Shown piece after piece: positions 1 through 64,000 of a DNA stretch of 64,000 nucleotides; within the stretch, counting starts at the first letter, position 1; the number at the start of each line of letters is the position of its first letter. This DNA is from Chryseobacterium rhizoplanae. GTDB taxonomy: Bacteria; Bacteroidota; Bacteroidia; Flavobacteriales; Weeksellaceae. Under the pieces are notes generated by a model that was given only the letters and a program-made list of their open reading frames with translations, ran no database searches and was not told the DNA's origin. The translations under genes were made by a program, and so were the position numbers. The stretch lies in assembly GCF_900182655.1 (NCBI RefSeq), contig NZ_FXTC01000001.1, forward strand, positions 744,001 through 808,000. Reading direction: 5' to 3'.

Positions 1-1
1 A

Positions 2-88
2 TTTGCAGAACACCATATTCAAAACTTTATCACGGAAATTAAAACCGATATCAAACAGATCAAAGAAAAAATGGGAGATAAGAATTGA
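2..88 (+). CDS. C-terminal end of an unidentified protein (partial)
   Basis: The first bases read in frame 2 as a lysine- and glutamate-rich tail (FAEHHIQNFITEIKTDIKQI..., ending MGDKN, stop at 86-88). The gene starts before the window. The amphipathic charged sequence looks like a genuine C-terminal helix. Frame 3 stays open longer, but its product has low-complexity composition and overlaps the terminator. Family not recognisable from 28 residues. Confidence 0.45.
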   Translation, partial: FAEHHIQNFITEIKTDIKQIKEKMGDKN

Positions 89-114
89 ATTTATTTTGAG
101 TACACGGCATAATC

Positions 115-136
115 AAAAAACTTCCCCGAAGGGAAG
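115..136 (-). terminator. Rho-independent terminator, leftward
   Basis: Read on the minus strand this is CTTCCC-TTCG-GGGAAG followed by six T (A115-A120 on the plus strand). The 6-bp stem with a UUCG tetraloop and U-run is a textbook terminator. It lies downstream of the minus-strand HTH gene pair and probably ends that transcript. A second 6-bp hairpin, ATCCCA-N5-TGGGAT, is at 163-179. Confidence 0.7.
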
Positions 137-290
137 CTCAAAAAACACAAATGATGAAAAAAATCCCATAATGTGGGATACTGCTAATATAAATATTTTT
201 AATTTAAAGTTAAATAATCCCGTTAAGTTTACCTTATGCTCAGGAAAGAAGCTGATGTGCTTAAAAATAAAATTTAATAGTCTACTACAC

Positions 291-653
291 TTAAACATGA
301 TGTTTAGAAATCATTTTTTTCCATTTTGTAACTGTATTTCGGCTTAATCCAAAATGGTATGCCAATTGGCTGTTACTATATTTGTATTTCTTCTGATAAT
401 CAAGAATCTTTTGAATTGAAACGAGATCATAAGAACGAAGTCTCTGATTAAATTTTTCTATTTCTTTATCCTTCTTCTCAAAAATTATATTGTTGAGTTC
501 TATAATATCTATTTGGGATAAATCAGCTTTATTAAGCAGGGAAATACATTTTTCCTTTTTTTCCGGAAACTTAGTCTTGATTATATCAGTATAAATCTGT
601 TTATAATTTGGAGTAGTTTTTTTTGAAATCATAATTTGGATTTTATTTTTCAT
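291..653 (-). CDS. small HTH protein, second of a pair (transposase-like)
   Basis: The protein has 120 residues when started at the ATG at 651-653 (MKNKIQIMISKK). The start is preferred because it overlaps the stop of the upstream gene by only 11 bases, a coupled arrangement, whereas the longer frame would overlap by 74. The C-terminal third (SNSQLAYHFGLSRNTVTKWK) is a clear helix-turn-helix of the kind found in transposase OrfA and homeodomain-like proteins. No DDE catalytic domain is present. Together with the upstream gene it resembles a two-gene HTH cassette that I recall as common in Chryseobacterium and usually annotated as transposase or HTH protein. Whether it mobilises anything is not shown by the sequence. 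Confidence 0.6.
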   Translation of the reverse strand: MKNKIQIMISKKTTPNYKQIYTDIIKTKFPEKKEKCISLLNKADLSQIDIIELNNIIFEKKDKEIEKFNQRLRSYDLVSIQKILDYQKKYKYSNSQLAYHFGLSRNTVTKWKKMISKHHV

Positions 654-1077
654 TACTGGATTTATATTTATTAATCCATTTAAATAAAGTTGTTTTGGGA
701 ATTCTATACCTTTCAATTACGTGATTTCTTGTTATTTCTCCAGCCTCTATCTGCTCAATAATAAAATCTATTATTTCTTTGGTATAAATATTTTTCCGGA
801 ATTTTGGAAGGGAAGATTTTGTTGTTAATGTTTTTACTTTCCCTTTAGATGAGGGAGAATACAGAATCAAATGCTGGGAGTATATTCTAAAAAAATCATA
901 TTCCAAAAGCTTGCTCCACTTCAAAAGGATTTCGCAGTCCAAACTTTGGGCTTCGTACATTTTTTCAATTTCTCCTACCGAAAATTTGAAAAAGTTACAG
1001 ATACGAGATATATCTATCTCATTTTCTATAACTTTTTCTTTAATCATTTTCCCTATGTATATCTTTTTAAAATTCAT
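643..1077 (-). CDS. HTH protein, first of a pair (transposase-like)
   Basis: The protein has 144 residues. The N-terminal half (KMIKEKVIENEIDISRICNF, then EILLKWSKLLEYDFFRIYSQ) is typical of a Chryseobacterium/Elizabethkingia family in which a short HTH-like segment is followed by a conserved YDFFRIYSQHLILY stretch. The C-terminal part (ITRNHVIERYRIPKTTLFKW) is a second helix-turn-helix. It is translationally coupled to the downstream HTH gene and the pair ends at the terminator near 115-136. It probably binds DNA. A role in transposition is inferred from the family label only, since no nuclease domain or terminal inverted repeats are visible. Confidence 0.6.
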   Translation of the reverse strand: MNFKKIYIGKMIKEKVIENEIDISRICNFFKFSVGEIEKMYEAQSLDCEILLKWSKLLEYDFFRIYSQHLILYSPSSKGKVKTLTTKSSLPKFRKNIYTKEIIDFIIEQIEAGEITRNHVIERYRIPKTTLFKWINKYKSSNEK

Positions 1078-1369
1078 TATTTACAGTTATTTATTAACTA
1101 ATAAAACATGCCTGACATCAACATTTCAATTAATTTTAATTGTGAGCATATCTAAATTTTCCCGTTTCTATCAAATAAATCTATCCTATGCTCTCATTTT
1201 ACCTTTCATTCTAATTAAAATATGTTTGATTGAAACGATTTCATTAATCCACACTCTATTTCCAGGGCTAATGCAAATAATGAATGAATTTTAGGTCTGT
1301 TTACATATTATTTATGATTAATTTGTGTTTTTAAGATTCCAAAGGAAAATTGTAATGATTAAGATTATT
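1078..1369. other. intergenic region, no gene seen
   Basis: This is AT-rich sequence between the HTH pair and the last C1q-like gene, both on the minus strand. It should contain the promoter of the HTH pair. No clear TAnnTTTG element, hairpin or short gene was recognised. Confidence 0.4.
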
Positions 1370-2167
1370 TTAAAAATGTTTTCTTACAGTTATACTGGAA
1401 ACAGTGGCTGTAGACAATGTACTTGAGTTATCTGCTCTCATTCTGTATTGGACCTGAATTTGGTCCCCGGCGGTTAAGTTACCCATCCAATACAATGGCA
1501 TATCTCCTTGTGCACCTCCTGCCCCTGTTCCATAATATGAAATAGCCAATACTGTAGAGGTTGTACTGTTAAAAATCCGGGCCCCAAATGCCTTAGAGTT
1601 ACCATTAGTACTTGATAATCGTAAAGAGACATCTCCAAAAAATGAGTACAGGCCCGTTGCTGGCACTGTAAATGTTCCACCACTATGAATATTTCCTATG
1701 TCCACACTTTCTGTTGTAAAATTCATTGTAGTCCAGGCTGAATAGTTAGGCATTGTATAGGTTGCAGCGACCACTGCCGGTTTTCCGGCAAATAAAACCT
1801 TGGTCAGATTATTATTGTTTATTTCTGTATGAACATCGGCGGTCTCTCCAATGCTTTCCCATTGGGTACCTGTCCAAATATAAAATGTATCCTGGAATAC
1901 ATTATTGGGAGAGGTACCACTGTTCAAAAGATTATATACCAAAGTGCCTTGTTCCGGCGAGTTTGTTGAGGATGTTACAGAAATTGTAGTGATATCATCA
2001 GTTCCCAGTAATTGGACTCTTGGAATTAGTAATCCTTTATTGGTACTATATACATCCAGTATTGTACTGGTATCAGGATTGTTTAATCCTATGCCTACCT
2101 GAGACTTTATCGATATGCTGCAAGAAATAAACAGCAGGTATAATATATAGATAATTTGTTTTTTCAT
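1370..2167 (-). CDS. secreted C1q/TNF-like protein, third of three
   Basis: The protein has 265 residues with a signal peptide (ILYLLFISCSISIKSQ). It then carries the flavobacterial head QVGIGLNNPDTSTILDVYST...LLIPRV, and after about residue 135 a beta-rich module (PATGLYSFFGDVSLRLS... to TVSSITVRKHF) with the pattern of C1q-like jelly-roll domains. Such proteins are secreted or surface-exposed in Flavobacteriia and their function is generally unknown. It follows its paralogue with 2 bases between genes, so the three genes form one operon. The C-terminal module has diverged more than the head, which would fit ligand or antigen variation. That last point is inference. Confidence 0.65.
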   Translation of the reverse strand: MKKQIIYILYLLFISCSISIKSQVGIGLNNPDTSTILDVYSTNKGLLIPRVQLLGTDDITTISVTSSTNSPEQGTLVYNLLNSGTSPNNVFQDTFYIWTGTQWESIGETADVHTEINNNNLTKVLFAGKPAVVAATYTMPNYSAWTTMNFTTESVDIGNIHSGGTFTVPATGLYSFFGDVSLRLSSTNGNSKAFGARIFNSTTSTVLAISYYGTGAGGAQGDMPLYWMGNLTAGDQIQVQYRMRADNSSTLSTATVSSITVRKHF

Positions 2168-2169
2168 AA

Positions 2170-2928
2170 TTACTGATATTTATAAATGTTGATTGTTCCG
2201 GATTCAATTCTATAGTTATTGGCGGTATAGATATATTTAAAAGTCATAAGATCATTTAAAATTAAGTTCTGGGTGCTGATTATGGTAGTGTACATCCTGT
2301 TGTTGATTAAGTTATCCCTTCCAAATGCACTGACAAGTGAAGTAGTCCCTTTTAATATATCATGAGTAGTAGTTCCTCCATTATTTCCTATATTTGACAT
2401 TTCGGTAATAAACTCAAGCATATATATTCCTGTAGAAGAGATTTTATACTGGCTTGTGCTACTGTTCCATCCGGCATACTTATCGACAAGAATTTCCGAA
2501 GGAGTAAGGGTAAGAGTGGTGAAAGCACCTCCTCCAGCTGATCCTATAGGGACAGTGGCTTTTTGACCAACAGCAGCACTGAATATTAACAAAGGAATAT
2601 TTGCAGCCGCAATAATATCATCAGTTGATGCTGTATTTGCCTGATGGTGATATTTATTATCACTTCCCCAATAGGTTATTCCTTTGATGATATCGCTGGC
2701 AGTGTTTGAATTTGTATTATAAAACATTACCCCTGTTGCCGGAGAGGCAATAGGGCTTGCTGCATCAGCATTATCTGTCACGGATAAGCTTGGAACCCTT
2801 AGGGCTTTATTATTTGAATCGAGTTTTAAAATGGCTGATTGTGAAACATTGGCTGATCCTATCACCATCTGGGCATTATTCATAATGGCCATTAATCCCA
2901 GAAATAAGATGAGAAGTTTTGATTTCAT
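2170..2928 (-). CDS. secreted C1q-like protein, second of three
   Basis: The protein has 252 residues with a hydrophobic signal peptide (LLILFLGLMAIMNNAQ). The head (SAILKLDSNNKALRVPSLSV...ASPATGVMFYNT) matches the repeated N-terminal module of the neighbouring genes. A beta-rich C-terminal domain (STGIYMLEFITEMSNIG... to INIYKYQ) follows and is consistent with a C1q/TNF fold. It lies 9 bases after the first gene and 2 before the third. No catalytic motif is visible. Secretion to the surface or medium is the main supported statement. Confidence 0.6.
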   Translation of the reverse strand: MKSKLLILFLGLMAIMNNAQMVIGSANVSQSAILKLDSNNKALRVPSLSVTDNADAASPIASPATGVMFYNTNSNTASDIIKGITYWGSDNKYHHQANTASTDDIIAAANIPLLIFSAAVGQKATVPIGSAGGGAFTTLTLTPSEILVDKYAGWNSSTSQYKISSTGIYMLEFITEMSNIGNNGGTTTHDILKGTTSLVSAFGRDNLINNRMYTTIISTQNLILNDLMTFKYIYTANNYRIESGTINIYKYQ

Positions 2929-2937
2929 AAGATTGAT

Positions 2938-3693
2938 TTAATTATTTGATATTTTGGAAATGGAAACATTAGGGTTGGTAATCTGATATGCGGCATTAGA
3001 AGACTGTACGCTGAATGTTATGAGGTCATTGGCTACCAGTTTTACACTGCAGGTACTTGATACACCTCCGAATTGATATCGTTTATCTGTTCCGTAGCTG
3101 CATATATTGACTCCGTTTTTTTGTACATAAACCATTGCCCCTCCATTCGTGTCTCCGGAGACATTTCTTAGATCCACATTAAAGGAAATTACATAGCCAC
3201 CAGCACTTTGAATTCTGTATCCAGTATAAGCAGGGCCTCCTTGTGCCCCTGCTGGAGAATTCTTGTATAAAGTATTAAAGGTGAGATTTGTGATTGTGCC
3301 GGCAGCAATACTACCTGAAGCAGCTATATTACTTGCCGCAAAAACAGGGGTTATAAATGGAATTTTTGCAACTTCAGTTTTTACCTCCTGTTTCGACCAC
3401 ATTTTTTCCCATACCGTTCCATTATAGGCATAAAGACCTTTGGTAACAGAAGTATTCCCTGTTCCGGCTGCAGCTGTGTTGTAAACAATAAATCCTGTTT
3501 TAGGATTGGCAACTGTTGTTATGTCTAGAGTAGAAGTGAGTGCAACGAGTGGAAGTTGAATCCCTTTATTGGCAGCAGTTATATCCAGAGCAGCGGATGG
3601 GTCCGGGTTTGTAGTCCCAATGCCAACTCCTCCTTGCTGTGCGCTAATACTGAGGCTATTAATAGCCAAGATTAAAATAAGTTTTTTTTTCAT
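2938..3693 (-). CDS. secreted C1q-like protein, first of three
   Basis: The protein has 251 residues from the ATG at 3691-3693 (MKKKLILILAINSLSISAQ, a clean signal peptide). The frame stays open upstream to 3738, but that would put 15 residues before the signal peptide. The N-terminal module GGVGIGTTNPDPSAALDI...GFIVYNTA is a hallmark of a large flavobacterial family of secreted proteins, and the C-terminal 120 residues are beta-rich and C1q-like. It is the first gene of a three-gene minus-strand operon. The recombinase switch at 4176-4403 lies upstream, but two leftward terminators lie between, so control by that switch is possible but unproven. Confidence 0.65.
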   Translation of the reverse strand: MKKKLILILAINSLSISAQQGGVGIGTTNPDPSAALDITAANKGIQLPLVALTSTLDITTVANPKTGFIVYNTAAAGTGNTSVTKGLYAYNGTVWEKMWSKQEVKTEVAKIPFITPVFAASNIAASGSIAAGTITNLTFNTLYKNSPAGAQGGPAYTGYRIQSAGGYVISFNVDLRNVSGDTNGGAMVYVQKNGVNICSYGTDKRYQFGGVSSTCSVKLVANDLITFSVQSSNAAYQITNPNVSISKISNN

Positions 3694-3751
3694 AATCCTA
3701 TTTTTATAAAAGATTGATTTTGTTACATAATGTGCCATTCACATATAAAAA

Positions 3752-3822
3752 TTAAGCCCCTTTCTTTCTCATCACCTGTGTAGTGTAATAGTGGCATATT
3801 TGAGGGAAACCAGAAGGGGCTT
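3752..3822 (-). terminator. large hairpin, possible leftward terminator or attenuator
   Basis: TTAAGCCCC at 3752-3760 pairs with GGGGCTTAA at 3816-3824. The stem extends to about 13 bp with one bulge (AAGCCCCTTTCT against AGAAGGGGCTT), and the loop is about 44 bases. Read leftward it is followed by AATTTTTA, so it could stop transcripts entering the C1q operon from the right. The long loop makes terminator strength uncertain. Confidence 0.45.
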
Positions 3823-3896
3823 AAATATTATAATTAAATCACTTTTTTTGGGAAATTTTATAAATTGTATGTTATTAATATGTTTTCATTATTTCT

Positions 3897-3937
3897 AAAA
3901 AATTGGCGGGCAAAAGCTGTAGAGCAACGCGCCCGCC
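3897..3937 (-). terminator. GC-rich leftward terminator
   Basis: GGCGGGC (3905-3911) pairs perfectly with GCCCGCC (3931-3937). On the minus strand the stem is followed directly by AATTTTTT (A-run at 3897-3902 on the plus strand). It lies 65 bases beyond the stop of the 52-codon minus-strand ORF at 4002-4160 and could end a short transcript from the invertible promoter. The 19-base loop is long for a terminator. Confidence 0.55.
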
Positions 3938-4001
3938 ACAGTAAAAACTTATAAATAATATTTATTAAGTGAATGAAGCGTGTTGGTAAGTGTGTATGTA
4001 T

Positions 4002-4160
4002 TTAGCTAATACTGTCCCAAATAAGCTTATAGTTTTTTTTCATCCAAATAAGATTTGGAATGGAGACATTCATTTCAGTTTGAGAAGACTCTATCGGGCA
4101 GAGTCGGGGATTTAATAATAAAAATTTTTCCATTTTTTTAGGTTGTTGTGTTAATTTCAT
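4002..4160 (-). CDS. candidate 52-residue protein beside the invertible promoter
   Basis: A leftward ATG at 4158-4160 opens a 52-codon frame (begins MKLTQQPKKMEKFLLLNPRL, ends NYKLIWDSIS, stop TAA at 4002-4004). It starts 15 bases to the left of the left inverted repeat. In the orientation seen here no leftward TAnnTTTG promoter serves it. If the 4176-4403 segment inverted, the mapped promoter would start transcription near 4198, about 38 bases before this ATG, and the terminator at 3897-3937 would follow. No family is recognised. Composition is basic with two Trp and one Cys. It has no signal peptide. It could be a small regulator or a leader peptide. Coding status is inferred from position. 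Confidence 0.4.
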   Translation of the reverse strand: MKLTQQPKKMEKFLLLNPRLCPIESSQTEMNVSIPNLIWMKKNYKLIWDSIS

Positions 4161-4175
4161 GTGTGTTTACATAAA

Positions 4176-4403
4176 GTAGTCCTGTTTAGACTTTTTTTTA
4201 TGATATATATCTGCATATTAGTTTATTAATAAATGAACAATTGTTGTAATTGAATTATGTTGGTTGTTTGTGATAATGTATAATTTTTAACAAAAAACAT
4301 TCTTAATCCAGTTAAAATATTAATACGCAAAAAGTTAATTTTGTTTGCCTAGTAAAATATTTATTATATATTTGTAAGTGAAAGGTAGTCTAAACAGGAC
4401 TAC
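4176..4403. repeat. 17-bp inverted repeats bounding a putative invertible promoter segment
   Basis: GTAGTCCTGTTTAGACT at 4176-4192 recurs as its exact reverse complement at 4387-4403, 194 bases apart. Each copy has the form of a tyrosine recombinase core site: AGTC and GACT arms around a 7-base spacer (CTGTTTA). In the right copy the arms extend to GGTAGTC and GACTACC. The enclosed segment holds one good Bacteroidota promoter (4344-4374), currently pointing right at the adjacent tyrosine recombinase gene. This arrangement matches known Bacteroides invertible promoters controlled by Mpi/Tsr-type recombinases. Inversion itself has not been shown. Confidence 0.6.
4344..4374 (+). promoter_or_regulatory. 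Bacteroidota promoter inside the inverted repeats
   Basis: TTTG at 4344-4347 (an overlapping alternative is at 4340-4343), a 19-base spacer and TATATTTG at 4367-4374 fit the TTTG-N19-TAnnTTTG consensus. Transcription would begin near 4381, so the mRNA would start with the GGTAGTC...GACTACC dyad and reach the recombinase ATG after about 67 bases. Confidence 0.65.
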
Positions 4404-4447
4404 CTTTTGATTTATATTAGCTGGAAATTAACCTAATATTTCTAGTA

Positions 4448-5704
4448 ATGACTTTTAAATTTTTCATTTCTGATCGTGGATTGGCAAAAGAATCTATTCA
4501 TTTAAAAATTGAAAATCAATCGGGTCAGCCGCTCTTCAATTTCAAAACTCCGCTGAGAATCTGCCAGGAAGATTGGGACAGTAAAAAACAACGTCCCAAT
4601 AATATTTACCTGAAGTGCTATAAAAAAATTAATACTAAGCTGGATGCTCTGAAAATACGGTTAGCAGAGTGTATTGAAGAAGATCAGTCTAAGGGAAAAC
4701 TTTCTTCACAAAGATATCTGTTCAAAGAAATAAAAAATCTCTGCAGTAAAGAGAAAGAGGATTATCCAAAAGATTCACTGCTTTGTTTTATCAATATGTA
4801 TATTTCCTCAAAACAAGAATACATTTGCCAGTCAACTTATAAAAGATATAAAGTATTTTTTAACTTTATTGAGAGGTTTGAAGGTTTTACAGCTAAGAGA
4901 CTGTACGTAAATAGTATGGATGGAGATTTTATCAGAAGATTTATTTCTTTTGGAAAGGAAGAGGCTTACAGTGAGAACACTATATACAGAACTATTCATT
5001 TTATTAAAACAATTCTAAACTTCGCTGAAAGAAAGGGTATAAGAACTGCTGTCAGGGAATTGGATATAAGACGGGAGAGGCAAAACAGAATCGTCATAAA
5101 TCTTACTGAAAAGGAAGTGATGAAAATAGAAAAGGTTAAAGTCCCAAGGGAGCTGCAGGCTGCCAAAGAGTGGCTTCTTATAAGTTGCTATACCGGTCAG
5201 AGAGTCTCAGATTTTATGAAATTTAATTCAGATCAAATGAAGAAAGTGAATGACCGGGTGTGTATTTCTTTCATCCAGCAAAAAACAAAAAAAGAGATCC
5301 TGCTGCCCATACATCCAGTTGTTTTAGAAATTATTAAACGGTATAAAAATAATTTCCCCCCAAAACTTTCCGCTACGAAATACAATAACCATATTAAACA
5401 AATTGGCCGGATTGCTCAGCTCAATGAGTCTGTAAATGCGGTAAAACGTGTAGGGCACAGGGTAAAAAAATTAATAGTTGAAAAATGGGAAGCACTCACC
5501 AGTCATATTGGGCGGAGAAGTTTTGCAACCAACTTTTATGGGAAAATTCCCACTCCTTTACTAATGCAGGCAACCGGACATACTACAGAGCAGATGTTTA
5601 TGAAATATATTAATCCTGTTGATGAAAGCCATACTATCAGTTTGGGTAACTATTTTGACAAAACATATAAGGAAAGTTATTTTGGAGGCATGGCCGCCAG
5701 TTAA
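4448..5704 (+). CDS. tyrosine recombinase (phage-integrase family)
   Basis: The protein has 418 residues with the Bacteroidota layout: an arm-binding N-terminal domain (SIHLKIENQSGQPLFNFKTP...CQEDWD), a SAM-like core-binding domain (about 105-205) and a catalytic domain (about 215-400). Catalytic residues are visible: Arg in YTGQRVSD, Lys in QQKTKKE, HxxR in SHIGRRSF, the second His in ATGHTT and the nucleophile Tyr in MFMKYI. It cuts and rejoins DNA at short dyad sites. The perfect inverted repeats directly upstream suggest it acts as a DNA invertase on its own promoter segment. Integration of the ICE is the alternative role, since Bacteroidota ICEs often carry such a gene at one end. Confidence 0.85.
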   Translation: MTFKFFISDRGLAKESIHLKIENQSGQPLFNFKTPLRICQEDWDSKKQRPNNIYLKCYKKINTKLDALKIRLAECIEEDQSKGKLSSQRYLFKEIKNLCSKEKEDYPKDSLLCFINMYISSKQEYICQSTYKRYKVFFNFIERFEGFTAKRLYVNSMDGDFIRRFISFGKEEAYSENTIYRTIHFIKTILNFAERKGIRTAVRELDIRRERQNRIVINLTEKEVMKIEKVKVPRELQAAKEWLLISCYTGQRVSDFMKFNSDQMKKVNDRVCISFIQQKTKKEILLPIHPVVLEIIKRYKNNFPPKLSATKYNNHIKQIGRIAQLNESVNAVKRVGHRVKKLIVEKWEALTSHIGRRSFATNFYGKIPTPLLMQATGHTTEQMFMKYINPVDESHTISLGNYFDKTYKESYFGGMAAS

Positions 5705-6110
5705 CTCAATAATTGGAGGAAGCAATCTTCTTTAATTTAATATTTACAGCAATCTAATCAACGTTTTACTTGCAGACGGTTTAACATGTCTTATTGATTA
5801 CTGATTTTTCAATATTATCATTTCTGGTTCACAGGTGTATATAAATTGAGAAGAATAAAACTATAACCCCACATGAAGTTTCATGCTGGGGACTGACAGG
5901 CTATCTTATTTTTTTAACCACTCTTAAGCCTTTTTCAAAACCTTCTTTTTCTTATCTATTCACGAGGCTTTCATTGTCATATAATTAGATTCTGGTAATA
6001 AATTTTAACATTAAAAAAACAAAATCTTTTCGTTACTACGAAAAACTAGTGATTTTATATGATTTCTGTTGTTCAATTTTATATCACCAGCAATCATAAA
6101 AATCACAGTT
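5705..6110. other. intergenic region with two dyads
   Basis: No gene was found. A hairpin at 5867-5891 (CCCCA plus CATGAA against TTCATG plus TGGGG, one bulged C) lies 160 bases after the recombinase stop and may end its transcript, although the T-run (TTATTTTTTT, around 5904-5913) is displaced. A second dyad, TTTTCGT-TACT-ACGAAAA at 6027-6044, lies upstream of the HTH gene and could be an operator. The left end of the ICE may fall in this region, but no repeat marks it. Confidence 0.4.
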
Positions 6111-6392
6111 ATGAATATTGAAAGAACAGAATTTATAGCCTGGATGGAGAAAATCATGGAAAGATTTGATCTACTGAAAGAGCAAATGATTAAGAACCAA
6201 TCCAGATTTATAGAAGTAGACGGAGAGCAGCTTCTGGATAACCAGGATGTTTTACAGCTTTTAAAGATAAGTTCACGATCATTACAGAGGTATAGGACTG
6301 ATAAAAAGCTGCCTTATTATACCATCAGCGGAAAGCTGTACTATAAGCTTTCGGATGTCCATCAATTGATCAGAGAATGTTTGAACTCTTGA
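6111..6392 (+). CDS. excisionase-like HTH protein of the ICE
   Basis: The protein has 93 residues from the ATG at 6111 (MNIERTEFIAWMEKIMERFD). The frame opens earlier at 6069, but that extension (MFNFISPAIIKITV) reads like untranslated sequence. An N-terminal amphipathic helix is followed by a MerR/HTH_17 winged helix (LLDNQDVLQLLKISSRSLQR...GKLYYKLSDVHQLIRE), the fold of excisionases and ICE regulatory proteins. Such genes regularly precede the DUF4099/topoisomerase genes in CTnDOT-like elements and help excision or transcription. The role here is assigned by family and position. Confidence 0.75.
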   Translation: MNIERTEFIAWMEKIMERFDLLKEQMIKNQSRFIEVDGEQLLDNQDVLQLLKISSRSLQRYRTDKKLPYYTISGKLYYKLSDVHQLIRECLNS

Positions 6393-6490
6393 TAGTAACA
6401 AGACATCCACAGCCAAACCATTCATCACCATTCCAATCTTCAGGATTTTCTTAATTGAGCCCATACCTTGGTTCCATTAAATGAAATACA

Positions 6491-7956
6491 ATGGAAAATG
6501 AATTGATAACCCCTCAGGAACCTAGTGAACTCAAACCGGCAACAGATACACTCCTTGTTCTGAACATTCATACCAATCAGATTGAGATGGTTAAAGGAAT
6601 TGATAAAGAAGGTAATCTTCAAAAAGTTCCTCCACAAGAAAAAAGGATAATGAGCCGCTGATCAGAGTAGATAAGCACGGCGATCTATTCTCTAACTTCT
6701 TTTCCAATTTTTATCGGCAGCTTAAAAATCCCACGCATTTCAACTTTTTCAAAGTTTCGGAATATGATGCTGTTAATACTGCTAAGGATCTTCAAAAATA
6801 TGTTGATCAGGCATCACCTGAAGAAAAAGAAAAGCTGAAGGACTACGAAGTTTTACCTCAACATAACAACAATCCCAAAAATAAAAATACAATGGACAAC
6901 AACACAGACAATCAGGAATATCGTTTTCAGCCTGAGCAAATCGACTGGAAAACGATGGAAAAGTTCGGACTTAATCAGGAGAAGCTTGAAAAAATGAATG
7001 CGATGGATTCATTACTCAGAGGTTTTAAAACCAATACGTTAATCCCCATCACCATTAATCTGGGAACGGCAGTGAGCAAAATGGATGTTCGATTATCTCT
7101 TCAAACAGGAGATACAGGACAGGTTGCCGTTCACCTGCATGGAATCCGAAAAGAGCCCAACCTCAATAATACATTCTTAGGTCATCAGTTCACGGATGAA
7201 GACAAGAAGAATCTGAAAGAAAGCGGGAATATGGGTCGGGTAGTAGATCTTGTCAATCTTAAAACTGATGAAATCATTCCATCAGTGATCAGCCGTGACC
7301 GTTTAACCAATGAATTGGTAGCCTATAGAGCGGAGTACATGAAAATCCCTGATGAAATTAAAGGCATAAAACTCGATGAACATCAGAAACAAACCCTGCT
7401 GGAAGGAAGACCGCTTTATCTTGAAGGTATGACCTCTAAAAAAGGAGAACCTTTCGATGCCACCGTACAATTCAATGCGGATAAGCGGTATGTAGAATTT
7501 CTATTCAATACTAAACCGTCTCAGCTGCAAAGTCAACAACAGTCCCAGGAGCAAAAGACATCCAACCAGCAACCTCAGCATACGGATAAAGAAGCACCAA
7601 AGGTTTTCAGGGGAAAGGAGCTGGACGATTCACAGTATGAAAAATTCAAAGCCGGACAAACCATTTACATTGACGGACTTACCGATGCTAAAGGTAAAGC
7701 CTATCAGGGCTATATTACCTTTAACAAGGAAACTTCAAAAACCGACTTTTCATTCACTCATCCTAATAAGCTCAAAGAAGAGGCAAAACCTACAGTAGAT
7801 CATAAAACTCAAACTGCGGTTAACACCCAAGGTAAAACCAATGAAGCTACTAAAAATCTGAAGGAGCCTTTAGAATCAAAACAGCAGCAGCCCGCCAATA
7901 AACAGCAGGAGGATCAACAAAAAAAGGTTAGAAAACCAAGAGGACAAAAACTATAA
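6491..7956 (+). pseudogene. DUF4099/DUF3945 ICE protein, frameshifted
   Basis: Two overlapping frames together encode one known ICE protein family. Frame A starts at ATG 6491 (MENELITPQEPSELKPATDT) and stops at 6659-6661. The continuation in another frame (EPLIRVDKHGDLFSNFFSNF...) runs unbroken to 7956 and includes an internal ATG at 6892. The shift maps to the run of six A at 6639-6644; one more A restores the frame as PPQEKKDNEPLIRVDKHG. The intact part has the DUF4099 core (PEQIDWKTMEKFGLNQEKLE), two DUF3945-like repeats (GRPLYLEGMTSKKGEPFDAT and GQTIYIDGLTDAKGKAYQG) and a Gln-rich tail. Function is unknown; the gene sits just before the topoisomerase as usual. It could be real decay, slippage at A6 or an assembly error. 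Confidence 0.75.
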
Positions 7957-7976
7957 TAAACATCTAAATCCATCAT

Positions 7977-10064
7977 ATGAAAGCAATCATCGCAGAAAAA
8001 CCCAGCGTCGCAAGAGAAATTGCCCAATTGTTAGGAGCCCATGAAAAAAAAGATGGCTATCTGTCCGGTAATGGATACTGTGTCACCTGGGCATTAGGAC
8101 ATCTGATCGCGTTAGGAATGCCGGAAGATTATGGTATAAGAGGCTTTAACAGAGCCTCTTTGCCTATCTTTCCCAACCCTTTTATTCTAACTCCTAAAAA
8201 GCTAAAGAGAACAAAAGGCTATGAGTCTGATCCTTCCGCTTTAAAACAACTCAACACCATACAACAAGTCATCAGTCAATGCAGCAGTATTATTGTTGCC
8301 ACCGATGCAGGAAGGGAAGGAGAGCTGATCTTCCGTTATATCTATCACTACCTACAATGCAACAAACCTTTTGAAAGACTCTGGATCAGTTCCCTGACAG
8401 AAAAAGCAATACAGGACGGTTTTAAAAACCTTCAGCCAGGCGATGCCTTTGAAGGTTTATATCAAGCAGCTAAAGCCAGAAGTGAAGCGGACTGGCTGGT
8501 AGGCATCAATGCCACCCAGGCATTAACCATCGCAGGAAACCAAGATGTATATTCTTTAGGCAGGGTGCAGACGCCAACCCTTGCTTTGATCTGTCAACGG
8601 TTTCTTCAGCATCAAAACTTCACCAAGCAAAAATACTTTCAGATCCAGCTCAGCCATAGAAAAGAATATACAGATTTCACCAGTGTTTCACTATTACAAT
8701 GGGAAGAGAAAAAGCAGGCAGAACAAATCCAAAAATCCATAGAGCGGGAGGGAAGAGCTGTTGTAGAAGATGTATCCATTACAAAAGTACAGGAACAATC
8801 TCCATTACTTTTCGACCTCACAGAATTACAGAAAGAAGCCAACAGAAAACTGGGGCTTTCTGCTGATGAGGTTTTACAAACAGCCCAAAGCCTCTATGAG
8901 AAACAGTTCATCACTTACCCCAGAACCGGCAGTAAGTATATTCCTGAAGACTTATGGACTGATATACCTGAGCTGGTCAGAATACTGAATCAGACCGAAC
9001 CCTTCAAAGCCGCCATAACCCATTTAAAATTCGGAAACTTCAACAAGAGGATTGTGAATGATCTAAAAGTTACCGATCATCACGGATTACTCATAACCAC
9101 TAAAATACCTTCTGCACTTTGCACTACGGAAAAAGCCATTTACGAGATGATTGCTTACCGATTATTGGAATCCCTATCCCACACCTGTACAAAGCAAGTC
9201 ACCCAAATCCAGATAAAAGTCCATCATTATGAATTCCAGATCAAAGGCTCTACAATCCTAGAGAAAGGCTGGCGAGCCATCAAAGGAATTCTCACTGACA
9301 ATGAAAATTCCGATAATAAAAATGAAGTCCTTACTGAACTTCCGGAATTCAAAACCGGAGATGAGCTCAAAATATCAAAAACAGAATTATTAGAAAAAGT
9401 AACGCAACCTCCCAAGCTTTATACAGAGGCCGACCTTTTATCGGCGATGGAAAATGCAGGCCGATCTATTGAAAATAAAGAAGAACAGAAAGCACTATCC
9501 AATATCGGCATCGGAACCCCGGCTACCAGAGCTTCCATTATTGAAACCCTGCTCAGCAGAAACTATATCATCAGAAAAGGCAAAATACTGCATCCGACCG
9601 ATAAAGGTTTACAAGTTTACAACCTTGTCAAAGACAAAAAAATAGCCAATGTCCAAATGACCGCAGAATGGGAAATGGCACTGGATAAAATTGAAAAGGG
9701 GGAAATAGACAAAGCCCAATTTATGAACGAGATCCAACATTATACAAATGAAATCACCAATGAACTCTTATCTCTTCATATTCCTCAGGAAAACATACCA
9801 CAATTAAAATGTCCAAAATGCCAAAAGCATCATCTTATCATTAAAGAGAAAATCGTCAAATGTCCAGATGAGCAGTGCAACTGGATTTTATTCAGAATGA
9901 TATGCGGAATACAAATCAGTAGTAAAGATCTTACGTTACTATTAACTCAAAACAAAACATCACTCATCAAAAACATGAAAAGCAAAAACGGTAAAAAGTT
10001 TGATGCTTACCTATTACTGAAGGATGATTTCAGTACATCATTTGAATTTATAAACAAGAATTAA
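7977..10064 (+). CDS. topB: type IA DNA topoisomerase (topoisomerase III family) of the ICE
   Basis: The protein has 695 residues. It opens with a TOPRIM domain (MKAIIAEKPSVAREIAQLLG, then IVATDAGREGELIFRY with the acidic DxxxxE/GREGE residues), followed by the type IA core. The active-site Tyr is residue 314 in FITYPRTGSKYI. The GIGTPATRASIIETLLSRNY motif is also present. Near the C-terminus CPKCQKHH...CPDEQCNW forms a zinc-ribbon-like end. It passes single strands and can resolve replication or transfer intermediates. In Bacteroidota ICEs this gene follows DUF4099/DUF3945, as here, with 20 bases between them. It is an element copy, distinct from the housekeeping topoisomerase. Confidence 0.9.
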   Translation: MKAIIAEKPSVAREIAQLLGAHEKKDGYLSGNGYCVTWALGHLIALGMPEDYGIRGFNRASLPIFPNPFILTPKKLKRTKGYESDPSALKQLNTIQQVISQCSSIIVATDAGREGELIFRYIYHYLQCNKPFERLWISSLTEKAIQDGFKNLQPGDAFEGLYQAAKARSEADWLVGINATQALTIAGNQDVYSLGRVQTPTLALICQRFLQHQNFTKQKYFQIQLSHRKEYTDFTSVSLLQWEEKKQAEQIQKSIEREGRAVVEDVSITKVQEQSPLLFDLTELQKEANRKLGLSADEVLQTAQSLYEKQFITYPRTGSKYIPEDLWTDIPELVRILNQTEPFKAAITHLKFGNFNKRIVNDLKVTDHHGLLITTKIPSALCTTEKAIYEMIAYRLLESLSHTCTKQVTQIQIKVHHYEFQIKGSTILEKGWRAIKGILTDNENSDNKNEVLTELPEFKTGDELKISKTELLEKVTQPPKLYTEADLLSAMENAGRSIENKEEQKALSNIGIGTPATRASIIETLLSRNYIIRKGKILHPTDKGLQVYNLVKDKKIANVQMTAEWEMALDKIEKGEIDKAQFMNEIQHYTNEITNELLSLHIPQENIPQLKCPKCQKHHLIIKEKIVKCPDEQCNWILFRMICGIQISSKDLTLLLTQNKTSLIKNMKSKNGKKFDAYLLLKDDFSTSFEFINKN

Positions 10065-10132
10065 TTTAAAGAAAATAATAATGTAAAGAAGCAGCCAATA
10101 AGCTGCTTCTACATTTTACATTTTATCCAAGT

Positions 10133-10273
10133 CTAATCCCCTTTTTCGTGCTCGTGAGGTTTTAGCTTTGGATGCTTAGGTTGATTGGGAGGGGTTACCC
10201 TTCTTCTTCTGTCAGGTTCTCCATCTGGTTTTTTAGGCTTGGGGCCTGGCTTGATTGCTTCGATTGTATTCAT
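10133..10273 (-). CDS. 46-residue basic proline-rich peptide
   Basis: An ATG at 10271-10273 opens a frame to a stop at 10133-10135. The product starts MNTIEAIKPGPKPKKPDGEP, continues with an RRRR stretch and ends KLKPHEHEKGD. It is about one fifth proline and strongly basic, as in nucleic-acid-binding or disordered tails. A minus-strand TACTTTTG (-7 element) at 10331-10338 would start transcription about 50 bases upstream. Similar short GPKPxKPDGDP-type peptides are known to me from Chryseobacterium, but I cannot name a family. The C-terminal HEHEKGD is a possible metal-binding end. Confidence 0.45.
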   Translation of the reverse strand: MNTIEAIKPGPKPKKPDGEPDRRRRVTPPNQPKHPKLKPHEHEKGD

Positions 10274-10359
10274 AGTACAATAAAGATTAATTAATAATTA
10301 TTTTGATATCAAAACAGATTAATACCAGATCAAAAGTAAATTTTTGGTCACCATTTTCA

Positions 10360-10375
10360 TTACGGAAAGCCGTAA
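10360..10375. repeat. palindrome TTACGG-N4-CCGTAA
   Basis: A perfect 6-bp dyad with a 4-base spacer, downstream of the lipoprotein gene at 10433-10840. A related site, TACGG-TTTT-CCGTA, is at 10891-10904 just upstream of the same gene. The pair may be operator sites or small stem-loops framing the gene. Confidence 0.4.
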
Positions 10376-10432
10376 CCGCTGGTTTCTGAAAAGATGGATA
10401 ACGTATTTTTAGACAATCAATTTTGATTGCAA

Positions 10433-10840
10433 TTACCTCCTTCTAGGAGCGCTTCTTGTATGTGGTCTAACATAAGTTCCATCTTTTCGCGTATAACCTT
10501 TAACATGTACTGATCCGCCTGAATTTGATTGAGAACTGTAACTAGAGGATGATCTTACTGATGGAGAAGAATACGATGAGGTTTTAGAATAGTCACTATA
10601 AGCTGTGTAGCTGGGCTTATAGGCCCACCCGTAATAATTTCCCCATTTAAGTTTGCTGTAATTTTTCTTACCAGCTTTTGAAGACAAGAAAACTTCCGTA
10701 TCTTTAGGAATAGTGGTAACTGATTTGCTGCTGTCACTGCTGTAGTAAAGAGGCGTGTCTTCCTGTAGTCTAACAGTGTAATAGTTGGTACATGAAATAA
10801 CGGAGAGAAGTAATACAAGATAAAGTAATGATTTTTTCAT
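10433..10840 (-). CDS. small lipoprotein with SH3-like domain
   Basis: The protein has 135 residues with signal peptide MKKSLLYLVLLLSVISC and a lipobox Cys at about 17. An SH3-like segment follows (TVRLQEDTPLYYSSDSSKSV...VFLSSKAGKKNYSKLKWGNY YGWAY), then a Ser/Tyr-rich linker and the end VHVKGYTRKDGTYVRPHTRS. That end (G-Y-x-R-K-D/N-G-T-Y-V-x-P-H) recurs in many bacterial envelope proteins, where it forms a small basic tail. It is probably anchored to a membrane facing the periplasm. It is framed by TACGG-CCGTA dyads. It lies between ICE topoisomerase and defence genes and may be carried cargo. No enzymatic motif. Confidence 0.65.
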   Translation of the reverse strand: MKKSLLYLVLLLSVISCTNYYTVRLQEDTPLYYSSDSSKSVTTIPKDTEVFLSSKAGKKNYSKLKWGNYYGWAYKPSYTAYSDYSKTSSYSSPSVRSSSSYSSQSNSGGSVHVKGYTRKDGTYVRPHTRSAPRRR

Positions 10841-10890
10841 TGTAGTTAATTTTATATCTGCAAATCTAAATTAACTTTAAAGGAACTAAT

Positions 10891-10904
10891 TACGGTTTTC
10901 CGTA
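10891..10904. repeat. palindrome TACGG-TTTT-CCGTA
   Basis: A perfect 5-bp dyad with a TTTT spacer, between the helicase-nuclease stop and the lipoprotein start (both minus strand). It is the partner of the related dyad at 10360-10375. It may act in the promoter of the lipoprotein gene. Confidence 0.35.
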
Positions 10905-10916
10905 GTCTTCTGAATC

Positions 10917-13475
10917 TTACAATTTTAGTTTTGTTAAAGCCGAAATTAACCTCTCTTTCTCCCCACTTCCCGTCGTCGAAAACCTTACCAACGGAATTCC
11001 ATACTTCTCCAAAATCTCATTCTTCATATGATCTCTTTCAGCTTGTCGGCTTTCCGTTTTATGATATTCATAACCATCAACTTCAATAGCCAATACAGAA
11101 TTTTTCCCCAACTTGTTATAAATCAGAAAATCAAGATGTGTGGCATGATGTCTAGCATATTTTTCTTCTTCAGTATTTAATTTGGAAAAATCTAACAGTA
11201 AATTTCTCAATGGATGGTGTAGAATGACGCCATACTTTGAAAATTGATCGTCGGACAAAACTTCCTTAATTAACGCATACATTAGATTCTCACTGTCGAA
11301 AACAGATTTCTTTTTTTGATCTGATAAAAGGGCTCTTCTTTTTTCTTCATATCCTTTGTACAGGTAATCAAAAATAGAATGTACTTCACTATTGATCGTG
11401 CTAAAATTATTGTAATCAATATAACGGATCAGATCTGAGATGTTGGTGTCGTTGTCACTTTCATTTCCGTTCACCAATAAAATCAGTTGATCTTTGGCTC
11501 TGGAAATGGCTACATTCAGTCGGTTCGGGTTGTCGGTGAATTCAGAGATTTCATTATCTACTGTAGAAAGAATGATCACATCATTTTCTCTTCCCTGAAA
11601 TTTATCTACCGTGTCGGCTTTGACATCTGTTCCCTGAAATGTTCTTTGCAGTGCGATGGTCTGATTACGGTATGGGGTTACAATTCCGAGATTCATGCCT
11701 TCCAGCTTTTGCTGTGGAATGATTTCCTGAACAATCACATCAATCTGCCGCTGATTCTCTCTCTGCCGGGCATGGTTGCCTTTAGTTGTTTTATATACTA
11801 ATAAAGGTTCTCTTTCCGTCTGTCCCTCCGAAAGTATGATTAACTGATCATTATAAAACTTACGGTTACAAAAATCAATGATTTTAGGATGACAGCGATA
11901 ATGTTCCTTTAACAATGTTTTCGGTACTTCTGGAAATACTTCTATTATAGAAGAAAGGAGACTATGATTGGAATACCGATAAGATTCCGGAATATCATAG
12001 TTCTTAAAGATCTGATCCGTATTTTCTGCTGTTGCAGAATCCACTACATTGGGAAGCTGTTTTAAATCTCCTACAATGACAGCCTGCTTCGCGCAGGATA
12101 ATGCGAGTACACCCGTTGCAAGATCCACCTGTGAAGATTCATCAACAATTACATAGTCGTAGACTACGTTTTCAGCAAGACTTCTTCTTAATGAGTAGGT
12201 AGTACTCATAATGACAGGATAATCTTTAATAAATTCTTCTGATTTAAAACGAAGATCCCATTCCGTATATTCTGAACGTTTTTCTCCTTTATATTTTTGG
12301 TAGAGTTTGTTTTTAAAGAGCTGCATAGATCCCTCAGTATATTCTTTCATTTTATCATGGAAGGAAAAATGCTGCAAGGTATTTTGCAGTTCTTGTTTTC
12401 TGAGCTCAAGCTCTGAAATTTTCACCCCATAGTATTTTGACTGAACAATCCTGATCATTTCTTCATACGATAAGCTATAAAAAATCTTATCTCTTACCCC
12501 ATACAGAAAAGGAAATATCAATTTGCGCCACCAGTAAAATCTCTTCCCTGTTTTCTCATAGTCTTCCAACGTAACCCATAATGAAAGCAGCTGATCTGAA
12601 CTGACATTCTTTTTAAAACGGATTTCAGTTGCCAAAGTGACATCATCTGTAAAATGCTGATGTTCTGTTTTGATCTTATCTATTTCGAGTGTAAGTAAAG
12701 CCAGTTCATTCTTTAGTTCCAACTTTTCAGCAAGCTCAGCAAAAAGAAGGGGAGTAGACTGAATAAGGGATTGTTCCTGTTCTTGCTCTAATCTAAAATC
12801 TGACAGATCAGGGATTTCAGTCTGAGCATCGATAAATTCTTTTTTATTTTGACTGCTTCCCAATAATGCTGCTATAAAATAAATTCCATTGCTCTCCAGT
12901 TTCTCAAAAACATTTTTTGTTGCCGAATTATTGCTTGAAACAACAGCCACACTCTGATTATTCATTACCGCATTGGCAATAATATTAAGAATAGTCTGTG
13001 TCTTTCCTGTTCCGGGAGGACCTTCAATAACACTTAACGGATTTGAAAACGCATGGTCAACTCCCGTTTTCTGACTCAGATTAAAACCAAAAGGAAAGAT
13101 TTCAATAGGAGAGGCGTGATAATTCTTTTCGGGTTCTTTCCCATTAAGATAATTGTAAAGAATTGAAGTCTCAGGAATAAAACGAATACTCCCATAGCTA
13201 TTGGCAAGAATGTTATTGCCTTCCTCTGTCTTCAAACCAACACTTTCTGCAATCGCCTTTAGATAAGAAAAAATATTTCCTGCTCTCTCACTCTGAATAG
13301 CAGATCTCAACATCTTAATTCTATGTTGGGGATAAGAATAGGCTTTCCCACTGTTCTTATACACCACGACACACTTATTACCCTCAAAATAATAAGAATC
13401 TATCTCATCAGTTCTGTTCTTATCATCAATATATATCGCTTGTTCTTTTAGTTTATGTATGGTAGATTTTTGCAT
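10917..13475 (-). CDS. SF1 (UPF1/DNA2-like) helicase with C-terminal PD-(D/E)XK nuclease
   Basis: The protein has 852 residues. Helicase motifs are complete: Walker A GPPGTGKT (152-159), motif II VDESSQVD, KEHYRCHPKIIDFCN, FQGRENDVIILS and LNVAISRAKDQLIL. A long helical insertion lies between motifs I and II. The last about 85 residues carry a restriction-endonuclease-like domain (HLDFLIYNK...AIEVDGYEYH...RDHMKNEILEKYGIPLVRFS), close to DUF2726/DUF559 types, with D-(E)VD as the likely metal site. The N-terminal 60 residues form a small separate module (YYFEGNKCVVVYKNSGKAY). It follows the DUF3800 gene by 9 bases and diverges from a Gabija pair, so an antiphage role is likely but inferred. Confidence 0.8.
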   Translation of the reverse strand: MQKSTIHKLKEQAIYIDDKNRTDEIDSYYFEGNKCVVVYKNSGKAYSYPQHRIKMLRSAIQSERAGNIFSYLKAIAESVGLKTEEGNNILANSYGSIRFIPETSILYNYLNGKEPEKNYHASPIEIFPFGFNLSQKTGVDHAFSNPLSVIEGPPGTGKTQTILNIIANAVMNNQSVAVVSSNNSATKNVFEKLESNGIYFIAALLGSSQNKKEFIDAQTEIPDLSDFRLEQEQEQSLIQSTPLLFAELAEKLELKNELALLTLEIDKIKTEHQHFTDDVTLATEIRFKKNVSSDQLLSLWVTLEDYEKTGKRFYWWRKLIFPFLYGVRDKIFYSLSYEEMIRIVQSKYYGVKISELELRKQELQNTLQHFSFHDKMKEYTEGSMQLFKNKLYQKYKGEKRSEYTEWDLRFKSEEFIKDYPVIMSTTYSLRRSLAENVVYDYVIVDESSQVDLATGVLALSCAKQAVIVGDLKQLPNVVDSATAENTDQIFKNYDIPESYRYSNHSLLSSIIEVFPEVPKTLLKEHYRCHPKIIDFCNRKFYNDQLIILSEGQTEREPLLVYKTTKGNHARQRENQRQIDVIVQEIIPQQKLEGMNLGIVTPYRNQTIALQRTFQGTDVKADTVDKFQGRENDVIILSTVDNEISEFTDNPNRLNVAISRAKDQLILLVNGNESDNDTNISDLIRYIDYNNFSTINSEVHSIFDYLYKGYEEKRRALLSDQKKKSVFDSENLMYALIKEVLSDDQFSKYGVILHHPLRNLLLDFSKLNTEEEKYARHHATHLDFLIYNKLGKNSVLAIEVDGYEYHKTESRQAERDHMKNEILEKYGIPLVRFSTTGSGEKERLISALTKLKL

Positions 13476-13484
13476 AATAGCGGA

Positions 13485-14623
13485 TTAAATTCCTGATATT
13501 AATTCTTTAAGTTTCTGCATATTGGGGTCTTTCTCTATAGGGTTTATATCGTTAAATGAGTTCTTAGAAAGGGTTTCGTTCAATATTTTTACCTTTTGGA
13601 GCATTGGTACAACGTATTTTAGAAAATGGTTAAAATGTTCAGAAACATCTGAATACTTTGTTGCAAGTTTATAACCAGGTTTACCAGAATGGCTTACAAT
13701 AAATAGTCCTTCATATCTTAGGTCTCTGATTAATATTCTGACTCTTTCACTTTTGATATTAGGAAAAAAATTATTGAGATAAATAAGCAGTTCAGTTGTT
13801 GAGACTAAACGATTAGGATTTAGTTCTGACTGGAATCGTAGGTATTCTAGTAGTCTAGCTTTTTCTTTAGTTTTTTGAACATTGGTTGATTCTAAGAATT
13901 TCTGAATTAACTGATAGTTCATTCTCATGATTTGCCTGTCAAGTTCGGGTTTGCCCTCTATTTCTTTTGTTATATAGCTTTCGAAAGGAAAATATGAAAT
14001 TGAAGTTCTTGCATGCAAGAGATTGAACAATTCAATATATTGGTGATCAAAATGACTTGTACAAAAGACCTTGCCCAAGCATCCTGAAATAAAATCTGCA
14101 ATTTGTATGAGTTTTTCATCTTTATCATCAAAAATTTCAAAGCTTCTGTCCTGATTAAATAAATCACGGTTAATGCTTTTTTCCCTAACATAATCTTGCA
14201 GTTCCTGTTTAAATTCTTCTCCTACTTTATCAGCATTGATAAATAGCTTTCATAGATTTTGTTATATTTTTCTACAAATAATGACTGGAAATATTTATAA
14301 AAAGTTCTTTTGATTTTTAAACCTTCCCCGAAAAGTTTTGATTTATCGACTACCATGATATCAATAACGAAGTCCAATCTTTCAACAAATTCAATTAGAA
14401 TATCTTTTCTCTTTTTAAAGTTTTTGTTTTTGATATTACTGGATTTAAGATTTTCTCCAAGTCTATATTTTATACAGATATCTTTCAATACTTTTCTTGC
14501 TTTTTCAATATCTGTATCTTTTATAATTACCGAGGTGTAAATAAAATGAGAAAAAGTTCCTTCTTTGGAAAGGTCAAGGTGTGCATTTCCAAATTCGTCG
14601 ATAAAAATTTTGGCTGGAATCAT
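13485..14623 (-). pseudogene. DUF3800 protein with C-terminal winged-helix region, frameshifted
   Basis: The first frame (14623 to 14222) encodes MIPAKIFIDEFGNAHLDLSK...VVDKSKLF and stops early. The second, open from about 14248 to 13485, continues LFINADKVGEEFKQELQDYV...DDKDEKLIQIADFISGCLG, then a 170-residue tail with a winged-helix look (STTELLIYLNN...RVRILIRDLRYEGLFIVSHS). Adding one A at the AAA run at 14247-14250 joins them into about 379 residues. The IDEFG start and IQIADFISG end are the acidic motifs of DUF3800, a predicted RNase H-fold family. It is the first gene of an operon with the helicase-nuclease. It may be truly inactivated or an assembly error. Confidence 0.7.
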
Positions 14624-15061
14624 CAGTTAAATTAAGTTTATAATCTGTCTGATAGTAAAGTTACGGAATACTATTTTGAAAAAAGATAGTTATTTTAATT
14701 CTACAGTCCTCTAATAATGTATTCACAAAAATCTTAATGTTTCGAATTTTTTGAAAAGTTACCTTTTAATTCGAACAACTGTCCAAATTAAAGAGTGATA
14801 AAGATTTTAAAATTTTATTTTCCTGTTGTTTCTTAGGTGGTTAATTTCATTGTGTTTCCAGGTGTTTTCTTGTTATCACGTTGATGTTGATCATCTTCTC
14901 TGGTTGATTTTGCAATTCTTTTTTAGACCTCTCTTAAGTACCATAGTACTAATGTCTTAAATTGTTATGTGTCATAGAATTAGTAAATTTTACCAAGTAA
15001 AACTGTAAATACAGTTAGTTTAATTCTATAAATATTGGTATTTTTAACAAAACTATTAACT
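14624..15061. promoter_or_regulatory. divergent control region between DUF3800 and Gabija genes
   Basis: No gene was found. Two perfect dyads lie on the Gabija side: AGTAC-CATA-GTACT (14937-14950) and the 16-bp palindrome AACTGTA-AA-TACAGTT (15001-15016), the latter 46 bases before the gajA start. Either could bind the XRE regulator encoded after gajB. Both divergent promoters should lie here, but no full TTTG/TAnnTTTG pair was recognised. Confidence 0.4.
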
Positions 15062-17173
15062 ATGTATATTTCTGGATTATCCATTAGAAATTTCCGTAAT
15101 TTTAAATCAGCACATTTTAAATTTACTGAAGGAATAAATACAATAATAGGAGAAAATGGGTCAGGCAAAACCAATCTCTTTTATGCACTTCGAATACTTA
15201 TTGATGATTCATTGCCAAGATATATTAATTTTAATTCAAACGATTTCAACCGGGGAATTGGCAATTGGGCGGGACATTGGATCGTTATAACGGTTTTTTT
15301 TGAAGGATTAGATGCAAGTGAAGAAGCACAAGCTTTGGCTGTACAATCAAGCGGATGTATGGATACTCCTTCTAAAGGTAGTTATTCGGTATATTTCCGA
15401 CCTAAATATCAATTTAGAAAAGAGTTGTATGACTATTCGATTTTAGCTGAAAAAGATTCAGAAGGACTAGAGCTACTCTTAGATAAAATTACCATAGCCG
15501 ATTATGAAGTAGTTTATTTAAGTCGTGGTTCTGGTGATTTTAGTGATGATGTAACCTACGAAAAATACGTTGGGAATTTTGATAAAATTAAGTTCCCAGA
15601 TCCTGACGAAAAAGAAGAACTAGTCATAGGAACTTACTTACCACGTGAAATCAGTATCCATAATGAAGTCTCATGTACATTTATAAAGGCTCTAAGGGAT
15701 GTTGAAGCTGATTTACGTTCTTATAGTAATAACCCACTAATTAATTTATTGAAAGGGAAAGAAAAAACAGTTGAAATTACTAAGCAGGACGAAATTATAA
15801 CTAGTATCGACAATCTTAATGAAAAAATTAGTTCACTTGATGAGGTAATAGAAATTAAGAATGGCATTGATAAAAGTATAAAGAATGCTGTAGGGACAAC
15901 ATATGCTCCAAGCATTGATATTAAATCAGAGCTTCCAAATAAAATGGAAAAACTTTTCCAATCATTAAAGCTGTGGGTGGGTGATCCTGAAGATGATTAT
16001 AAAGGTAGGGTTTGGGAACTTAGTTTAGGTGGAGCTAATTTAATATATTTGTCATTAAAGCTATTAGAATATGAAAGGGTCAAGACAGATCGAATAGCGA
16101 ATTTTCTACTGATTGAAGAGCCGGAAGCACATATTCATACTCATATACAAAAAACTCTTTTTAATAACTTAAGCAAAAGTAATACTCAAATAATAATTTC
16201 TACTCATTCCACTCATATATCCTCAGCAAGTAAAATAAGTAGTGTAAATGTTATTTGTAGAGGAAAAAATGAAGCTTTGGTTTTTCAACCTTCTAATAAT
16301 TTGTTACCTAATCAAATAAGAAGATTAGAACGATATCTAGACGCGGTTCGTAGTAATCTATTATTTGCAAAAGGAGTTATACTTGTAGAAGGTGATGCTG
16401 AACAAATATTAATACCAGCAATGTTTGAAGTTGTTTTTGGTCTTTCTTTAGACGAGATTGGAGTAAGTCTCATTAATATTGGCAGTACAGGTTTTGAAAA
16501 TGTAGCAAATATTTTTCATGAAGAACGTATAAAGAAATATTGTGCAATATTAACAGATCAAGACATTTCTGTTGTAAAACTTCCCGATTCTCCAGAAAAT
16601 GATACGCCAAATCAGAAACATTTCAGAGCATCACAAAAAAGTGGAGAAGAACGTAGAGTAATAATTACAGAGCTTTGTAAAGATAATGAGTATCTGGAAG
16701 CATTTTACGCAACTCATACTTTTGAAGTAGACTTACTCATGAATGAAAACAGTCCGGAATTTGTATCAGCACTTGATAAGATCTATCGTAAAGAATCAAA
16801 TATAAAGTTGATAACTAAAAGATTAGAAAATCCTAATATTCAAGTTGCAGGATTGGAAGTTCTAAGATTAGCTAAAAAGTATGGTAAAGGCTGGTTCGCA
16901 TTACTTATCACCGACGAGCTTTTATATAATACATATATTCCAAATTATATTTTAAAAGCCATTGCCTTCGCATCGCCACATATCAATTTGTCGTCGAAAG
17001 TTAAATCAATTATGTATCGTATTGAAAAGATAAAAAATGACAAATATTGTAAAACATACTATAATGCAGCTAAAAAGTTTGAAACTAAAGATAAAACAGA
17101 TTTAGAAATTTTAGAGGCTTTTATAAAAACATTTCCTCAAGATCAACTAACCAAATTTCTTTCTTACTTATGA
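15062..17173 (+). CDS. gajA: Gabija GajA-like OLD-family nuclease
   Basis: The protein has 703 residues from the ATG at 15062 (MYISGLSIRNFRNFKSAHFK). Upstream codons to a TTG at 15035 are judged non-coding. An ABC-type ATPase comes first: Walker A GENGSGKTN (30-38), signature-like LSLGGANLI and Walker B FLLIEEPEAHIH with the following ISTHSTH switch. A TOPRIM domain follows (ILVEGDAEQILIPAMFEV, then CAILTDQD) with the acidic metal ligands of OLD nucleases. With the overlapping UvrD-like gene this is the Gabija composition, in which GajA nicks DNA when nucleotide levels fall. It is longer than the Bacillus GajA (about 580), mainly at the C-terminus. Base composition is lower in GC than flanking cargo. 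Confidence 0.85.
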   Translation: MYISGLSIRNFRNFKSAHFKFTEGINTIIGENGSGKTNLFYALRILIDDSLPRYINFNSNDFNRGIGNWAGHWIVITVFFEGLDASEEAQALAVQSSGCMDTPSKGSYSVYFRPKYQFRKELYDYSILAEKDSEGLELLLDKITIADYEVVYLSRGSGDFSDDVTYEKYVGNFDKIKFPDPDEKEELVIGTYLPREISIHNEVSCTFIKALRDVEADLRSYSNNPLINLLKGKEKTVEITKQDEIITSIDNLNEKISSLDEVIEIKNGIDKSIKNAVGTTYAPSIDIKSELPNKMEKLFQSLKLWVGDPEDDYKGRVWELSLGGANLIYLSLKLLEYERVKTDRIANFLLIEEPEAHIHTHIQKTLFNNLSKSNTQIIISTHSTHISSASKISSVNVICRGKNEALVFQPSNNLLPNQIRRLERYLDAVRSNLLFAKGVILVEGDAEQILIPAMFEVVFGLSLDEIGVSLINIGSTGFENVANIFHEERIKKYCAILTDQDISVVKLPDSPENDTPNQKHFRASQKSGEERRVIITELCKDNEYLEAFYATHTFEVDLLMNENSPEFVSALDKIYRKESNIKLITKRLENPNIQVAGLEVLRLAKKYGKGWFALLITDELLYNTYIPNYILKAIAFASPHINLSSKVKSIMYRIEKIKNDKYCKTYYNAAKKFETKDKTDLEILEAFIKTFPQDQLTKFLSYL

Positions 17174-18945
17174 TACTTGACAAATTAAATGATGAGCAGA
17201 AAGTTGCAGTTACGCAAAGTGGTAATGTTTTACTTACGGCTTGCCCAGGAAGTGGTAAGACAAGAGTGATCATTCATAAATTGGCTTATGAATTGGATCA
17301 GCTTGCAAATACAAGTAAGAAAAAAATTGCTGCAGTAACATTTACTGTTAGGGCTTCTGAAGAAATTTTTAAGCGGCTCAATGCTATGGGGATTAATAGT
17401 GATAAGATATGGTCAGGTACTCTTCATTCTTTTTGTTTAGAATGGATTTTAAGGCCTTATTCTTGTTATCTTCCTGAGTTGCAAAACGGATTTTCAATAG
17501 CAGACGAATCTTATTGTGATGAACTAATAAGCAGTTTAAAAGTCAAATATAAATTGAAGCCAATAGATCCTGTAAATATGCGTTTTGATAGAAATGGTAA
17601 TTTCTTAGAAACAAAAATAATCCAGAAAAGGCTTTTAGAAGATTATCACTCAATTTTAAAAAGAAAAAAATTAATAGACTTTGAATTGATTTTATTTTAC
17701 TCTTATAAAATCCTTCAGGATCTGCCAAGAATCCCACAGATATTATCTAAATTATTCAAAATTATTTGTATTGATGAATATCAGGACACTCAAGATTTAC
17801 TATACGCTATCATCTCAACAATTGTTAGAGCAGGAAATGGTGAAACATCTGCTTTCTTTGTAGGAGATACTGATCAGGCTATTTACTCTTCGTTAGGAGG
17901 GGTAGCAAAAAATATCGAACAAATAAAAGAAGAGTTAAATGACCTTCCAATAGAACCTTTAACCTTAAAAGGAAATTACAGATCTAGTCAACGAATAATT
18001 GATTTCTACAGGCAGTTTCAAACGCAGTCTATAGATATAAAAGCGGTGGGAATTAATGCAAAAACAAAAGGTCTAATAACTCTTAATAATACTATTGATA
18101 AGGCAGGAATTGTTGAAGAGATATCCAAATTAATTCTGTTAAGTTTGGACAAGGGAATACCTGAGGACGAGATCTGTGTATTGGTACCTCAATGGTGGTT
18201 AATCACCTCAATTTCGAAAAAACTTAGGGCAGTACTACCGAATGTCAATTTTGATGCCTCGGGGCTAGCTCCAATGGCACGGAATCGGGAAAATATTTGG
18301 TTTAAACTCTCAAGATTATTTTTAACTCAGCCTAGCCCGAAACTATATTCTTTAAGATATAGATGGGCAGCAGAACTAATAGATAATTTCAGAATTCATA
18401 CTTTTAGTGATTTAACTGAGGAATATAGAAATGAAAGAAGTTTTTTAAGACTCATAAACTCAATTAAATCAAATGAAATTGAAGGGATCGATTACCTAAA
18501 AGATTGTTTTGATCAATTTCTCAACATAGTAGGTATTGACTATAAAAAAAATCCAACATTGGTTGAAAGTTGGGAACTTTTCTTTACCAATATAAAAAAA
18601 AGATTAAATGATCCCGAGTATGTAATCCCTAGTGATATTCAGTCCTTCAAAAGTTTTTACAGAGAAATGACAGGTGTGGTAATAAATACATGCGTAGGAA
18701 TTAAAGGTGAAGAATTTGAAACAGTTATTGCCTACGGTTTACTGAACGGTTACATTCCGCATTGGAACGAGATTTTTTCGGGAAATGCAAACGAGGCTTC
18801 AAAAAAATTATTATATGTTATTTGTTCCAGAGCAAAGACAAACTTGCATTTGATCAGTGAGACAGGGCGAACAACCAAGCGAGGAGATGCCTTGACTATA
18901 ACCTCAGAATTAGAAGCTGTAAATTTTAAGTATGACAATGTTTAG
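17170..18945 (+). CDS. gajB: Gabija GajB-like UvrD-family helicase
   Basis: The protein has 591 residues. The start overlaps the gajA stop by 4 bases (ATGA), showing translational coupling. SF1A motifs are clear: LNDEQKVAVTQSGNVLLTAC with Walker A CPGSGKTR (about 29-36), VTFTVRASEEI, motif II CIDEYQDTQD, GDTDQAIYS, KGNYRSSQRIIDFY and the C-terminal CVGIKGEEFETVIAYGL and YVICSRAKTNLHLI. In Gabija, GajB associates with GajA and senses DNA ends or ATP consumption during infection. A general UvrD/PcrA repair role is less likely given the tight pairing with an OLD nuclease. The stop abuts that of the convergent XRE gene with no spacer. Confidence 0.85.
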   Translation: MILDKLNDEQKVAVTQSGNVLLTACPGSGKTRVIIHKLAYELDQLANTSKKKIAAVTFTVRASEEIFKRLNAMGINSDKIWSGTLHSFCLEWILRPYSCYLPELQNGFSIADESYCDELISSLKVKYKLKPIDPVNMRFDRNGNFLETKIIQKRLLEDYHSILKRKKLIDFELILFYSYKILQDLPRIPQILSKLFKIICIDEYQDTQDLLYAIISTIVRAGNGETSAFFVGDTDQAIYSSLGGVAKNIEQIKEELNDLPIEPLTLKGNYRSSQRIIDFYRQFQTQSIDIKAVGINAKTKGLITLNNTIDKAGIVEEISKLILLSLDKGIPEDEICVLVPQWWLITSISKKLRAVLPNVNFDASGLAPMARNRENIWFKLSRLFLTQPSPKLYSLRYRWAAELIDNFRIHTFSDLTEEYRNERSFLRLINSIKSNEIEGIDYLKDCFDQFLNIVGIDYKKNPTLVESWELFFTNIKKRLNDPEYVIPSDIQSFKSFYREMTGVVINTCVGIKGEEFETVIAYGLLNGYIPHWNEIFSGNANEASKKLLYVICSRAKTNLHLISETGRTTKRGDALTITSELEAVNFKYDNV

Positions 18946-19254
18946 TTATGATTTTCTCTTATTTTTATTCTTAAACTCTTTTTGTAGATGATCAATTTCT
19001 AATTCTATTTTTTTCAATTCTGTGATGTCCAATTTTGTAAATAGAAATAGAATATTGATGTCTAAAAAGTTGCACAGTTTCACAATATTTTCAATTGTTG
19101 GATTAGTTAATCCTCTTTCAATTCTACCTACATGATCTTTAGAGATATTTAATTCCAATCCTAATTGGAATTGTGATAATTCTTTTCTTAGTCTATAGAC
19201 TTGAATTAATTTACCAATTTGAAACTTCAAATTCTCTACTTGCCATTTATACAT
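18946..19254 (-). CDS. XRE-family transcriptional regulator
   Basis: The protein has 102 residues. An HTH_3 domain occupies about 12-70 (GKLIQVYRLRKELSQFQLGL...SKDHVGRIERGLTNPTIENI), followed by a helical lysine-rich tail that may mediate dimerisation. It is convergent to gajB with abutting stop codons, so it is not in the Gabija operon but probably belongs to the same cargo unit. Candidate targets are the palindrome at 15001-15016 and the dyad GTTACA-N5-TGTAAC at 19336-19352, which lies upstream of its own start. Such regulators often repress defence cassettes, and that role is inferred here. Confidence 0.75.
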   Translation of the reverse strand: MYKWQVENLKFQIGKLIQVYRLRKELSQFQLGLELNISKDHVGRIERGLTNPTIENIVKLCNFLDINILFLFTKLDITELKKIELEIDHLQKEFKNKNKRKS

Positions 19255-19319
19255 GTAGTAAATTTTGATCTTTTAATTTTTTCTCATGAAGATATATATG
19301 TCGTCTATTGTTTTTTTAT

Positions 19320-19352
19320 TATATTTGTAAAATAGGTTACAGATAATGTAAC
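19320..19352 (+). promoter_or_regulatory. rightward -7 element and adjacent dyad
   Basis: TATATTTG at 19320-19327 matches the Bacteroidota -7 consensus; no good TTTG lies at the expected distance upstream. Transcription would start near 19334, inside the dyad GTTACA-GATAA-TGTAAC (19336-19352), which could be an operator. It would transcribe the structured region that follows and possibly susC. Confidence 0.45.
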
Positions 19353-19396
19353 TTTGCGATACTTCAAAGAATAATAGAAGCTATTGCTTAGAATCT

Positions 19397-19504
19397 CGAT
19401 TCGAAAACTGGTAATTTTTAACATGCGAGACGATAAGTATTAAGCTCACGACCTAGGCGTGGGCTCTCTTATCTGCATGTAAGGTATACCAGTACCCCGA
19501 ATCG
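19397..19504 (+). ncRNA. long structured RNA upstream of susC, family unknown
   Basis: About 108 bases fold into one nearly continuous hairpin: CGATTCG/CGAATCG (19397-19403 with 19498-19504), ACTGGTA/TACCAGT (19407-19413 with 19487-19493), ACATGC/GCATGT (19421-19426 with 19475-19480), GATAAG/CTTATC (19432-19437 with 19468-19473) and AGCTCACG/CGTGGGCT (19443-19450 with 19458-19465, one G-U), loop ACCTAGG. Five stems in strict nested order are far beyond chance. It begins about 60 bases after the -7 element at 19320 and is followed by a T8 run near 19529. It may be a leader of the susC mRNA or a separate small RNA. Confidence 0.6.
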
Positions 19505-19892
19505 GATAATGTAGAGTACTCACGCCGTTTTTTTTCAATGCTGTTCGCTTTATTGCTACATAAAAAATCTAAGCCCGCTTCCTAAAAATAGTATCAGACA
19601 CGATACAATAGGTATGTACAACCTATTGCGGCTTTAAAAGCTTACACGGGAACACAGATTTCATTCATATTAAATTCTTTCCGGTGCCTTGCGGTCACTG
19701 CTATAGAACCTCACCAGTCCTTTTTCATACTAAAGGGCATCAGGAAAGTCTTTATCTAAAAAATGAATCAAAAAACTACTCAACTTAAAATCAGAAGAAA
19801 GAAAAAAGCCCCTTCCCATAGTGTTTGGCGACCAACGGGAAAGAGCGTAGTTCAGTAATTAATCTTTAAAAATTAAAAACCTTTACAAATCT
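19505..19892 (+). promoter_or_regulatory. structured 5' leader of susC
   Basis: No gene was found. Further dyads occur: GTATC-N6-GATAC (19591-19606), the 8-bp stem CAATAGGT-N7-ACCTATTG (19606-19628), and TTCCC...GGGAA enclosing TTGG-CGA-CCAA (19813-19841). Together with the long hairpin before it this makes a leader of up to about 550 bases. SusC/SusD genes in Bacteroidota are often controlled by leader structures or small RNAs, so post-transcriptional control is plausible. Confidence 0.4.
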
Positions 19893-22886
19893 ATGAAAAA
19901 TTCCTATTACCATATAGGAGGCATTTTCTTTGGGCTCATGTTTACAGCCGTAAGCATTACAACAAAAGCCCAGACACGCACCATTTCCGGTACCGTAACT
20001 TCATCAGGCAAGCCCCTTTCAGGAGTCGTAATCTCCCAAGAGGGCAGTGATCAGGTAACCATGACCGGTAACAACGGAACCTACACCTTACAGGTTTCAG
20101 CAGAAAATACCATCCTATTGTTCAGACACCCTGATTATATAGAAGAAAAATTTAAACTCACTAATCAGACTGTCGTTAATATCAGCTTAGAACAAAAAGT
20201 AAAGGGAATCGAAGAAGTTATTCTCAACGCCGGCTACTACAAGGTTAAAGACAAAGAAAGAACCGGTAGCATCGCCAAAGTTTCAGCAAAAGATATAGAA
20301 AATCAGCCTGTCTCCAATGTCCTGTCAGCAGCACAGGGAAGAATGGGAGGAGTCAGTATCACCCAGAATTCAGGAACTCCCGGAGGTGGATTTGATATTC
20401 AGATCAGAGGCAGAAACAGCCTTCGGACCCGAAGCAATTCCGTAATTGATGGCAATCAGCCGCTCTATATTATTGATGGTGTTCCGGTAGGTACGGGAAT
20501 GAGTTCCTCCTATGCAGGAAGTATCCTTCCCAATGCAGATATCAATCCGTTAAACAGTATAAATCCTAACGATATTGAAAGTTTCGAGATCCTGAAAGAT
20601 GCGGACGCTACCGCCATCTATGGTTCAAGAGGTGCTAATGGAGTAGTGCTGGTGACCACCAAAAAAGGGAAAAAGGGAAAGGTAAAACTGACCCTGAACT
20701 CTTCCTATGGTCTGAGCCACGCCATTTCAAACCTCAAAATGATGAATACTGCTCAGTATCTTGATATGAGAAAGCAGGCATTTGCCAACAGCAATATCTC
20801 TGTCTATCCTGCTAACGCCTACGACATCAACGGAACATGGGATCCCAACCGTTATACCGATTGGAGAAAGGAACTGATTGGTCATTATGCGGCTTTGTCA
20901 AATACCCAGCTTTCACTCAGTGGGGGAAGTGAAAATACTAATTTCCTGCTCAGTCTCGGTCATAATGAACAAACCACGGTGTTTGGCAGGGATTTCAGGT
21001 ACAGAACCAATACCGTTTCAGGAAATATCAGCCACAGGTCTGCTGATCGAAAATTCAGTTTCAACTCATCCAATATTTTTACCGCAACAGACAATAATCT
21101 GATTACCTCTGATGCAACAAGACAGTCCTATATACTGGCTCCTAATGCACCCGCTCTTTATGATGCGGAAGGTAACCTTAACTGGGAAAACAATACGTTT
21201 ACGAATCCCGCAGCTGCCTTTGAGAATTCCTATTCCAATAACAATCTGCAATTCCTTAACAATATCAGTATGGAGTATGAAGTTTTTGAAAACTTTAAGC
21301 TCAAACTCAATGGAGGTTTAACCTATCAGACTTTTGAAGAATGGTCACTTCGTCCAAGTACGGCGTATAGCCCTTCTGCTGGGGCAACACCTCTCAATTC
21401 CATGTCTTCAAAATCCAACCAGAACAGACTGTCTATGGTGATAGAACCCCAGATAAGCTGGATGTACAGAGCAGGTAAACATAAATTTGATATCCTGGTG
21501 GGAGGTACCTATCAGAGAGATGTTTCAGATCGAGGTGAAATTCAGGGATCTGGTTTTGAGAGTAATGCCTTTATCTATAATATAGGTGCTGCAATCAATA
21601 AAGTCGTCCTTGACCAGATCAGTACAGAATACCGATACGGTGCTTTTTTCGGCAGAATCAACTATCAGTACGATAAAAAATATATCCTTAATCTTACAGG
21701 AAGAAGAGACGGCAGCAGCCGATTCGGTCCCAATAATAAATACGCCATGTTCGGTGCTGTTGGGGCAGCATGGTTGTTTTCAGAAGAAGAATTTATGAAG
21801 AACATCTCATGGCTCAGTTTTGGAAAGCTGAGAGGGAGTTATGGTTCATCGGGAAGTGATAATATCGGGGATTACCAATACCTTGATACCTTTGCTACGG
21901 CTAACCTCATTTATAACGGCAGCACCGGACTGGCTCCAACAAAACTCTACAATCCTGATTTCAGTTGGGAAAGAACCATCAAAACAGAAGCTGCTCTTGA
22001 ACTAGGTTTGTTCAACAACAGACTTAACCTAATTGCTGCGTATTACCGAAACCGTTCAGGAAATCAACTGGTAGGCTATCAGCTTTCCTCAGTAACGGGA
22101 TTCAGCAGTGTGCTGGCCAATCTGGATGCTGTTATTCAGAATAAAGGATTTGAATTTGAGGCCAGCGGAGAAATTATCAGGAAGAAAAATTTTTCATGGA
22201 AAAGTTCTTTCAATATCACCGTTCCCCGAAACAAGCTGATTTCCTTTCCTGGACTTGAAGGTTCATCCTATGCCAATACCTATGTGATCGGACAGCCTGT
22301 AAATATTGTTAAACTCTACCAGCTTCAAGGGGTAAATCCTACTACCTTGGTCTATGATTTTACCGATTTCAATGGCGACGGAAAGATCGCATCACCGGAT
22401 GACAGGCAGGTGATCAGAAATCTTGGACAGCAGTTTTACGGAGGGCTAAGCAATGAGTTGCGCTACCGAAACTGGAACTTTTCATTTTTGTTGCAATTTG
22501 TAAAGCAGCAGAGCCGAAACTATAACTCAGCAATGTCTTCACCAGGTATTATGGCGAATCTCCCGGTAGAGGCATTGAATGTATGGTCGCCTTCAAATCC
22601 CAATGGCCTTTATATGCCATACCGCTCTACGTCAAATTCTTCGCACAGCCTTTTTCAAAATAGTGATGCCAGTGTTTCTGATGCTTCATTTATAAGGCTT
22701 AAGAATGTACAGCTTACCTATAATCTCTCTTTGGACTCAGGTCTTTTCAGGGAAGTAAAACTTTATTTTCAGGGGCAGAACCTCTGGACGTGGACGAAGT
22801 TTTTTGGAATTGATCCCGAGATGACCTCTTTTGGATTCCTGCCTCCTTTGAAAACGTATTCATTGGGCATTCAGCTAACGCTGTGA
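19893..22886 (+). CDS. SusC/RagA-type TonB-linked outer membrane transporter
   Basis: The protein has 997 residues. A signal peptide (about 1-26, ending TTKAQ) leads into a carboxypeptidase-D-like domain (RTISGTVTSSGKPLSGVVIS, residues 28-105). A plug follows (VSNVLSAAQGRMGGVSITQN...PLYIIDGVPVG...ILKDADATAIYGSRGANGVV), then a 22-strand barrel closing with TYSLGIQLTL. It imports a ligand bound by the downstream SusD lipoprotein, energised by TonB. The downstream peptidase suggests a peptide or protein-derived substrate. Its strong, less AT-rich coding composition differs from the defence island next to it, which indicates separate origins for the two cargo blocks. Confidence 0.92.
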   Translation: MKNSYYHIGGIFFGLMFTAVSITTKAQTRTISGTVTSSGKPLSGVVISQEGSDQVTMTGNNGTYTLQVSAENTILLFRHPDYIEEKFKLTNQTVVNISLEQKVKGIEEVILNAGYYKVKDKERTGSIAKVSAKDIENQPVSNVLSAAQGRMGGVSITQNSGTPGGGFDIQIRGRNSLRTRSNSVIDGNQPLYIIDGVPVGTGMSSSYAGSILPNADINPLNSINPNDIESFEILKDADATAIYGSRGANGVVLVTTKKGKKGKVKLTLNSSYGLSHAISNLKMMNTAQYLDMRKQAFANSNISVYPANAYDINGTWDPNRYTDWRKELIGHYAALSNTQLSLSGGSENTNFLLSLGHNEQTTVFGRDFRYRTNTVSGNISHRSADRKFSFNSSNIFTATDNNLITSDATRQSYILAPNAPALYDAEGNLNWENNTFTNPAAAFENSYSNNNLQFLNNISMEYEVFENFKLKLNGGLTYQTFEEWSLRPSTAYSPSAGATPLNSMSSKSNQNRLSMVIEPQISWMYRAGKHKFDILVGGTYQRDVSDRGEIQGSGFESNAFIYNIGAAINKVVLDQISTEYRYGAFFGRINYQYDKKYILNLTGRRDGSSRFGPNNKYAMFGAVGAAWLFSEEEFMKNISWLSFGKLRGSYGSSGSDNIGDYQYLDTFATANLIYNGSTGLAPTKLYNPDFSWERTIKTEAALELGLFNNRLNLIAAYYRNRSGNQLVGYQLSSVTGFSSVLANLDAVIQNKGFEFEASGEIIRKKNFSWKSSFNITVPRNKLISFPGLEGSSYANTYVIGQPVNIVKLYQLQGVNPTTLVYDFTDFNGDGKIASPDDRQVIRNLGQQFYGGLSNELRYRNWNFSFLLQFVKQQSRNYNSAMSSPGIMANLPVEALNVWSPSNPNGLYMPYRSTSNSSHSLFQNSDASVSDASFIRLKNVQLTYNLSLDSGLFREVKLYFQGQNLWTWTKFFGIDPEMTSFGFLPPLKTYSLGIQLTL

Positions 22887-22941
22887 TGAATGCTTAACGG
22901 CAACCAAAGACCGTCATATTATTTAACCCAATACAAAAACA

Positions 22942-24315
22942 ATGAAATCAATATTCAATAGTATAATAATGGCAGTGCTCATCTATCTGATGAGTACCGC
23001 TATATCGTGTGAAAAAATGCTGGAAGTAGAGTTGCCTGACAATCAGATGTTGTCAGAAACCGTTTTCAGTGATACTCAGACTGCCAACGCCGTATTATCT
23101 GGACTGTATGCCGGATTGTGGGAATCATCACCTGTTACAGGTGATCAAAGCGGAAGGCTTTTGGGTCTTTATACTGATGACCTGACCTATTATGCAGTCA
23201 GTGCCACTAATGGACTGCCTGAATTATCCAATAATACACAGATTGATTCCAATCAGTTTGTCAGTTCGTTCTGGAATGCTGCGTATCAGAAAATATATGT
23301 CAGCAATTCCATACTCGAAGGGCTGGAAGGAGCAGATCATATTCCGGCAGCTGATAAAGCAAGGATAAAAGGGGAGACCCTGGTTATCCGCTCTTTGCTC
23401 TTTTTCTATGTTCAGCAGGTTTATGGAGATATTCCTTTTCCTGTGACCACCAATTATATGATCAATCAGAGCATTTCAAAAACACCTTCTGCAGAAGTGC
23501 TGATGAGAATTGAATCTGATGTGAAGGAAGCTATTGAACTGCTTTCTGATACATACCAAAATAATGAACGCATTTATATTAATAAAAAAGCAGCCCAGCT
23601 TCTTCTGGGCAAGATTCAGATGCAGCAGCTGAAATGGAGTGAGGCAGAAGCCACCTTGAAAACAGTTGTTCAGAGTCCGCTGTATCAGTTTCAAAATGAT
23701 ATCACCAAGGTATTTCTTAAAAACGGCAGCCATATTATCTGGCAGCTTAAGCCTAAGAACAATGGGGATGCGGTAAAGGAAGCAACGATTTACTATTTTG
23801 TCAATGCTGCTCCAACCTCTATGGCACTTTCCACATCTCTGGTCAGCTCGTTTCAGAATGACCTTCGCAAGCAATATTGGATGGGGGCCGTTACAGTAGG
23901 GGGCAACACCTGGTACAGAGCGGAAAAATACAAAGCAAGATCTTCCAACTCCACAGAAAACTCCATTGTCTTCAGACTGGAAGAGGCCTATTTGCTGTTG
24001 GCAGAGGCTCTGGCTCAACAAAATAAAATGTCAGAGGCCCTACCATTTATTAACCCGATCAAACTAAGGGCAGGACAGCCATTGCTAGGCAGTTCTGTTA
24101 CACAACAGCAGCTTCTTGAGGAAATCCTTAATGAAAACAGAAAAGAGTTTTTTACAGAAATGGGACATCGATTTCTCGATTTGAAAAGAGCAGGAAAGCT
24201 TAATGAACTACAGCAGACCAAACCCAACTGGAAAGATCAACATAAAGTATGGCCTCTTCCGCAACAGGAACTGCTGCTCAATCCCCATCTGAATCCTCAA
24301 AATTTAGGGTATTAA
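22942..24315 (+). CDS. SusD/RagB-type surface nutrient-binding lipoprotein
   Basis: The protein has 457 residues. The signal peptide ends in a lipobox (STAISC, Cys about 23) followed by EKMLEVELPDNQMLSETVFS, the usual start of mature SusD proteins. TPR-like helices and the C-terminal motif NENRKEFFTEMGHRFLDLKR are diagnostic of the family. It caps the SusC channel and presents ligand at the surface. It lies 55 bases after susC, and its stop codon overlaps the ATG of the peptidase gene by one base (TAATG), so susC-susD-peptidase is one operon. Confidence 0.9.
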   Translation: MKSIFNSIIMAVLIYLMSTAISCEKMLEVELPDNQMLSETVFSDTQTANAVLSGLYAGLWESSPVTGDQSGRLLGLYTDDLTYYAVSATNGLPELSNNTQIDSNQFVSSFWNAAYQKIYVSNSILEGLEGADHIPAADKARIKGETLVIRSLLFFYVQQVYGDIPFPVTTNYMINQSISKTPSAEVLMRIESDVKEAIELLSDTYQNNERIYINKKAAQLLLGKIQMQQLKWSEAEATLKTVVQSPLYQFQNDITKVFLKNGSHIIWQLKPKNNGDAVKEATIYYFVNAAPTSMALSTSLVSSFQNDLRKQYWMGAVTVGGNTWYRAEKYKARSSNSTENSIVFRLEEAYLLLAEALAQQNKMSEALPFINPIKLRAGQPLLGSSVTQQQLLEEILNENRKEFFTEMGHRFLDLKRAGKLNELQQTKPNWKDQHKVWPLPQQELLLNPHLNPQNLGY

Positions 24316-26807
24316 TGAGAGTGTATTGTTTAATTATTCTGCTGTTTTCTCTGCATTACTCTAATGCACAGAGGTCGATTAAGGAATTGGACCAGTGGAT
24401 GTCGCATTTCTCAACGATGATAGGTCAGATGAAGGTATCCGAAGATCAGCGATTCGTTTTGCTGACTAAAATGTACGCAAATAATTCTGATTCAGTTCTT
24501 GTGTTTGACCACCAATCAGCAGTCATTCCATCCGATACCATTTTAAAAAAAAGCAACATCAGTTTTCTGAACAATTATACGGTCTTTGCTTCAGGACCGG
24601 GCAGGGCTGAATTAATTGAGCTGAAATCCAAAAAAAGAGAAATTTATGATAGTGTACAGCGATGCAGTGTCAATGAAACCCTGAAGCAATATGTCATACT
24701 GGGTACTGATAAAAACCTGAAAATCTATAATGCCAAAGGAAAAGTGCTTCACCATGAGGTGGCAACATTGAACTATACTATTTCGGAGCAGGGACAGGTT
24801 TATATTCTTGCTGAAAGTGGAGGATTTCGTAAAATATTGAAATGGAATGGAAGCACTATGAAACTGCTTTATTCCGCTGCAACTAACATTGTTGCGATGG
24901 ATCTTTTAGAATCAGAGAGATTTATTGTTGTAAAGGAAAAAGAAAAAGCAGATTCCAATGGAAAGATCAGGATAAGATTGTTGAGAGTATCAGACGGGCA
25001 GCAGTTTTATAACAACCGGATCAGTCTCGGAGAAGCCCAAAGCATGAAAGTAACTGAAGCTGGTCATTCTGAAACTTTTTTGATTGATATTTCCGTGAGG
25101 AACCTCCCCGAGAAAATTGGAAAACTTGAAATATGGTATGGAGGAGACAAATATCTGCGCAATAAGGACCAAGGGCTGATTGAGCATCAGTATATGGTAT
25201 GGAATGTTAAAAATAATCAAGCTCATTCAATCCCTCCCAAATCGATGCAGGTTTATGTAGCGACAGACAATCCACGTTATTTTTGGACCTATAATGCCAG
25301 GGAGGACAATGATTACCGCGGATTTAGAAGCCTGAATGTATATCGATATGATCTTTTAGAAAACAGATCTGAACTTGTTTTTGAGAATGCTTCAGAAATG
25401 GTGATAGGAAAGGATGGTCGTTACACCATTGGATTTCTGATGTATAAGAATCAATGGATGGTCTACGATCATCTGCTAGAGCAGACAAAAATGATCGATT
25501 ATAATGGAATACTAAACTATCCGATCTTTATGCCGGATGGTAGTTTGCTCTTTACAGCAGGAGACCGAGTGATCAATTATCATCTGGAAACAGGTGTGTT
25601 AAAAACAGGATTCAAACAAGAGAACAGCAAAATCAGCTTTTATGAATACAGTGGAAAAATGATTCATCAGATGGAATCTTTTAAGATAACACGACGAAGT
25701 ATTGAAATGTCACAGCCGTTGATGCTGCATATCAGGAGAGAAAATCATAATGATTCCGGATATTATTCTTTTTATAAAGGTAAACTCAAAGAAATAATGC
25801 CGTACACCAGCAACAGGATCAAAATGTTCTCATATAAGGGCAGGCATGATTTAATGTATTCGATCGAAGAAAACTACAATCTGTCTCCACGGCTGTACAG
25901 CAAAAGCAAGTCATCAGGTCAAAAGAAGGTACTTTATACAACCAACCTTCATGATAAAGAAGCGATAGACCTGCAGCAGGATGTTATTTCATACACCAAC
26001 AGTGAGGGTAAGGACCTGAAAGGAGTTCTATATTATCCCATTAAATTTGACAGGACAAAAAAATATCCTTTGGTGGTACAGGTATACAGTATTCAGCATG
26101 ATGAGTTCAACAAATACCTGTATCCCGCCTGGGGACCCAGTGGATTCAATATTCGACTGCTTCTTGAGAACGGTTATATGGTTTTCCAGCCAGATATTAT
26201 TTCTGATAACAGGGGTCCGGGAATTTCGGCGCTTGATTGTGTTCATTCCGGATTAGATGCGATTCGGGAAAATGAAAATATTGACTTCAGGCGCATGGGA
26301 TTGACAGGACACTCATTTGGTGGTTATGAGACCAACTTTATCGCTACCCATTCAGAAAGGTTCGCAGCCTATGTCTCGGGAGCGAGTCTTAGTGATATTA
26401 TGAATACTTACTTTTCATTTAATGAACTGTTTAAAATAGCAGACTATTCAAGATTTGAAACCGGGCAGTTTTCAATGGGAGTTCCTTTTTCAGAGGATAA
26501 GGATCTGTATTATAAAAATAATCCCATCAATTTTATTGAGAAAGTCAATGCACCTGTATTGCTTTGGGCAGGTAAGAAAGACACGAATATTCCGCCAACG
26601 CAAACCATGAGCTTTTATATGGGATTATTAAGAAACAGAAAAAAGGTGGTGGCACTAATGTATGCAGATCAGGAACACACCTTCAAGAAAAGTTCCGAAG
26701 ACATCAGGGATCTTAATACTAAAATCTTGGAATGGTGGGACTATCACCTGAAAAGCCGGAAAGATATAGAATGGATCGATAAAGAAATGAAAAGGGACGC
26801 AGAATAG
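24315..26807 (+). CDS. secreted prolyl oligopeptidase-family (S9) peptidase
   Basis: The protein has 830 residues from the ATG at 24315, which directly opens a signal peptide (MRVYCLIILLFSLHYSNAQ). The frame continues upstream to 24249 but only inside susD. A long beta-propeller-like region precedes an alpha/beta hydrolase domain (about 560-830). The catalytic triad is readable: Ser667 in GHSFGGYETN, Asp in AGKKDTNIPP and His in ADQEHTFKK. S9 enzymes cleave oligopeptides, often after proline. Coupling to susCD suggests peptides are trimmed in the periplasm or at the surface before or after uptake. An association with export of a small peptide from the neighbouring operon is another possibility. 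Confidence 0.85.
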   Translation: MRVYCLIILLFSLHYSNAQRSIKELDQWMSHFSTMIGQMKVSEDQRFVLLTKMYANNSDSVLVFDHQSAVIPSDTILKKSNISFLNNYTVFASGPGRAELIELKSKKREIYDSVQRCSVNETLKQYVILGTDKNLKIYNAKGKVLHHEVATLNYTISEQGQVYILAESGGFRKILKWNGSTMKLLYSAATNIVAMDLLESERFIVVKEKEKADSNGKIRIRLLRVSDGQQFYNNRISLGEAQSMKVTEAGHSETFLIDISVRNLPEKIGKLEIWYGGDKYLRNKDQGLIEHQYMVWNVKNNQAHSIPPKSMQVYVATDNPRYFWTYNAREDNDYRGFRSLNVYRYDLLENRSELVFENASEMVIGKDGRYTIGFLMYKNQWMVYDHLLEQTKMIDYNGILNYPIFMPDGSLLFTAGDRVINYHLETGVLKTGFKQENSKISFYEYSGKMIHQMESFKITRRSIEMSQPLMLHIRRENHNDSGYYSFYKGKLKEIMPYTSNRIKMFSYKGRHDLMYSIEENYNLSPRLYSKSKSSGQKKVLYTTNLHDKEAIDLQQDVISYTNSEGKDLKGVLYYPIKFDRTKKYPLVVQVYSIQHDEFNKYLYPAWGPSGFNIRLLLENGYMVFQPDIISDNRGPGISALDCVHSGLDAIRENENIDFRRMGLTGHSFGGYETNFIATHSERFAAYVSGASLSDIMNTYFSFNELFKIADYSRFETGQFSMGVPFSEDKDLYYKNNPINFIEKVNAPVLLWAGKKDTNIPPTQTMSFYMGLLRNRKKVVALMYADQEHTFKKSSEDIRDLNTKILEWWDYHLKSRKDIEWIDKEMKRDAE

Positions 26808-26813
26808 CGTCCC
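26794..26813. terminator. hairpin at the end of the susCD-peptidase operon
   Basis: GGGACGC-AGAATA-GCGTCCC forms a perfect 7-bp stem. The peptidase stop codon (26805-26807) lies within it. Only a weak T-tract (TCATTTAG) follows, so termination is likely but not certain. It may also end the converging DUF6520 transcript. Confidence 0.55.
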
Positions 26814-26841
26814 TCATTTAGTTCATACTTTATACAATGCA

Positions 26842-27114
26842 CTAAGGAATTTTATAAAGTGGTGTTCCACACATCGTGCCTGAACCGATTCTATGCAGTT
26901 CAACGCTGGTATCCAGTGCCCATTCACAGACATCACCGGAAACGATATTGCTGCATTCCTGATCAGCATCCTCACATTGGAACTGACCACCACCTAAGCT
27001 AACAATTCTGTAAGCCGGCTCTAAAGCTCGTGTACTCTTCTTTGCCAACATGGTGGCAAAAGCTGACCCTGTTCCCAGTGCTACCAGGATGACAGGAAAA
27101 AGAATTTTTTTCAT
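26842..27114 (-). CDS. DUF6520 family secreted small protein
   Basis: The protein has 90 residues from the ATG at 27112-27114 (MKKILFPVILVALGTGSAFA, a signal peptide). The open frame upstream to 27153 is not used because it overlaps the preceding gene. The mature part has four Cys (QCEDADQECSN, GDVCEWALD, GTMCGTPLY), the arrangement of the DUF6520 family in Flavobacteriia, likely two disulfides in the periplasm. Last gene of a four-gene minus-strand operon after the MauE-like gene (25-base gap). MauE-type proteins handle disulfide chemistry, so the Cys-rich product may be its partner or substrate. That link is inferred. Confidence 0.75.
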   Translation of the reverse strand: MKKILFPVILVALGTGSAFATMLAKKSTRALEPAYRIVSLGGGQFQCEDADQECSNIVSGDVCEWALDTSVELHRIGSGTMCGTPLYKIP

Positions 27115-27139
27115 AATAAAAAAATATTTGATTTGCTGC

Positions 27140-28660
27140 CTACTCTGAAACACGGTTTTCGGCTTCCCCGTTTTTAAAATGTTTTTTCAGGGGCTGGGTA
27201 AGTTTATATTTTACCAGCTGATTTCCAACAATTGCGTACAAATGCTCATCGGTGACTCTAAAATCTGACATGGTATTATTTTTAATATTGTCGATGTACA
27301 TGCTGCCAATATATTCCTGAGATTCGGTATTATAGATGTCAATAACTTTGCTTTCCTTCCATCTGCTTAAAGATTCATGTCTTCCTCTTAATTGAGCAGG
27401 GTTAAATAACAGACCTCTGTATACGATCGCATGCCCGTTAACTTTTAGTGCAGGTTTAGACATTTTAGATTTTCCATTGGATAGCGATGTTACTTTAATC
27501 TGTGCGATTTTAGTCGTATCAATAGTTCTCCATCTGTGAATAAGCTGCATTGAATGGTTCATGACAAGAAACTGGTTTCTATAACTGTAGATATAGTTGA
27601 CAGTCGGTCTTATAGGATCAGATGAAAGATAGCCGTCGGAATCAAAAAAACCATCCAACTGCTTTTCAAGTAAATCAGGATGCAGTGTCACCTGATTTTT
27701 GCCATTGTGATTGATTAAAATAGTTCCCAGCGTTAAATTCCTGGTTTGAGATGAGAGGGTGCGAATGGCAATTTTATTACTGTCAATAATTTCAAGCTGG
27801 CTAAAGAATGCATCGTTAAAACTGATTACTTTGTTTTTTGCATCACCTAATTTGCCTTTTAATATGATGGGTACATTTCCATCATAGATATAAAAATGGT
27901 GATCTTTAACTTTAATCTCTATTTTTTTAAATGGATATTTGCTGAGTTCCAGATCAATCTTTGTATTTACAGCTTTTTTTAAAAGTGAATCAACTGCTAA
28001 TAAATTTTGAGGGAGGCTTCGGTTAGCTAAGTAAAGCTCTTCATTTTTAGCACCAGCAAAATAAAATGAATGGTTCTCCAGATCCATACTTTTTACTTTT
28101 AAAATAGGATGCATCAGAAACCTTCTTGTAAAATTGTTTTCCTGTTTTATAATGTATTCTGACTTAAAAAACAAAACAATGACAAGAATACAACTCAAAA
28201 TATTGGAAATTCCTAAGATCAATGCCGTTTTACGGTGAGTCTTATGATTTGCTCTTCCGATGATAAGAACAGATAGACCTCCTATAACTACACAAAGAAT
28301 ATTAAAAATCAGATGTTCAGTCCATCCCATTTTTTCCAAGATTCCTCCACATGAACAAGGAACAAAGTCACTGTAATTTAGAATGAGAAATATATAGATC
28401 GTAAATGCTGACATTAAGGCAGTTGATAAGTATAATCCGATTAATCTACTGCTTGGAAAAATCAATAACAGTACAATAATTAATTCTACAATAATAACAG
28501 CATAAGAAATAATACCTGCATATGCGCTAAGTAATGGCGACTGTGCAATCTGAACTTGAAAGTTTTCAAAATCAAGCAATTTGCTCACACTTGCATACAC
28601 AAACAACAGAATAAAAAAGCAGGAAACAGTTTTGATAAAGATAGCTTGTACGTTTTTCAT
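27140..28660 (-). CDS. MauE/DoxX-type membrane protein with large periplasmic domain
   Basis: The protein has 506 residues. Four or five transmembrane helices fill residues 1-170 (FILLFVYASVSKLLDFENFQ, IISYAVIIVELIIVLLLIF, AFTIYIFLILNY, LIFNILCVVIGGLSVLIIG, SNILSCILVIVLFF). The conserved VPCSCGG motif at about 100-106 supplies the two Cys typical of MauE redox proteins. The remaining 330 residues are soluble and beta-rich with no recognised catalytic motif. MauE proteins support disulfide formation in exported proteins. The operon also makes a small lipoprotein, a Cys-containing peptide and a Cys-rich DUF6520 protein, which fits oxidative maturation of small exported products. Confidence 0.75.
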   Translation of the reverse strand: MKNVQAIFIKTVSCFFILLFVYASVSKLLDFENFQVQIAQSPLLSAYAGIISYAVIIVELIIVLLLIFPSSRLIGLYLSTALMSAFTIYIFLILNYSDFVPCSCGGILEKMGWTEHLIFNILCVVIGGLSVLIIGRANHKTHRKTALILGISNILSCILVIVLFFKSEYIIKQENNFTRRFLMHPILKVKSMDLENHSFYFAGAKNEELYLANRSLPQNLLAVDSLLKKAVNTKIDLELSKYPFKKIEIKVKDHHFYIYDGNVPIILKGKLGDAKNKVISFNDAFFSQLEIIDSNKIAIRTLSSQTRNLTLGTILINHNGKNQVTLHPDLLEKQLDGFFDSDGYLSSDPIRPTVNYIYSYRNQFLVMNHSMQLIHRWRTIDTTKIAQIKVTSLSNGKSKMSKPALKVNGHAIVYRGLLFNPAQLRGRHESLSRWKESKVIDIYNTESQEYIGSMYIDNIKNNTMSDFRVTDEHLYAIVGNQLVKYKLTQPLKKHFKNGEAENRVSE

Positions 28661-28678
28661 GGCATGTCATTATTGGGT

Positions 28679-28846
28679 TTAACAGACCTGAACCAATCTC
28701 CATTTAATCTTCCATCCGCAATATTCAGGCATCGGTTCACCCTTAAAGAGGGTTACAGTTGTTTTGAAATTCCCCATACTTTCCCAGATGCCACTCTTTG
28801 GACATGGTAAGCCTGTAACAACTGATATGGAGGTATGAGGAATCAT
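28679..28846 (-). CDS. 55-residue two-Cys peptide
   Basis: The start at the ATG 28844-28846 gives MIPHTSISVVTGLPCPKSGI and continues to a Trp/Cys-containing end (WRLVQVC). The longer frame to 28885 overlaps the preceding gene and is not preferred. The CPKSGIW motif, a MGNFKTT segment and KGEPMPEYCG resemble small proteins built on a CPxSGxW...KGxxMPP theme that I know from several phyla, but I cannot assign a function. There are three Cys in all, counting the last residue. It sits between the lipoprotein (17-base gap) and MauE-like gene (18-base gap), so it is surely in the operon. Confidence 0.6.
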   Translation of the reverse strand: MIPHTSISVVTGLPCPKSGIWESMGNFKTTVTLFKGEPMPEYCGWKIKWRLVQVC

Positions 28847-28863
28847 AATTTTATTTGAAGTTT

Positions 28864-29100
28864 TTAATCTTTGGCTAGCCGCCAATTATCACCGTCTCTG
28901 ACAGGAGGATCTTTTGTTCCAGGATCTTCAATGACTTCTACGGATTTAGCAGAATCCTGTTTCATTACTAAGCCATTTATTGTGGGCTCTGATTTTTCAA
29001 TATATTCACTATTTGAAATCATATCTTCATCTCGATGGGTGCAGTTTTGTAGACAAACTGCTGCGATGATTATGCTAAAAAAAGGGATAAACTTTTTCAT
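28864..29100 (-). CDS. small lipoprotein, first gene of the MauE/DUF6520 operon
   Basis: The protein has 78 residues. The signal peptide MKKFIPFFSIIIAAVCLQNC ends in a lipobox (LQNC, Cys20). The mature part is acidic and disordered, ending in EDPGTKDPPVRDGDNWRLAK. The DPPVRDGxxW ending is a recurring feature of small Chryseobacterium lipoproteins as far as I recall. Because it has a leader, a short variable middle and a conserved end, and is encoded with a redox membrane protein, it may be a secreted peptide precursor or an anchor subunit. Neither can be decided here. Confidence 0.6.
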   Translation of the reverse strand: MKKFIPFFSIIIAAVCLQNCTHRDEDMISNSEYIEKSEPTINGLVMKQDSAKSVEVIEDPGTKDPPVRDGDNWRLAKD

Positions 29101-29316
29101 TTTGATAATTTTAATTGGGTTATCCCGGCCGGATTATATTAGAATTCTGATGTCAAAATTATCCGGCTTATGAGCTAAAAAAAACTGTTATATGGCTCTA
29201 TTTTTAAATTGTTACGTCTCAATTTTAAAATTAATACATGAGAATATCAGAATGTAAGTGGCTGTATTTGCATGTTTTACATGGTTTTTGCCTTTCCGTT
29301 ATTTAATTCATTAATA

Positions 29317-29350
29317 TTTGATTTATTTAAAACATAAATGTTTATTTTTG
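29317..29350 (+). promoter_or_regulatory. promoter of the AraC-type regulator
   Basis: TTTG at 29317-29320 and TATTTTTG at 29343-29350 match the Bacteroidota consensus with a 22-base spacer. Transcription would begin near 29357, about 20 bases before the ATG at 29378. The 276-base region also has to serve the divergent lipoprotein operon, so the regulator may control that operon from here. Confidence 0.5.
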
Positions 29351-29377
29351 AGATGGTGAGGTTCTAAATATCAGTCT

Positions 29378-31081
29378 ATGAAAAAGTTTTATTGCTTTCT
29401 CATCTTATTTCCTGTTTTTTCACAATTTTTATTTTCACAAAAGAAAGAGGAAAAAACTTTCAGTGAAATTAGAAAGCCTTATGAAAAAATGGCAATAGAT
29501 GACATTCATGCAATGCCTTATGTAAAACTGTACATTGAGAAAGCAAAAAAAGAAAATAATTTTTCAAAGCTGATTCAAGGGTATAGAGATGCAAGACAGT
29601 TTGACTATAAAAACAAGATGAAGTATGCTGACAGTGCGCTTACTGTCAGTTTGCAGCATGGAAGCCAAGATGACATCAGTAAAGAATATTTAAGCAAGGG
29701 AATCATCTATTATTTTTATCAAAAAAAATTTAAGCTGGCTTTAAATGAATATATTAAAGCCTATACGCATTCAAAAGGCTCAAAAGATGAGTACCATAGG
29801 TATAAAGTCATTTATCATTTAGGAATTGTAAAAAGTCATTTGGGCTATTATGATGACGCCATGAAGCATTTTCTTGAATGTACTTCGTTTTACAGGTCAA
29901 AGCTTAATGAAAACCATCATGAAAATGAACAGTTTAACTATGAGAAGGCGTATCTCAACTGCTTACATCAATTGACTGTCCTCAACAGATATCTGCATCA
30001 TTTTGCCAAGAGTGATAGTTTAAGCAATTTAGGTTATCGGCTAACTGCCAATAATAGTGATTTTGTACTTGAAAAAAGCTATTTCCTAAAATGCATCGGA
30101 ATTTCCAGATTTCATCATAAAGATTATGTTGGTGCTCAGGATCACTTGCAAAAATCTTTACCCAATATTCTAAAGAGAAATGATTTCGCCTGGGCTTCTG
30201 TAGTATATTATTACCTGGGTAAAACATATGAAGCACAGGATAATGTAAATAGGGCTGTAGGATGTTATAACAAAATAGATTCTATTTTCAATAAACATGA
30301 TTTTATACTTCCAGAGGTCTATAAGAGTTATCACTATCTTATCGATCATTATAAAGATAAAGACCTCGAAAAGCAACTGTACTATACCAATCAGCTTTTA
30401 AAAGCTGACAGTTTAATCAGTAAAGATTTTCCCTATTTATCCTTGAAACTTCATAAAGATTTTGACCGACGTACACTGATGGATGCAAAAGAAGAAATCG
30501 AGAGATCCAGTACTAAAAAAATAGTATTGGCTCAGATACTTATTGCTTCAGGAAGTGTAGTTCTTGGTTTTTTTGTTGTCCGGTATCGAAGAGATCAAAA
30601 GATAAAAAAACAATATCAGCTTCTTCAAAAGAGAATTGCTGAAGGAAAATATAATATGAATGATATTTTAAGAGAAGAAATGATAGAGCTGCCTGTAAGA
30701 AAGACTTCTCTTACCCCGGAAATGGCTTTAGAAATAAAAGAAAAGCTTCAGAAGTTTGAGCAGGAGCAGCATTTCAAAAAGAAAGGGATTACGCAGAAAA
30801 GTATTGCTTTAAAGCTGGGAACCAATTCCCACTATCTTTCGGTTTATATCAATGAACAAAAAGGGGTAAATTTTAATAAATACATGGCTGAACTGAGAAT
30901 TAATTATATCACTAATCTACTAAATACCAACAGTAAATATTTAAATTATACTATCGAGGCTTTGGCTGATGAATGCGGTATAGCGGCACGCCAGAACTTT
31001 TCAAATCTGTTCTTTGATATCAATGGGATCAGACCTACCGATTATATAAAGAATCGGAAAAAGGAACTGGGTATTAGTTGA
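29378..31081 (+). CDS. TPR-containing membrane regulator with AraC-type HTH
   Basis: The protein has 567 residues. Signal-like N-terminus (FYCFLILFPVFSQFLFSQ), then tetratricopeptide repeats over about 60-370. One transmembrane helix follows (KIVLAQILIASGSVVLGFFV, about 380-402), and a cytoplasmic AraC-type DNA-binding domain fills about 455-567 (KSIALKLGTNSHYLSVYINE, then YTIEALADECGIAARQNFSN...FDINGIRPTDYI). It couples a periplasmic TPR sensor to transcription without a kinase step, a common flavobacterial design. It is divergent from the MauE/DUF6520 operon, its likely target along with susCD. Confidence 0.85.
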   Translation: MKKFYCFLILFPVFSQFLFSQKKEEKTFSEIRKPYEKMAIDDIHAMPYVKLYIEKAKKENNFSKLIQGYRDARQFDYKNKMKYADSALTVSLQHGSQDDISKEYLSKGIIYYFYQKKFKLALNEYIKAYTHSKGSKDEYHRYKVIYHLGIVKSHLGYYDDAMKHFLECTSFYRSKLNENHHENEQFNYEKAYLNCLHQLTVLNRYLHHFAKSDSLSNLGYRLTANNSDFVLEKSYFLKCIGISRFHHKDYVGAQDHLQKSLPNILKRNDFAWASVVYYYLGKTYEAQDNVNRAVGCYNKIDSIFNKHDFILPEVYKSYHYLIDHYKDKDLEKQLYYTNQLLKADSLISKDFPYLSLKLHKDFDRRTLMDAKEEIERSSTKKIVLAQILIASGSVVLGFFVVRYRRDQKIKKQYQLLQKRIAEGKYNMNDILREEMIELPVRKTSLTPEMALEIKEKLQKFEQEQHFKKKGITQKSIALKLGTNSHYLSVYINEQKGVNFNKYMAELRINYITNLLNTNSKYLNYTIEALADECGIAARQNFSNLFFDINGIRPTDYIKNRKKELGIS

Positions 31082-31127
31082 TTAAGTCGTGCTTTAGGTA
31101 ATTTTTGTAAATTTCTTAAAAAAGGAC

Positions 31128-31973
31128 ATGGTAACAAAAACTATTTTTAAAAGAACTTCGAAGTTATTGGAGGATCTGGACCTAAAGATTAACGAAGTCA
31201 ATGCTGACGGAAATGATCTGATCAAAATTTCAGAAAAGGCATTACTTATTATTGATGAGTCGATAAGGAAATTAAAACTTTTGGTTTCCAACCATCATTT
31301 TGATCATATTGCTGAAGAAGTATTCTTTTTTAAAAAACTGAAACCGCAGTTTATCTCAAAATTTATTTATTATTCTGCAGTACTGGATATTGAATCTCAT
31401 AAACCGGCTGCCGGAAATAAGACTTTAAAAAAATATTATGAAGCAGAACAGGAAAAATTGAAAGACTTTTATTTGGAGCATTCTGAATTTTACAGTTACT
31501 ATAAACGGGAAGCAACCTATCTTGATCATAAAATATTTGTTCGCAATTCCTACGACCTAAAAATGAAGTTATCATCCGGATTTTATAATTATGATCCGAG
31601 TTTTACAACTTCCCACGATCATATGATCGCCAGATTTATTTCCAATCAGCAGTTTGATCAGTATTTAAAAAAGCAAATTGAAAATTCAAATGATAACTTT
31701 ACAGCAAAAGTATTTTCTCCTTTGAGCTGGTCGGGATCAAAGGTCGGTCTTATAGAGCTTATCTATGCACTTTATCAGATGCGTTGTTTTAACGGTGGTA
31801 ATATAGAGTTAAGCGAAGTCATAAAATTTACAGAAAAGTCATTGGATTGCGATTTAGGTAACTTTCATAAAACCATCTTTGAAATCCGTAACCGAAAACA
31901 GGGACCAACCAAATTCCTTCAATTGGTGAGTGACAATTTGAATCAATATTTTATGAACAGTGATGCTGAGTAA
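31128..31973 (+). CDS. rteC: RteC-domain regulator of ICE excision/transfer
   Basis: The protein has 281 residues, all alpha-helical in appearance, with the RteC family pattern: FFFKKLKPQFISKFIYYSAV, then KKYYEAEQEKLKDFYLEHSE, FYSYYKREATYLDHKIFVR and near the end LSWSGSKVGLIELIYALYQM and FHKTIFEIRNRKQGPTKFLQ. In CTnDOT, RteC activates excision functions in response to the RteAB two-component system. No rteA/rteB is present in this window, so the trigger must differ. It is followed by a strong bidirectional terminator. Confidence 0.85.
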   Translation: MVTKTIFKRTSKLLEDLDLKINEVNADGNDLIKISEKALLIIDESIRKLKLLVSNHHFDHIAEEVFFFKKLKPQFISKFIYYSAVLDIESHKPAAGNKTLKKYYEAEQEKLKDFYLEHSEFYSYYKREATYLDHKIFVRNSYDLKMKLSSGFYNYDPSFTTSHDHMIARFISNQQFDQYLKKQIENSNDNFTAKVFSPLSWSGSKVGLIELIYALYQMRCFNGGNIELSEVIKFTEKSLDCDLGNFHKTIFEIRNRKQGPTKFLQLVSDNLNQYFMNSDAE

Positions 31974-31987
31974 CATAAATACAAACA

Positions 31988-32019
31988 GAAACCTCAAATC
32001 GTATGGTATTTGAGGTTTC
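31988..32019. terminator. bidirectional terminator between rteC and the coupling-protein gene
   Basis: GAAACCTCAAAT-CGTATGGT-ATTTGAGGTTTC is a perfect 12-bp stem with an 8-base loop between two converging genes, followed on the right by ATTCTTTAG. Position and symmetry support termination of both transcripts. Confidence 0.75.
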
Positions 32020-32024
32020 ATTCT

Positions 32025-34067
32025 TTAGTCCGATTTCAATAAATGCTGTAAATCAGGATCATTTTTTATTCGATCCATTTCATCTGTGATGATATTGAGA
32101 ATATCTGACTTAATTTCTCTGTAATTATCCTGAATCTGCCTGGTCATAGAATCATTCCCGTCTTCATCAATAAAGGATCGGATCGGTGGTATCTGCTGAA
32201 AGCTTTCCATTTCTTCAGAAAGCTTAACATTGTCCACCACAATCTCGGAATGAAAAATCTTCTGATGAATCCTTTCATTAAAGTTATCAGATACAGCGCC
32301 GACAAAAAATCCCTGGGTCAGGGTAGAGATCTTCGAAGCAGGTATCAAACTGTCCAATTGGGTAGAAATGGAGGTGGAAGTATCGTTCCTATTGATGGAT
32401 ATACTTTGTCTTTTTTGCAGTATTTTTCCAAAACGTTCGGATAAGGTTTTAGCTGTTTCCCCCACTACCTGTCCGCTGAAAATATTGCCGACCGTATTCT
32501 GAATGACTTTACTTTCCTTATCTCCATAGTCTCTTGTCAACTGAGAAAAATCCTGGAACCCTAGACATACGGAAACTTTATTACTTCTGGCGGTAGCAAT
32601 TAAATTATCCAGGCCTCTGAAATAAATGGTAGGCAACTCATCAATAATCACCGAACTCTTCAACTGTCCTTTTTTATTAATTAACTTAACAATTCTCGAA
32701 TTGTATAGCCCAAGAGCAGCAGAATAAATATTCTGACGATCAGGATTATTTCCTACACACAGAATTTTAGGCTCATTGGGATTATTGATATCCAAAGAAA
32801 AATCGTCTCCGGTCATTACCCAATACAATTGTGGTGAGATCATTCTAGACAAAGGAATCTTTGCGGAAGCGATTTGCCCCTGCAATTGATCCTGGGCGCC
32901 TCCTTGCCATGCATCCATAAAAGGAGATAGGTAATTCTCTAATTCAGAGTAAGAGGTTAATATCGTAAAGACCTCTTCATATTTTTTGTTCAACAGCTCT
33001 ATAGCGTGTGGAAAAGTGCAGTATTTACCGTTTTCATAAATTTTAAGAAACCATATGATGGCAGCTAGCAGTATGATAGGACTCTCAACAAAGAAATCGC
33101 CCTGTTTTTGTATCCAGCTTCTGTTCAGGTTTAACATAATGGTATAGGCAGCTTCATATGCATCCGATATATCCGTCATAAAATCGGGATTTAAAGGATT
33201 ACATCGATGGCTTTTTCCGGGGTCGTCAAAATTGATGATATAGAATTTCGGCTTTACGGTATAAGCATCAGAATGATTGAGAAGATGGTTGTACGCAATA
33301 GTAGACAAATCATCGAATTTAAAATCATATATATACATGGAAAATCCTTTTTCAATATGTTGTTTGATATAGTTGTTGACAACAGCATAGGATTTTCCTG
33401 AGCCTGGAGTTCCTAAGACAATAGTGGCTCGAAAAGGATTCACCACATTAATCCATCCCTGATGCCACTTCCCTTGATAATAGAATTGTGTAGGAAGGTT
33501 AACAGAATATTCATTATAGCGTAATTGGGTTTCCTGCTGAAAGCTTTCATTCTCATTGTTAAAAACATCAGTCATTAAGTTTGTTTTGAGTAAACGGCCT
33601 ATCCAGACTCCTGCCTGCATCAGGAAGATGTATCCGGAACAGGTAGATAGAATATAAAGCAGAGCTGAAAAGCTGGTATCAAGTTGTAAAATAATTGCGT
33701 TTAAAAAGAATAAGACAAAACCAATAGAAAAACCAATACTAATTTTTTTCCAAGTGATCTTTTCATTTTTGACTCCCTTTGTTCCGAGGCAACTCAAAGC
33801 CAGTAAAACTATTGCGAACAGCTTAGAATAAATAGGTTGAGAAAAAAGGCCTGCGGTCTTATTAAAATTATAAAGAATCTTATTGATGAGTTCCAGTGTC
33901 CATTGTTGATGTGCAAAAAATCCATAACAAAACCAGTACAGATGCATTAGTACCAAAATAATGCTTACCGTTCGCATAAATGCCATGATTTTGGCAAGCC
34001 CTCTTAAATCGTCTTCACCCTGCATATCACATTTTAGAAGCATAAATACAGGATCATGTTTTCTCAA
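32025..34067 (-). CDS. mobC: VirD4/TraG-type conjugative coupling ATPase (MobC)
   Basis: The protein has 680 residues. The N-terminus has several transmembrane helices and the family motif YWFCY (44-48). Walker A is GTPGSGKS (219-226), and the Walker B region reads SVIIDELPTIYF. VirD4-type segments include QKQGDFFVESPIILLAAIIW and GNIFSGQVVGETAKTLSERF. It binds the relaxase-DNA complex and feeds it to the mating channel. In Bacteroidota ICEs it lies downstream of the two mob genes in one operon, as here (89-base gap after the relaxase, same strand). Confidence 0.9.
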   Translation of the reverse strand: MRKHDPVFMLLKCDMQGEDDLRGLAKIMAFMRTVSIILVLMHLYWFCYGFFAHQQWTLELINKILYNFNKTAGLFSQPIYSKLFAIVLLALSCLGTKGVKNEKITWKKISIGFSIGFVLFFLNAIILQLDTSFSALLYILSTCSGYIFLMQAGVWIGRLLKTNLMTDVFNNENESFQQETQLRYNEYSVNLPTQFYYQGKWHQGWINVVNPFRATIVLGTPGSGKSYAVVNNYIKQHIEKGFSMYIYDFKFDDLSTIAYNHLLNHSDAYTVKPKFYIINFDDPGKSHRCNPLNPDFMTDISDAYEAAYTIMLNLNRSWIQKQGDFFVESPIILLAAIIWFLKIYENGKYCTFPHAIELLNKKYEEVFTILTSYSELENYLSPFMDAWQGGAQDQLQGQIASAKIPLSRMISPQLYWVMTGDDFSLDINNPNEPKILCVGNNPDRQNIYSAALGLYNSRIVKLINKKGQLKSSVIIDELPTIYFRGLDNLIATARSNKVSVCLGFQDFSQLTRDYGDKESKVIQNTVGNIFSGQVVGETAKTLSERFGKILQKRQSISINRNDTSTSISTQLDSLIPASKISTLTQGFFVGAVSDNFNERIHQKIFHSEIVVDNVKLSEEMESFQQIPPIRSFIDEDGNDSMTRQIQDNYREIKSDILNIITDEMDRIKNDPDLQHLLKSD

Positions 34068-34156
34068 CTATAAATGCGCCGTTGCAGGCATGCGTTGTCT
34101 GCCTTTGGCTCTTTGAGCATCGTTATAAGACCGTTTTTACAAAAGAAGATTATTTT

Positions 34157-35404
34157 TTATCTTCTTTTTCTTTGTCTCTTTTTCATTTGTGATTCAAAAA
34201 TTTGTTCCTCTTGATCCTCATGAGGACCTGAAGACAATAACCCGCTAAAAAATCCGTCAAATACTTCGTAGCTGTTATTGTTGAAGAAATGTTCTGAAGA
34301 TTTTTCAAGCGATATATCATTGTTAGAACTATTATATGAATTGGTTTTAGGCTTTGTTTCTACCTCATTCCACAGTGTATTGAATGAGTTGGCTGATAGT
34401 TCTTTACTCAGCTGTGAGCCATTCCAAACAGATTTTGAGTTATGGTCTATAAATGTGATTCCGTAGATCCTTCCCTCATCATTCTTTCGTATGACCGTAG
34501 CGATTCCCTGTTCCAAAAGTTGAGACTTAAAAGAAGCTTCCGATTTACTCGTGCTGAGAGCGGTTTCAATAGTTCTTTTAAGAATGAATTTTGAAGGATT
34601 ATTTTTCATTTTTACTTTAGATTTTTCAATAAGCACCTGAATATTTTCTACTCCTGCATGCTTACCAAAAAGGGATGATTTAAAAGGATTGCTTATTTTT
34701 TTTCCATTTTTATCCGTTGCAAAATAGACCATTCCTTTTCTCATTTTTCCATGCAGTTCTCCAGTAACCTCTTCACAGGAAATATTAAATTGAGAGAGTA
34801 AAGCGTTATATGCACCTATACTTTGAATGCTGTAGGTTTGAGGTATATGTCGTAGTATCGAGGATAATTGTGTTTTGATATTCCCCTTAGTATAATCTAT
34901 AGGTTTAAAAATAGAGTTTTGATTTAAATTTCTATTCTCACCAGCAACTTTTAAGTTGTATTGTCTTTCCAGTTTTCTGCAGGCTTCCATTGATCGGGAA
35001 TGATCATATCGGTCTGATATTTTCTTTCCGTCGATCTGGACACAGGTGGTGACGATATGAATGTGCGTTCTATCAATATCCGTATGTTTAAAGACAACAT
35101 AGGGTTGGTTGCCATAACCCATTTCCTGCATATATTGCTGAGCCATTTCCCGATAATCTTTGTCATTAACCTTATCTTCAGGATCAGGATTAAGTGAGAT
35201 ATGTATTACCGGTTTTTCAGTTTTGTTATTTGCAATCAAGTAGGGTTCAAAGTAGTGATGAAAAAATTTAACCGAATAAGGTCGATCCCACAAATCAGGA
35301 ATCTTATTAGTGAATAAAACCGTTCCTTTTTCGTTGTCCACCTTCTGTTGATTGTAGGTAAGAGCACCCCATAGGTTTTCACCTTTTCCAATTTTAGCGA
35401 TCAT
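34157..35404 (-). CDS. mobB: relaxase/mobilisation nuclease (MobB)
   Basis: The protein has 415 residues. It opens MIAKIGKGENLWGALTYNQQ, with the catalytic Tyr expected in the first 30 residues (TYNQQKV), then the HxH metal motif in DRTHIHIVTTCVQIDGKKIS, placing it in the Relaxase/mobilisation nuclease family (MOBP-like). The lysine-rich C-terminus (QMKKRQRKRR) may contact DNA. It nicks one strand at oriT and is carried covalently into the recipient. Its start overlaps the stop of the small accessory gene by 4 bases, so the two are coupled. The candidate oriT lies upstream at 35898-35968. Confidence 0.9.
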   Translation of the reverse strand: MIAKIGKGENLWGALTYNQQKVDNEKGTVLFTNKIPDLWDRPYSVKFFHHYFEPYLIANNKTEKPVIHISLNPDPEDKVNDKDYREMAQQYMQEMGYGNQPYVVFKHTDIDRTHIHIVTTCVQIDGKKISDRYDHSRSMEACRKLERQYNLKVAGENRNLNQNSIFKPIDYTKGNIKTQLSSILRHIPQTYSIQSIGAYNALLSQFNISCEEVTGELHGKMRKGMVYFATDKNGKKISNPFKSSLFGKHAGVENIQVLIEKSKVKMKNNPSKFILKRTIETALSTSKSEASFKSQLLEQGIATVIRKNDEGRIYGITFIDHNSKSVWNGSQLSKELSANSFNTLWNEVETKPKTNSYNSSNNDISLEKSSEHFFNNNSYEVFDGFFSGLLSSGPHEDQEEQIFESQMKKRQRKRR

Positions 35405-35835
35405 TTTTCAGAATTTTTTTGAATATGGTTTTGTTCAAATTCTTTGGTGAGTTCTATAATCTGCTTACCAATTAAAGCTAGTTCTCTGGTATGATTTTCC
35501 AGTTTAAAGAGATAGAAAGACGCTTTTTTCTCCGTGAAGTTTCGGTATAAAATTTTTACAATCTGATTATAATTGTTTCCAATCGACTGGAATTGGTAGA
35601 AGAATTTGGTCAATTGGGTATGATAATCTATTGTTGAAATATCAACTTTTACAATTTTTAATTCTTTCTGAAATAAAATTGTTGTAATAAATTTCGCTTT
35701 GTTACTCATTCCGGAAGCCTCATATAAATTTAAAAACTTTATATTTTCCTCATCCGTAAGTCTAAATACATGCCTGTTTTTACTTGGATTAAGCTTGGGC
35801 TTACGCCCGCCTTTGCTTTTTTTATTTACGTCCAT
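35401..35835 (-). CDS. mobA: relaxosome accessory protein (MobA)
   Basis: The protein has 144 residues with a basic N-terminus (KKSKGGRKPKLNPSKNRHVF) and a ribbon-helix-helix-like segment (RHVFRLTDEENIKFLNLYEA), followed by the C-terminal coil typical of Bacteroidota plasmid mobilisation relaxosome proteins (FFYQFQSIGNNYNQIVKILY). It binds oriT DNA next to its own gene and helps the relaxase, whose gene it overlaps by 4 bases. The inverted repeats 60 to 130 bases upstream are its probable binding sites. Confidence 0.85.
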   Translation of the reverse strand: MDVNKKSKGGRKPKLNPSKNRHVFRLTDEENIKFLNLYEASGMSNKAKFITTILFQKELKIVKVDISTIDYHTQLTKFFYQFQSIGNNYNQIVKILYRNFTEKKASFYLFKLENHTRELALIGKQIIELTKEFEQNHIQKNSEK

Positions 35836-35897
35836 CGCATTTAATTTAATATTAGTAAAATCACGACTTTGGAGTGGTTTTTAAAGCCCCAGCCAGG

Positions 35898-35968
35898 GCA
35901 AGTTGTTTTGAGGCACGAAAAAAGTTATGAGGCACTCAAAACATAACTTGCTCCTTTCGGGTGAAAGG
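35898..35968. other. candidate oriT: nested inverted repeats upstream of mobA
   Basis: Several dyads are packed here: GCAAGTT...TTTTGAG.GC (35898-35914) against its inverted partner GC.CTCAAAA...AACTTGC (35932-35951), AAGTTATG (35922-35929) with CATAACTT (35942-35949) around a 12-base loop, and CCTTTC-GGGT-GAAAGG (35953-35968). Position between mobA and traA with stacked inverted repeats is typical for oriT of Bacteroidota elements. The nick site cannot be read off directly. Confidence 0.55.
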
Positions 35969-36469
35969 AAATTTCAGTAATAAAGTAGATGTAATACTGA
36001 TCGCATTCATAAAGTTCAATTTCCCAAGACCTCCTTAGTCTTCTGAAACAAAGTAAACCACAATCATTTGTAGGGACAATATTAGAAAGAAAGTCAAAGA
36101 CAGTCACTTAAAGCCAAAAACGACCATTAAGAATATTTCGAAGAAGAAATCGTATTCATTTGTATCAGATTGAGGGCGGGATTTCCTGACTGCAGATCTG
36201 ATAGAAATCCTGAATAGTGGAAATCCAGCATGCCAGCCTTCCGGAATTCCAGCCGTCAAGATAGTCTCTGTGAAAGATAGTCTTCAGGAAAGCAATTTTT
36301 CAGGATTGCAGGATAAATGGCATTCAGCCAGAGCTGATTGAAGTCAATACAGCTTTAGGGAATTCCGTCCAGTAGCACTGAAAGCAGTATAGGGAACCTG
36401 ATATATGTATTGCCCAGTGGCTGTCAATCAGTCTTTCTTCCCAATTATGTATAACCAAAATCAAGCAAA
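35969..36469. other. gene-free region between oriT and traA, with direct repeats
   Basis: No gene was found. AAGATAGTCT occurs at 36258-36267 and again at 36274-36283, a 16-base period compatible with a protein binding to two turns of DNA. The part from about 36170 to 36440 is richer in G+C than its surroundings. The traA promoter should lie here, but no TAnnTTTG element was recognised. Confidence 0.4.
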
Positions 36470-37237
36470 ATGAAAACAAAGAACCAACCCACAATTATTG
36501 CATTTTCCACTCAAAAAGGAGGGGTAGGAAAAAGTACATTTACCACACTTATGGCAAGTCTCCTTCATTACCGGATGGGGTATCAGGTCGCTGTATTTGA
36601 CTGTGACTTTCCTCAGTACAGTTTACTCCAGATGAGAGAGCGGGATTTAAAAATGGTGATGCAGAATGAGATTTTAAAAAAGATCGCTCACAAACAATTT
36701 ACGAGTATTAATAAAAAAGCGTATCCCATTTTCCAGAGTAAAGCCGATCAGGTTTTAGAGGATATAGATACTTATGTTGAAGGATCTGAAACAATTCCTG
36801 ATGTTATATTTTTAGATCTACCGGGAACTGTGAATACCGCCGGGATTTTAAAAACTTTGACGAAAGTCCATTATATTTTTTCACCCATTACTGCGGATCG
36901 TGTTGTGCTGGAAAGTACGTTAAGTTTCACCGATGTTCTAACCAATGTGTTGATGAAAGAAACTCAAACGAGAATCCGGGCAGTCCATCTTTTCTGGAAT
37001 CAGGTGGATGGAAGAGAACGGACGTTGCTCTACAAAAACTACAGTAAAGTGATTTCAGATTTAGGGCTGCCACTTATGGAAACAAGCATTACAGACAGTA
37101 AAAGATTTAGAAAGGAAGGAGAGGCTATTACAAAGACTGTTTTCCGATCGACTTTACTGCCTGCAGATCCTAAATTGTTAGCTCAGTGCAGGCTGGATCA
37201 ATTTGTAGAAGAATTTTTAGGAATTGTAAAACTATAA
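36470..37237 (+). CDS. traA: TraA, ParA-type ATPase of the tra operon
   Basis: The protein has 255 residues. A deviant Walker A, STQKGGVGKST (13-23), gives the ParA/MinD signature; FDCDFPQYS carries the A' acidic residue and VIFLDLPGTVNTAG is Walker B. In CTnDOT-like elements this is the first tra gene. It probably positions the element or the transfer apparatus rather than powering transfer. The next gene begins 4 bases after its stop. Confidence 0.85.
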   Translation: MKTKNQPTIIAFSTQKGGVGKSTFTTLMASLLHYRMGYQVAVFDCDFPQYSLLQMRERDLKMVMQNEILKKIAHKQFTSINKKAYPIFQSKADQVLEDIDTYVEGSETIPDVIFLDLPGTVNTAGILKTLTKVHYIFSPITADRVVLESTLSFTDVLTNVLMKETQTRIRAVHLFWNQVDGRERTLLYKNYSKVISDLGLPLMETSITDSKRFRKEGEAITKTVFRSTLLPADPKLLAQCRLDQFVEEFLGIVKL

Positions 37238-37241
37238 GAGT

Positions 37242-37637
37242 ATGGAATATGAAAAAAATAACAATGATGATAGGGGGATCGATGAACAATATCTGATGTC
37301 CATTATGGCAGGAAGTCCTAAGAAGGAAGTTATTTCAAAAACTGATGATCCTCCAAAGGAGAAGGGTGAAGCAAAAAATAAGTTGAAGAATAAAAAAACA
37401 TCAGATTTAAGTTATGTTGAGCAGTTTCTTACTCATCATACAATGACTAAGCGGGGTGATAAAAGTATCTATATCCGTCCTGAATATCACGAGCGCCTCT
37501 CGCGTATTATTCAAATCATTGCCGATGACCAGATTTCTCTGTATGCTTATCTGGATAATATACTGGCGTATCATTTCGAAATGTTTGAAAAGGAAATCAC
37601 TGATGATTTCAATAAAAAATACCGTCCCATCTTTTAA
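37242..37637 (+). CDS. DUF3408 conjugation protein (TraB-like)
   Basis: The protein has 131 residues. A charged, probably disordered N-terminal half (KEVISKTDDPPKEKGEAKNK) precedes the DUF3408 core: TKRGDKSIYIRPEYHERLSR, then IIADDQISLYAYLDNILAYH, a ribbon-helix-helix-like DNA-binding fold. It is translationally linked with the ParA-like gene, as ParB/CopG-type partners often are. In CTnDOT terms it corresponds to TraB or TraC; only one such gene is present here. Confidence 0.8.
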   Translation: MEYEKNNNDDRGIDEQYLMSIMAGSPKKEVISKTDDPPKEKGEAKNKLKNKKTSDLSYVEQFLTHHTMTKRGDKSIYIRPEYHERLSRIIQIIADDQISLYAYLDNILAYHFEMFEKEITDDFNKKYRPIF

Positions 37638-37648
37638 TCTATCATCTT

Positions 37649-38266
37649 ATGGAACAAATGATCATCATCGGCTTATTAGTCATTCTTGTTTTAGTTCTTG
37701 TAGACAAAAAAATTTCAATCAGTATCCGTGGAAAAGATAATGTTACTAAAACTAAGGATTTACCATCTATTATGGGAGATACGAAACCAAGAGAAAGACA
37801 AGAATCGCCAATCGAATCTAATGAGAGACAATATGAATCTAATTTAACAGCGCAGGATAATTTTGAATCAGAAACCGAAGACGAATATGACAATGTTGCC
37901 GGGGCTAAAAATCTCGATGATATTTTAGTCAGAAACGATGAGTTGGAGCAGGAGAATGAAGATTGGAAATATGAGAACTCTACTATTGAAAGCGGGTTTG
38001 CTACAGGGGTTACCTTTCAGGAATTAAGTACTGTGGGTCAGTTGCTTCAAGAGCAGGTTTTGGAGCCTGGCTTACAACAACAAGCAGTTGCTATAATTCA
38101 AAAAATTCATGGGACCGAGCTTTTTGATCTTTTGGAGAATTCGTTGGGGGAGGCTTCGAAGCGTATTTCAAATTTGTTAAGTCAGAGCATTTCGAATGAT
38201 GTTGAAGGCATATCTTCCAGTTACAAAGATGGTGTTGAAGGTTTCGATATTGGGGAGTTTGTTTAG
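37649..38266 (+). CDS. traD: TraD conjugation protein
   Basis: The protein has 205 residues with an N-terminal membrane anchor (MIIIGLLVILVLVLVD), an acidic disordered stretch (RERQESPIESNERQYESNLT) and a helical end (GVTFQELSTVGQLLQEQVLE...). This matches the small TraD proteins of Bacteroidota ICEs (unrelated to F-plasmid TraD). The role in transfer is not established. It is the last gene before the tra operon is interrupted by an inverted nuclease gene. Confidence 0.7.
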   Translation: MEQMIIIGLLVILVLVLVDKKISISIRGKDNVTKTKDLPSIMGDTKPRERQESPIESNERQYESNLTAQDNFESETEDEYDNVAGAKNLDDILVRNDELEQENEDWKYENSTIESGFATGVTFQELSTVGQLLQEQVLEPGLQQQAVAIIQKIHGTELFDLLENSLGEASKRISNLLSQSISNDVEGISSSYKDGVEGFDIGEFV

Positions 38267-38299
38267 GCAAATTCCCCTTTTGTTATTAATAAATTTCAA

Positions 38300-39274
38300 C
38301 TAAGATCTGTTATCAAACAATTCATGCAGTTTTTTCTGCAGAACCTTTTTGTCGGGAAGCTGCATTTTGTATTCAGAAACCATTGTCGGAGAAAGACTTC
38401 TACTCAGCGCATATTCTACTACTTCGCTGTCTTTGTCTTTACAAAGCAGTACGCCGATGCTTGGATTTTCGTTCTGACGTTTAACATCCCTGTCCAGCGC
38501 TTCCAGATAAAAGTTAAGTTGACCCAGATGTTCGGGTTTGAATTTATCTGCTTTCAGTTCGAAAGCGACAAGGCATTGCAGCCCCCTGTGGAAGAATAAG
38601 AGATCGATATAAAAATCAGAATTTCCGACCTGTACTTTGTACTCTTCGCTGATAAAAAGAAAATCCCGTCCTAACTCCAGGATAAAATTTTTCATCTGCT
38701 CAATTAAACCTTTTTGGAGATCATTTTCATTGAATGTTTCAGGCAGATTTAAAAAGTCAAATACATAGCTGTCTTTAAATGTATTGACTATATCAGCGTT
38801 AGTTTCTCTCAACACTGTTGAGAGTTTTGAATTTCCAATCATTGTTCTTTCAAAAAGGCTGCTGGATATCTGTCTCTCTAACTCCCGGAAGCTATAATTT
38901 TCCTGTTTGGTCAACTTGATATAAAATTCCCTTTCTTCGATTGATTTACATCTGGAGAATATGGACAGATTATGAGACCAGCTGATTTCTCTCAACAGTG
39001 TTGAGATTTTGGGAAATTCCTTGTAAGTCTCATAAAACTGCTTCATTCTCCAAAGATTCTTATCCGAAAAACCTTTTAGTTCAGGTTCATGAGTCTGGAT
39101 AAACTGAGAAAGTTCTTTAACCACAGATTGTCCCCATTCACTCAGCTCTACCTTTTTGCTGATATACTCACCAATATTCCAGTATAGATCGATGAGTTCC
39201 TCATTGACTTTTCTTATCGCATTGTTACGAGACTGTTTGATGAGCTCAATAATATCTGTGAACCTTTTATCCAT
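38300..39274 (-). CDS. DUF1016 (YhcG-type) PDDEXK nuclease
   Basis: The protein has 324 residues. The DUF1016 N-terminal domain (ARNNAIRKVNEELIDLYWNI, then GFSDKNLWRMKQFYETY) is followed by a PD-(D/E)XK nuclease core (QVGNSDFYIDLLFFHRGLQC LVAFELKADKFKPEHLGQLN), with D in FYIDLLFF and ExK in FELKA as metal ligands. Such proteins have been linked to Holliday-junction processing and defence islands. It is transcribed against the tra genes, between traD and traE. A minus-strand -7 element (TAAATTTG, 39300-39307) gives a 19-base leader, so it is an independent unit and probable cargo. Confidence 0.85.
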   Translation of the reverse strand: MDKRFTDIIELIKQSRNNAIRKVNEELIDLYWNIGEYISKKVELSEWGQSVVKELSQFIQTHEPELKGFSDKNLWRMKQFYETYKEFPKISTLLREISWSHNLSIFSRCKSIEEREFYIKLTKQENYSFRELERQISSSLFERTMIGNSKLSTVLRETNADIVNTFKDSYVFDFLNLPETFNENDLQKGLIEQMKNFILELGRDFLFISEEYKVQVGNSDFYIDLLFFHRGLQCLVAFELKADKFKPEHLGQLNFYLEALDRDVKRQNENPSIGVLLCKDKDSEVVEYALSRSLSPTMVSEYKMQLPDKKVLQKKLHELFDNRS

Positions 39275-39460
39275 GATTTCTCTTTTTTGAAATTCCTTGC
39301 AAATTTACAATTATTTATACAGGAATTCTGACTGGCGCACGGTTCTTTAACAGCCAAAAGAGTCCATCCACTGCCATTCCTGTTATTGAGTACCTAGACT
39401 CGGACATCTTTGTCATCAAGCCCGTAAAGTGCGGGTTTCATAATCAAAAATCTATTCATT
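39275..39460. promoter_or_regulatory. control region between DUF1016 gene and traE
   Basis: It holds the leftward -7 element TAAATTTG (39300-39307) of the nuclease gene. A small hairpin with arms AAGCCCG and CGGGTTT lies at about 39419-39439 before the traE start. A rightward promoter is needed for traE onward if the nuclease insertion separates it from traA-traD, but none was recognised with confidence. Confidence 0.4.
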
Positions 39461-39766
39461 ATGAAAAAACAAAGAAAAAAATTGCTGTACGCAATTTTAA
39501 CATTCGTAACAATTAATTCGGTATTTGGTCAAGGCAATGGTTCAGCCGGAATCAATGAGGCTACACAGATGGTCACTTCTTATTTTGAACCCGCTACACA
39601 ATTAATTTACGCCATCGGTGCAGTCGTCGGACTCATCGGAGGCGTAAAAGTCTATAACAAGTTCAGCAGCGGTGACCCTGATACCAGTAAAACTGCTGCC
39701 AGCTGGTTTGGAGCATGTATCTTCTTAATTGTTGCCGCAACCATTCTTCGCTCATTCTTCCTTTAA
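39461..39766 (+). CDS. traE: TraE (DUF4134), VirB2-like membrane protein
   Basis: The protein has 101 residues. A signal peptide (KLLYAILTFVTINSVFGQ) is followed by two hydrophobic helices (LIYAIGAVVGLIGGVKVYN and ASWFGACIFLIVAATILRSF). Size, two helices and position match DUF4134/TraE, the probable pilin or pore subunit of the Bacteroidota type IV system. Its stop codon abuts the traF start. Confidence 0.85.
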   Translation: MKKQRKKLLYAILTFVTINSVFGQGNGSAGINEATQMVTSYFEPATQLIYAIGAVVGLIGGVKVYNKFSSGDPDTSKTAASWFGACIFLIVAATILRSFFL

Positions 39767-40108
39767 ATGACGACTATGAATACCTATCATATCAATAAAG
39801 GAATAGGAAGGACGGTAGAGTTCAAGGGACTTAAAGCGCAATACCTCTTTATCTTCAGTGGAGGACTCTTAGGAATATTGATCTGTATCATGGTTATGTA
39901 TATGGCAGGCGTCAATACCTATCTGTGTTTAATTCTCGGAGGATTCAGCAGTGGACTTCTTACCTGGCAGACTTTCGCACTGAATAGAAAATACGGGGAA
40001 CATGGTCTGATGAAATTAGGCGCACACAAGAAGCATCCAAAATACATCATCAGTCGAAAGAGTATTTATCGGTATCTGAAAATTAACCGTAAAAGAACAA
40101 ACATATGA
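39767..40108 (+). CDS. traF: TraF (DUF4133), VirB3-like membrane protein
   Basis: The protein has 113 residues with two adjacent transmembrane helices (YLFIFSGGLLGILICIMVMY and YLCLILGGFSSGLLTWQTF) and a basic C-terminal tail (ISRKSIYRYLKINRKRTN). The NKGIGRTVEFKGLKAQY opening is typical of DUF4133. It probably sits in the inner membrane with the VirB4 ATPase. Its stop overlaps the traG start by 4 bases (ATGA). Confidence 0.85.
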   Translation: MTTMNTYHINKGIGRTVEFKGLKAQYLFIFSGGLLGILICIMVMYMAGVNTYLCLILGGFSSGLLTWQTFALNRKYGEHGLMKLGAHKKHPKYIISRKSIYRYLKINRKRTNI

Positions 40109-42615
40109 GAAATTCTTCCAAAGCAGCAACCTTGGAAAGTAAATTTCCACTGCTTGCGATTGAAAATGATTGTATCATTTCAAAAGACGCTGATGTTACG
40201 GTTTGCTTTAAGGTCAGACTCCCCGAACTGTTTACTGTCGCTTCCGCTGAGTATGAAGCCATGCATTCCGCTTGGTTTAAAGCGATTAAAACACTCCCGG
40301 ATTTCACCATCGTTCACAAACAGGACTGGTTTATGAAAGAAAACTACAATCCTGATTTGTCACAAGAAGACCAGAGTTTTCTTTCCAAATCATTTGAAAG
40401 GCATTTCAATGAGAGGCCCTTTTTAAATCATTACTGCTACCTGTTTATCACAAAAACAAGTAAGGAGAGAATGCGGATGCAGAGCAACTTTTCATCACTC
40501 TGTAAAGGAAAACTGATTCCAAAAGAGATTAAAGACAAAGAAATCATTGGTCGTTTTCTTGAAGCGGTCGATCAGCTGGAGCGGATTATGAATGACAGTA
40601 GTTATATCCATCTGGAAAGGATGACAGAAGATGAGATAGCAGGAACTTCCGAGAGGTCAGGACTACTGGAACAGTATCTGACTCTATCCCGTGAAACCCA
40701 TCCGTCATTGCAGGACATCAAATTAGGCTCAGAAGAAATGAGAATTGGTAACAACCGGATTAGTATGCATACCTTATCGGATACGGAGGATTTGCCAGGT
40801 ACTGTTTCATCACACAGCCGTTATGAAAAGTTAAGCACCGATCGCACCGACTGCCTTCTGTCATTTGCTTCTCCGGTGGGACTTCTGCTAAGCTGTAATC
40901 ATATTTATAATCAATATTTATTTATTGACAACAGTGATGAGAACCTCCGCCAGTTTGAAAAATCTGCAAGGAATATGCATTCGCTTGCGAGATACAGTAG
41001 AGCGAATCAGATCAATAAGGAATGGATTGAAAAGTATTTAAATGAAGCACATTCTTATGGTCTGCAATCTGTTCGTGCTCATTTTAATGTGATGTCATGG
41101 TCTGACAATCCTAATGAGCTCAAACAATTAAAAAATGATACAGGTAGTGCGCTAGCCTTGATGGAATGTAAGCCCCGTCATAATACCACGGATACAGCTA
41201 CTTTATATTGGGCAGGAATTCCCGGTAATGCAGGCGATTTTCCTAGTGAAGAGAGTTTTTACACATTCATAGAACCTGCTTTGTGTTTTTTCACAGAAGA
41301 GACCAACTATCAGGATTCACCATCACCTTTTGGGATCAAGATGGCTGATCGCCTGACTGGAAAGCCTATTCATTTGGATATTTCAGATTTGCCGATGAAA
41401 CAGGGGATTATTACGAATAGAAATAAGTTTATCCTTGGTCCATCGGGCAGTGGTAAATCATTCTTCACCAACCATATGGTGCGACAGTATTATGAGCAGG
41501 GAGCGCATGTCCTTCTTGTAGATACCGGAAATTCCTACCAGGGATTATGTGAACTCATTAAAGGTAAAACCAAAGGAGAGGACGGGGTTTATTTTACTTA
41601 TACCGAGGACAATCCGATCGCTTTCAATCCATTCTATACTGATGACGGCGTTTTTGACATTGAAAAAAGGGAGAGTATAAAAACCTTGATTCTGACTCTT
41701 TGGAAAAGAGATGACGAACCACCAACCCGTTCAGAGGAAGTGGCACTCTCCAATGCAGTCAGCGGATATATCGAAAGAATTAAAACCGATGACCAGCATC
41801 CTTCTTTCAACGGATTCTATGAGTACGTCAAAGATGATTATCAGAAAGTATTGGAGCAAAAGAAAGTCAGGGAAAAAGACTTTGATATTGCCAACTTTCT
41901 CAATGTGTTGGAACCTTATTACAGAGGAGGGGAGTATGACTATCTGCTCAATTCAGAAAAGCAGCTGGACTTGTTATCCAAGCGTTTCATTGTCTTTGAA
42001 ATCGATGCCATTAAAGATCATAAAATTCTATTTCCTATTGTAACCATTATCATAATGGAGGTCTTTATCAATAAGATGCGAAGACTCAAAGGAATCAGAA
42101 AACTCATCCTTATCGAAGAAGCCTGGAAAGCCATTGCCAAGGAGGGGATGGCTGAGTATATCAAGTACCTGTTCAAGACCGTCAGGAAATTCTTCGGAGA
42201 AGCCATTGTAGTAACTCAGGAAGTCGATGATATCATTCAGTCACCGATTGTGAAAGAAAGTATCATTAATAATTCGGATTGTAAGATTCTTCTTGACCAA
42301 AGGAAGTATATGAACAAGTTCGATGATATTCAGGCGATGCTGGGATTGACTGATAAAGAAAAGTCCCAGGTGCTGTCGATCAATATGAATAATGATCCAC
42401 GAAGACTTTACAAGGAAGTTTGGATTGGACTGGGTGGAACGCACTCTGCAGTCTATGCCACTGAAGTTTCAACACAAGAATATCTGGCATATACTACAGA
42501 AGAAACGGAAAAGATGGAAGTGATGAATCTTGCATCGGAACTTGACGGCAATGTCGAACATGCCATCAAGAGGATTTCTCTTAAGAGAATCAAATCGAAT
42601 AGAAAAGACCATTAA
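40105..42615 (+). CDS. traG: TraG, VirB4-type conjugation ATPase
   Basis: The protein has 836 residues. The C-terminal ATPase has Walker A GPSGSGKS (445-452), Walker B KLILIEEAWKAI and the VirB4 stretch FGEAIVVTQEVDDIIQSPIV. The N-terminal 400 residues match the CagE/TrbE/VirB N-domain. It powers assembly of the transfer channel and pilus-like parts. It is the largest and best conserved gene of the tra operon and is coupled to traF by a 4-base overlap. Confidence 0.93.
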   Translation: MRNSSKAATLESKFPLLAIENDCIISKDADVTVCFKVRLPELFTVASAEYEAMHSAWFKAIKTLPDFTIVHKQDWFMKENYNPDLSQEDQSFLSKSFERHFNERPFLNHYCYLFITKTSKERMRMQSNFSSLCKGKLIPKEIKDKEIIGRFLEAVDQLERIMNDSSYIHLERMTEDEIAGTSERSGLLEQYLTLSRETHPSLQDIKLGSEEMRIGNNRISMHTLSDTEDLPGTVSSHSRYEKLSTDRTDCLLSFASPVGLLLSCNHIYNQYLFIDNSDENLRQFEKSARNMHSLARYSRANQINKEWIEKYLNEAHSYGLQSVRAHFNVMSWSDNPNELKQLKNDTGSALALMECKPRHNTTDTATLYWAGIPGNAGDFPSEESFYTFIEPALCFFTEETNYQDSPSPFGIKMADRLTGKPIHLDISDLPMKQGIITNRNKFILGPSGSGKSFFTNHMVRQYYEQGAHVLLVDTGNSYQGLCELIKGKTKGEDGVYFTYTEDNPIAFNPFYTDDGVFDIEKRESIKTLILTLWKRDDEPPTRSEEVALSNAVSGYIERIKTDDQHPSFNGFYEYVKDDYQKVLEQKKVREKDFDIANFLNVLEPYYRGGEYDYLLNSEKQLDLLSKRFIVFEIDAIKDHKILFPIVTIIIMEVFINKMRRLKGIRKLILIEEAWKAIAKEGMAEYIKYLFKTVRKFFGEAIVVTQEVDDIIQSPIVKESIINNSDCKILLDQRKYMNKFDDIQAMLGLTDKEKSQVLSINMNNDPRRLYKEVWIGLGGTHSAVYATEVSTQEYLAYTTEETEKMEVMNLASELDGNVEHAIKRISLKRIKSNRKDH

Positions 42616-42636
42616 ATCATTTAAAAATGTACAACA

Positions 42637-43269
42637 ATGAAAAATTTAATCATTAAAACCTTAATGGTAGCATTCTTTGCTACCGTAACCTATACAAAAG
42701 CACAATTTGTCGTAACAGACCCTGCAAACCTAGCTTCGGGAATTTTGAACTCAGCCAATGAAATTGTACAGACTTCTTCAACGGTATCTAACGTTGTTAA
42801 GAACTTCAATGAAGTTAAGAAAGTATATGAACAGGGTAAAGAGTATTATGACCAGCTGAAAGCCATCAATAATCTGGTCAAAGATGCCAGAAAGGTTCAG
42901 CAGACCGTCCTTTTAGTGGGTGATGTTTCTGAGATGTATGTCAACAATTTCGGTAAAATGCTGAATGACCCCAATTTTAATGCTCAGGAATTAGCTTCCA
43001 TTGCCACTGGTTATTCTGCGCTTCTTACGGAGAGCACGGAGCTATTGAAAGAACTCAAAGAGATCATCACTTCTAACGGTCTTTCTCTGAATGATAAAGA
43101 AAGGATGGATGTTGTTAACCGGGTTTATAAAGAGGTCAAAGCGTATCATAATCTGGTACGATACTATACCAATAAAAATATTTCGGTCAGTTATCTCAGA
43201 GCAAAAAAACAGAACAATACCCAAAGGGTGCTGGATCTTTACGGAACCTCCAATCAAAAATACTGGTAA
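42637..43269 (+). CDS. traI: TraI (DUF4141), VirB5-like secreted protein
   Basis: The protein has 210 residues with a signal peptide (LIIKTLMVAFFATVTYTKAQ) and a long helical hairpin (FNEVKKVYEQGKEYYDQLKA... and LTESTELLKELKEI). DUF4141 family. By length, helices and position it corresponds to VirB5-type minor pilin proteins. It is separated from traJ by a single base. No separate traH gene lies between traG and traI. Confidence 0.85.
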   Translation: MKNLIIKTLMVAFFATVTYTKAQFVVTDPANLASGILNSANEIVQTSSTVSNVVKNFNEVKKVYEQGKEYYDQLKAINNLVKDARKVQQTVLLVGDVSEMYVNNFGKMLNDPNFNAQELASIATGYSALLTESTELLKELKEIITSNGLSLNDKERMDVVNRVYKEVKAYHNLVRYYTNKNISVSYLRAKKQNNTQRVLDLYGTSNQKYW

Positions 43270-43270
43270 G

Positions 43271-44263
43271 ATGGAACCGAATAACTTACACGAAGTACTT
43301 CGTTCCGTTTATGAGGAAATGATGCCGATGTGCGCCGATATGGCTGCTGTGGCAAAAGGAGCCGCCGGATTAGGTGCTTTATTCTATGTAGCACTAAAAG
43401 TCTGGCAGTCTTTGAGCCGTGCCGAATCGATCGATTTGTTTCCCATGCTGAGACCTTTTGCCATAGGCATCTGCATTATGTTTTTTACCACATTGGTTTT
43501 AGGAAGTCTTAATGGGGTAATGAGTCCGATTGTTCAGGGAAGCCATTCAATGCTGGAAAATCAAGTGTTGGATATGAATGAACTGCAGCAGAAAAAGGAT
43601 CTTTTAGAACGAGAAGCGATGCTCAGGAATCCGGAGATGGCTTACCTTATTTCAAATGAAGAATTTGATAAAAAGCTGGAAGAGCTCGGATGGTCACCAT
43701 CGGATTTGGTCACGATGTCCGGAATGTATATTGAACGGGAAATGTTTGCCATCAAGAAAGATATCAGAGATGGTTTTCGTGAATTTCTTGAAATTCTGTT
43801 TCAATCGGCAGCCTTAGTTATTGATACCATCAGAACCTTCTTTCTGATTGTCCTTTCAATATTAGGACCTATTGCATTTGCCATTTCTGTATGGGATGGT
43901 TTTCAGACGACGTTGAGCCAATGGCTGACAAGATACATCAGTGTTTACCTATGGCTTCCTGTTGCTGATATTTTCAGTGCCATTCTTGCCAAGATACAAA
44001 CCTTGATCTTGGAACGGGATATCGAAATGCTCGCAGATCCCACCTTTATTCCTGATACCTCCAATACGGTATACATCATCTATATGGTGATTGGGATCAT
44101 AGGTTATTTTACAGTGCCAACCGTTACAGGCTGGGTAATTCAGGCAGGAGGCGCCGGCAACTTTATGCGCAATGTTAACCAGACTGCTACGAAGTCGGGC
44201 AATGTTGCGGGAGCAGCAGTAGGTTCGGCTACAGGTAATATTTCGGGAAGATTATTAAAATAA
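43271..44263 (+). CDS. traJ: TraJ, VirB6-like polytopic membrane protein
   Basis: The protein has 330 residues from the ATG at 43271 (MEPNNLHEVLRSVYEEMMPM), one base after the traI stop; the 60 extra codons open upstream lie inside traI and are not used. Several transmembrane helices are visible (GLGALFYVALKVWQSL, PFAIGICIMFFTTLVLGSL, AALVIDTIRTFFLIVLSILG PIAFAIS, YIIYMVIGIIGYFTVPTVTG). This fits VirB6, which forms the inner-membrane channel. A Gly/Ala-rich tail ends the protein. Confidence 0.88.
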   Translation: MEPNNLHEVLRSVYEEMMPMCADMAAVAKGAAGLGALFYVALKVWQSLSRAESIDLFPMLRPFAIGICIMFFTTLVLGSLNGVMSPIVQGSHSMLENQVLDMNELQQKKDLLEREAMLRNPEMAYLISNEEFDKKLEELGWSPSDLVTMSGMYIEREMFAIKKDIRDGFREFLEILFQSAALVIDTIRTFFLIVLSILGPIAFAISVWDGFQTTLSQWLTRYISVYLWLPVADIFSAILAKIQTLILERDIEMLADPTFIPDTSNTVYIIYMVIGIIGYFTVPTVTGWVIQAGGAGNFMRNVNQTATKSGNVAGAAVGSATGNISGRLLK

Positions 44264-44276
44264 AAATTACTGTTCT

Positions 44277-44900
44277 ATGGAATTTAAAACGTTAAGAAAT
44301 ATTGAGAGCAGCTTCAAGCAGATCCGCTTGTTTACATTTGTTTTTGCCGTGTTGTGTTTTGGAGTGGTAGGTGTAGCTGTCTTTAAATCCTACCAGTTTG
44401 CCGAGAAGCAGCGTCAGAAGATATATGTACTGGACAACGGCAAATCATTGATGGTAGCGCTATCTCAGGATATGTCGATCAACAGGCCTGTAGAAGCAAG
44501 AGAGCATGTCAGACGATTTCACGAATTATTCTTCACCATTGCCCCAGATAAGAATGCTATTGAAAGTAATGTCAAAAGGGCTTTCAATTTGGCTGATCAA
44601 TCCGCATTCAATTACTATAAAGACCTTCAGGAAAAAGGTTACTATAACAGAATTATTTCAGGTAATATCCAGCAGAGAGTTGAGGTAGACAGTGTCGTTG
44701 CCAACTTTGATAGTTACCCCTATGACGTAAAAACTTATGCAAGACAATTCATTATCAGATCCAGTAACCTTACCATCAGGAATTTAATTACCAACTGTTC
44801 ATTGGTTAATTCTGTACGGTCTGACAGCAATCCTCAGGGATTTATCATTGAAAAATTCAACGTGCTTGAAAATAGAGATGTCGAAACGGTTGAACGCTAA
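44277..44900 (+). CDS. traK: TraK, VirB8-like bitopic protein
   Basis: The protein has 207 residues. A single N-terminal transmembrane helix (LFTFVFAVLCFGVVGVAVF) precedes a periplasmic domain with the TraK pattern (SINRPVEAREHVRRFHELFF, FNLADQSAFNYYKDLQEKGY, and near the end SNPQGFIIEKFNVLENRDVE). VirB8 homologues assemble the core complex. It is followed by traL after one base. Confidence 0.88.
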   Translation: MEFKTLRNIESSFKQIRLFTFVFAVLCFGVVGVAVFKSYQFAEKQRQKIYVLDNGKSLMVALSQDMSINRPVEAREHVRRFHELFFTIAPDKNAIESNVKRAFNLADQSAFNYYKDLQEKGYYNRIISGNIQQRVEVDSVVANFDSYPYDVKTYARQFIIRSSNLTIRNLITNCSLVNSVRSDSNPQGFIIEKFNVLENRDVETVER

Positions 44901-44901
44901 T

Positions 44902-45180
44902 ATGACCAGAATGAAAAAACTAAGAGAGAAAATCGGACGATATATTTTGAGGATAGAAGATCATTGGAACGCTATTTCTGTAGGGAAACAGCGATTGATG
45001 ACCAAGGTTTTCTTTGGTGTTTATGTTTTGATAACCGTCATCGTTATTGTCAATATATGTGTTACTACAGGTCAAAGAAGTAATACCATGTCTATCAATC
45101 ATATTGACGGCATTTCTAAGAAACCTACCGAAAAAGGATCGAAGCATAATGAAATAGTAAACTCATCCACTAAAAAATAG
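44902..45180 (+). CDS. traL: TraL, small membrane conjugation protein
   Basis: The protein has 92 residues from the ATG at 44902 (MTRMKKLREKIGRYILRIED), one base after the traK stop; the frame is open back to 44848 inside traK, which is not used. An alternative ATG is at 44911. One transmembrane helix (FFGVYVLITVIVIVNICV) is followed by a basic, polar tail. Position and size match TraL of Bacteroidota ICEs, whose role is not well defined. Confidence 0.75.
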   Translation: MTRMKKLREKIGRYILRIEDHWNAISVGKQRLMTKVFFGVYVLITVIVIVNICVTTGQRSNTMSINHIDGISKKPTEKGSKHNEIVNSSTKK

Positions 45181-45183
45181 AAT

Positions 45184-46482
45184 ATGAAAGATTCAGAAAA
45201 AATTAGAGTGACAGAAAATGATCTCTCCCAAAATTCTAACGGAGTGAATGATCATCCCAAGGCTCAATGGGAAAGATTAAAGAAACCTTTCATCTACTTT
45301 TTGATGGCTGCTGTATGTGCATCTTGCTTTTATCTGATCTTTAAGCCCAAAACCGATCATACCATTATTGAAGAGGCTGGCTTTAATACAGCTATTCCAC
45401 AGGCAAAAGACGGTCAATTGCAGTCTGATAAGCAAAAGGCTTATGAGCAGCAGTTATTAGAGAAAAAGAATGAAGAAAAGAGAAATTCAATAACAACTTT
45501 ATCAGATTACTGGAATGACCAGAACGGTGTAAACTATAGTAGCAACCCACCTTCTTTAACATCCACTAGAAGTGTACTTCAGCAATCCGATCAGAATGCT
45601 CTGAACAGTTATCGAAATGCACAGCAGACCTTAAGCTCATTCTATAATCGGGATAATCAGGAGGTCAATAATCTAAGGAAAGAAATTTCAAGGTTAAAGA
45701 ATGAGTCAATGCAAAATCGTGCTGCTCCTTCGGGTCTGGGAATGAGCGACCAGTTAGAGCTCATGGAAAAATCGTATCAAATGGCTGCTAAGTATCTTCC
45801 AACGACGCCAAAGCAGGAAAAACCAGCAGAAAAAGAGGAGGTCGAAAAATCAACGGAAAAGAAGGTTAAACTGACTTCAGCAATACCGGTACGTTCCAAT
45901 GTTGTTTCCTCATTATACAGAGACCAGTCGGATAGTGCTTTTATCGCAGGTTTGAATCAGAATAGATTTTATGACGGTCAAAATGATTCAGAAAACTCGG
46001 TTCAAACAAAAAACGCAATAAGAGGTGTGGTCTATGAAACTAAGACTTTGGTCAATGAAAGTACATTATCTATAAGGCTTTCAGAAGCGATGAAAGTCGG
46101 AAGAACTGAAATTCCCGCTGGGAGCTTACTGATTGCAGTAAACAAATTTCAGGGTGGGAGGCTTCAGTTAAAAATATCTTCCATTCAATCTCAAGGTAAT
46201 ATCTATCCTGTAGAAATCAATGTTTATGACACCGACGGTCAGATGGGATTGTATGTTCCTTATTCAGCGGAGCAGAATGCGGTAAGCGATATTGTAGCGA
46301 AAATGAGCCATACTTCAGGCACTAATATTATGATGACTCAATCAGCAGGACAACAGATTGCAGCTGATCTGAGCAGGGGAGTAGTACAGGGACTGTCGGG
46401 TTATTTTCAGAAGAGAGTCAGACAATTGAAAGTAACTGTAAAAGCTGGCCATCAAGTCTTCCTCTTAGCCAAAAATAACTAA
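45184..46482 (+). CDS. traM: TraM, VirB10-like protein
   Basis: The protein has 432 residues. One transmembrane helix near residues 36-52 (FIYFLMAAVCASCFYLIF), a long polar, Gln/Asn/Ser-rich periplasmic region with a short coiled coil (EVNNLRKEISRLKNES), and a conserved C-terminal beta domain (AIRGVVYETKTLVNESTLSI RLSEAM, then PAGSLLIAVNKFQGGRLQLK). This is the VirB10/TraM pattern, a protein bridging inner and outer membranes. It starts 3 bases after the traL stop. Confidence 0.88.
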   Translation: MKDSEKIRVTENDLSQNSNGVNDHPKAQWERLKKPFIYFLMAAVCASCFYLIFKPKTDHTIIEEAGFNTAIPQAKDGQLQSDKQKAYEQQLLEKKNEEKRNSITTLSDYWNDQNGVNYSSNPPSLTSTRSVLQQSDQNALNSYRNAQQTLSSFYNRDNQEVNNLRKEISRLKNESMQNRAAPSGLGMSDQLELMEKSYQMAAKYLPTTPKQEKPAEKEEVEKSTEKKVKLTSAIPVRSNVVSSLYRDQSDSAFIAGLNQNRFYDGQNDSENSVQTKNAIRGVVYETKTLVNESTLSIRLSEAMKVGRTEIPAGSLLIAVNKFQGGRLQLKISSIQSQGNIYPVEINVYDTDGQMGLYVPYSAEQNAVSDIVAKMSHTSGTNIMMTQSAGQQIAADLSRGVVQGLSGYFQKRVRQLKVTVKAGHQVFLLAKNN

Positions 46483-46497
46483 TCAAAAAAAATAAAA

Positions 46498-47400
46498 ATG
46501 AATACACAAAAGAGTCATTATATTCTCATTATGCTATTACTTCTATTAGTAAACAAGACATTTGGGCAGGATTCTGTGACAACTTATATTTCCTTGGAAC
46601 AGGCAAAATTGGACCCTTTCCGGATTAACGTCACCTACAATAAAACCAGTCATCTGATATTTCCTACATCAATACGATATGTTGACCTGGGAAGTGATCT
46701 TTTGGTTGCCAATAAAGCAGATCTTATAGGAAACGTTCTTCGGGTTAAGTCAGCTGTCAGGGATTTTGAAGAGGAAACTAATTTTTCGGTTATTACCGAA
46801 GATGGAAAATTTTACAGTTTTGATGCATCCTACAGTTCTTATCCGGAAATACTCAGCTATGATTTAGTAAAACTTCAGAGAGGTATTGAACGGCAGTATG
46901 CTACTGATGTATTATTTGAAGATCTTAAAGGAAGCTCAACTTCTCTAACCTGGCTCATTATGGAAAATCTTTACAGGAAAAGCAACAGAACTATTAAACA
47001 TATTGTTTCAAAAAGCTATGGAATTGAGTTTTCAGTCAGAGCACTGCACGTTAATGACAGCAAGTTTTATTTCACATTGCAGGTTAAGAATCAAAGTAAT
47101 GTGGGGTATGCTATTGAATGGGTCAATTTTAAAATTGTCGATAAAAAGAACTTAAAGCGAACGGTCGTTCAGGATAAGATTTTAGAGAAGGTTCGCACCT
47201 ATTTCCCGGAAACGACCGTAGCTAATCATTCAGACAGTAAAGGGATTTATATGCTTGATCAGTTTACGCTCTTAAAAGATCAGGTTTTGGAGATTGAAAT
47301 TCTGGAAAAGAATGGGGGAAGGCATCTGAAAGTACAGCTTGAAAATGAAGATCTGGTTCATGCAAGATTGATACATAGTTTAACCATTAAAACGGAGTAA
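46498..47400 (+). CDS. traN: TraN (DUF4138), VirB9-like protein
   Basis: The protein has 300 residues with a signal peptide (YILIMLLLLLVNKTFGQ) and a beta-rich body (DPFRINVTYNKTSHLIFPTS IRYVDLGS, then NKADLIGNVLRVKSAVRDFE). This is the DUF4138/TraN signature, the outer part of the core complex like VirB9. The C-terminal half has the TraN motif SFKSYGIEF-like segment SKSYGIEFSVRALHVNDSKF. It is followed by traO after one base. Confidence 0.88.
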   Translation: MNTQKSHYILIMLLLLLVNKTFGQDSVTTYISLEQAKLDPFRINVTYNKTSHLIFPTSIRYVDLGSDLLVANKADLIGNVLRVKSAVRDFEEETNFSVITEDGKFYSFDASYSSYPEILSYDLVKLQRGIERQYATDVLFEDLKGSSTSLTWLIMENLYRKSNRTIKHIVSKSYGIEFSVRALHVNDSKFYFTLQVKNQSNVGYAIEWVNFKIVDKKNLKRTVVQDKILEKVRTYFPETTVANHSDSKGIYMLDQFTLLKDQVLEIEILEKNGGRHLKVQLENEDLVHARLIHSLTIKTE

Positions 47401-47401
47401 G

Positions 47402-47962
47402 ATGCACAAAATATTTTTAACAGTCATCTTCATGATGATAATGGGTAGCAAAATATTTGCTCAACAGATGATTCCTAAGCAAATTGGTATTGAATTTACC
47501 TATTCGGTATTTCCAAAATCTCCAGAAAAGCAAAATTATATGTTTAGTACGGGGCTTGTTTCTTACTCGAAGAATGGTAATTACTTCTTTGGACTAACAG
47601 AATTTAGCAGAAAATATTATAAATACACTAGCTGCGATATTCCGATAGATACATTCCTGCTGAGCAGTGGGTACAGTTTTTATGTTTGGGGAGACTTCAT
47701 GCGAAATGTCAATCTTAATCTGGGAATTGGAGGTCTTGTTGGTTATGAACAGGTTAATAGAGGCAATGAATTGCTATATGACGGTTCAATGTTAACAGCA
47801 ACGGATAATTTTATTTACGGATCAAATGGTAAGCTATCTATTGAAAGCTATCTGACTGAGCATTTAGTTTTCCTGGTCAACGGGCAACTTCGCTTTTTGA
47901 AAAATAGTCAAATGGTTAATTTTCACTCTCTGCTGGGGGTAGGAATAAGATATAATTTCTAA
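47402..47962 (+). CDS. traO: TraO, outer-membrane conjugation protein
   Basis: The protein has 186 residues with a signal peptide (MHKIFLTVIFMMIMGSKIFA) and alternating beta-strand character ending in FHSLLGVGIRYNF, an outer-membrane-type C-terminal strand with terminal Phe. TraO proteins of Bacteroidota ICEs share this small barrel design. It lies between traN and the traQ-like lipoprotein. The primase gene traP, which follows traO in CTnDOT, is absent here. Confidence 0.82.
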   Translation: MHKIFLTVIFMMIMGSKIFAQQMIPKQIGIEFTYSVFPKSPEKQNYMFSTGLVSYSKNGNYFFGLTEFSRKYYKYTSCDIPIDTFLLSSGYSFYVWGDFMRNVNLNLGIGGLVGYEQVNRGNELLYDGSMLTATDNFIYGSNGKLSIESYLTEHLVFLVNGQLRFLKNSQMVNFHSLLGVGIRYNF

Positions 47963-47974
47963 AAATAATGAAAA

Positions 47975-48421
47975 ATGAAAAATATAATTAATACAGCTAA
48001 AATACAACTAAAGTGTTTCTTGCTACTATTTGTGATTGGACTATTTGTACAATCATGTGAGAAAGATGATTTGGAAATTCAGCAGAATTATCCTTTTAAG
48101 GTGTCGGTTATGCCTGTTCCTAAGGATATCGCTAAAGATGAGTATGTGGAGATCCGTATCAAAATTATTCCTGAAGGTAATTTTGCTGACACCAAATATT
48201 ATCTTCGATATTTTCAGTTTGAGGGAGCAGGAAAGCTGCAGTATTATAACACTCAACCTTACTTTCCTAATGATATTTATCCTCTTTATGAGAAAGAGTT
48301 CAGATTGTATTATACTTCAACCTCTGAAGTTTCACAATCATTTACGGTATGGCTCTTAGACAGTTTTGGAAATGAGGAGAAAATTGAATTTCAATTCAAC
48401 AACAAAAAGCTAAACGGATAA
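47975..48421 (+). CDS. traQ: TraQ-like DUF3872 lipoprotein
   Basis: The protein has 148 residues. Lipoprotein signal (LLLFVIGLFVQSCEKDD, Cys28) and one immunoglobulin-like beta domain (QNYPFKVSVMPVPKDIAKDE YVEIRIKI... to FTVWLLDSFGNEEKIEFQFN), the DUF3872/TraQ pattern. It is likely an outer-membrane accessory of the mating channel. It is the last gene of the tra operon, followed within 170 bases by two hairpins including a strong terminator. Confidence 0.85.
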   Translation: MKNIINTAKIQLKCFLLLFVIGLFVQSCEKDDLEIQQNYPFKVSVMPVPKDIAKDEYVEIRIKIIPEGNFADTKYYLRYFQFEGAGKLQYYNTQPYFPNDIYPLYEKEFRLYYTSTSEVSQSFTVWLLDSFGNEEKIEFQFNNKKLNG

Positions 48422-48501
48422 ATACTATTTCTTTAGCTTACATATATATATTTCCACTTCAAATAAAACCATCTAATTTGAGAAGCATTGTTTAGTATTT
48501 G

Positions 48502-48542
48502 CGGAAAGATGGTTGGCCCCCTAAAGGACAAGCATCTTTCCG
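48502..48542 (+). other. hairpin with 21-base loop after traQ
   Basis: CGGAAAGATG (48502-48511) pairs perfectly with CATCTTTCCG (48533-48542). The loop contains GGCCCCCTAAAGGAC. It is followed 9 bases later by a strong terminator, so together they form a compact two-stem-loop RNA 3' end. Possible roles are an mRNA-stabilising structure or a small RNA cut from the tra transcript. Confidence 0.5.
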
Positions 48543-48551
48543 TGACGCCAC

Positions 48552-48592
48552 AAGAATCCAGACCGGGAACCGGCTCTGGATTCTTATTTTTA
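48552..48592. terminator. strong terminator ending the tra operon
   Basis: AAGAATCCAG-A-CCGG, loop GAA, CCGG-C-T-CTGGATTCTT: about 14 bp paired with a small internal asymmetry, followed by ATTTTTAG on the right. It lies between converging traQ and radC, so it may serve both. Confidence 0.8.
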
Positions 48593-48606
48593 GAAATTTA
48601 AGTCCC

Positions 48607-49042
48607 TTATAAAATACCTTCATCGGAGAAAGAGAAGGAGTCGGTTGACGTTATTATACAATGATCAAGCAGGTTAATATTTAATAGTTGGGCAGCCTCC
48701 TTTATTTTTTGTGTGATGCCTATGTCTTCGCGAGAAGGTGTAAGGTTTCCGGAAGGATGGTTATGGGCTATAATAAATGATACGGCATAAAGCTCCCTGC
48801 ATGATGATTCTGATGTCAACAAGAGAAGAGGTAATTCCAGATTCTGATATTTTTTGTATTCCTAAGACCTTGTTAGCCTGATTCATATACATTGAGTAAA
48901 ATGACTCTCTGTAGTCGATCTGATCTGCATCAAAATGTTCCCGGAAAATATCTGTAGCATCCTGGGAGTTCAGTACTTTTTTTTCAGTATTTCCTTTTCT
49001 TGTGTAGATCAATTTGATCTCATTTACGATATTATATTTCAT
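48607..49042 (-). pseudogene. radC: RadC-like JAB-domain protein, frameshifted
   Basis: The first frame (from 49042) encodes MKYNIVNEIKLIYTRKGNTE...GITSSLVDIRIIMQGALC and then leaves the family. A second frame resumes YAVSFIIAHNHPSGNLTPSR...LLDHCIITSTDSFSFSDEGI to 48607. The two together cover a full RadC/JAB protein with the HxHPSG metal motif. The break lies near 48784-48795 and seems to include a short deletion beside it. RadC genes follow the tra operon in many Bacteroidota ICEs. Its role there is unknown. A real loss of function is likelier here than a one-base sequencing error, because neighbouring residues expected before AVSF appear to be missing. Confidence 0.75.
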
Positions 49043-49814
49043 TGTTATTGCTCTGAGTACGGCAGAGCCTTTTGTTTCCCGTACTTAAGTTAAAAAAGCA
49101 TTTTATTTAAAACATTATTTAAAACATTATTTAAAACATCTTTGAAATGTTATGTATCTTTTTTAGATCAAAAGCCTTTTCAATCTCTTCTCCGTCCTAT
49201 TTCTTAAAAGCTTTTCAGGCTTCGCTGAATATTTTTCAAAAGAAAAACCGGAAAAAAGAAAGCAGATATGAAGTGTTGACAATGAAAAAAGCCAAAAGGA
49301 AACGGAATAATTGGAGGGTACCTTCAGGGAGGAAACCGTTTATGCCGTAGTCTTTTGGCTGAATAAGCGATGGCTGGCAACAATACCTTAGCTGCCTTTT
49401 TACCGGTTATTTTTGAAAATGTTATAACTCTCAATAAAAATCCAGTGGGGTCAATGAATATAAAGTCTTGTTATAAAAATAAGGTATTGAAATATAAGAT
49501 CTAGGGTGGGTGCTATTTGGACATGATTTGCCAAATAAAATCACTAAGTATAAGTGATTAACTATGTAATTTTTTCAGGACAATCAAATTGTACTGATTT
49601 TCCAATATAAATGATAGGAACTTATCAAAATGCGCAACGGTGTTTCGTATATAATTTAAAAGACAGTAACCTGTTATAAATTTTGGTGGTTTAAAAGTAT
49701 TTTGCTTAAACCTGAAAGATATGTCATTTACTGCCAAACAGATGCTTTTACTTTCTAACGACACCTTCTTTAAATTATGTATTCAATTTTATGTTCCAAA
49801 ACAAAAACGTGAAT
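49043..49814. other. gene-poor segment with short tandem repeat
   Basis: ATTATTTAAAAC is repeated about three times at 49102-49137 (first copy with one change). The rest holds no convincing gene: a plus frame ending MKKAKRKRNNWRVPSGRKPF near 49281-49349 and a minus frame of 68 codons at 49558-49764 lack recognisable domains and may be remnants. This is the transition from tra genes to the AT-rich recombinase module. Confidence 0.4.
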
Positions 49815-49988
49815 ATGGAAAGATTACAAATAAGTACAATGACAACAGAAGAAACAATCGAGCTCCTTAAAACTGATGGCGTGGACATTACTCTTGAGGA
49901 AGCAAAAATGATTTTAGTATTTTTATATTTAATTGCCGGTCTTGTAACTAGTGAAAAATTCAATTTTGAAATAATACTAGTAGATTAA
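49815..49988 (+). CDS. small helical protein preceding the serine recombinase
   Basis: The protein has 57 residues from the ATG at 49815 (MERLQISTMTTEETIELLKT). The sequence continues GVDITLEEAKMILVFLYLIA GLVTSEKF, the pattern of small helical proteins found beside resolvases and ICE ends in Bacteroidota (an E-x-L-x-x-x-G-x-x-x-T-x-x-E-A-x-x-x-x-x-F-L-Y core). An ATG eight codons upstream is less likely. Function unknown; a recombination directionality or regulatory role would fit its size and place, but there is no direct evidence. Confidence 0.6.
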   Translation: MERLQISTMTTEETIELLKTDGVDITLEEAKMILVFLYLIAGLVTSEKFNFEIILVD

Positions 49989-50084
49989 CTTCTTTAATAA
50001 ATCTTGTTTTTACTATTAAGTTGATTACAAACCTTGTAAATACTTTTTCGATATCTTTAGGTGAAAATTTTTAAACTAATTATT

Positions 50085-51656
50085 ATGAGTAATGTTGCTT
50101 TATATATTCGTGTATCAACTGATGAGCAGGCAGATAGAGGTTACTCTCAACGTGATCAGGAAGAACGCTTAAAAAGGTATTGCGAAACTAATAATCTTAA
50201 AATTGATAATGTTTTTTTTGAAGATCATTCAGCAAAAAATTTTAATCGTCCGTCATGGAATGATCTTTTAATTTATCTAAAGAAAAAAAAATCTAAAATT
50301 GATAAAGTCTTATTTACTAAATGGGACCGTTTTAGCAGGAATGCAGGTGATGCATATCAAATGATAAGTATCCTTAAGAAACTGGGAGTAGAAGCCCAGG
50401 CTATAGAACAGCCATTGGATCTTTTCATACCAGAAAATAAAATGATGTTAGCAATTTATCTTGCTGCACCAGAGGTAGAGAATGACAGACGAGCATTGAA
50501 TACATTTCATGGGATGCGAAGAGCTCAAAAGGAAGGAAGGTGGATGGCTAGCGCTCCTTTCGGATACACAAATAAAATTACAGAAGATGGCAAATATAAG
50601 TTTATAGAGCCTAAAGAACCCGAAGCTTCAATAATACGCTATTTCTTTAATGAAATAGCAAAAGGAATTGAAGCTCCTGAAACTATACGTCGACAGCTTT
50701 CAGAAAAAGGAGTAAAGATTTTGAGTAATCAAGCCTTTCATGTTGCGATAAGAAATCCAGTGTATTGTGGTAAAATATTTATAAAGAAATACCGGGATGA
50801 AGAAGCTCACTATGTAAAATCTTTACATGCTCCTCTTATAAGTGAGACACTATTTAATAAAGTTCAGTTAATTTTAGAAGGCAATAAAAGGAAAAACCGA
50901 AAGTATATAAAATTTAGTTCTGCTGACGTTTTTCCATTAAGAGGTTTTTTGATTTGTCCAAAATGTGGAAAAAATTTAACTGCCAGCGGTTCAAAAGGAA
51001 GTCAGAGAGTATATTATTACTATCATTGTAAATCATCTTGTGGATTTAGGCAAAGTGCTGAACTTACCAATAATCTTTTTGTTGAGGAATTAAAGAAATA
51101 TGAGTTTCTTCCTTCAGTTCAAAAAATCTTACAAAATATTCTACTAACAGCCTATAAAAAGTATAATAACAAAGCTGATGATAGAAGAAAAAGAATAATT
51201 TCTGAAATAGAGACTTATAATGCTAAGATAGCTCTTGCACGAGAAAAATTATTAGCGGAAAAGATTGAGGATGACGATTATATGATCATTAAAGCACAGT
51301 CTAAACAAAAAATTGAAATTCTTGAAAATGAACTTCATGCTTGTTTAGTTGCGACTCGTAATCCCAAAAAAGTTGATGATCGCTTAAACAAGGCTCTATC
51401 AGTTATATCTAACTTATCATTATTATACCAATCAAGTAGTGTAGAAGCAAAAAGAAAAATAATTAGTTCGATATATCCAGAAAATCTTGAATTTACAGGA
51501 ATTGAATATCGAACTACCAGAGTAAATTCAGTATTAAGAAGTATATCTCTTGTAACCAATGCGTTAGGTGATGCAAATAATAAAAAAAATGATAAGAAAA
51601 CAGCTTATCCCTGTCTGGTAGCCCCACCAGGGATCGAACCTGGATCTAAAGTTTAG
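50085..51656 (+). CDS. large serine recombinase, C-terminus running into tRNA-Arg
   Basis: The protein has 523 residues from the ATG at 50085 (MSNVALYIRVSTDEQADRGY); a GTG at 50061 is less likely. The resolvase domain has the nucleophile Ser11 (YIRVSTDEQ) and the KWDRFSRNAGDAY motif. A recombinase domain follows (APFGYTNK...GIEAPETIRRQLSEKGVKIL...YCGKIFIKKY), then a zinc ribbon (CPKCGKNLTASGSKG...CKSSCGF) and a coiled coil (ISEIETYNAKIALAREKLLA EKI). The last about 25 codons (NDKKTAYPCLVAPPGIEPGS) are antisense to the terminator and 3' half of tRNA-Arg, so the natural C-terminus was probably replaced on integration. It is the best candidate for the integrase of this end. Confidence 0.85.
   Translation: MSNVALYIRVSTDEQADRGYSQRDQEERLKRYCETNNLKIDNVFFEDHSAKNFNRPSWNDLLIYLKKKKSKIDKVLFTKWDRFSRNAGDAYQMISILKKLGVEAQAIEQPLDLFIPENKMMLAIYLAAPEVENDRRALNTFHGMRRAQKEGRWMASAPFGYTNKITEDGKYKFIEPKEPEASIIRYFFNEIAKGIEAPETIRRQLSEKGVKILSNQAFHVAIRNPVYCGKIFIKKYRDEEAHYVKSLHAPLISETLFNKVQLILEGNKRKNRKYIKFSSADVFPLRGFLICPKCGKNLTASGSKGSQRVYYYYHCKSSCGFRQSAELTNNLFVEELKKYEFLPSVQKILQNILLTAYKKYNNKADDRRKRIISEIETYNAKIALAREKLLAEKIEDDDYMIIKAQSKQKIEILENELHACLVATRNPKKVDDRLNKALSVISNLSLLYQSSSVEAKRKIISSIYPENLEFTGIEYRTTRVNSVLRSISLVTNALGDANNKKNDKKTAYPCLVAPPGIEPGSKV
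51583..51609 (-). terminator. terminator of tRNA-Arg
   Basis: Read leftward: GATAAG-CTGTTTT-CTTATC followed by ATTTTTTTTATTA, 7 bases downstream of the tRNA CCA end. A standard tRNA terminator. It lies inside the 3' end of the serine recombinase frame. Confidence 0.75.
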
Positions 51657-51690
51657 GAAACTTTTATTCTATCCATTGAACTATGAGGCC
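51616..51690 (-). tRNA. tRNA-Arg(CCU)
   Basis: On the minus strand GGCCTCA...TGGGGCT-A-CCA closes the acceptor stem (two G-U pairs), with D stem GTTC/GAAT, anticodon arm AAAGT-TTCCTAA-ACTTT (anticodon CCT) and T arm CCAGG-TTCGATC-CCTGG. The CCA is encoded. The 3' end faces the serine recombinase, so the mobile region lies at the usual tRNA 3'-side integration position. No second copy of the 3' end was found in the window. Confidence 0.93.
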
Positions 51691-52261
51691 TGTTTTAAAT
51701 GAAACTTTGTCCTGTATTCTTTAAAATTTTTTTAACGCAAAGACAAAATTCAATGTATTGTTAATAAGGAAGCTAAGAAAGCGACAATGTCGCTGATGAA
51801 GCTATGCATTGGCTTGTAAAGAATCAACGAAGTTGATTACCTCTTTGCTCCCTTTAGAATATAAATTTATAAATTAAACCTTTTCGTAAAAATGTAAGCA
51901 GTACAAAATATTTTTTCAGATTTTGACTGAGTCAAATAATCTTCCAAAAGCTTTATTTACAAAGGTATATGGGTAAAAGAATCTGCCCTTTAGGGGCAGA
52001 TCCAATAGATAAATACATCTCATTTTTTTAATTAGACAACAATAAAAAGCACAGCCGACAATGCTGTGCTTAAATTTTTATTTCAAATTTAATTGCAATT
52101 TCAATAGTAGTAAGAAAAGCAAATAAAGTTTCCACTTCGATGTTTATTACATAGTAAATGTAGTAATAATTTTAATACGAAATATAAATTTAATGTTAAA
52201 ATTCACAAGTTATCCACAATTTGTTGTGGATAAGTCTAGACTAGGGGTAAAATCTTCTTCT
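51691..52261. other. intergenic region with hairpins
   Basis: No gene was found. ATCTGCCC-N5-GGGCAGAT lies at 51981-52001. AAGCACAGC-N7-GCTGTGCTT at 52047-52071 is flanked by A-rich sequence on the left and AAATTTTTA on the right, so it is a likely bidirectional terminator. GCGACA-A-TGTCGC is at about 51780-51792. The promoter of the tRNA gene should be just right of 51690. Confidence 0.45.
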
Positions 52262-53371
52262 TTATTTGACAGAATAAAAGAATGATCTTAGTTCATCTGC
52301 AAATATGTGAGGTAATTCCAGGGGAACAAAATGACCACCTTCATTCATCTTTTTAAAGCTGGTTACATTCACGAAACGTTCTGCCCATTCTTTCGGAAAC
52401 TGAGCTTCACGGGGAAATACGAGCACGCCGGCCGGAACATTACTCTTTTGATGAACATGTGTTCCGCTCCATAAGGCTGCTGCATCTTCTTTGTACATTC
52501 TCGCAGAAGATCCTATCGTTTGGGTTACCCAGTAAATCATAATATTGGTAAGCATTTCATCCCTTCCTCCAAACGCAGTTTCTATTAATTCCGGTGGTGC
52601 TCCGGCGTTGATAAAGCTAATGATCCAGCCCGCAAGCCCTACAGGAGAATCATTTAGTCCATAAGCAAGAGACTGGGGTTTTGTAGATTGAACCATTGCA
52701 TACGCTCCTTCGCTATACCACCAGTGTTGGACAAACTGCGCGAACTGTTTTTCATCTTCACTCATTGTTGCCGGGTCTTCTTGTCCGGTTGGATATCCAA
52801 CATCCGTAAGATGAACCGCTTCCATGACATCAGGGTATTTTGAAATCAATGCTTTTACGACTCCCATGCCTATATCACCTCCGGCAGCACAGAATTTTTC
52901 ATATCCTAGCACTTCAGTCATCAGCTTTTTCCAAAGATCAGCAACTCTTGCACTGCTGACCGCAGTTTTATCGGAAAAGCCAAACCCGGGAATAGAAGGG
53001 ATGATCAGATCAAAACTCTGTTCGCCTTCGGTAAGCAAAGGAATAATTTTATGAAAACGGTAATAGCTGTCCGGCCAGCCATGGGTAAGAATCAAAGGTT
53101 TGGGATTGGAACCTTTGCCCCTGATGTATTGAAAATGAATCAGAATTCCGTCTATGCGGGTTGTATACTGTGGATGTTGATTTAACTGCTGCTCATGCAT
53201 TTTCCAGTTGTAATCATTTACCCAGTAGTTGGTAAGCTCTTTCAGGTAAGTTTCATTGGTGCCGTAGTTCCAGCCAGAGTCTTTGGGTTCTTCGGGCCAT
53301 CGGGTGTTTTGGATACGGTTTTTCAGGTCGGTTATTACCGATTCGGGAATGTTAACAGTAAATGGTTCCAT
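52262..53371 (-). CDS. epoxide hydrolase (alpha/beta hydrolase with EHN domain)
   Basis: The protein has 369 residues. The N-terminal EHN domain (FTVNIPESVITDLKNRIQNT RWPEEP) is followed by an alpha/beta hydrolase core with oxyanion motif HGWPDSYYRF, the nucleophile Asp in AAGGDIGMGV and the catalytic His in EGGHFVPLELP. The nucleophile context GGDIG marks an epoxide hydrolase rather than an esterase. It is probably cytoplasmic and acts in detoxification or in degrading xenobiotic epoxides. It is the first clearly chromosomal gene right of the tRNA. Monocistronic, facing left toward the terminator at 52047-52071. Confidence 0.88.
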   Translation of the reverse strand: MEPFTVNIPESVITDLKNRIQNTRWPEEPKDSGWNYGTNETYLKELTNYWVNDYNWKMHEQQLNQHPQYTTRIDGILIHFQYIRGKGSNPKPLILTHGWPDSYYRFHKIIPLLTEGEQSFDLIIPSIPGFGFSDKTAVSSARVADLWKKLMTEVLGYEKFCAAGGDIGMGVVKALISKYPDVMEAVHLTDVGYPTGQEDPATMSEDEKQFAQFVQHWWYSEGAYAMVQSTKPQSLAYGLNDSPVGLAGWIISFINAGAPPELIETAFGGRDEMLTNIMIYWVTQTIGSSARMYKEDAAALWSGTHVHQKSNVPAGVLVFPREAQFPKEWAERFVNVTSFKKMNEGGHFVPLELPHIFADELRSFFYSVK

Positions 53372-53719
53372 ATTAATATATTATATTGGTGTAAAGCGAT
53401 TGTTTTGAAAGTTACTGATAATAAGATCGTTATCAAAGTTATAAACTTTCTCTTTTAATAAGTGTTGTCAAAATCATAATTTTTTTGATTTTTTAATGAT
53501 GAAAAAAGTGTAACTTTATTTCATTAAAATCTCGTAATACATATTACTGATTCAGGAATCATTCTGAAACCTGAAAATCTTAGGTTCAATTTTCTGAACC
53601 CAATACACTTATTATATCATATCTAAAAAAGCAAAGGCAATACGCCATTTGTAGTATCAACAGTCATCAGCGGCTAATCTGCTGTTGATTATTGATATTT
53701 AATATTAAAAAAAATCATT
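53372..53719. promoter_or_regulatory. divergent intergenic region
   Basis: It lies between the leftward epoxide hydrolase gene and the rightward reductase gene and must hold both promoters. The only notable structure seen is a run of AT-rich sequence and a small dyad around CAGTCATCAGCGG...CTGCTGTTGATTATTG (about 53660-53695). No gene was found. Confidence 0.3.
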
Positions 53720-54361
53720 ATGAATACTTATAAAATTGCCGTTATCGGCGGAACGGGAAAATCCGGTCAATATCTGGTTAAAAACCTTTTGGAAAAGGGA
53801 TATTCCCTTAAACTTTTAGTAAGACATCCTGAAAATTTTACCATTCAAAATTCCTTAATTGAGGTGGTGAAAGGAGATGTAAGATATGAAGCAGCTGTCC
53901 GTTCATTAATTGAAGGAACTGATATTGTAATGAGCACTCTGGGGCAGCCCAAAGGAGAGAAATCTATTTTCAGTGATGCTGCGAAAAATATCATCGGAGC
54001 GATGAATCATCATGGGATCAGTCGTTATATGGTAACCACAGGTTTGAGTGTGAATACACTATTTGATCAAAAAAATGAAAGAGTGAAAATGGCGACCGAC
54101 TGGATGTACCAGAATTATCCGGAAACAACTGCTGATAAGCAAAAAGAGTACGAAATTCTTATGGAAAGCAATTTGGACTGGACTTTGGTAAGATTGCCAC
54201 TCATCCATCTTACAGAAGAAAGTTTTAAAACTGAAACAAGTCTTACTGACTGTCAAGGAGAAAATATCAGCGCTTCAGATCTGGCTGAGTTTTTGGCTTC
54301 TCAGATTGAAAATTCTGAGTATATCAGGAAAAGTCCATTTTTGTATAATCTGAAAGAGTAA
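53720..54361 (+). CDS. NAD(P)-binding atypical SDR (NmrA/SnoaL-like reductase)
   Basis: The protein has 213 residues. A Rossmann fold opens with the nucleotide-binding loop IAVIGGTGKSGQYLVKNLLE (GGTGxxG) and continues LVRHPENF and VVKGDVRYEAAV, the pattern of atypical short-chain reductases that bind NAD(P)H but usually lack the YxxxK catalytic pair. Substrate unknown. It stands alone, ended by the palindromic element at 54376-54565. Confidence 0.8.
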   Translation: MNTYKIAVIGGTGKSGQYLVKNLLEKGYSLKLLVRHPENFTIQNSLIEVVKGDVRYEAAVRSLIEGTDIVMSTLGQPKGEKSIFSDAAKNIIGAMNHHGISRYMVTTGLSVNTLFDQKNERVKMATDWMYQNYPETTADKQKEYEILMESNLDWTLVRLPLIHLTEESFKTETSLTDCQGENISASDLAEFLASQIENSEYIRKSPFLYNLKE

Positions 54362-54375
54362 CTATTTTATTAATA

Positions 54376-54565
54376 AACAGAAGCAGTTGTCTCAGAAATG
54401 TCATTCTGAACATAGATTAAAGGTCTGCGAACATAGTTCTGAAATGTAGTGAAGAATCTCATATATTGGTTATCAATGAGATTCTTCCTTCGTCAGAAAT
54501 CGAAGATTCGACGTAGTCAATGACAAAGTTCAAACTATTTGAATTCTGAGACGGCTGTTTCTGTT
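54376..54565. repeat. 190-bp palindromic interspersed repeat
   Basis: The outer arms AACAGAAGCAGTTGTCTCAG.. (54376-54397) and its imperfect complement ending ..ACGGCTGTTTCTGTT (54544-54565) differ at three sites that still allow G-U pairs. Inside, ATGTCATT faces AATGACA, and the centre is the perfect 12-bp stem GAAGAATCTCAT-N13-ATGAGATTCTTC (54451-54487). The motif GTCATTCTGAAC...GTGAAGAATCTCAT is, as I recall, scattered in many flavobacterial intergenic regions. It resembles a MITE-like or REP-like element and may also end both flanking transcripts. Confidence 0.6.
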
Positions 54566-54575
54566 TTAATATCTT

Positions 54576-55343
54576 TTATTTTTTACGGCCGTACATCAAA
54601 ATACGTTTAAATGCATAGATAGCCGGATACTTTGTAAATCTTTGTGCGATGCGTGATTTAAATTCGGTAATGAAACTTTCTTTTTGATTTCCTTCCAGAC
54701 GTTCCAGATACGGCAATAATGCAGTTCCTGAAATAAATTCATATAAAGCCTCATGATCATCTGCAATAATAGGATATACCTTCTGGAAAATTTCTATATC
54801 CTGAATTCCGTTATCAAACAAAATCTGAGCATACTCATCCATCGAAAGCACCGGTGAATCACGGTTGAAATGATTTAACTGTGATGCATAAGGTTCTTCA
54901 TCTGCCATTTCCGTAAGGATTTGATTGAGGATATTCTCTTTCTGAACAGGCATCTGAATAGCGAGCTGTCCTTTGGGGGATAGCAGTCCGATGATCTTAG
55001 GAAATAAAGTTTCATGATCGTCCGTCCATTGCAGCGCTGCATTACTGAAAACAAGATCCCATTGTTGATCAGACTGTGCTGTTTCTTCAATGCTCTGAAG
55101 CTTAAAGTGTAAATGATCATTTTCAAATTTTTTCGATTTTTCAAGCATTTCTGCTGATGAATCAATTCCTAAAAATGTAGAACCTGTCAGTTTTTCGGTT
55201 AAAATGGAAGTTTGTTCTCCGGTACCACAGCCTAAGTCAATGGCTTTTATATTGTTTTCAGGCTTGATTAACGCGGCTAAATCATAAAAGGGTTTGTAGC
55301 GTACATCTTTGTATTGATCGTATAGTTCGGGATTCCAGGGCAT
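54576..55343 (-). CDS. class I SAM-dependent methyltransferase (Tam-like)
   Basis: The protein has 255 residues. It opens MPWNPELYDQYKDVRYKPFY and has the SAM motif I AIDLGCGTGEQTSILTEKL (about 34-52), then FLGIDSSAEML, and the Tam-type segment DLVFSNAALQWTDDHETLFP KI. Residue order and length match trans-aconitate 2-methyltransferase and relatives. The exact acceptor cannot be deduced. It converges with the reductase gene, with the palindromic element between them. Confidence 0.8.
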   Translation of the reverse strand: MPWNPELYDQYKDVRYKPFYDLAALIKPENNIKAIDLGCGTGEQTSILTEKLTGSTFLGIDSSAEMLEKSKKFENDHLHFKLQSIEETAQSDQQWDLVFSNAALQWTDDHETLFPKIIGLLSPKGQLAIQMPVQKENILNQILTEMADEEPYASQLNHFNRDSPVLSMDEYAQILFDNGIQDIEIFQKVYPIIADDHEALYEFISGTALLPYLERLEGNQKESFITEFKSRIAQRFTKYPAIYAFKRILMYGRKK

Positions 55344-55431
55344 AAAAATAATTTTGAAGTGATATATAAAGGTAAAGAATCTATTTTAAAACAGGTGTCA
55401 AAATGCGGCCCGTTATTATTTAAATCAGCAT

Positions 55432-55467
55432 AAAAAAAGCGACTGTTACTAAAACGGTCGCTTTTAA
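55432..55467. terminator. terminator of uvrA (bidirectional)
   Basis: AAAAGCGACTGTT (55435-55447) pairs with AACGGTCGCTTTT (55453-55465) over 13 bp with one G-U and a 5-base loop. A-run on the left and T-rich sequence on the right give U-tracts in either direction. It lies 4 bases beyond the uvrA stop. Confidence 0.8.
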
Positions 55468-55469
55468 TT

Positions 55470-58277
55470 TTATTGTTCAAGTTTTTCCTTGATGTATTTT
55501 GCGGTGTAAGACTTTTTATTTTTTGTCAGGTCTTCAGGAGTTCCTGCAAATACAACTTCACCACCGTGTTTTCCTGCTTCCGGACCAATATCAATGATGT
55601 AATCGGCACATTTGATGATATCCGGCTGGTGTTCAATAACAATCACAGAATGGCCTAGGTCAATCAATGCCTGCAGTGATTTCAACAGCTTCTGAATATC
55701 ATGGAAATGCAGTCCTGTGGAAGGTTCATCAAAGATAAACAAGGTTTTATCCGTCGTTACCCCTTTTACAAGAAATGAAGCCAGTTTTACACGCTGTGCC
55801 TCACCACCGGAAAGGGTAGAAGAGCTTTGTCCGAGCTGCAGATATCCTAAACCTACTTCCTGAAGAGGTCTCAGTTTCGTTACAATCTTTTCTTCATTAT
55901 TATCTTTAAAAAATTCCAGCGCTTCATTTACGGTCATATGAAGAATATCCGAGATGTTTTTCTCATCAAATTTCACCTCAAGAATCTCGTTTTTGAATCG
56001 TGTGCCTTTACAAACTTCGCATTCAAGCTCGATGTCTGCCATGAACTGCATAGAAACATTGATCACACCTTCTCCTTTACATTCATCACATCTTCCGCCA
56101 TCTACGTTGAAGGAGAAATGTTTAGGTTTGTAACCCATCATTTTCGCTACTTTCTGCTTGGCAAAAAGATCACGAATGTCATCATAAGCCTTCAGATAGG
56201 TTACCGGATTTGAACGGGATGATTTTCCGATCGGATTCTGATCAATCAATTCAATGTTTTTGATCAGTTTTTTCGGGAATTCTACAGAATCATAGTCTCC
56301 TTTTTTACCACCCATTCCAAGCTGGATCTGAATGTCATTCGTAAGGATTTCTTTCATCAGAGTAGATTTTCCGCTTCCTGAAACTCCGGAAATAACAACC
56401 AGGCTTTCCAGTGGAACATCTACATCTATATTTTTAAGGTTGTTCTGACGGGCTCCTTTAATATGAATCCATTCTTTTCCTTTTCTTCGTTTCTTCGGAA
56501 CTTCAATTTCCAGCCTTCCCGTAAGGTATTCTGAAGTAAGGGTGTTGGCTTTTTTCAGATCTTTATAATCTCCTGCAAATACCAGTTCACCGCCAAGGTA
56601 ACCGGCTTCCGGACCAATATCAATAATATAATCCGCAGCTCTCATTACATCTTCATCGTGTTCTACCACAATTACGGTATTTCCAAGGTCACGAAGATTT
56701 TTCAATACTTCAATCAGGTTTTCTGTATCTTTGGAGTGAAGACCGATAGAAGGCTCATCCAGGATATAAATGGAACCTACCAAAGAACTCCCTAAGCTGG
56801 TTGCTAAGTTGATTCTCTGACTTTCGCCTCCTGAAAGTGTATTGGAAGTTCTGTTTAATGTTAAATAGCCTAATCCTACTTTTAATAAAAATTCCAGACG
56901 GGTTGTAATTTCATAGATCAGCCTTTTAGCCACCTCTTTGTCATGATCTGAAAGCTTTAGTCCATTGATTACCGGAGCCAGCTCATCCAAAGGAAGTTCT
57001 ATCATCGACTGGATATTATGTCCGTCAACTTTTACCCAGCTTGTTTCTTCACGCAGTCTCAATCCTTCACACGTAGGACAAAGGGTTTTTCCTCTGTAGC
57101 GTGAAAGCATTACTCTGTACTGGATTTTATATAAATTTTCTTCAAGCATTTTGAAGAAATTATTGATGGATGGGAAACTGCTTTTTCCGTCACCTTTCCA
57201 AAGGAAATTTTTCTGCTCTTTTGTTAATTGGTGATACGGTTTGTGAATAGGGAAGTCACCTGCTTTTTTGATGAAATCTTTTTTCCACTCACTCATGGTT
57301 TCACCTCTCCAGCTTACAACGGCATCTTCGTAGATGGATAATGTTTTATTGGGAACTACAAGATCTTCGTCTATTCCGATTACTTTCCCGTATCCTTCAC
57401 ATGCAGGACATGCTCCGTATGGATTATTAAAGCTGAAAAAATGAACATTCGGTTCAAGAAATTCAATTCCGTCCAGTTCAAACTTATTGGAGAATTCCTT
57501 TACTTTTTCAGTATCTGTATTTTTCAATGAACAGTAGCCGCGCCCTTCATAAAATGCCATCTGAATAGAATCCGCAAGTCTCTGCAAAAAGCTTTCGTCT
57601 TCTTCATAAGAGAAACGGTCAATGACAAGATTGATCGTCATTCCTTTTTCAGGAGCAAATCCAAAGCTTTCAAGATCTTCGATTCCTGCTAAGTTTCCGT
57701 TGATTTCAAGTCTTGTGAAACCTGCAAGTTTTAAGACATTCAGTGTTTCTTTAAAATTGTCAGCATCGTATTCCAAAGGAGCCGTCAATAAGAAAGACGT
57801 ATCTTTTTTAGATGCTTTGATAAAATCTACCACATCAGAAACCGAATCTTTTTTCACTTCTTCACCCGAAACAGGAGAAAACGTTTTCCCGATTCTGGCA
57901 AAAAGAAGTTTCATATAATCGTAGATCTCCGTAGAGGTTCCTACCGTAGAACGCGGATTGGAAGAAATTACTTTCTGCTGGATCGCAATAGACGGCGCAA
58001 GCCCTTTAATGTCATCTACTTTCGGTTTTTCTAATTTCCCCAAAAACTGACGCGCATAAGAACTTAAACTTTCAACATATCTTCTCTGCCCTTCAGCATA
58101 AATGGTATCAAAGGCCAGAGATGACTTACCGCTTCCTGAAACGCCTGTAATAACAATCAGTTTATTCTTCGGGATCAGGACATCTATATGTTTCAGATTG
58201 TTAAGATGTGCATTCTTAACAAAAATCTGTTTTTTTATGTCTATTTCTGTTGTATTAGCCATATTTTGTTTATTCAT
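55470..58277 (-). CDS. uvrA: excinuclease ABC subunit A (UvrA)
   Basis: The protein has 935 residues. It has two ABC ATPase halves: Walker A GVSGSGKSSLAFDTIYAEGQ at the N-terminus and GVSGSGKSTLMKEILTND in the second half, signatures LSGGESQRINLA and LSGGEAQRVKLA, and Walker B YILDEPSIGLHSKD and FIFDEPSTGLHFHD. Zinc-binding Cys pairs are in CPACEGYGK, CPTCEGLRLR and CDECKGEG...CEVCKGTRF. It finds bulky DNA damage and loads UvrB. Start could be either the first ATG (58277) or a second ATG five codons in (58262, MANTTEIDIKK). A minus-strand -7 element (TAATTTTG) lies at 58443-58450. Only one copy is in view, so it may be the main UvrA or a second paralogue. Confidence 0.92.
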   Translation of the reverse strand: MNKQNMANTTEIDIKKQIFVKNAHLNNLKHIDVLIPKNKLIVITGVSGSGKSSLAFDTIYAEGQRRYVESLSSYARQFLGKLEKPKVDDIKGLAPSIAIQQKVISSNPRSTVGTSTEIYDYMKLLFARIGKTFSPVSGEEVKKDSVSDVVDFIKASKKDTSFLLTAPLEYDADNFKETLNVLKLAGFTRLEINGNLAGIEDLESFGFAPEKGMTINLVIDRFSYEEDESFLQRLADSIQMAFYEGRGYCSLKNTDTEKVKEFSNKFELDGIEFLEPNVHFFSFNNPYGACPACEGYGKVIGIDEDLVVPNKTLSIYEDAVVSWRGETMSEWKKDFIKKAGDFPIHKPYHQLTKEQKNFLWKGDGKSSFPSINNFFKMLEENLYKIQYRVMLSRYRGKTLCPTCEGLRLREETSWVKVDGHNIQSMIELPLDELAPVINGLKLSDHDKEVAKRLIYEITTRLEFLLKVGLGYLTLNRTSNTLSGGESQRINLATSLGSSLVGSIYILDEPSIGLHSKDTENLIEVLKNLRDLGNTVIVVEHDEDVMRAADYIIDIGPEAGYLGGELVFAGDYKDLKKANTLTSEYLTGRLEIEVPKKRRKGKEWIHIKGARQNNLKNIDVDVPLESLVVISGVSGSGKSTLMKEILTNDIQIQLGMGGKKGDYDSVEFPKKLIKNIELIDQNPIGKSSRSNPVTYLKAYDDIRDLFAKQKVAKMMGYKPKHFSFNVDGGRCDECKGEGVINVSMQFMADIELECEVCKGTRFKNEILEVKFDEKNISDILHMTVNEALEFFKDNNEEKIVTKLRPLQEVGLGYLQLGQSSSTLSGGEAQRVKLASFLVKGVTTDKTLFIFDEPSTGLHFHDIQKLLKSLQALIDLGHSVIVIEHQPDIIKCADYIIDIGPEAGKHGGEVVFAGTPEDLTKNKKSYTAKYIKEKLEQ

Positions 58278-58705
58278 AAAAGTGACTGTACAGCATAAGG
58301 CTGCCAGTATAATGGTGTTTTGCCACAGAATATTCCAAGGCTGTCATCAATTGAATTTTTCCTCTATTCTTAAATCTGTCTGATATTTTTAGTTAAAAAA
58401 TACAGTTGAAACAGAATAGTTTCATCATAAAATTAAGACCCACAAAATTACGAATTTTTAGTGAAAATTTTATGCATATATTATTGTTAAAAATTATTAT
58501 TATAAATGGTAAATCAGGGGAATAAAATGGGAAAATAATCATCGGAAAATGATAAAATGAAGCTGATTTTGTGATTTATTCTTGTTTTACCGTTTATTTT
58601 ACTGTACTTTATATAGTTTTAGAAAATATGTTAAATTTTTTTATGAAACTATTGTTTTGTATTTTAAAATTATTTAAAATTGTACCCTTAAATATGTACT
58701 AAGAA
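58278..58705. other. intergenic region upstream of uvrA
   Basis: No gene was found. The -7 element for uvrA (58443-58450, minus) would give a leader of about 160 bases. The stretch 58600-58700 is extremely AT-rich and probably contains the promoter of the short transcript that ends at 58801. Confidence 0.4.
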
Positions 58706-58756
58706 ATGAGAAAATTATTCAGAGATCTGGTTACACATTTAATGAAGAAAAGATAG
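58706..58756 (+). CDS. candidate 16-residue peptide in a short transcript
   Basis: ATG at 58706 opens MRKLFRDLVTHLMKKR and stops at 58754-58756. It is amphipathic and cationic. A strong terminator follows 17 bases later, so the whole unit (about 58690-58801) looks like a tiny transcript. It may be a small peptide, a leader, or a coincidental frame within a small RNA. Confidence 0.35.
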   Translation: MRKLFRDLVTHLMKKR

Positions 58757-58772
58757 AATTACTCCCTCACAC

Positions 58773-58802
58773 AGATGCAGCATTACGCTGCATCTTTTTT
58801 TA
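58773..58802 (+). terminator. strong rightward terminator with no annotated gene upstream
   Basis: AGATGCAGC-ATTAC-GCTGCATCT, a perfect 9-bp stem with a run of seven or eight T. No plus-strand gene of normal size precedes it, so it must end a small RNA or the 16-codon unit, or act as an attenuator before the TonB receptor gene 80 bases on. Confidence 0.8.
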
Positions 58803-58880
58803 TGACAACTATCATTTGCCTGTCTTGGTGAACTCCCTTACTTTTGGAATCTGTTATAAAAGAAAACTACGGAAACGATT

Positions 58881-60692
58881 ATGATCAAAAAGATAGGAAG
58901 TGCTTTTTTTCTGGGATCTTTACTTTGGGTACATGCACAGGAGAAGACAACAGATATTGAAAGCATTGAATTTCAGGGAAAATTTATCTCTACACCTTAT
59001 AAAAGTGCCAATCAGAATATCAGCGTTATCAGCAGAGAAGATATTGTAAATTCTCCGGCTAAAAGTATAGACGAAATTCTTCAGCAGGTACCCGGTATGG
59101 ATATCAGAAGGAGAGGAGCCAATGGGGTGCAGAGTGATATCGGTTTCCGGGGAAGTTCTTTTGAGCAGGTTCTTCTGCTTCTGAACGGAATCAGGATGAA
59201 TGACTCCCAGACCGGACATAACAATATGAATATTCCGGTTGATCTGGATGAGGTAGAAAAGATTGAAATTATAAAAGGGCCTGCTGCCAGACGTTTCGGG
59301 CAGAATGCTTATGCCGGTGTTATCAATATTATTACTAAAACTGTTCCCGGAAAGAAAGTGAAGATCAGTGCAGAAGGGGGAGATTTCAGTACGTATGGTC
59401 TTGGCTTCAATGCACAGATAGGAAATGAAAAGTTTACCAATTCCCTTCAGGCCAATTCTGCTTCTTCAGAAGGTTATATGTTTAATACTGATTATGAGAT
59501 CAGAAATGTTTTTTATCAGGGAAAACTGAATATTAAAAACGGAGATGTGAGAGTACAGGCAGGTTTTTCGGAAAAGAAATTCGGGGCCAATGGTTTTTAT
59601 GCTTCCAAAGATGCAACAAAGCAGTATGAAGAGACACAGGCATCTATTGTAAGTGTAGCTCACCAACAGACGTTTGGGAAACTAAAGCTTAATTCAAATG
59701 TATACTGGAGAAGAGGTCAGGATATGTATCTTTATAACAGATGGGATCCTGATTTTTACAGAAATATGCACATTGGAAATAACGTAGGCGGTGAAGTAAA
59801 TTCCAGCTACCAATGGGGGTTGGGTACAACCGGAATTGGAGTAGAGCTTAGAAAAGAATTTTTGGTGAGCAGTAATCTGGGTGATAGAAACCGCTTTGTA
59901 TCTCAGGTTTTCTTTGAACATCATTTTTCATTACTGGATAAAAAACTGAACATCAGTCCGGGAATTTCATGGGCTAACTACTCTAAAGAAGGAAATTTCT
60001 TTTATCCTGGTCTGGATGTCGGCTATAACTTTACTCCTAATAGTAAAATCTACGGAAATATTGCAAAAGTACATCGTATACCTACCTTCACCGAACTTTT
60101 TTATATAAGTAAAACAGAACAGGGAAATCCGGACTTACAGCCTGAAAATGCGCTTTCATCCGAGGTAGGATATCAATATCAAAATAACAGAATTTTAGCT
60201 AAAATAAGCGGGTTTTTAAGGAATTCCAGCAATTCTATTGACTGGGTTAAAAATGACCCGGGTGACAAAGTATGGTTTGCCCAAAATGTAGGAGATATCA
60301 AAACCAAAGGAATAGAAGCAGAGTGGAGTCATAGGCCGGTAGACTGGTTTAAATACACGGTTGGGTATACTTATATCGACAGCAAATATGAAGAGAAAAA
60401 TGGATTGGTTTCGAGATACATTCTTGACAACCTGAGACATCAGTTTATTTCCAAATTAGAGGTGAAATTCCTGAAAAACTTTACCAACGAGCTTGTTTAC
60501 CGTTATAATGAAAGAGTAAATCTGGGAACTTATAATCTTGTTGATGAAAAGCTGAGTTTTGCTAAAAAGGACTACTCAGTATATGTTTTGATTAACAATA
60601 TTACCAATACAAACTACACGGAAGCATTTGGAGTAGCAATGCCGCAAAGGTGGTTCCACATTGGGTTTTCTTACACAATTAATATTAAGTAG
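58881..60692 (+). CDS. TonB-dependent outer-membrane receptor
   Basis: The protein has 603 residues. A signal peptide (IGSAFFLGSLLWVHAQ) precedes a plug (ISREDIVNSPAKSIDEILQQ VPGMDIRRRG, GFRGSSFEQVLLLLNGIRMN, EKIEIIKGPAARRFGQNAYA GVINIIT) and a beta-barrel ending in FHIGFSYTINIK. It is the BtuB/FepA-like type of about 600 residues, without the carboxypeptidase-like domain of SusC. The ligand is unknown; siderophores, cobalamin and heme are options. The barrel motif KVHRIPTFTELFYIS with NPDLQPENALSSEVGYQY is typical. A terminator at 58773-58802 separates it from anything upstream. Confidence 0.9.
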   Translation: MIKKIGSAFFLGSLLWVHAQEKTTDIESIEFQGKFISTPYKSANQNISVISREDIVNSPAKSIDEILQQVPGMDIRRRGANGVQSDIGFRGSSFEQVLLLLNGIRMNDSQTGHNNMNIPVDLDEVEKIEIIKGPAARRFGQNAYAGVINIITKTVPGKKVKISAEGGDFSTYGLGFNAQIGNEKFTNSLQANSASSEGYMFNTDYEIRNVFYQGKLNIKNGDVRVQAGFSEKKFGANGFYASKDATKQYEETQASIVSVAHQQTFGKLKLNSNVYWRRGQDMYLYNRWDPDFYRNMHIGNNVGGEVNSSYQWGLGTTGIGVELRKEFLVSSNLGDRNRFVSQVFFEHHFSLLDKKLNISPGISWANYSKEGNFFYPGLDVGYNFTPNSKIYGNIAKVHRIPTFTELFYISKTEQGNPDLQPENALSSEVGYQYQNNRILAKISGFLRNSSNSIDWVKNDPGDKVWFAQNVGDIKTKGIEAEWSHRPVDWFKYTVGYTYIDSKYEEKNGLVSRYILDNLRHQFISKLEVKFLKNFTNELVYRYNERVNLGTYNLVDEKLSFAKKDYSVYVLINNITNTNYTEAFGVAMPQRWFHIGFSYTINIK

Positions 60693-60743
60693 GTGTTAAT
60701 TTAATATTAATGAAAGTTAATATTAACAAATTGTTAAAAAATA

Positions 60744-60751
60744 TACATTTG
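60744..60751 (+). promoter_or_regulatory. -7 element before the DUF2490 gene
   Basis: TACATTTG matches TAnnTTTG, placing transcription start near 60758, only a few bases before the ATG at 60764. It argues against the longer start at 60710, which would lie upstream of the promoter. No good TTTG at the usual distance. Confidence 0.45.
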
Positions 60752-60763
60752 CAAAAATTTTTT

Positions 60764-61480
60764 ATGAAACGTCTTATAGGCTTAGGTTTACTACTTGGTA
60801 TTTCTTTTTTTAAAGCACAGGAACATATTTCCAGCTTCAATGCAGTGACTCTGACCTATAAGTTTCATCCGAAATTTTTCCTTTATGCAGAAGGACAGAT
60901 GCGTGGTAATGAAGATTATACCTACCCTGATTATTATGAGATAAAAGGGGGAATAGGGTATAATCTTACCAAAGATCACAAGCCTTTCATAGGATTGGGA
61001 AGATATGTCAACTATAAAGACCATAGTTTAAGCAGAGAGGAGTTCAGGGTATGGCTTCAGGATGTGATTGATATTAAAAAAGGCATCGTGAAGTTTGAAA
61101 ACCGTTTTCGTGTTGAGAAAAGCTGGTTCTATGAGCCTAAAACAGATCTTACTTCCCAGAGAATGCGCTACAGATACCGTCTGAATGTAAGTGTTCCTTT
61201 AAATTCCAAAACCATTAAAAAAGGAACTGTCTTCGCTAATGCGTATGACGAAATCTTCTTTGTGAGCCCAATGAAGCCTAGTTTTGCCAGAAACAGAGTG
61301 TATGGCGGGTTTGGCTATCAGATTGATGATTACTTTGGAATCGTGAGCGGATATCTTTGGCAGCGTGAATTTGAAGCAAAAGGGAATAAAAATTTACATT
61401 TTATTTATCTTGCCTTAAACATCAACATTGATGGAACGAACCATCACACGAAGACCTACGATTTCCCGGGTGCAGATTAA
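60764..61480 (+). CDS. DUF2490 family protein (small outer-membrane barrel)
   Basis: The protein has 238 residues from the ATG at 60764 (MKRLIGLGLLLGISFFKAQ, a signal peptide). The body has the DUF2490 pattern: NAVTLTYKFHPKFFLYAEGQ MRG, YEIKGGIGYNL and VKFENRFRVEKSWF, and alternating strands that end with a His- and Asp-containing tail. Likely an outer-membrane barrel of unknown function. The final codons overlap the stop of the converging protease gene by 4 bases. Confidence 0.85.
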   Translation: MKRLIGLGLLLGISFFKAQEHISSFNAVTLTYKFHPKFFLYAEGQMRGNEDYTYPDYYEIKGGIGYNLTKDHKPFIGLGRYVNYKDHSLSREEFRVWLQDVIDIKKGIVKFENRFRVEKSWFYEPKTDLTSQRMRYRYRLNVSVPLNSKTIKKGTVFANAYDEIFFVSPMKPSFARNRVYGGFGYQIDDYFGIVSGYLWQREFEAKGNKNLHFIYLALNINIDGTNHHTKTYDFPGAD

Positions 61481-63525
61481 TTCTTATTTAAACCTGACTG
61501 AAAATTTAATAAATCCAGCTTAGAATTAAGGTAGTGATCGCTGAGTAATGCCCGGTATTTTTCAATCAGCAAGGATACAGCACTTACCTCATGCTCAATA
61601 TATTTGTCTTTGTTGAAGTAGATGTATTCGGAATCTACAAATTCCTGTAAAAAGTTTTTATCTTCATCACTTAAGGCTTCCTTATACGCTGAGTTTTCAA
61701 GAAGTTCCCTGGTCTTTTGTTTAAAAGGTTCTTCTGCTTTTAATAACTTGGCTCTATGTTTACGGATTTCTTCAAAGGGTAAAGTGACCGCCATAAACTG
61801 TAGATATACTGTAAACTCATTAAGACTTTTCTGATAATCGTCAAATTCTCTGTCTATAACTGCCAGTTTCTTATACTTGGCAAGCAGGTCTTTTTTCAGG
61901 TCCTCATCAGAAATATGGTAATAATGCCGAAAGATAGCTTTGTCATTTTCAAGAAGTTCTTTCTGTACCTTTTTCAGTTCATTTTCAAGATCAGGAATAA
62001 GATTTCTGGCATCTTTTGCTTTGTATAGACTGCCATCAAACCTGAAGGTTTTTATTTCTTTCGGATAAGAAGCCAGGTATTGCAGTGTCTGAATATCACT
62101 CTCTATTCCGGATTTTTCGTAGACTAAAGATACTTTTTTGTCACTGAAAAGTTCAGAAACATCATGAGACGAGGAGCCTGAAATTACAGTTTCAATATTT
62201 TCTACAATAGGATTATGCCTTTCGTAATATCCGTTAAAATCTGAACTGAAAGTTTTATAGTTGTTATCGTCCAGATAGAGTTGTATAAAACTTTCATCAT
62301 CTATCACTTCTCCTACATTTTTTACACTGCGTAAAGTAAGGAATTTCGACGTCATGGTTTCGCAGATAGTATCAAAACCACTGATGATCTCTTTTGCATA
62401 CCTGTGGTCTGCAGGTGTATTTCTGGTTTCGTTTGTTTTAATCCTTTCAATTCTTTTTAGGATATCCGGATGTGAAGTCCATTGGTCTTCAATTTCTATT
62501 CTGGATTTATTATATCGGGTAAGATCTTCGGCATCTATTTTAGGAAGCCCGTTTACGTAAGGATGATTGTTTCTTTCGCATAAGATTTTCATTAAAGAGA
62601 TCTGATTTTTATAAAGATTCTTTGGAAGATATTTTTGCTGGCTTTCAACATAAAAATTAAAAGAATAATTAAAAGCAGCATCACTTAATTCCAGTCTTAA
62701 GAGAGATGAAGCCTGCTCTTCAGGATTGGTAATAAAGGTTGAAATAGCATCTGCATGGTATTCCATTTCTCTTTGGAGAGAAGCATGATTTTTGAAAAGA
62801 AAATTCGATATGCTTTTAAGAACAGATTGAAATGCATTGATGAAACTGACCGATATCAGACCAAAAATTTTAAAAACAGCATTGCCTCCTGAAAATTCCA
62901 ATATGAAATTTTCGTACTCTTTATTATTGTAAACCGTTTCAAAGATTATTTTTTCAGCCTGATTGACGTAGCCGCCCACCTTCATGCTTTTTTGAGAAAA
63001 ATGTCCAAACTCATGGGCTAAAATGGTTCTTAATTCTCCCACACTGGTTGAATTGATAAGTCCAACCCCGATCGTCAGATTTTTCTTTACCGGCAAAAAC
63101 ATACTCCAGAAAATGGAATTGTAGCTTACGCTGGCATTCACATCGGGCGAAAGAAAAACTTTTTGTGGAGCTTTCACTTTGGTTTCAGCTACAATTTCAT
63201 CAATAATGGCAAACAGTTCAGGCTGGTGGGATCTGTTGACTTCTATCAGATGACGGGTGCTGTAATGTGTCTTTTTGAAAATAAATTTAACAAGAAATAT
63301 AAACACAAAAACTCCAACACTTAGCAATCCTGCTGCACCAAAAACTGTGAAGTAATTGAGAGAAATACTTAACAGCTTTATGGCCCCGTATCCTAATAAA
63401 CATATCATCAGAAGTGAGGCAAGTATAAGTATCAGATAGATCAGAAAAAAAACTGAAATAGATACAATAGCAGAGACCAGCTTGGATTGATAAGCTGATG
63501 AAATTTTAGGCAGGTTATTAGTCAT
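61477..63525 (-). CDS. M48-family membrane metalloprotease
   Basis: The protein has 682 residues. Two hydrophobic segments open the protein (AIVSISVFFLIYLILILASL LMICLLGYGA and FGAAGLLSVGVFVFIFLVKF). The zinc site HEFGH (in RTILAHEFGHFSQKS) and third ligand Glu (QREMEYHADAIS) give the M48/HtpX signature. A long helical region (about 400-680) follows and is an extended form common in Bacteroidota. It likely degrades damaged envelope proteins. It begins about 10 bases downstream of the HD gene on the same strand, so the two are probably one operon. Confidence 0.88.
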   Translation of the reverse strand: MTNNLPKISSAYQSKLVSAIVSISVFFLIYLILILASLLMICLLGYGAIKLLSISLNYFTVFGAAGLLSVGVFVFIFLVKFIFKKTHYSTRHLIEVNRSHQPELFAIIDEIVAETKVKAPQKVFLSPDVNASVSYNSIFWSMFLPVKKNLTIGVGLINSTSVGELRTILAHEFGHFSQKSMKVGGYVNQAEKIIFETVYNNKEYENFILEFSGGNAVFKIFGLISVSFINAFQSVLKSISNFLFKNHASLQREMEYHADAISTFITNPEEQASSLLRLELSDAAFNYSFNFYVESQQKYLPKNLYKNQISLMKILCERNNHPYVNGLPKIDAEDLTRYNKSRIEIEDQWTSHPDILKRIERIKTNETRNTPADHRYAKEIISGFDTICETMTSKFLTLRSVKNVGEVIDDESFIQLYLDDNNYKTFSSDFNGYYERHNPIVENIETVISGSSSHDVSELFSDKKVSLVYEKSGIESDIQTLQYLASYPKEIKTFRFDGSLYKAKDARNLIPDLENELKKVQKELLENDKAIFRHYYHISDEDLKKDLLAKYKKLAVIDREFDDYQKSLNEFTVYLQFMAVTLPFEEIRKHRAKLLKAEEPFKQKTRELLENSAYKEALSDEDKNFLQEFVDSEYIYFNKDKYIEHEVSAVSLLIEKYRALLSDHYLNSKLDLLNFQSGLNKN

Positions 63526-63535
63526 GTGTTTTTTA

Positions 63536-63982
63536 TTAATATTTCTCTATCAGATAACGATACGCTTTCAGATATTTGTTGAATCTTTTAATATCCTTAG
63601 GAGTAAGTTCTCTGTTGACTCTTCTAAGATCCATGTTGTCACGAAGGTCATTCAGTTTTACGGCAACAGAGAGCAGAGATCTTTCTGTTCTTTTAATGAA
63701 ATCATCGTAATCTTCTTCCGGATCAAACTTGGTAAGACAGCTGATAGCGAAAATAATATATTCTGGAAACCCTTCAGACCTTAAATAATCCAGACTGAAT
63801 TCTTCCGGATGATCTTCCACTACATCATGCAGTACACCTACAATTTTTTCGTCCAGTGTTTTACCATAATTCATCACACGCATTACGTGGGCTATGTATG
63901 GGGCATGGTATTTATCTGTTTGTCCTTTATGGGCTTTGTCGGCAATTTTGATTGCTCTATTCAGTAATTCTTCTTTTGTCAT
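63536..63982 (-). CDS. HD-domain phosphohydrolase
   Basis: The protein has 148 residues, complete. The HD motif is read as HMRVMNY...VLHDVVEDH (His, HD, Glu), and ISCLTKFDPEEDYDDFIKRT with AVKLNDLRDN follows, the pattern of RelA/SpoT-type single-domain HD hydrolases (HD_4). Substrate may be a nucleotide such as ppGpp, but the synthetase domain is absent. It is the first gene of the operon with the M48 protease. Confidence 0.82.
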   Translation of the reverse strand: MTKEELLNRAIKIADKAHKGQTDKYHAPYIAHVMRVMNYGKTLDEKIVGVLHDVVEDHPEEFSLDYLRSEGFPEYIIFAISCLTKFDPEEDYDDFIKRTERSLLSVAVKLNDLRDNMDLRRVNRELTPKDIKRFNKYLKAYRYLIEKY

Positions 63983-64000
63983 TTCTAATGAAAAATAGAA

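Follow-up and report, generated by a model that had tools for sequence, protein, structure and literature searches.

A putative promoter-inversion switch with its own tyrosine recombinase in Chryseobacterium rhizoplanae and related bacteria

The locus appears to be a self-encoded promoter-inversion switch, in which a recombinase and a leftward operon would alternate on one promoter. We give this reading a probability of about 0.86 on the sequence evidence. The same layout recurs in dozens of related bacteria. The locus lies in a 64,000-nt stretch of the Chryseobacterium rhizoplanae genome, the whole of which is called the window here, and its features are given in Table 1. The tyrosine recombinase (4448-5704) would act on two inverted TAGTC-N7-GACTA sites about 208 nt apart, the nearer of them lying some 60 nt ahead of the recombinase gene. 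It would turn round the segment between the sites, which holds one outward promoter. In the present state the promoter would serve the recombinase; in the other state it would serve the divergent leftward operon, which encodes mostly secreted proteins. Recombinase action would remove the enzyme's own promoter, end its synthesis and link the promoter to the leftward side. The recombinase and the leftward operon would be read alternately.

The first-pass annotation had proposed a two-state promoter switch with its own recombinase. This proposal is supported by the covariation of the site cores, the fixed position of the promoter and the reversed copies in relatives. It also fits the scarcity of leftward promoter elements (1 against 11.4 expected). 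Sequence comparison reveals the sites with their matched cores, the divergent arrangement, and relatives in which the segment is naturally reversed. From these we infer that this recombinase performs the inversion and that transcription alternates.

Table 1. Features of the candidate switch and its leftward operon, in window coordinates
Feature	Coordinates	Strand	Remarks
HTH-like protein B, PDYKKIY family	291..716	-	
HTH-like protein A, FKxIHIGxLI family	643..1077	-	predicted all-helical, N-terminal part XRE-like
Related secreted protein 3	1370..2167	-	
Related secreted protein 2	2170..2928	-	
C1q/TNF-fold secreted protein 1	2938..3738	-	likely start 3693
Structured leader of C1q-like operon	3737..3839	-	AAGCCCC...TGATGAGAAAG...GGGGCTT, conserved
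GC-rich hairpin and U-run, leftward terminator-like	3897..3937	-	-20.5 kcal/mol
52-codon ORF	4002..4160	-	15 nt outside left repeat
Left recombination site	4176..4192	+	TAGTC 4177-4181, core CTGTTTA 4182-4188, GACT 4189-4192
Invertible segment	4193..4386	.	194 bp separating the arms
Promoter facing the recombinase	4344..4374	+	TTTG 4344-4347, TATATTTG 4367-4374
Right recombination site	4387..4403	-	inverted copy, core identical to left site
Tyrosine recombinase, 418 aa	4448..5704	+	Phage_integrase E 5.5e-11, SAM-like domain E 2.8e-9

The two repeat copies are complementary at 17 of 17 bases. Both contain TAGTC-CTGTTTA-GACT with its 7-nt core. The perfect pair with a 7-base spacer, described earlier at these coordinates and this distance, was confirmed. 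Of 30 Markov resamples of the window, one produced a perfect 17-bp inverted repeat with arms 50 to 400 nt apart; none of the others exceeded 15 bp. The window also contains a second perfect inverted repeat, of 18 bp, at 38807/38989. For these reasons the repeat alone is weak evidence for a switch. It is not decisive by itself, and the case for the putative switch is carried by its conservation among relatives. A scan of the 5.18-Mb genome, allowing up to one arm mismatch or three in the 17-mer, found a single site pair; among the places listed at these thresholds there was no second inverted pair. The 18-bp repeat (38807-39006, 164 bp between the arms, near-palindrome CTCAACANTGTTGAG) lies inside a DUF1016/YhcG nuclease gene (38300-39274).

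The recombinase contains R252, K279, H353, R356, H378 and Y387, which are invariant in all 63 aligned sequences, the window's included. The catalytic set of tyrosine recombinases is R-K-H-R-H-Y. That set is complete here and the protein matches Pfam Phage_integrase, placing it among the tyrosine recombinases. It had been called Mpi/Tsr-type. The assignment to the tyrosine recombinases stands; the likeness to Mpi does not, as Mpi is a serine recombinase and here the genome holds one site pair. A single-sequence search found no solved structural relatives at E 0.01. A phage or plasmid origin was considered and rejected: among the matches listed (8 of 43 from phages, 8 of 11 from plasmids) all were below 30% identity. 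No relative was confirmed in viral contigs.

Relatives were collected at three levels. The genus search covered 173 genomes, 130 of which gave some recombinase match at E 0.001. The family search covered 320 genomes, with matches at E 1e-90 in 47 genomes from 6 of 33 genera. The order sample contained 395 genomes, and the 16 with matches at E 1e-70 were all from this family. We took 73 loci, window included, with recombinase identity of about 46% or more. Five whose recombinase was truncated and another located at a contig edge were removed, leaving 67 usable loci. The loci are related to one another, so the counts are not independent. Sites were chosen by the arms TAGTC and GACTA alone, blind to the core.

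Paired TAGTC-N7-GACTA sites were present in 62 of the 67 usable loci, window included. The 7-nt core was equal in both copies at 61 of 62 loci; the exception, L116, differs by one base. There were 39 distinct cores, and random pairing gave a mean of 2.5 matches and a maximum of 10 in 10,000 shuffles. Core identity was 98 to 100% within loci and 30 to 67% between loci for six of the seven bases. The sites were 158 to 229 nt apart (median 208, 62 loci), and the right site was 51 to 74 nt upstream of the recombinase start as aligned. Arms shared across loci, with a core that agrees only between the two sites of one locus, are what a tyrosine recombinase needs for strand exchange. The observed pattern fits strand exchange, and repression does not need such a match. 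Seven recombinases of 31 to 38% identity (L118 to L124) had no inverted repeat of at least 13 bp near their start, so the site pair seems to belong to this recombinase subfamily.

Two further patterns were examined in the sites. Spacing peaked at 203 to 212 and at 216 to 220 nt, but a claim of helical phasing was dropped because the loci are related. Cores were equal in 1 of 30 same-genome pairs against 0.76 expected, which gives no evidence of selection for different cores within one genome. Genome G153, a single contig, contains two switch copies (L069 and L070) separated by about 4.3 Mb in its coordinates; their cores are identical, so recombination between the copies is conceivable. In another genome (G215, loci L138 and L139), two contigs end in the same 1,060 nt at 99% identity. 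The shared end lies inside a truncated recombinase copy, as if the assembly had broken at a repeated locus.

The promoter inside the window's invertible segment is of the Bacteroidota type. It aims at the recombinase ATG (position 4448), in agreement with the full promoter reported earlier inside the segment, and both of its elements were confirmed (Table 1). The consensus of 57 loci aligned on the -7 element is TTTG...TATATTTG, so the upstream TTTG is shared too. The TAnnTTTG element was 26 or 29 to 33 nt from the crossover end in 57 of 62 loci. It was absent from the expected position in the other five (L080, L086, L132, L136 and L143).

Both orientations of the promoter are present among related loci. 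In 55 of 62 loci it points toward the recombinase, and in 2 (L077 and L128) it points away at the mirrored distance. A decayed locus, L127, has a third promoter facing away, at 31 nt, as a mirror image. L127 looks locked: its two cores do not match and its segment has become shorter. Aligned to L076 and L078, the L077 segment scores higher when reversed (63 and 59 against 24 and 29), and in the tree L077 groups with three recombinase-facing loci. The three reversed loci require at least two changes of state on the tree. The comparison of orientation among relatives, suggested by the first-pass annotation as a check, thus yielded reversed copies. The 55:2 imbalance is the main point for which a simple reversible switch does not account. 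The recombinase-facing state dominates the sequenced loci, although strong expression should make it the less stable of the two.

The leftward side has few promoters of its own. No leftward TAnnTTTG is present in the window at 3694-4175, as had been noted before. Across 61 loci we counted the stretch from the left site to the first leftward ORF of at least 85 codons (15,384 nt). It contained one leftward TAnnTTTG against a shuffle mean of 11.4. None of 200 shuffles was as low, and the rightward control was 11. The first leftward ATG was less than 100 nt from the site in 29 of 61 loci, which leaves little room for another promoter. The first leftward genes are varied among loci. By a crude test, 48 of 61 have a hydrophobic N-terminus and 13 fail. 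Many start with a signal-peptide-like stretch and QVGINTxxPxATLDV.

The window's leftward operon encodes three related secreted proteins. Their description as C1q-like had no backing from Pfam, which matched none of the three at E 1e-3, but agrees with the structure predicted for one of them. The product of 2941-3693 has a predicted fold (mean pLDDT 72.8) with a best Foldseek match of E 2.5e-7 to a TNF-family ligand and matches to C1q domains from 1.7e-5. The leader in front of them matches no Rfam family at the gathering threshold. It was considered as a repeated genomic motif and rejected, because the genome contains a single copy when up to one mismatch is allowed. Similar elements are present in L072 and L087.

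Two HTH-like proteins, A and B, are encoded beyond the C1q-like genes. The best Foldseek match of protein A has E 0.17, which is suggestive of an XRE-like fold. A or B is encoded within 6 kb leftward in 40 of 62 loci, counted over the loci with at least 4 kb of leftward sequence (a different set from the 62 paired-site loci). All copies found there, at any distance, point leftward. This genome has about five places with protein A. Of the four others that we read, one adjoins similar VGINT-type proteins (L156), one adjoins another putative secreted protein (L158), one adjoins unrelated genes (L157), and one is a broken copy a few kb from a VGINT-type gene (L159). No inverted switch-site pair was found at these four. 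A and B thus accompany operons of this kind in part, and not only the switch.

It is nearly an even bet that the switch does not control the C1q-like operon, which would have its own structured leader and a promoter that we do not recognise. The only controlled unit, the first gene, would then be dead in this strain. This alternative is compatible with a switch. A terminator-like conserved hairpin sits between the promoter's leftward exit and the operon in the window, and such a hairpin and the leader precede the operon in six loci (window and L068 to L072). The lack of a leftward TAnnTTTG upstream of the operon and the A and B genes beyond it, so often within 6 kb leftward of the recombinase, weigh on the other side. 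If the operon does belong to the switch, it would be reached by readthrough. With the first leftward gene probably reduced to the 52-codon ORF in this strain, the present target would be a leader RNA or a readthrough product. The odds are about even between a short leader RNA that ends at 3897-3937 and readthrough to the C1q-like operon together with A and B.

The 52-codon ORF is present where it was first described, 15 bases outside the repeat, and the GC-rich element beyond it was confirmed as a terminator-like hairpin. Its U-run is 3' of the hairpin on the leftward strand. The hairpin shows pair-preserving changes in L069 (by eye), and L072 has a like hairpin in the same place (-16.6 kcal/mol). 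The further claim that this ORF is the target of the switch is not supported, as the ORF is not conserved as a gene. Its start or frame is lost in three of four close relatives. In L069 and L070 the ATG is TTG and the C-terminal half has shifted to a different frame; L069, L070 and L071 all have indels between the outer and the inner ATG (4133). The inner ATG is kept in all five close loci, window included, and the stretch around it is well conserved. The ORF is more likely read from this inner ATG, as 43 codons.

In L072, whose recombinase has 68 to 69% identity, an intact 234-aa secreted protein starts 25 nt outside the repeat arm. It is followed by the hairpin, the leader element and three C1q-like genes. 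The N-terminus of this first gene resembles the short products of the relatives, with Smith-Waterman scores of 43 to 49, not reached in any of 500 shuffles. For the short product of the window the score was 32 (1 of 500 shuffles). A profile of 54 first-gene N-termini was matched as highly by 0, 1 and 0 of 500 shuffles for L069, L070 and L071. For the window the number was 25 of 500 with the short ORF and 16 of 500 with the 52-codon form, and the profile therefore gives the window's own copy no support. The 52-codon ORF probably represents the eroded beginning of the first gene in the operon, which encodes a secreted protein and is intact in L072. This "remnant" interpretation rests on position and on the relatives more than on the window's own sequence. 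It is unlikely that the ORF instead yields a functional small protein that the switch is built to control. Such a protein would account for the conserved stretch around the inner ATG and for an ORF that begins near the first-gene starts of many relatives, but not for the lost starts, the indels, the shifted frames or the resemblance to the L072 gene.

The standard site pair is missing from five of the 67 usable loci (L094, L126, L127, L144 and L145), which indicates that the switch decays. By eye, L126 has one site and its segment is gone, L144 and L145 have lost the left site and kept the right one, and L094 has the right site only. In the window, the right site copy forms a 12-pair RNA hairpin of -15.8 kcal/mol in a fold calculation. 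This hairpin would lie close to where the recombinase mRNA is predicted to begin. Among the 62 loci, 37 have a T-run of at least 5 outside the right site and 3 have one outside the left site.

The sites could also be operators for autorepression of the recombinase, with inversion rare or lost and the locus fixed facing the recombinase. The 55 of 62 loci in this orientation, the right site without a left one in L144 and L145, and the position of the right site at the likely transcript start all agree with this explanation. We nevertheless consider it quite improbable. Cores match within 61 of 62 loci yet differ between loci, which is needed for strand exchange and not for repression, and reversed promoter copies exist in relatives.

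A conjugative element lies to the right of the switch at 6892-51690. It encodes TraG, TraM, TraJ, a coupling protein and a relaxase. Another of its products belongs to DUF3945/DUF4099 and carries a topoisomerase C-terminal repeat. An ORF for a large serine recombinase (50061-51656) overlaps tRNA-Arg (51616-51690). No clear direct repeat was found at the presumed ends of the element, whose longest common word was 11 nt. With those transfer genes to the right, and with L068 and L069 collinear with the window over the first 3 kb beyond the recombinase, the recombinase might be taken for the element's integrase and the repeats for attachment or regulatory sites, but this is very improbable: L070, L071 and L072 retain the recombinase, the sites and the leftward side but lack this right flank (L071 has one 101-nt match), the large serine recombinase sits at the element's far end, the listed plasmid and phage matches fall below 30% identity, and two identical inverted cores around a promoter do not fit an attachment site. 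Over the first 3 kb compared, the recombinase does not travel with the transfer genes. A Gabija anti-phage pair (15035-18945) sits between the switch and the transfer genes. It contains GajA (PADLOC E 1.9e-287) with GajB directly next to it (E 1.5e-232). The Rfam DUF805b RNA (RF02914) is present on the minus strand at 27137-27172, at the 3' edge of a 506-aa ORF.

Within the promoter-inversion reading, the right-site hairpin and the T-run could keep recombinase expression low. Low expression would help explain why the recombinase-facing state is usually the one sequenced. A tentative extension, which we hold to be somewhat doubtful, is a self-extinguishing latch. The flip would silence the recombinase, because the recombinase uses the promoter that it inverts, and would lock the secreted-protein state until leak expression resets it. 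The hairpin and T-run would serve as a brake, and A and B would hold or reset the state. All of the steps after inversion are conjectural.

MrpI of Proteus mirabilis is a tyrosine recombinase. As in the MR/P fimbrial switch, the recombinase here would flip an element that holds the promoter of a surface operon (PMC7444556). MrpI is reported there to be encoded independently by a second transcript; here the only promoter seen for the recombinase, judged by sequence, lies in the invertible segment. The putative switch resembles the gut Bacteroidales invertons in its inverted repeats around a Bacteroidota promoter, its nearby tyrosine recombinase and its surface-product targets (PMC11892184). The invertases of those invertons are reported to be generally "non-regulatable" by the inverton promoter, with group 145 as a possible exception. 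Here, by contrast, the promoter faces the recombinase in 55 of 62 loci, and this orientation is the rule. Mpi of Bacteroides fragilis, described as a serine recombinase with several target promoters (PMC8375218), is similar in that Bacteroidota promoters for surface products are inverted. It is unlike this locus, which has a tyrosine recombinase and a single site pair found in the genome. An inversion signature is reported for one Flavobacteriia sample in PMC5903667. In a partial literature collection, we found no paper that pairs an invertible promoter with Chryseobacterium, or with flavobacteria and a tyrosine recombinase.

If the proposed switch is real, Chryseobacterium and its relatives would contain a natural negative-feedback inversion switch. 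The dependence of the recombinase on the promoter that it inverts would lead to a clear and measurable prediction about bistability. The 39 natural cores, found with one conserved arm motif, offer ready material for studying how arms and cores are recognised by tyrosine recombinases.
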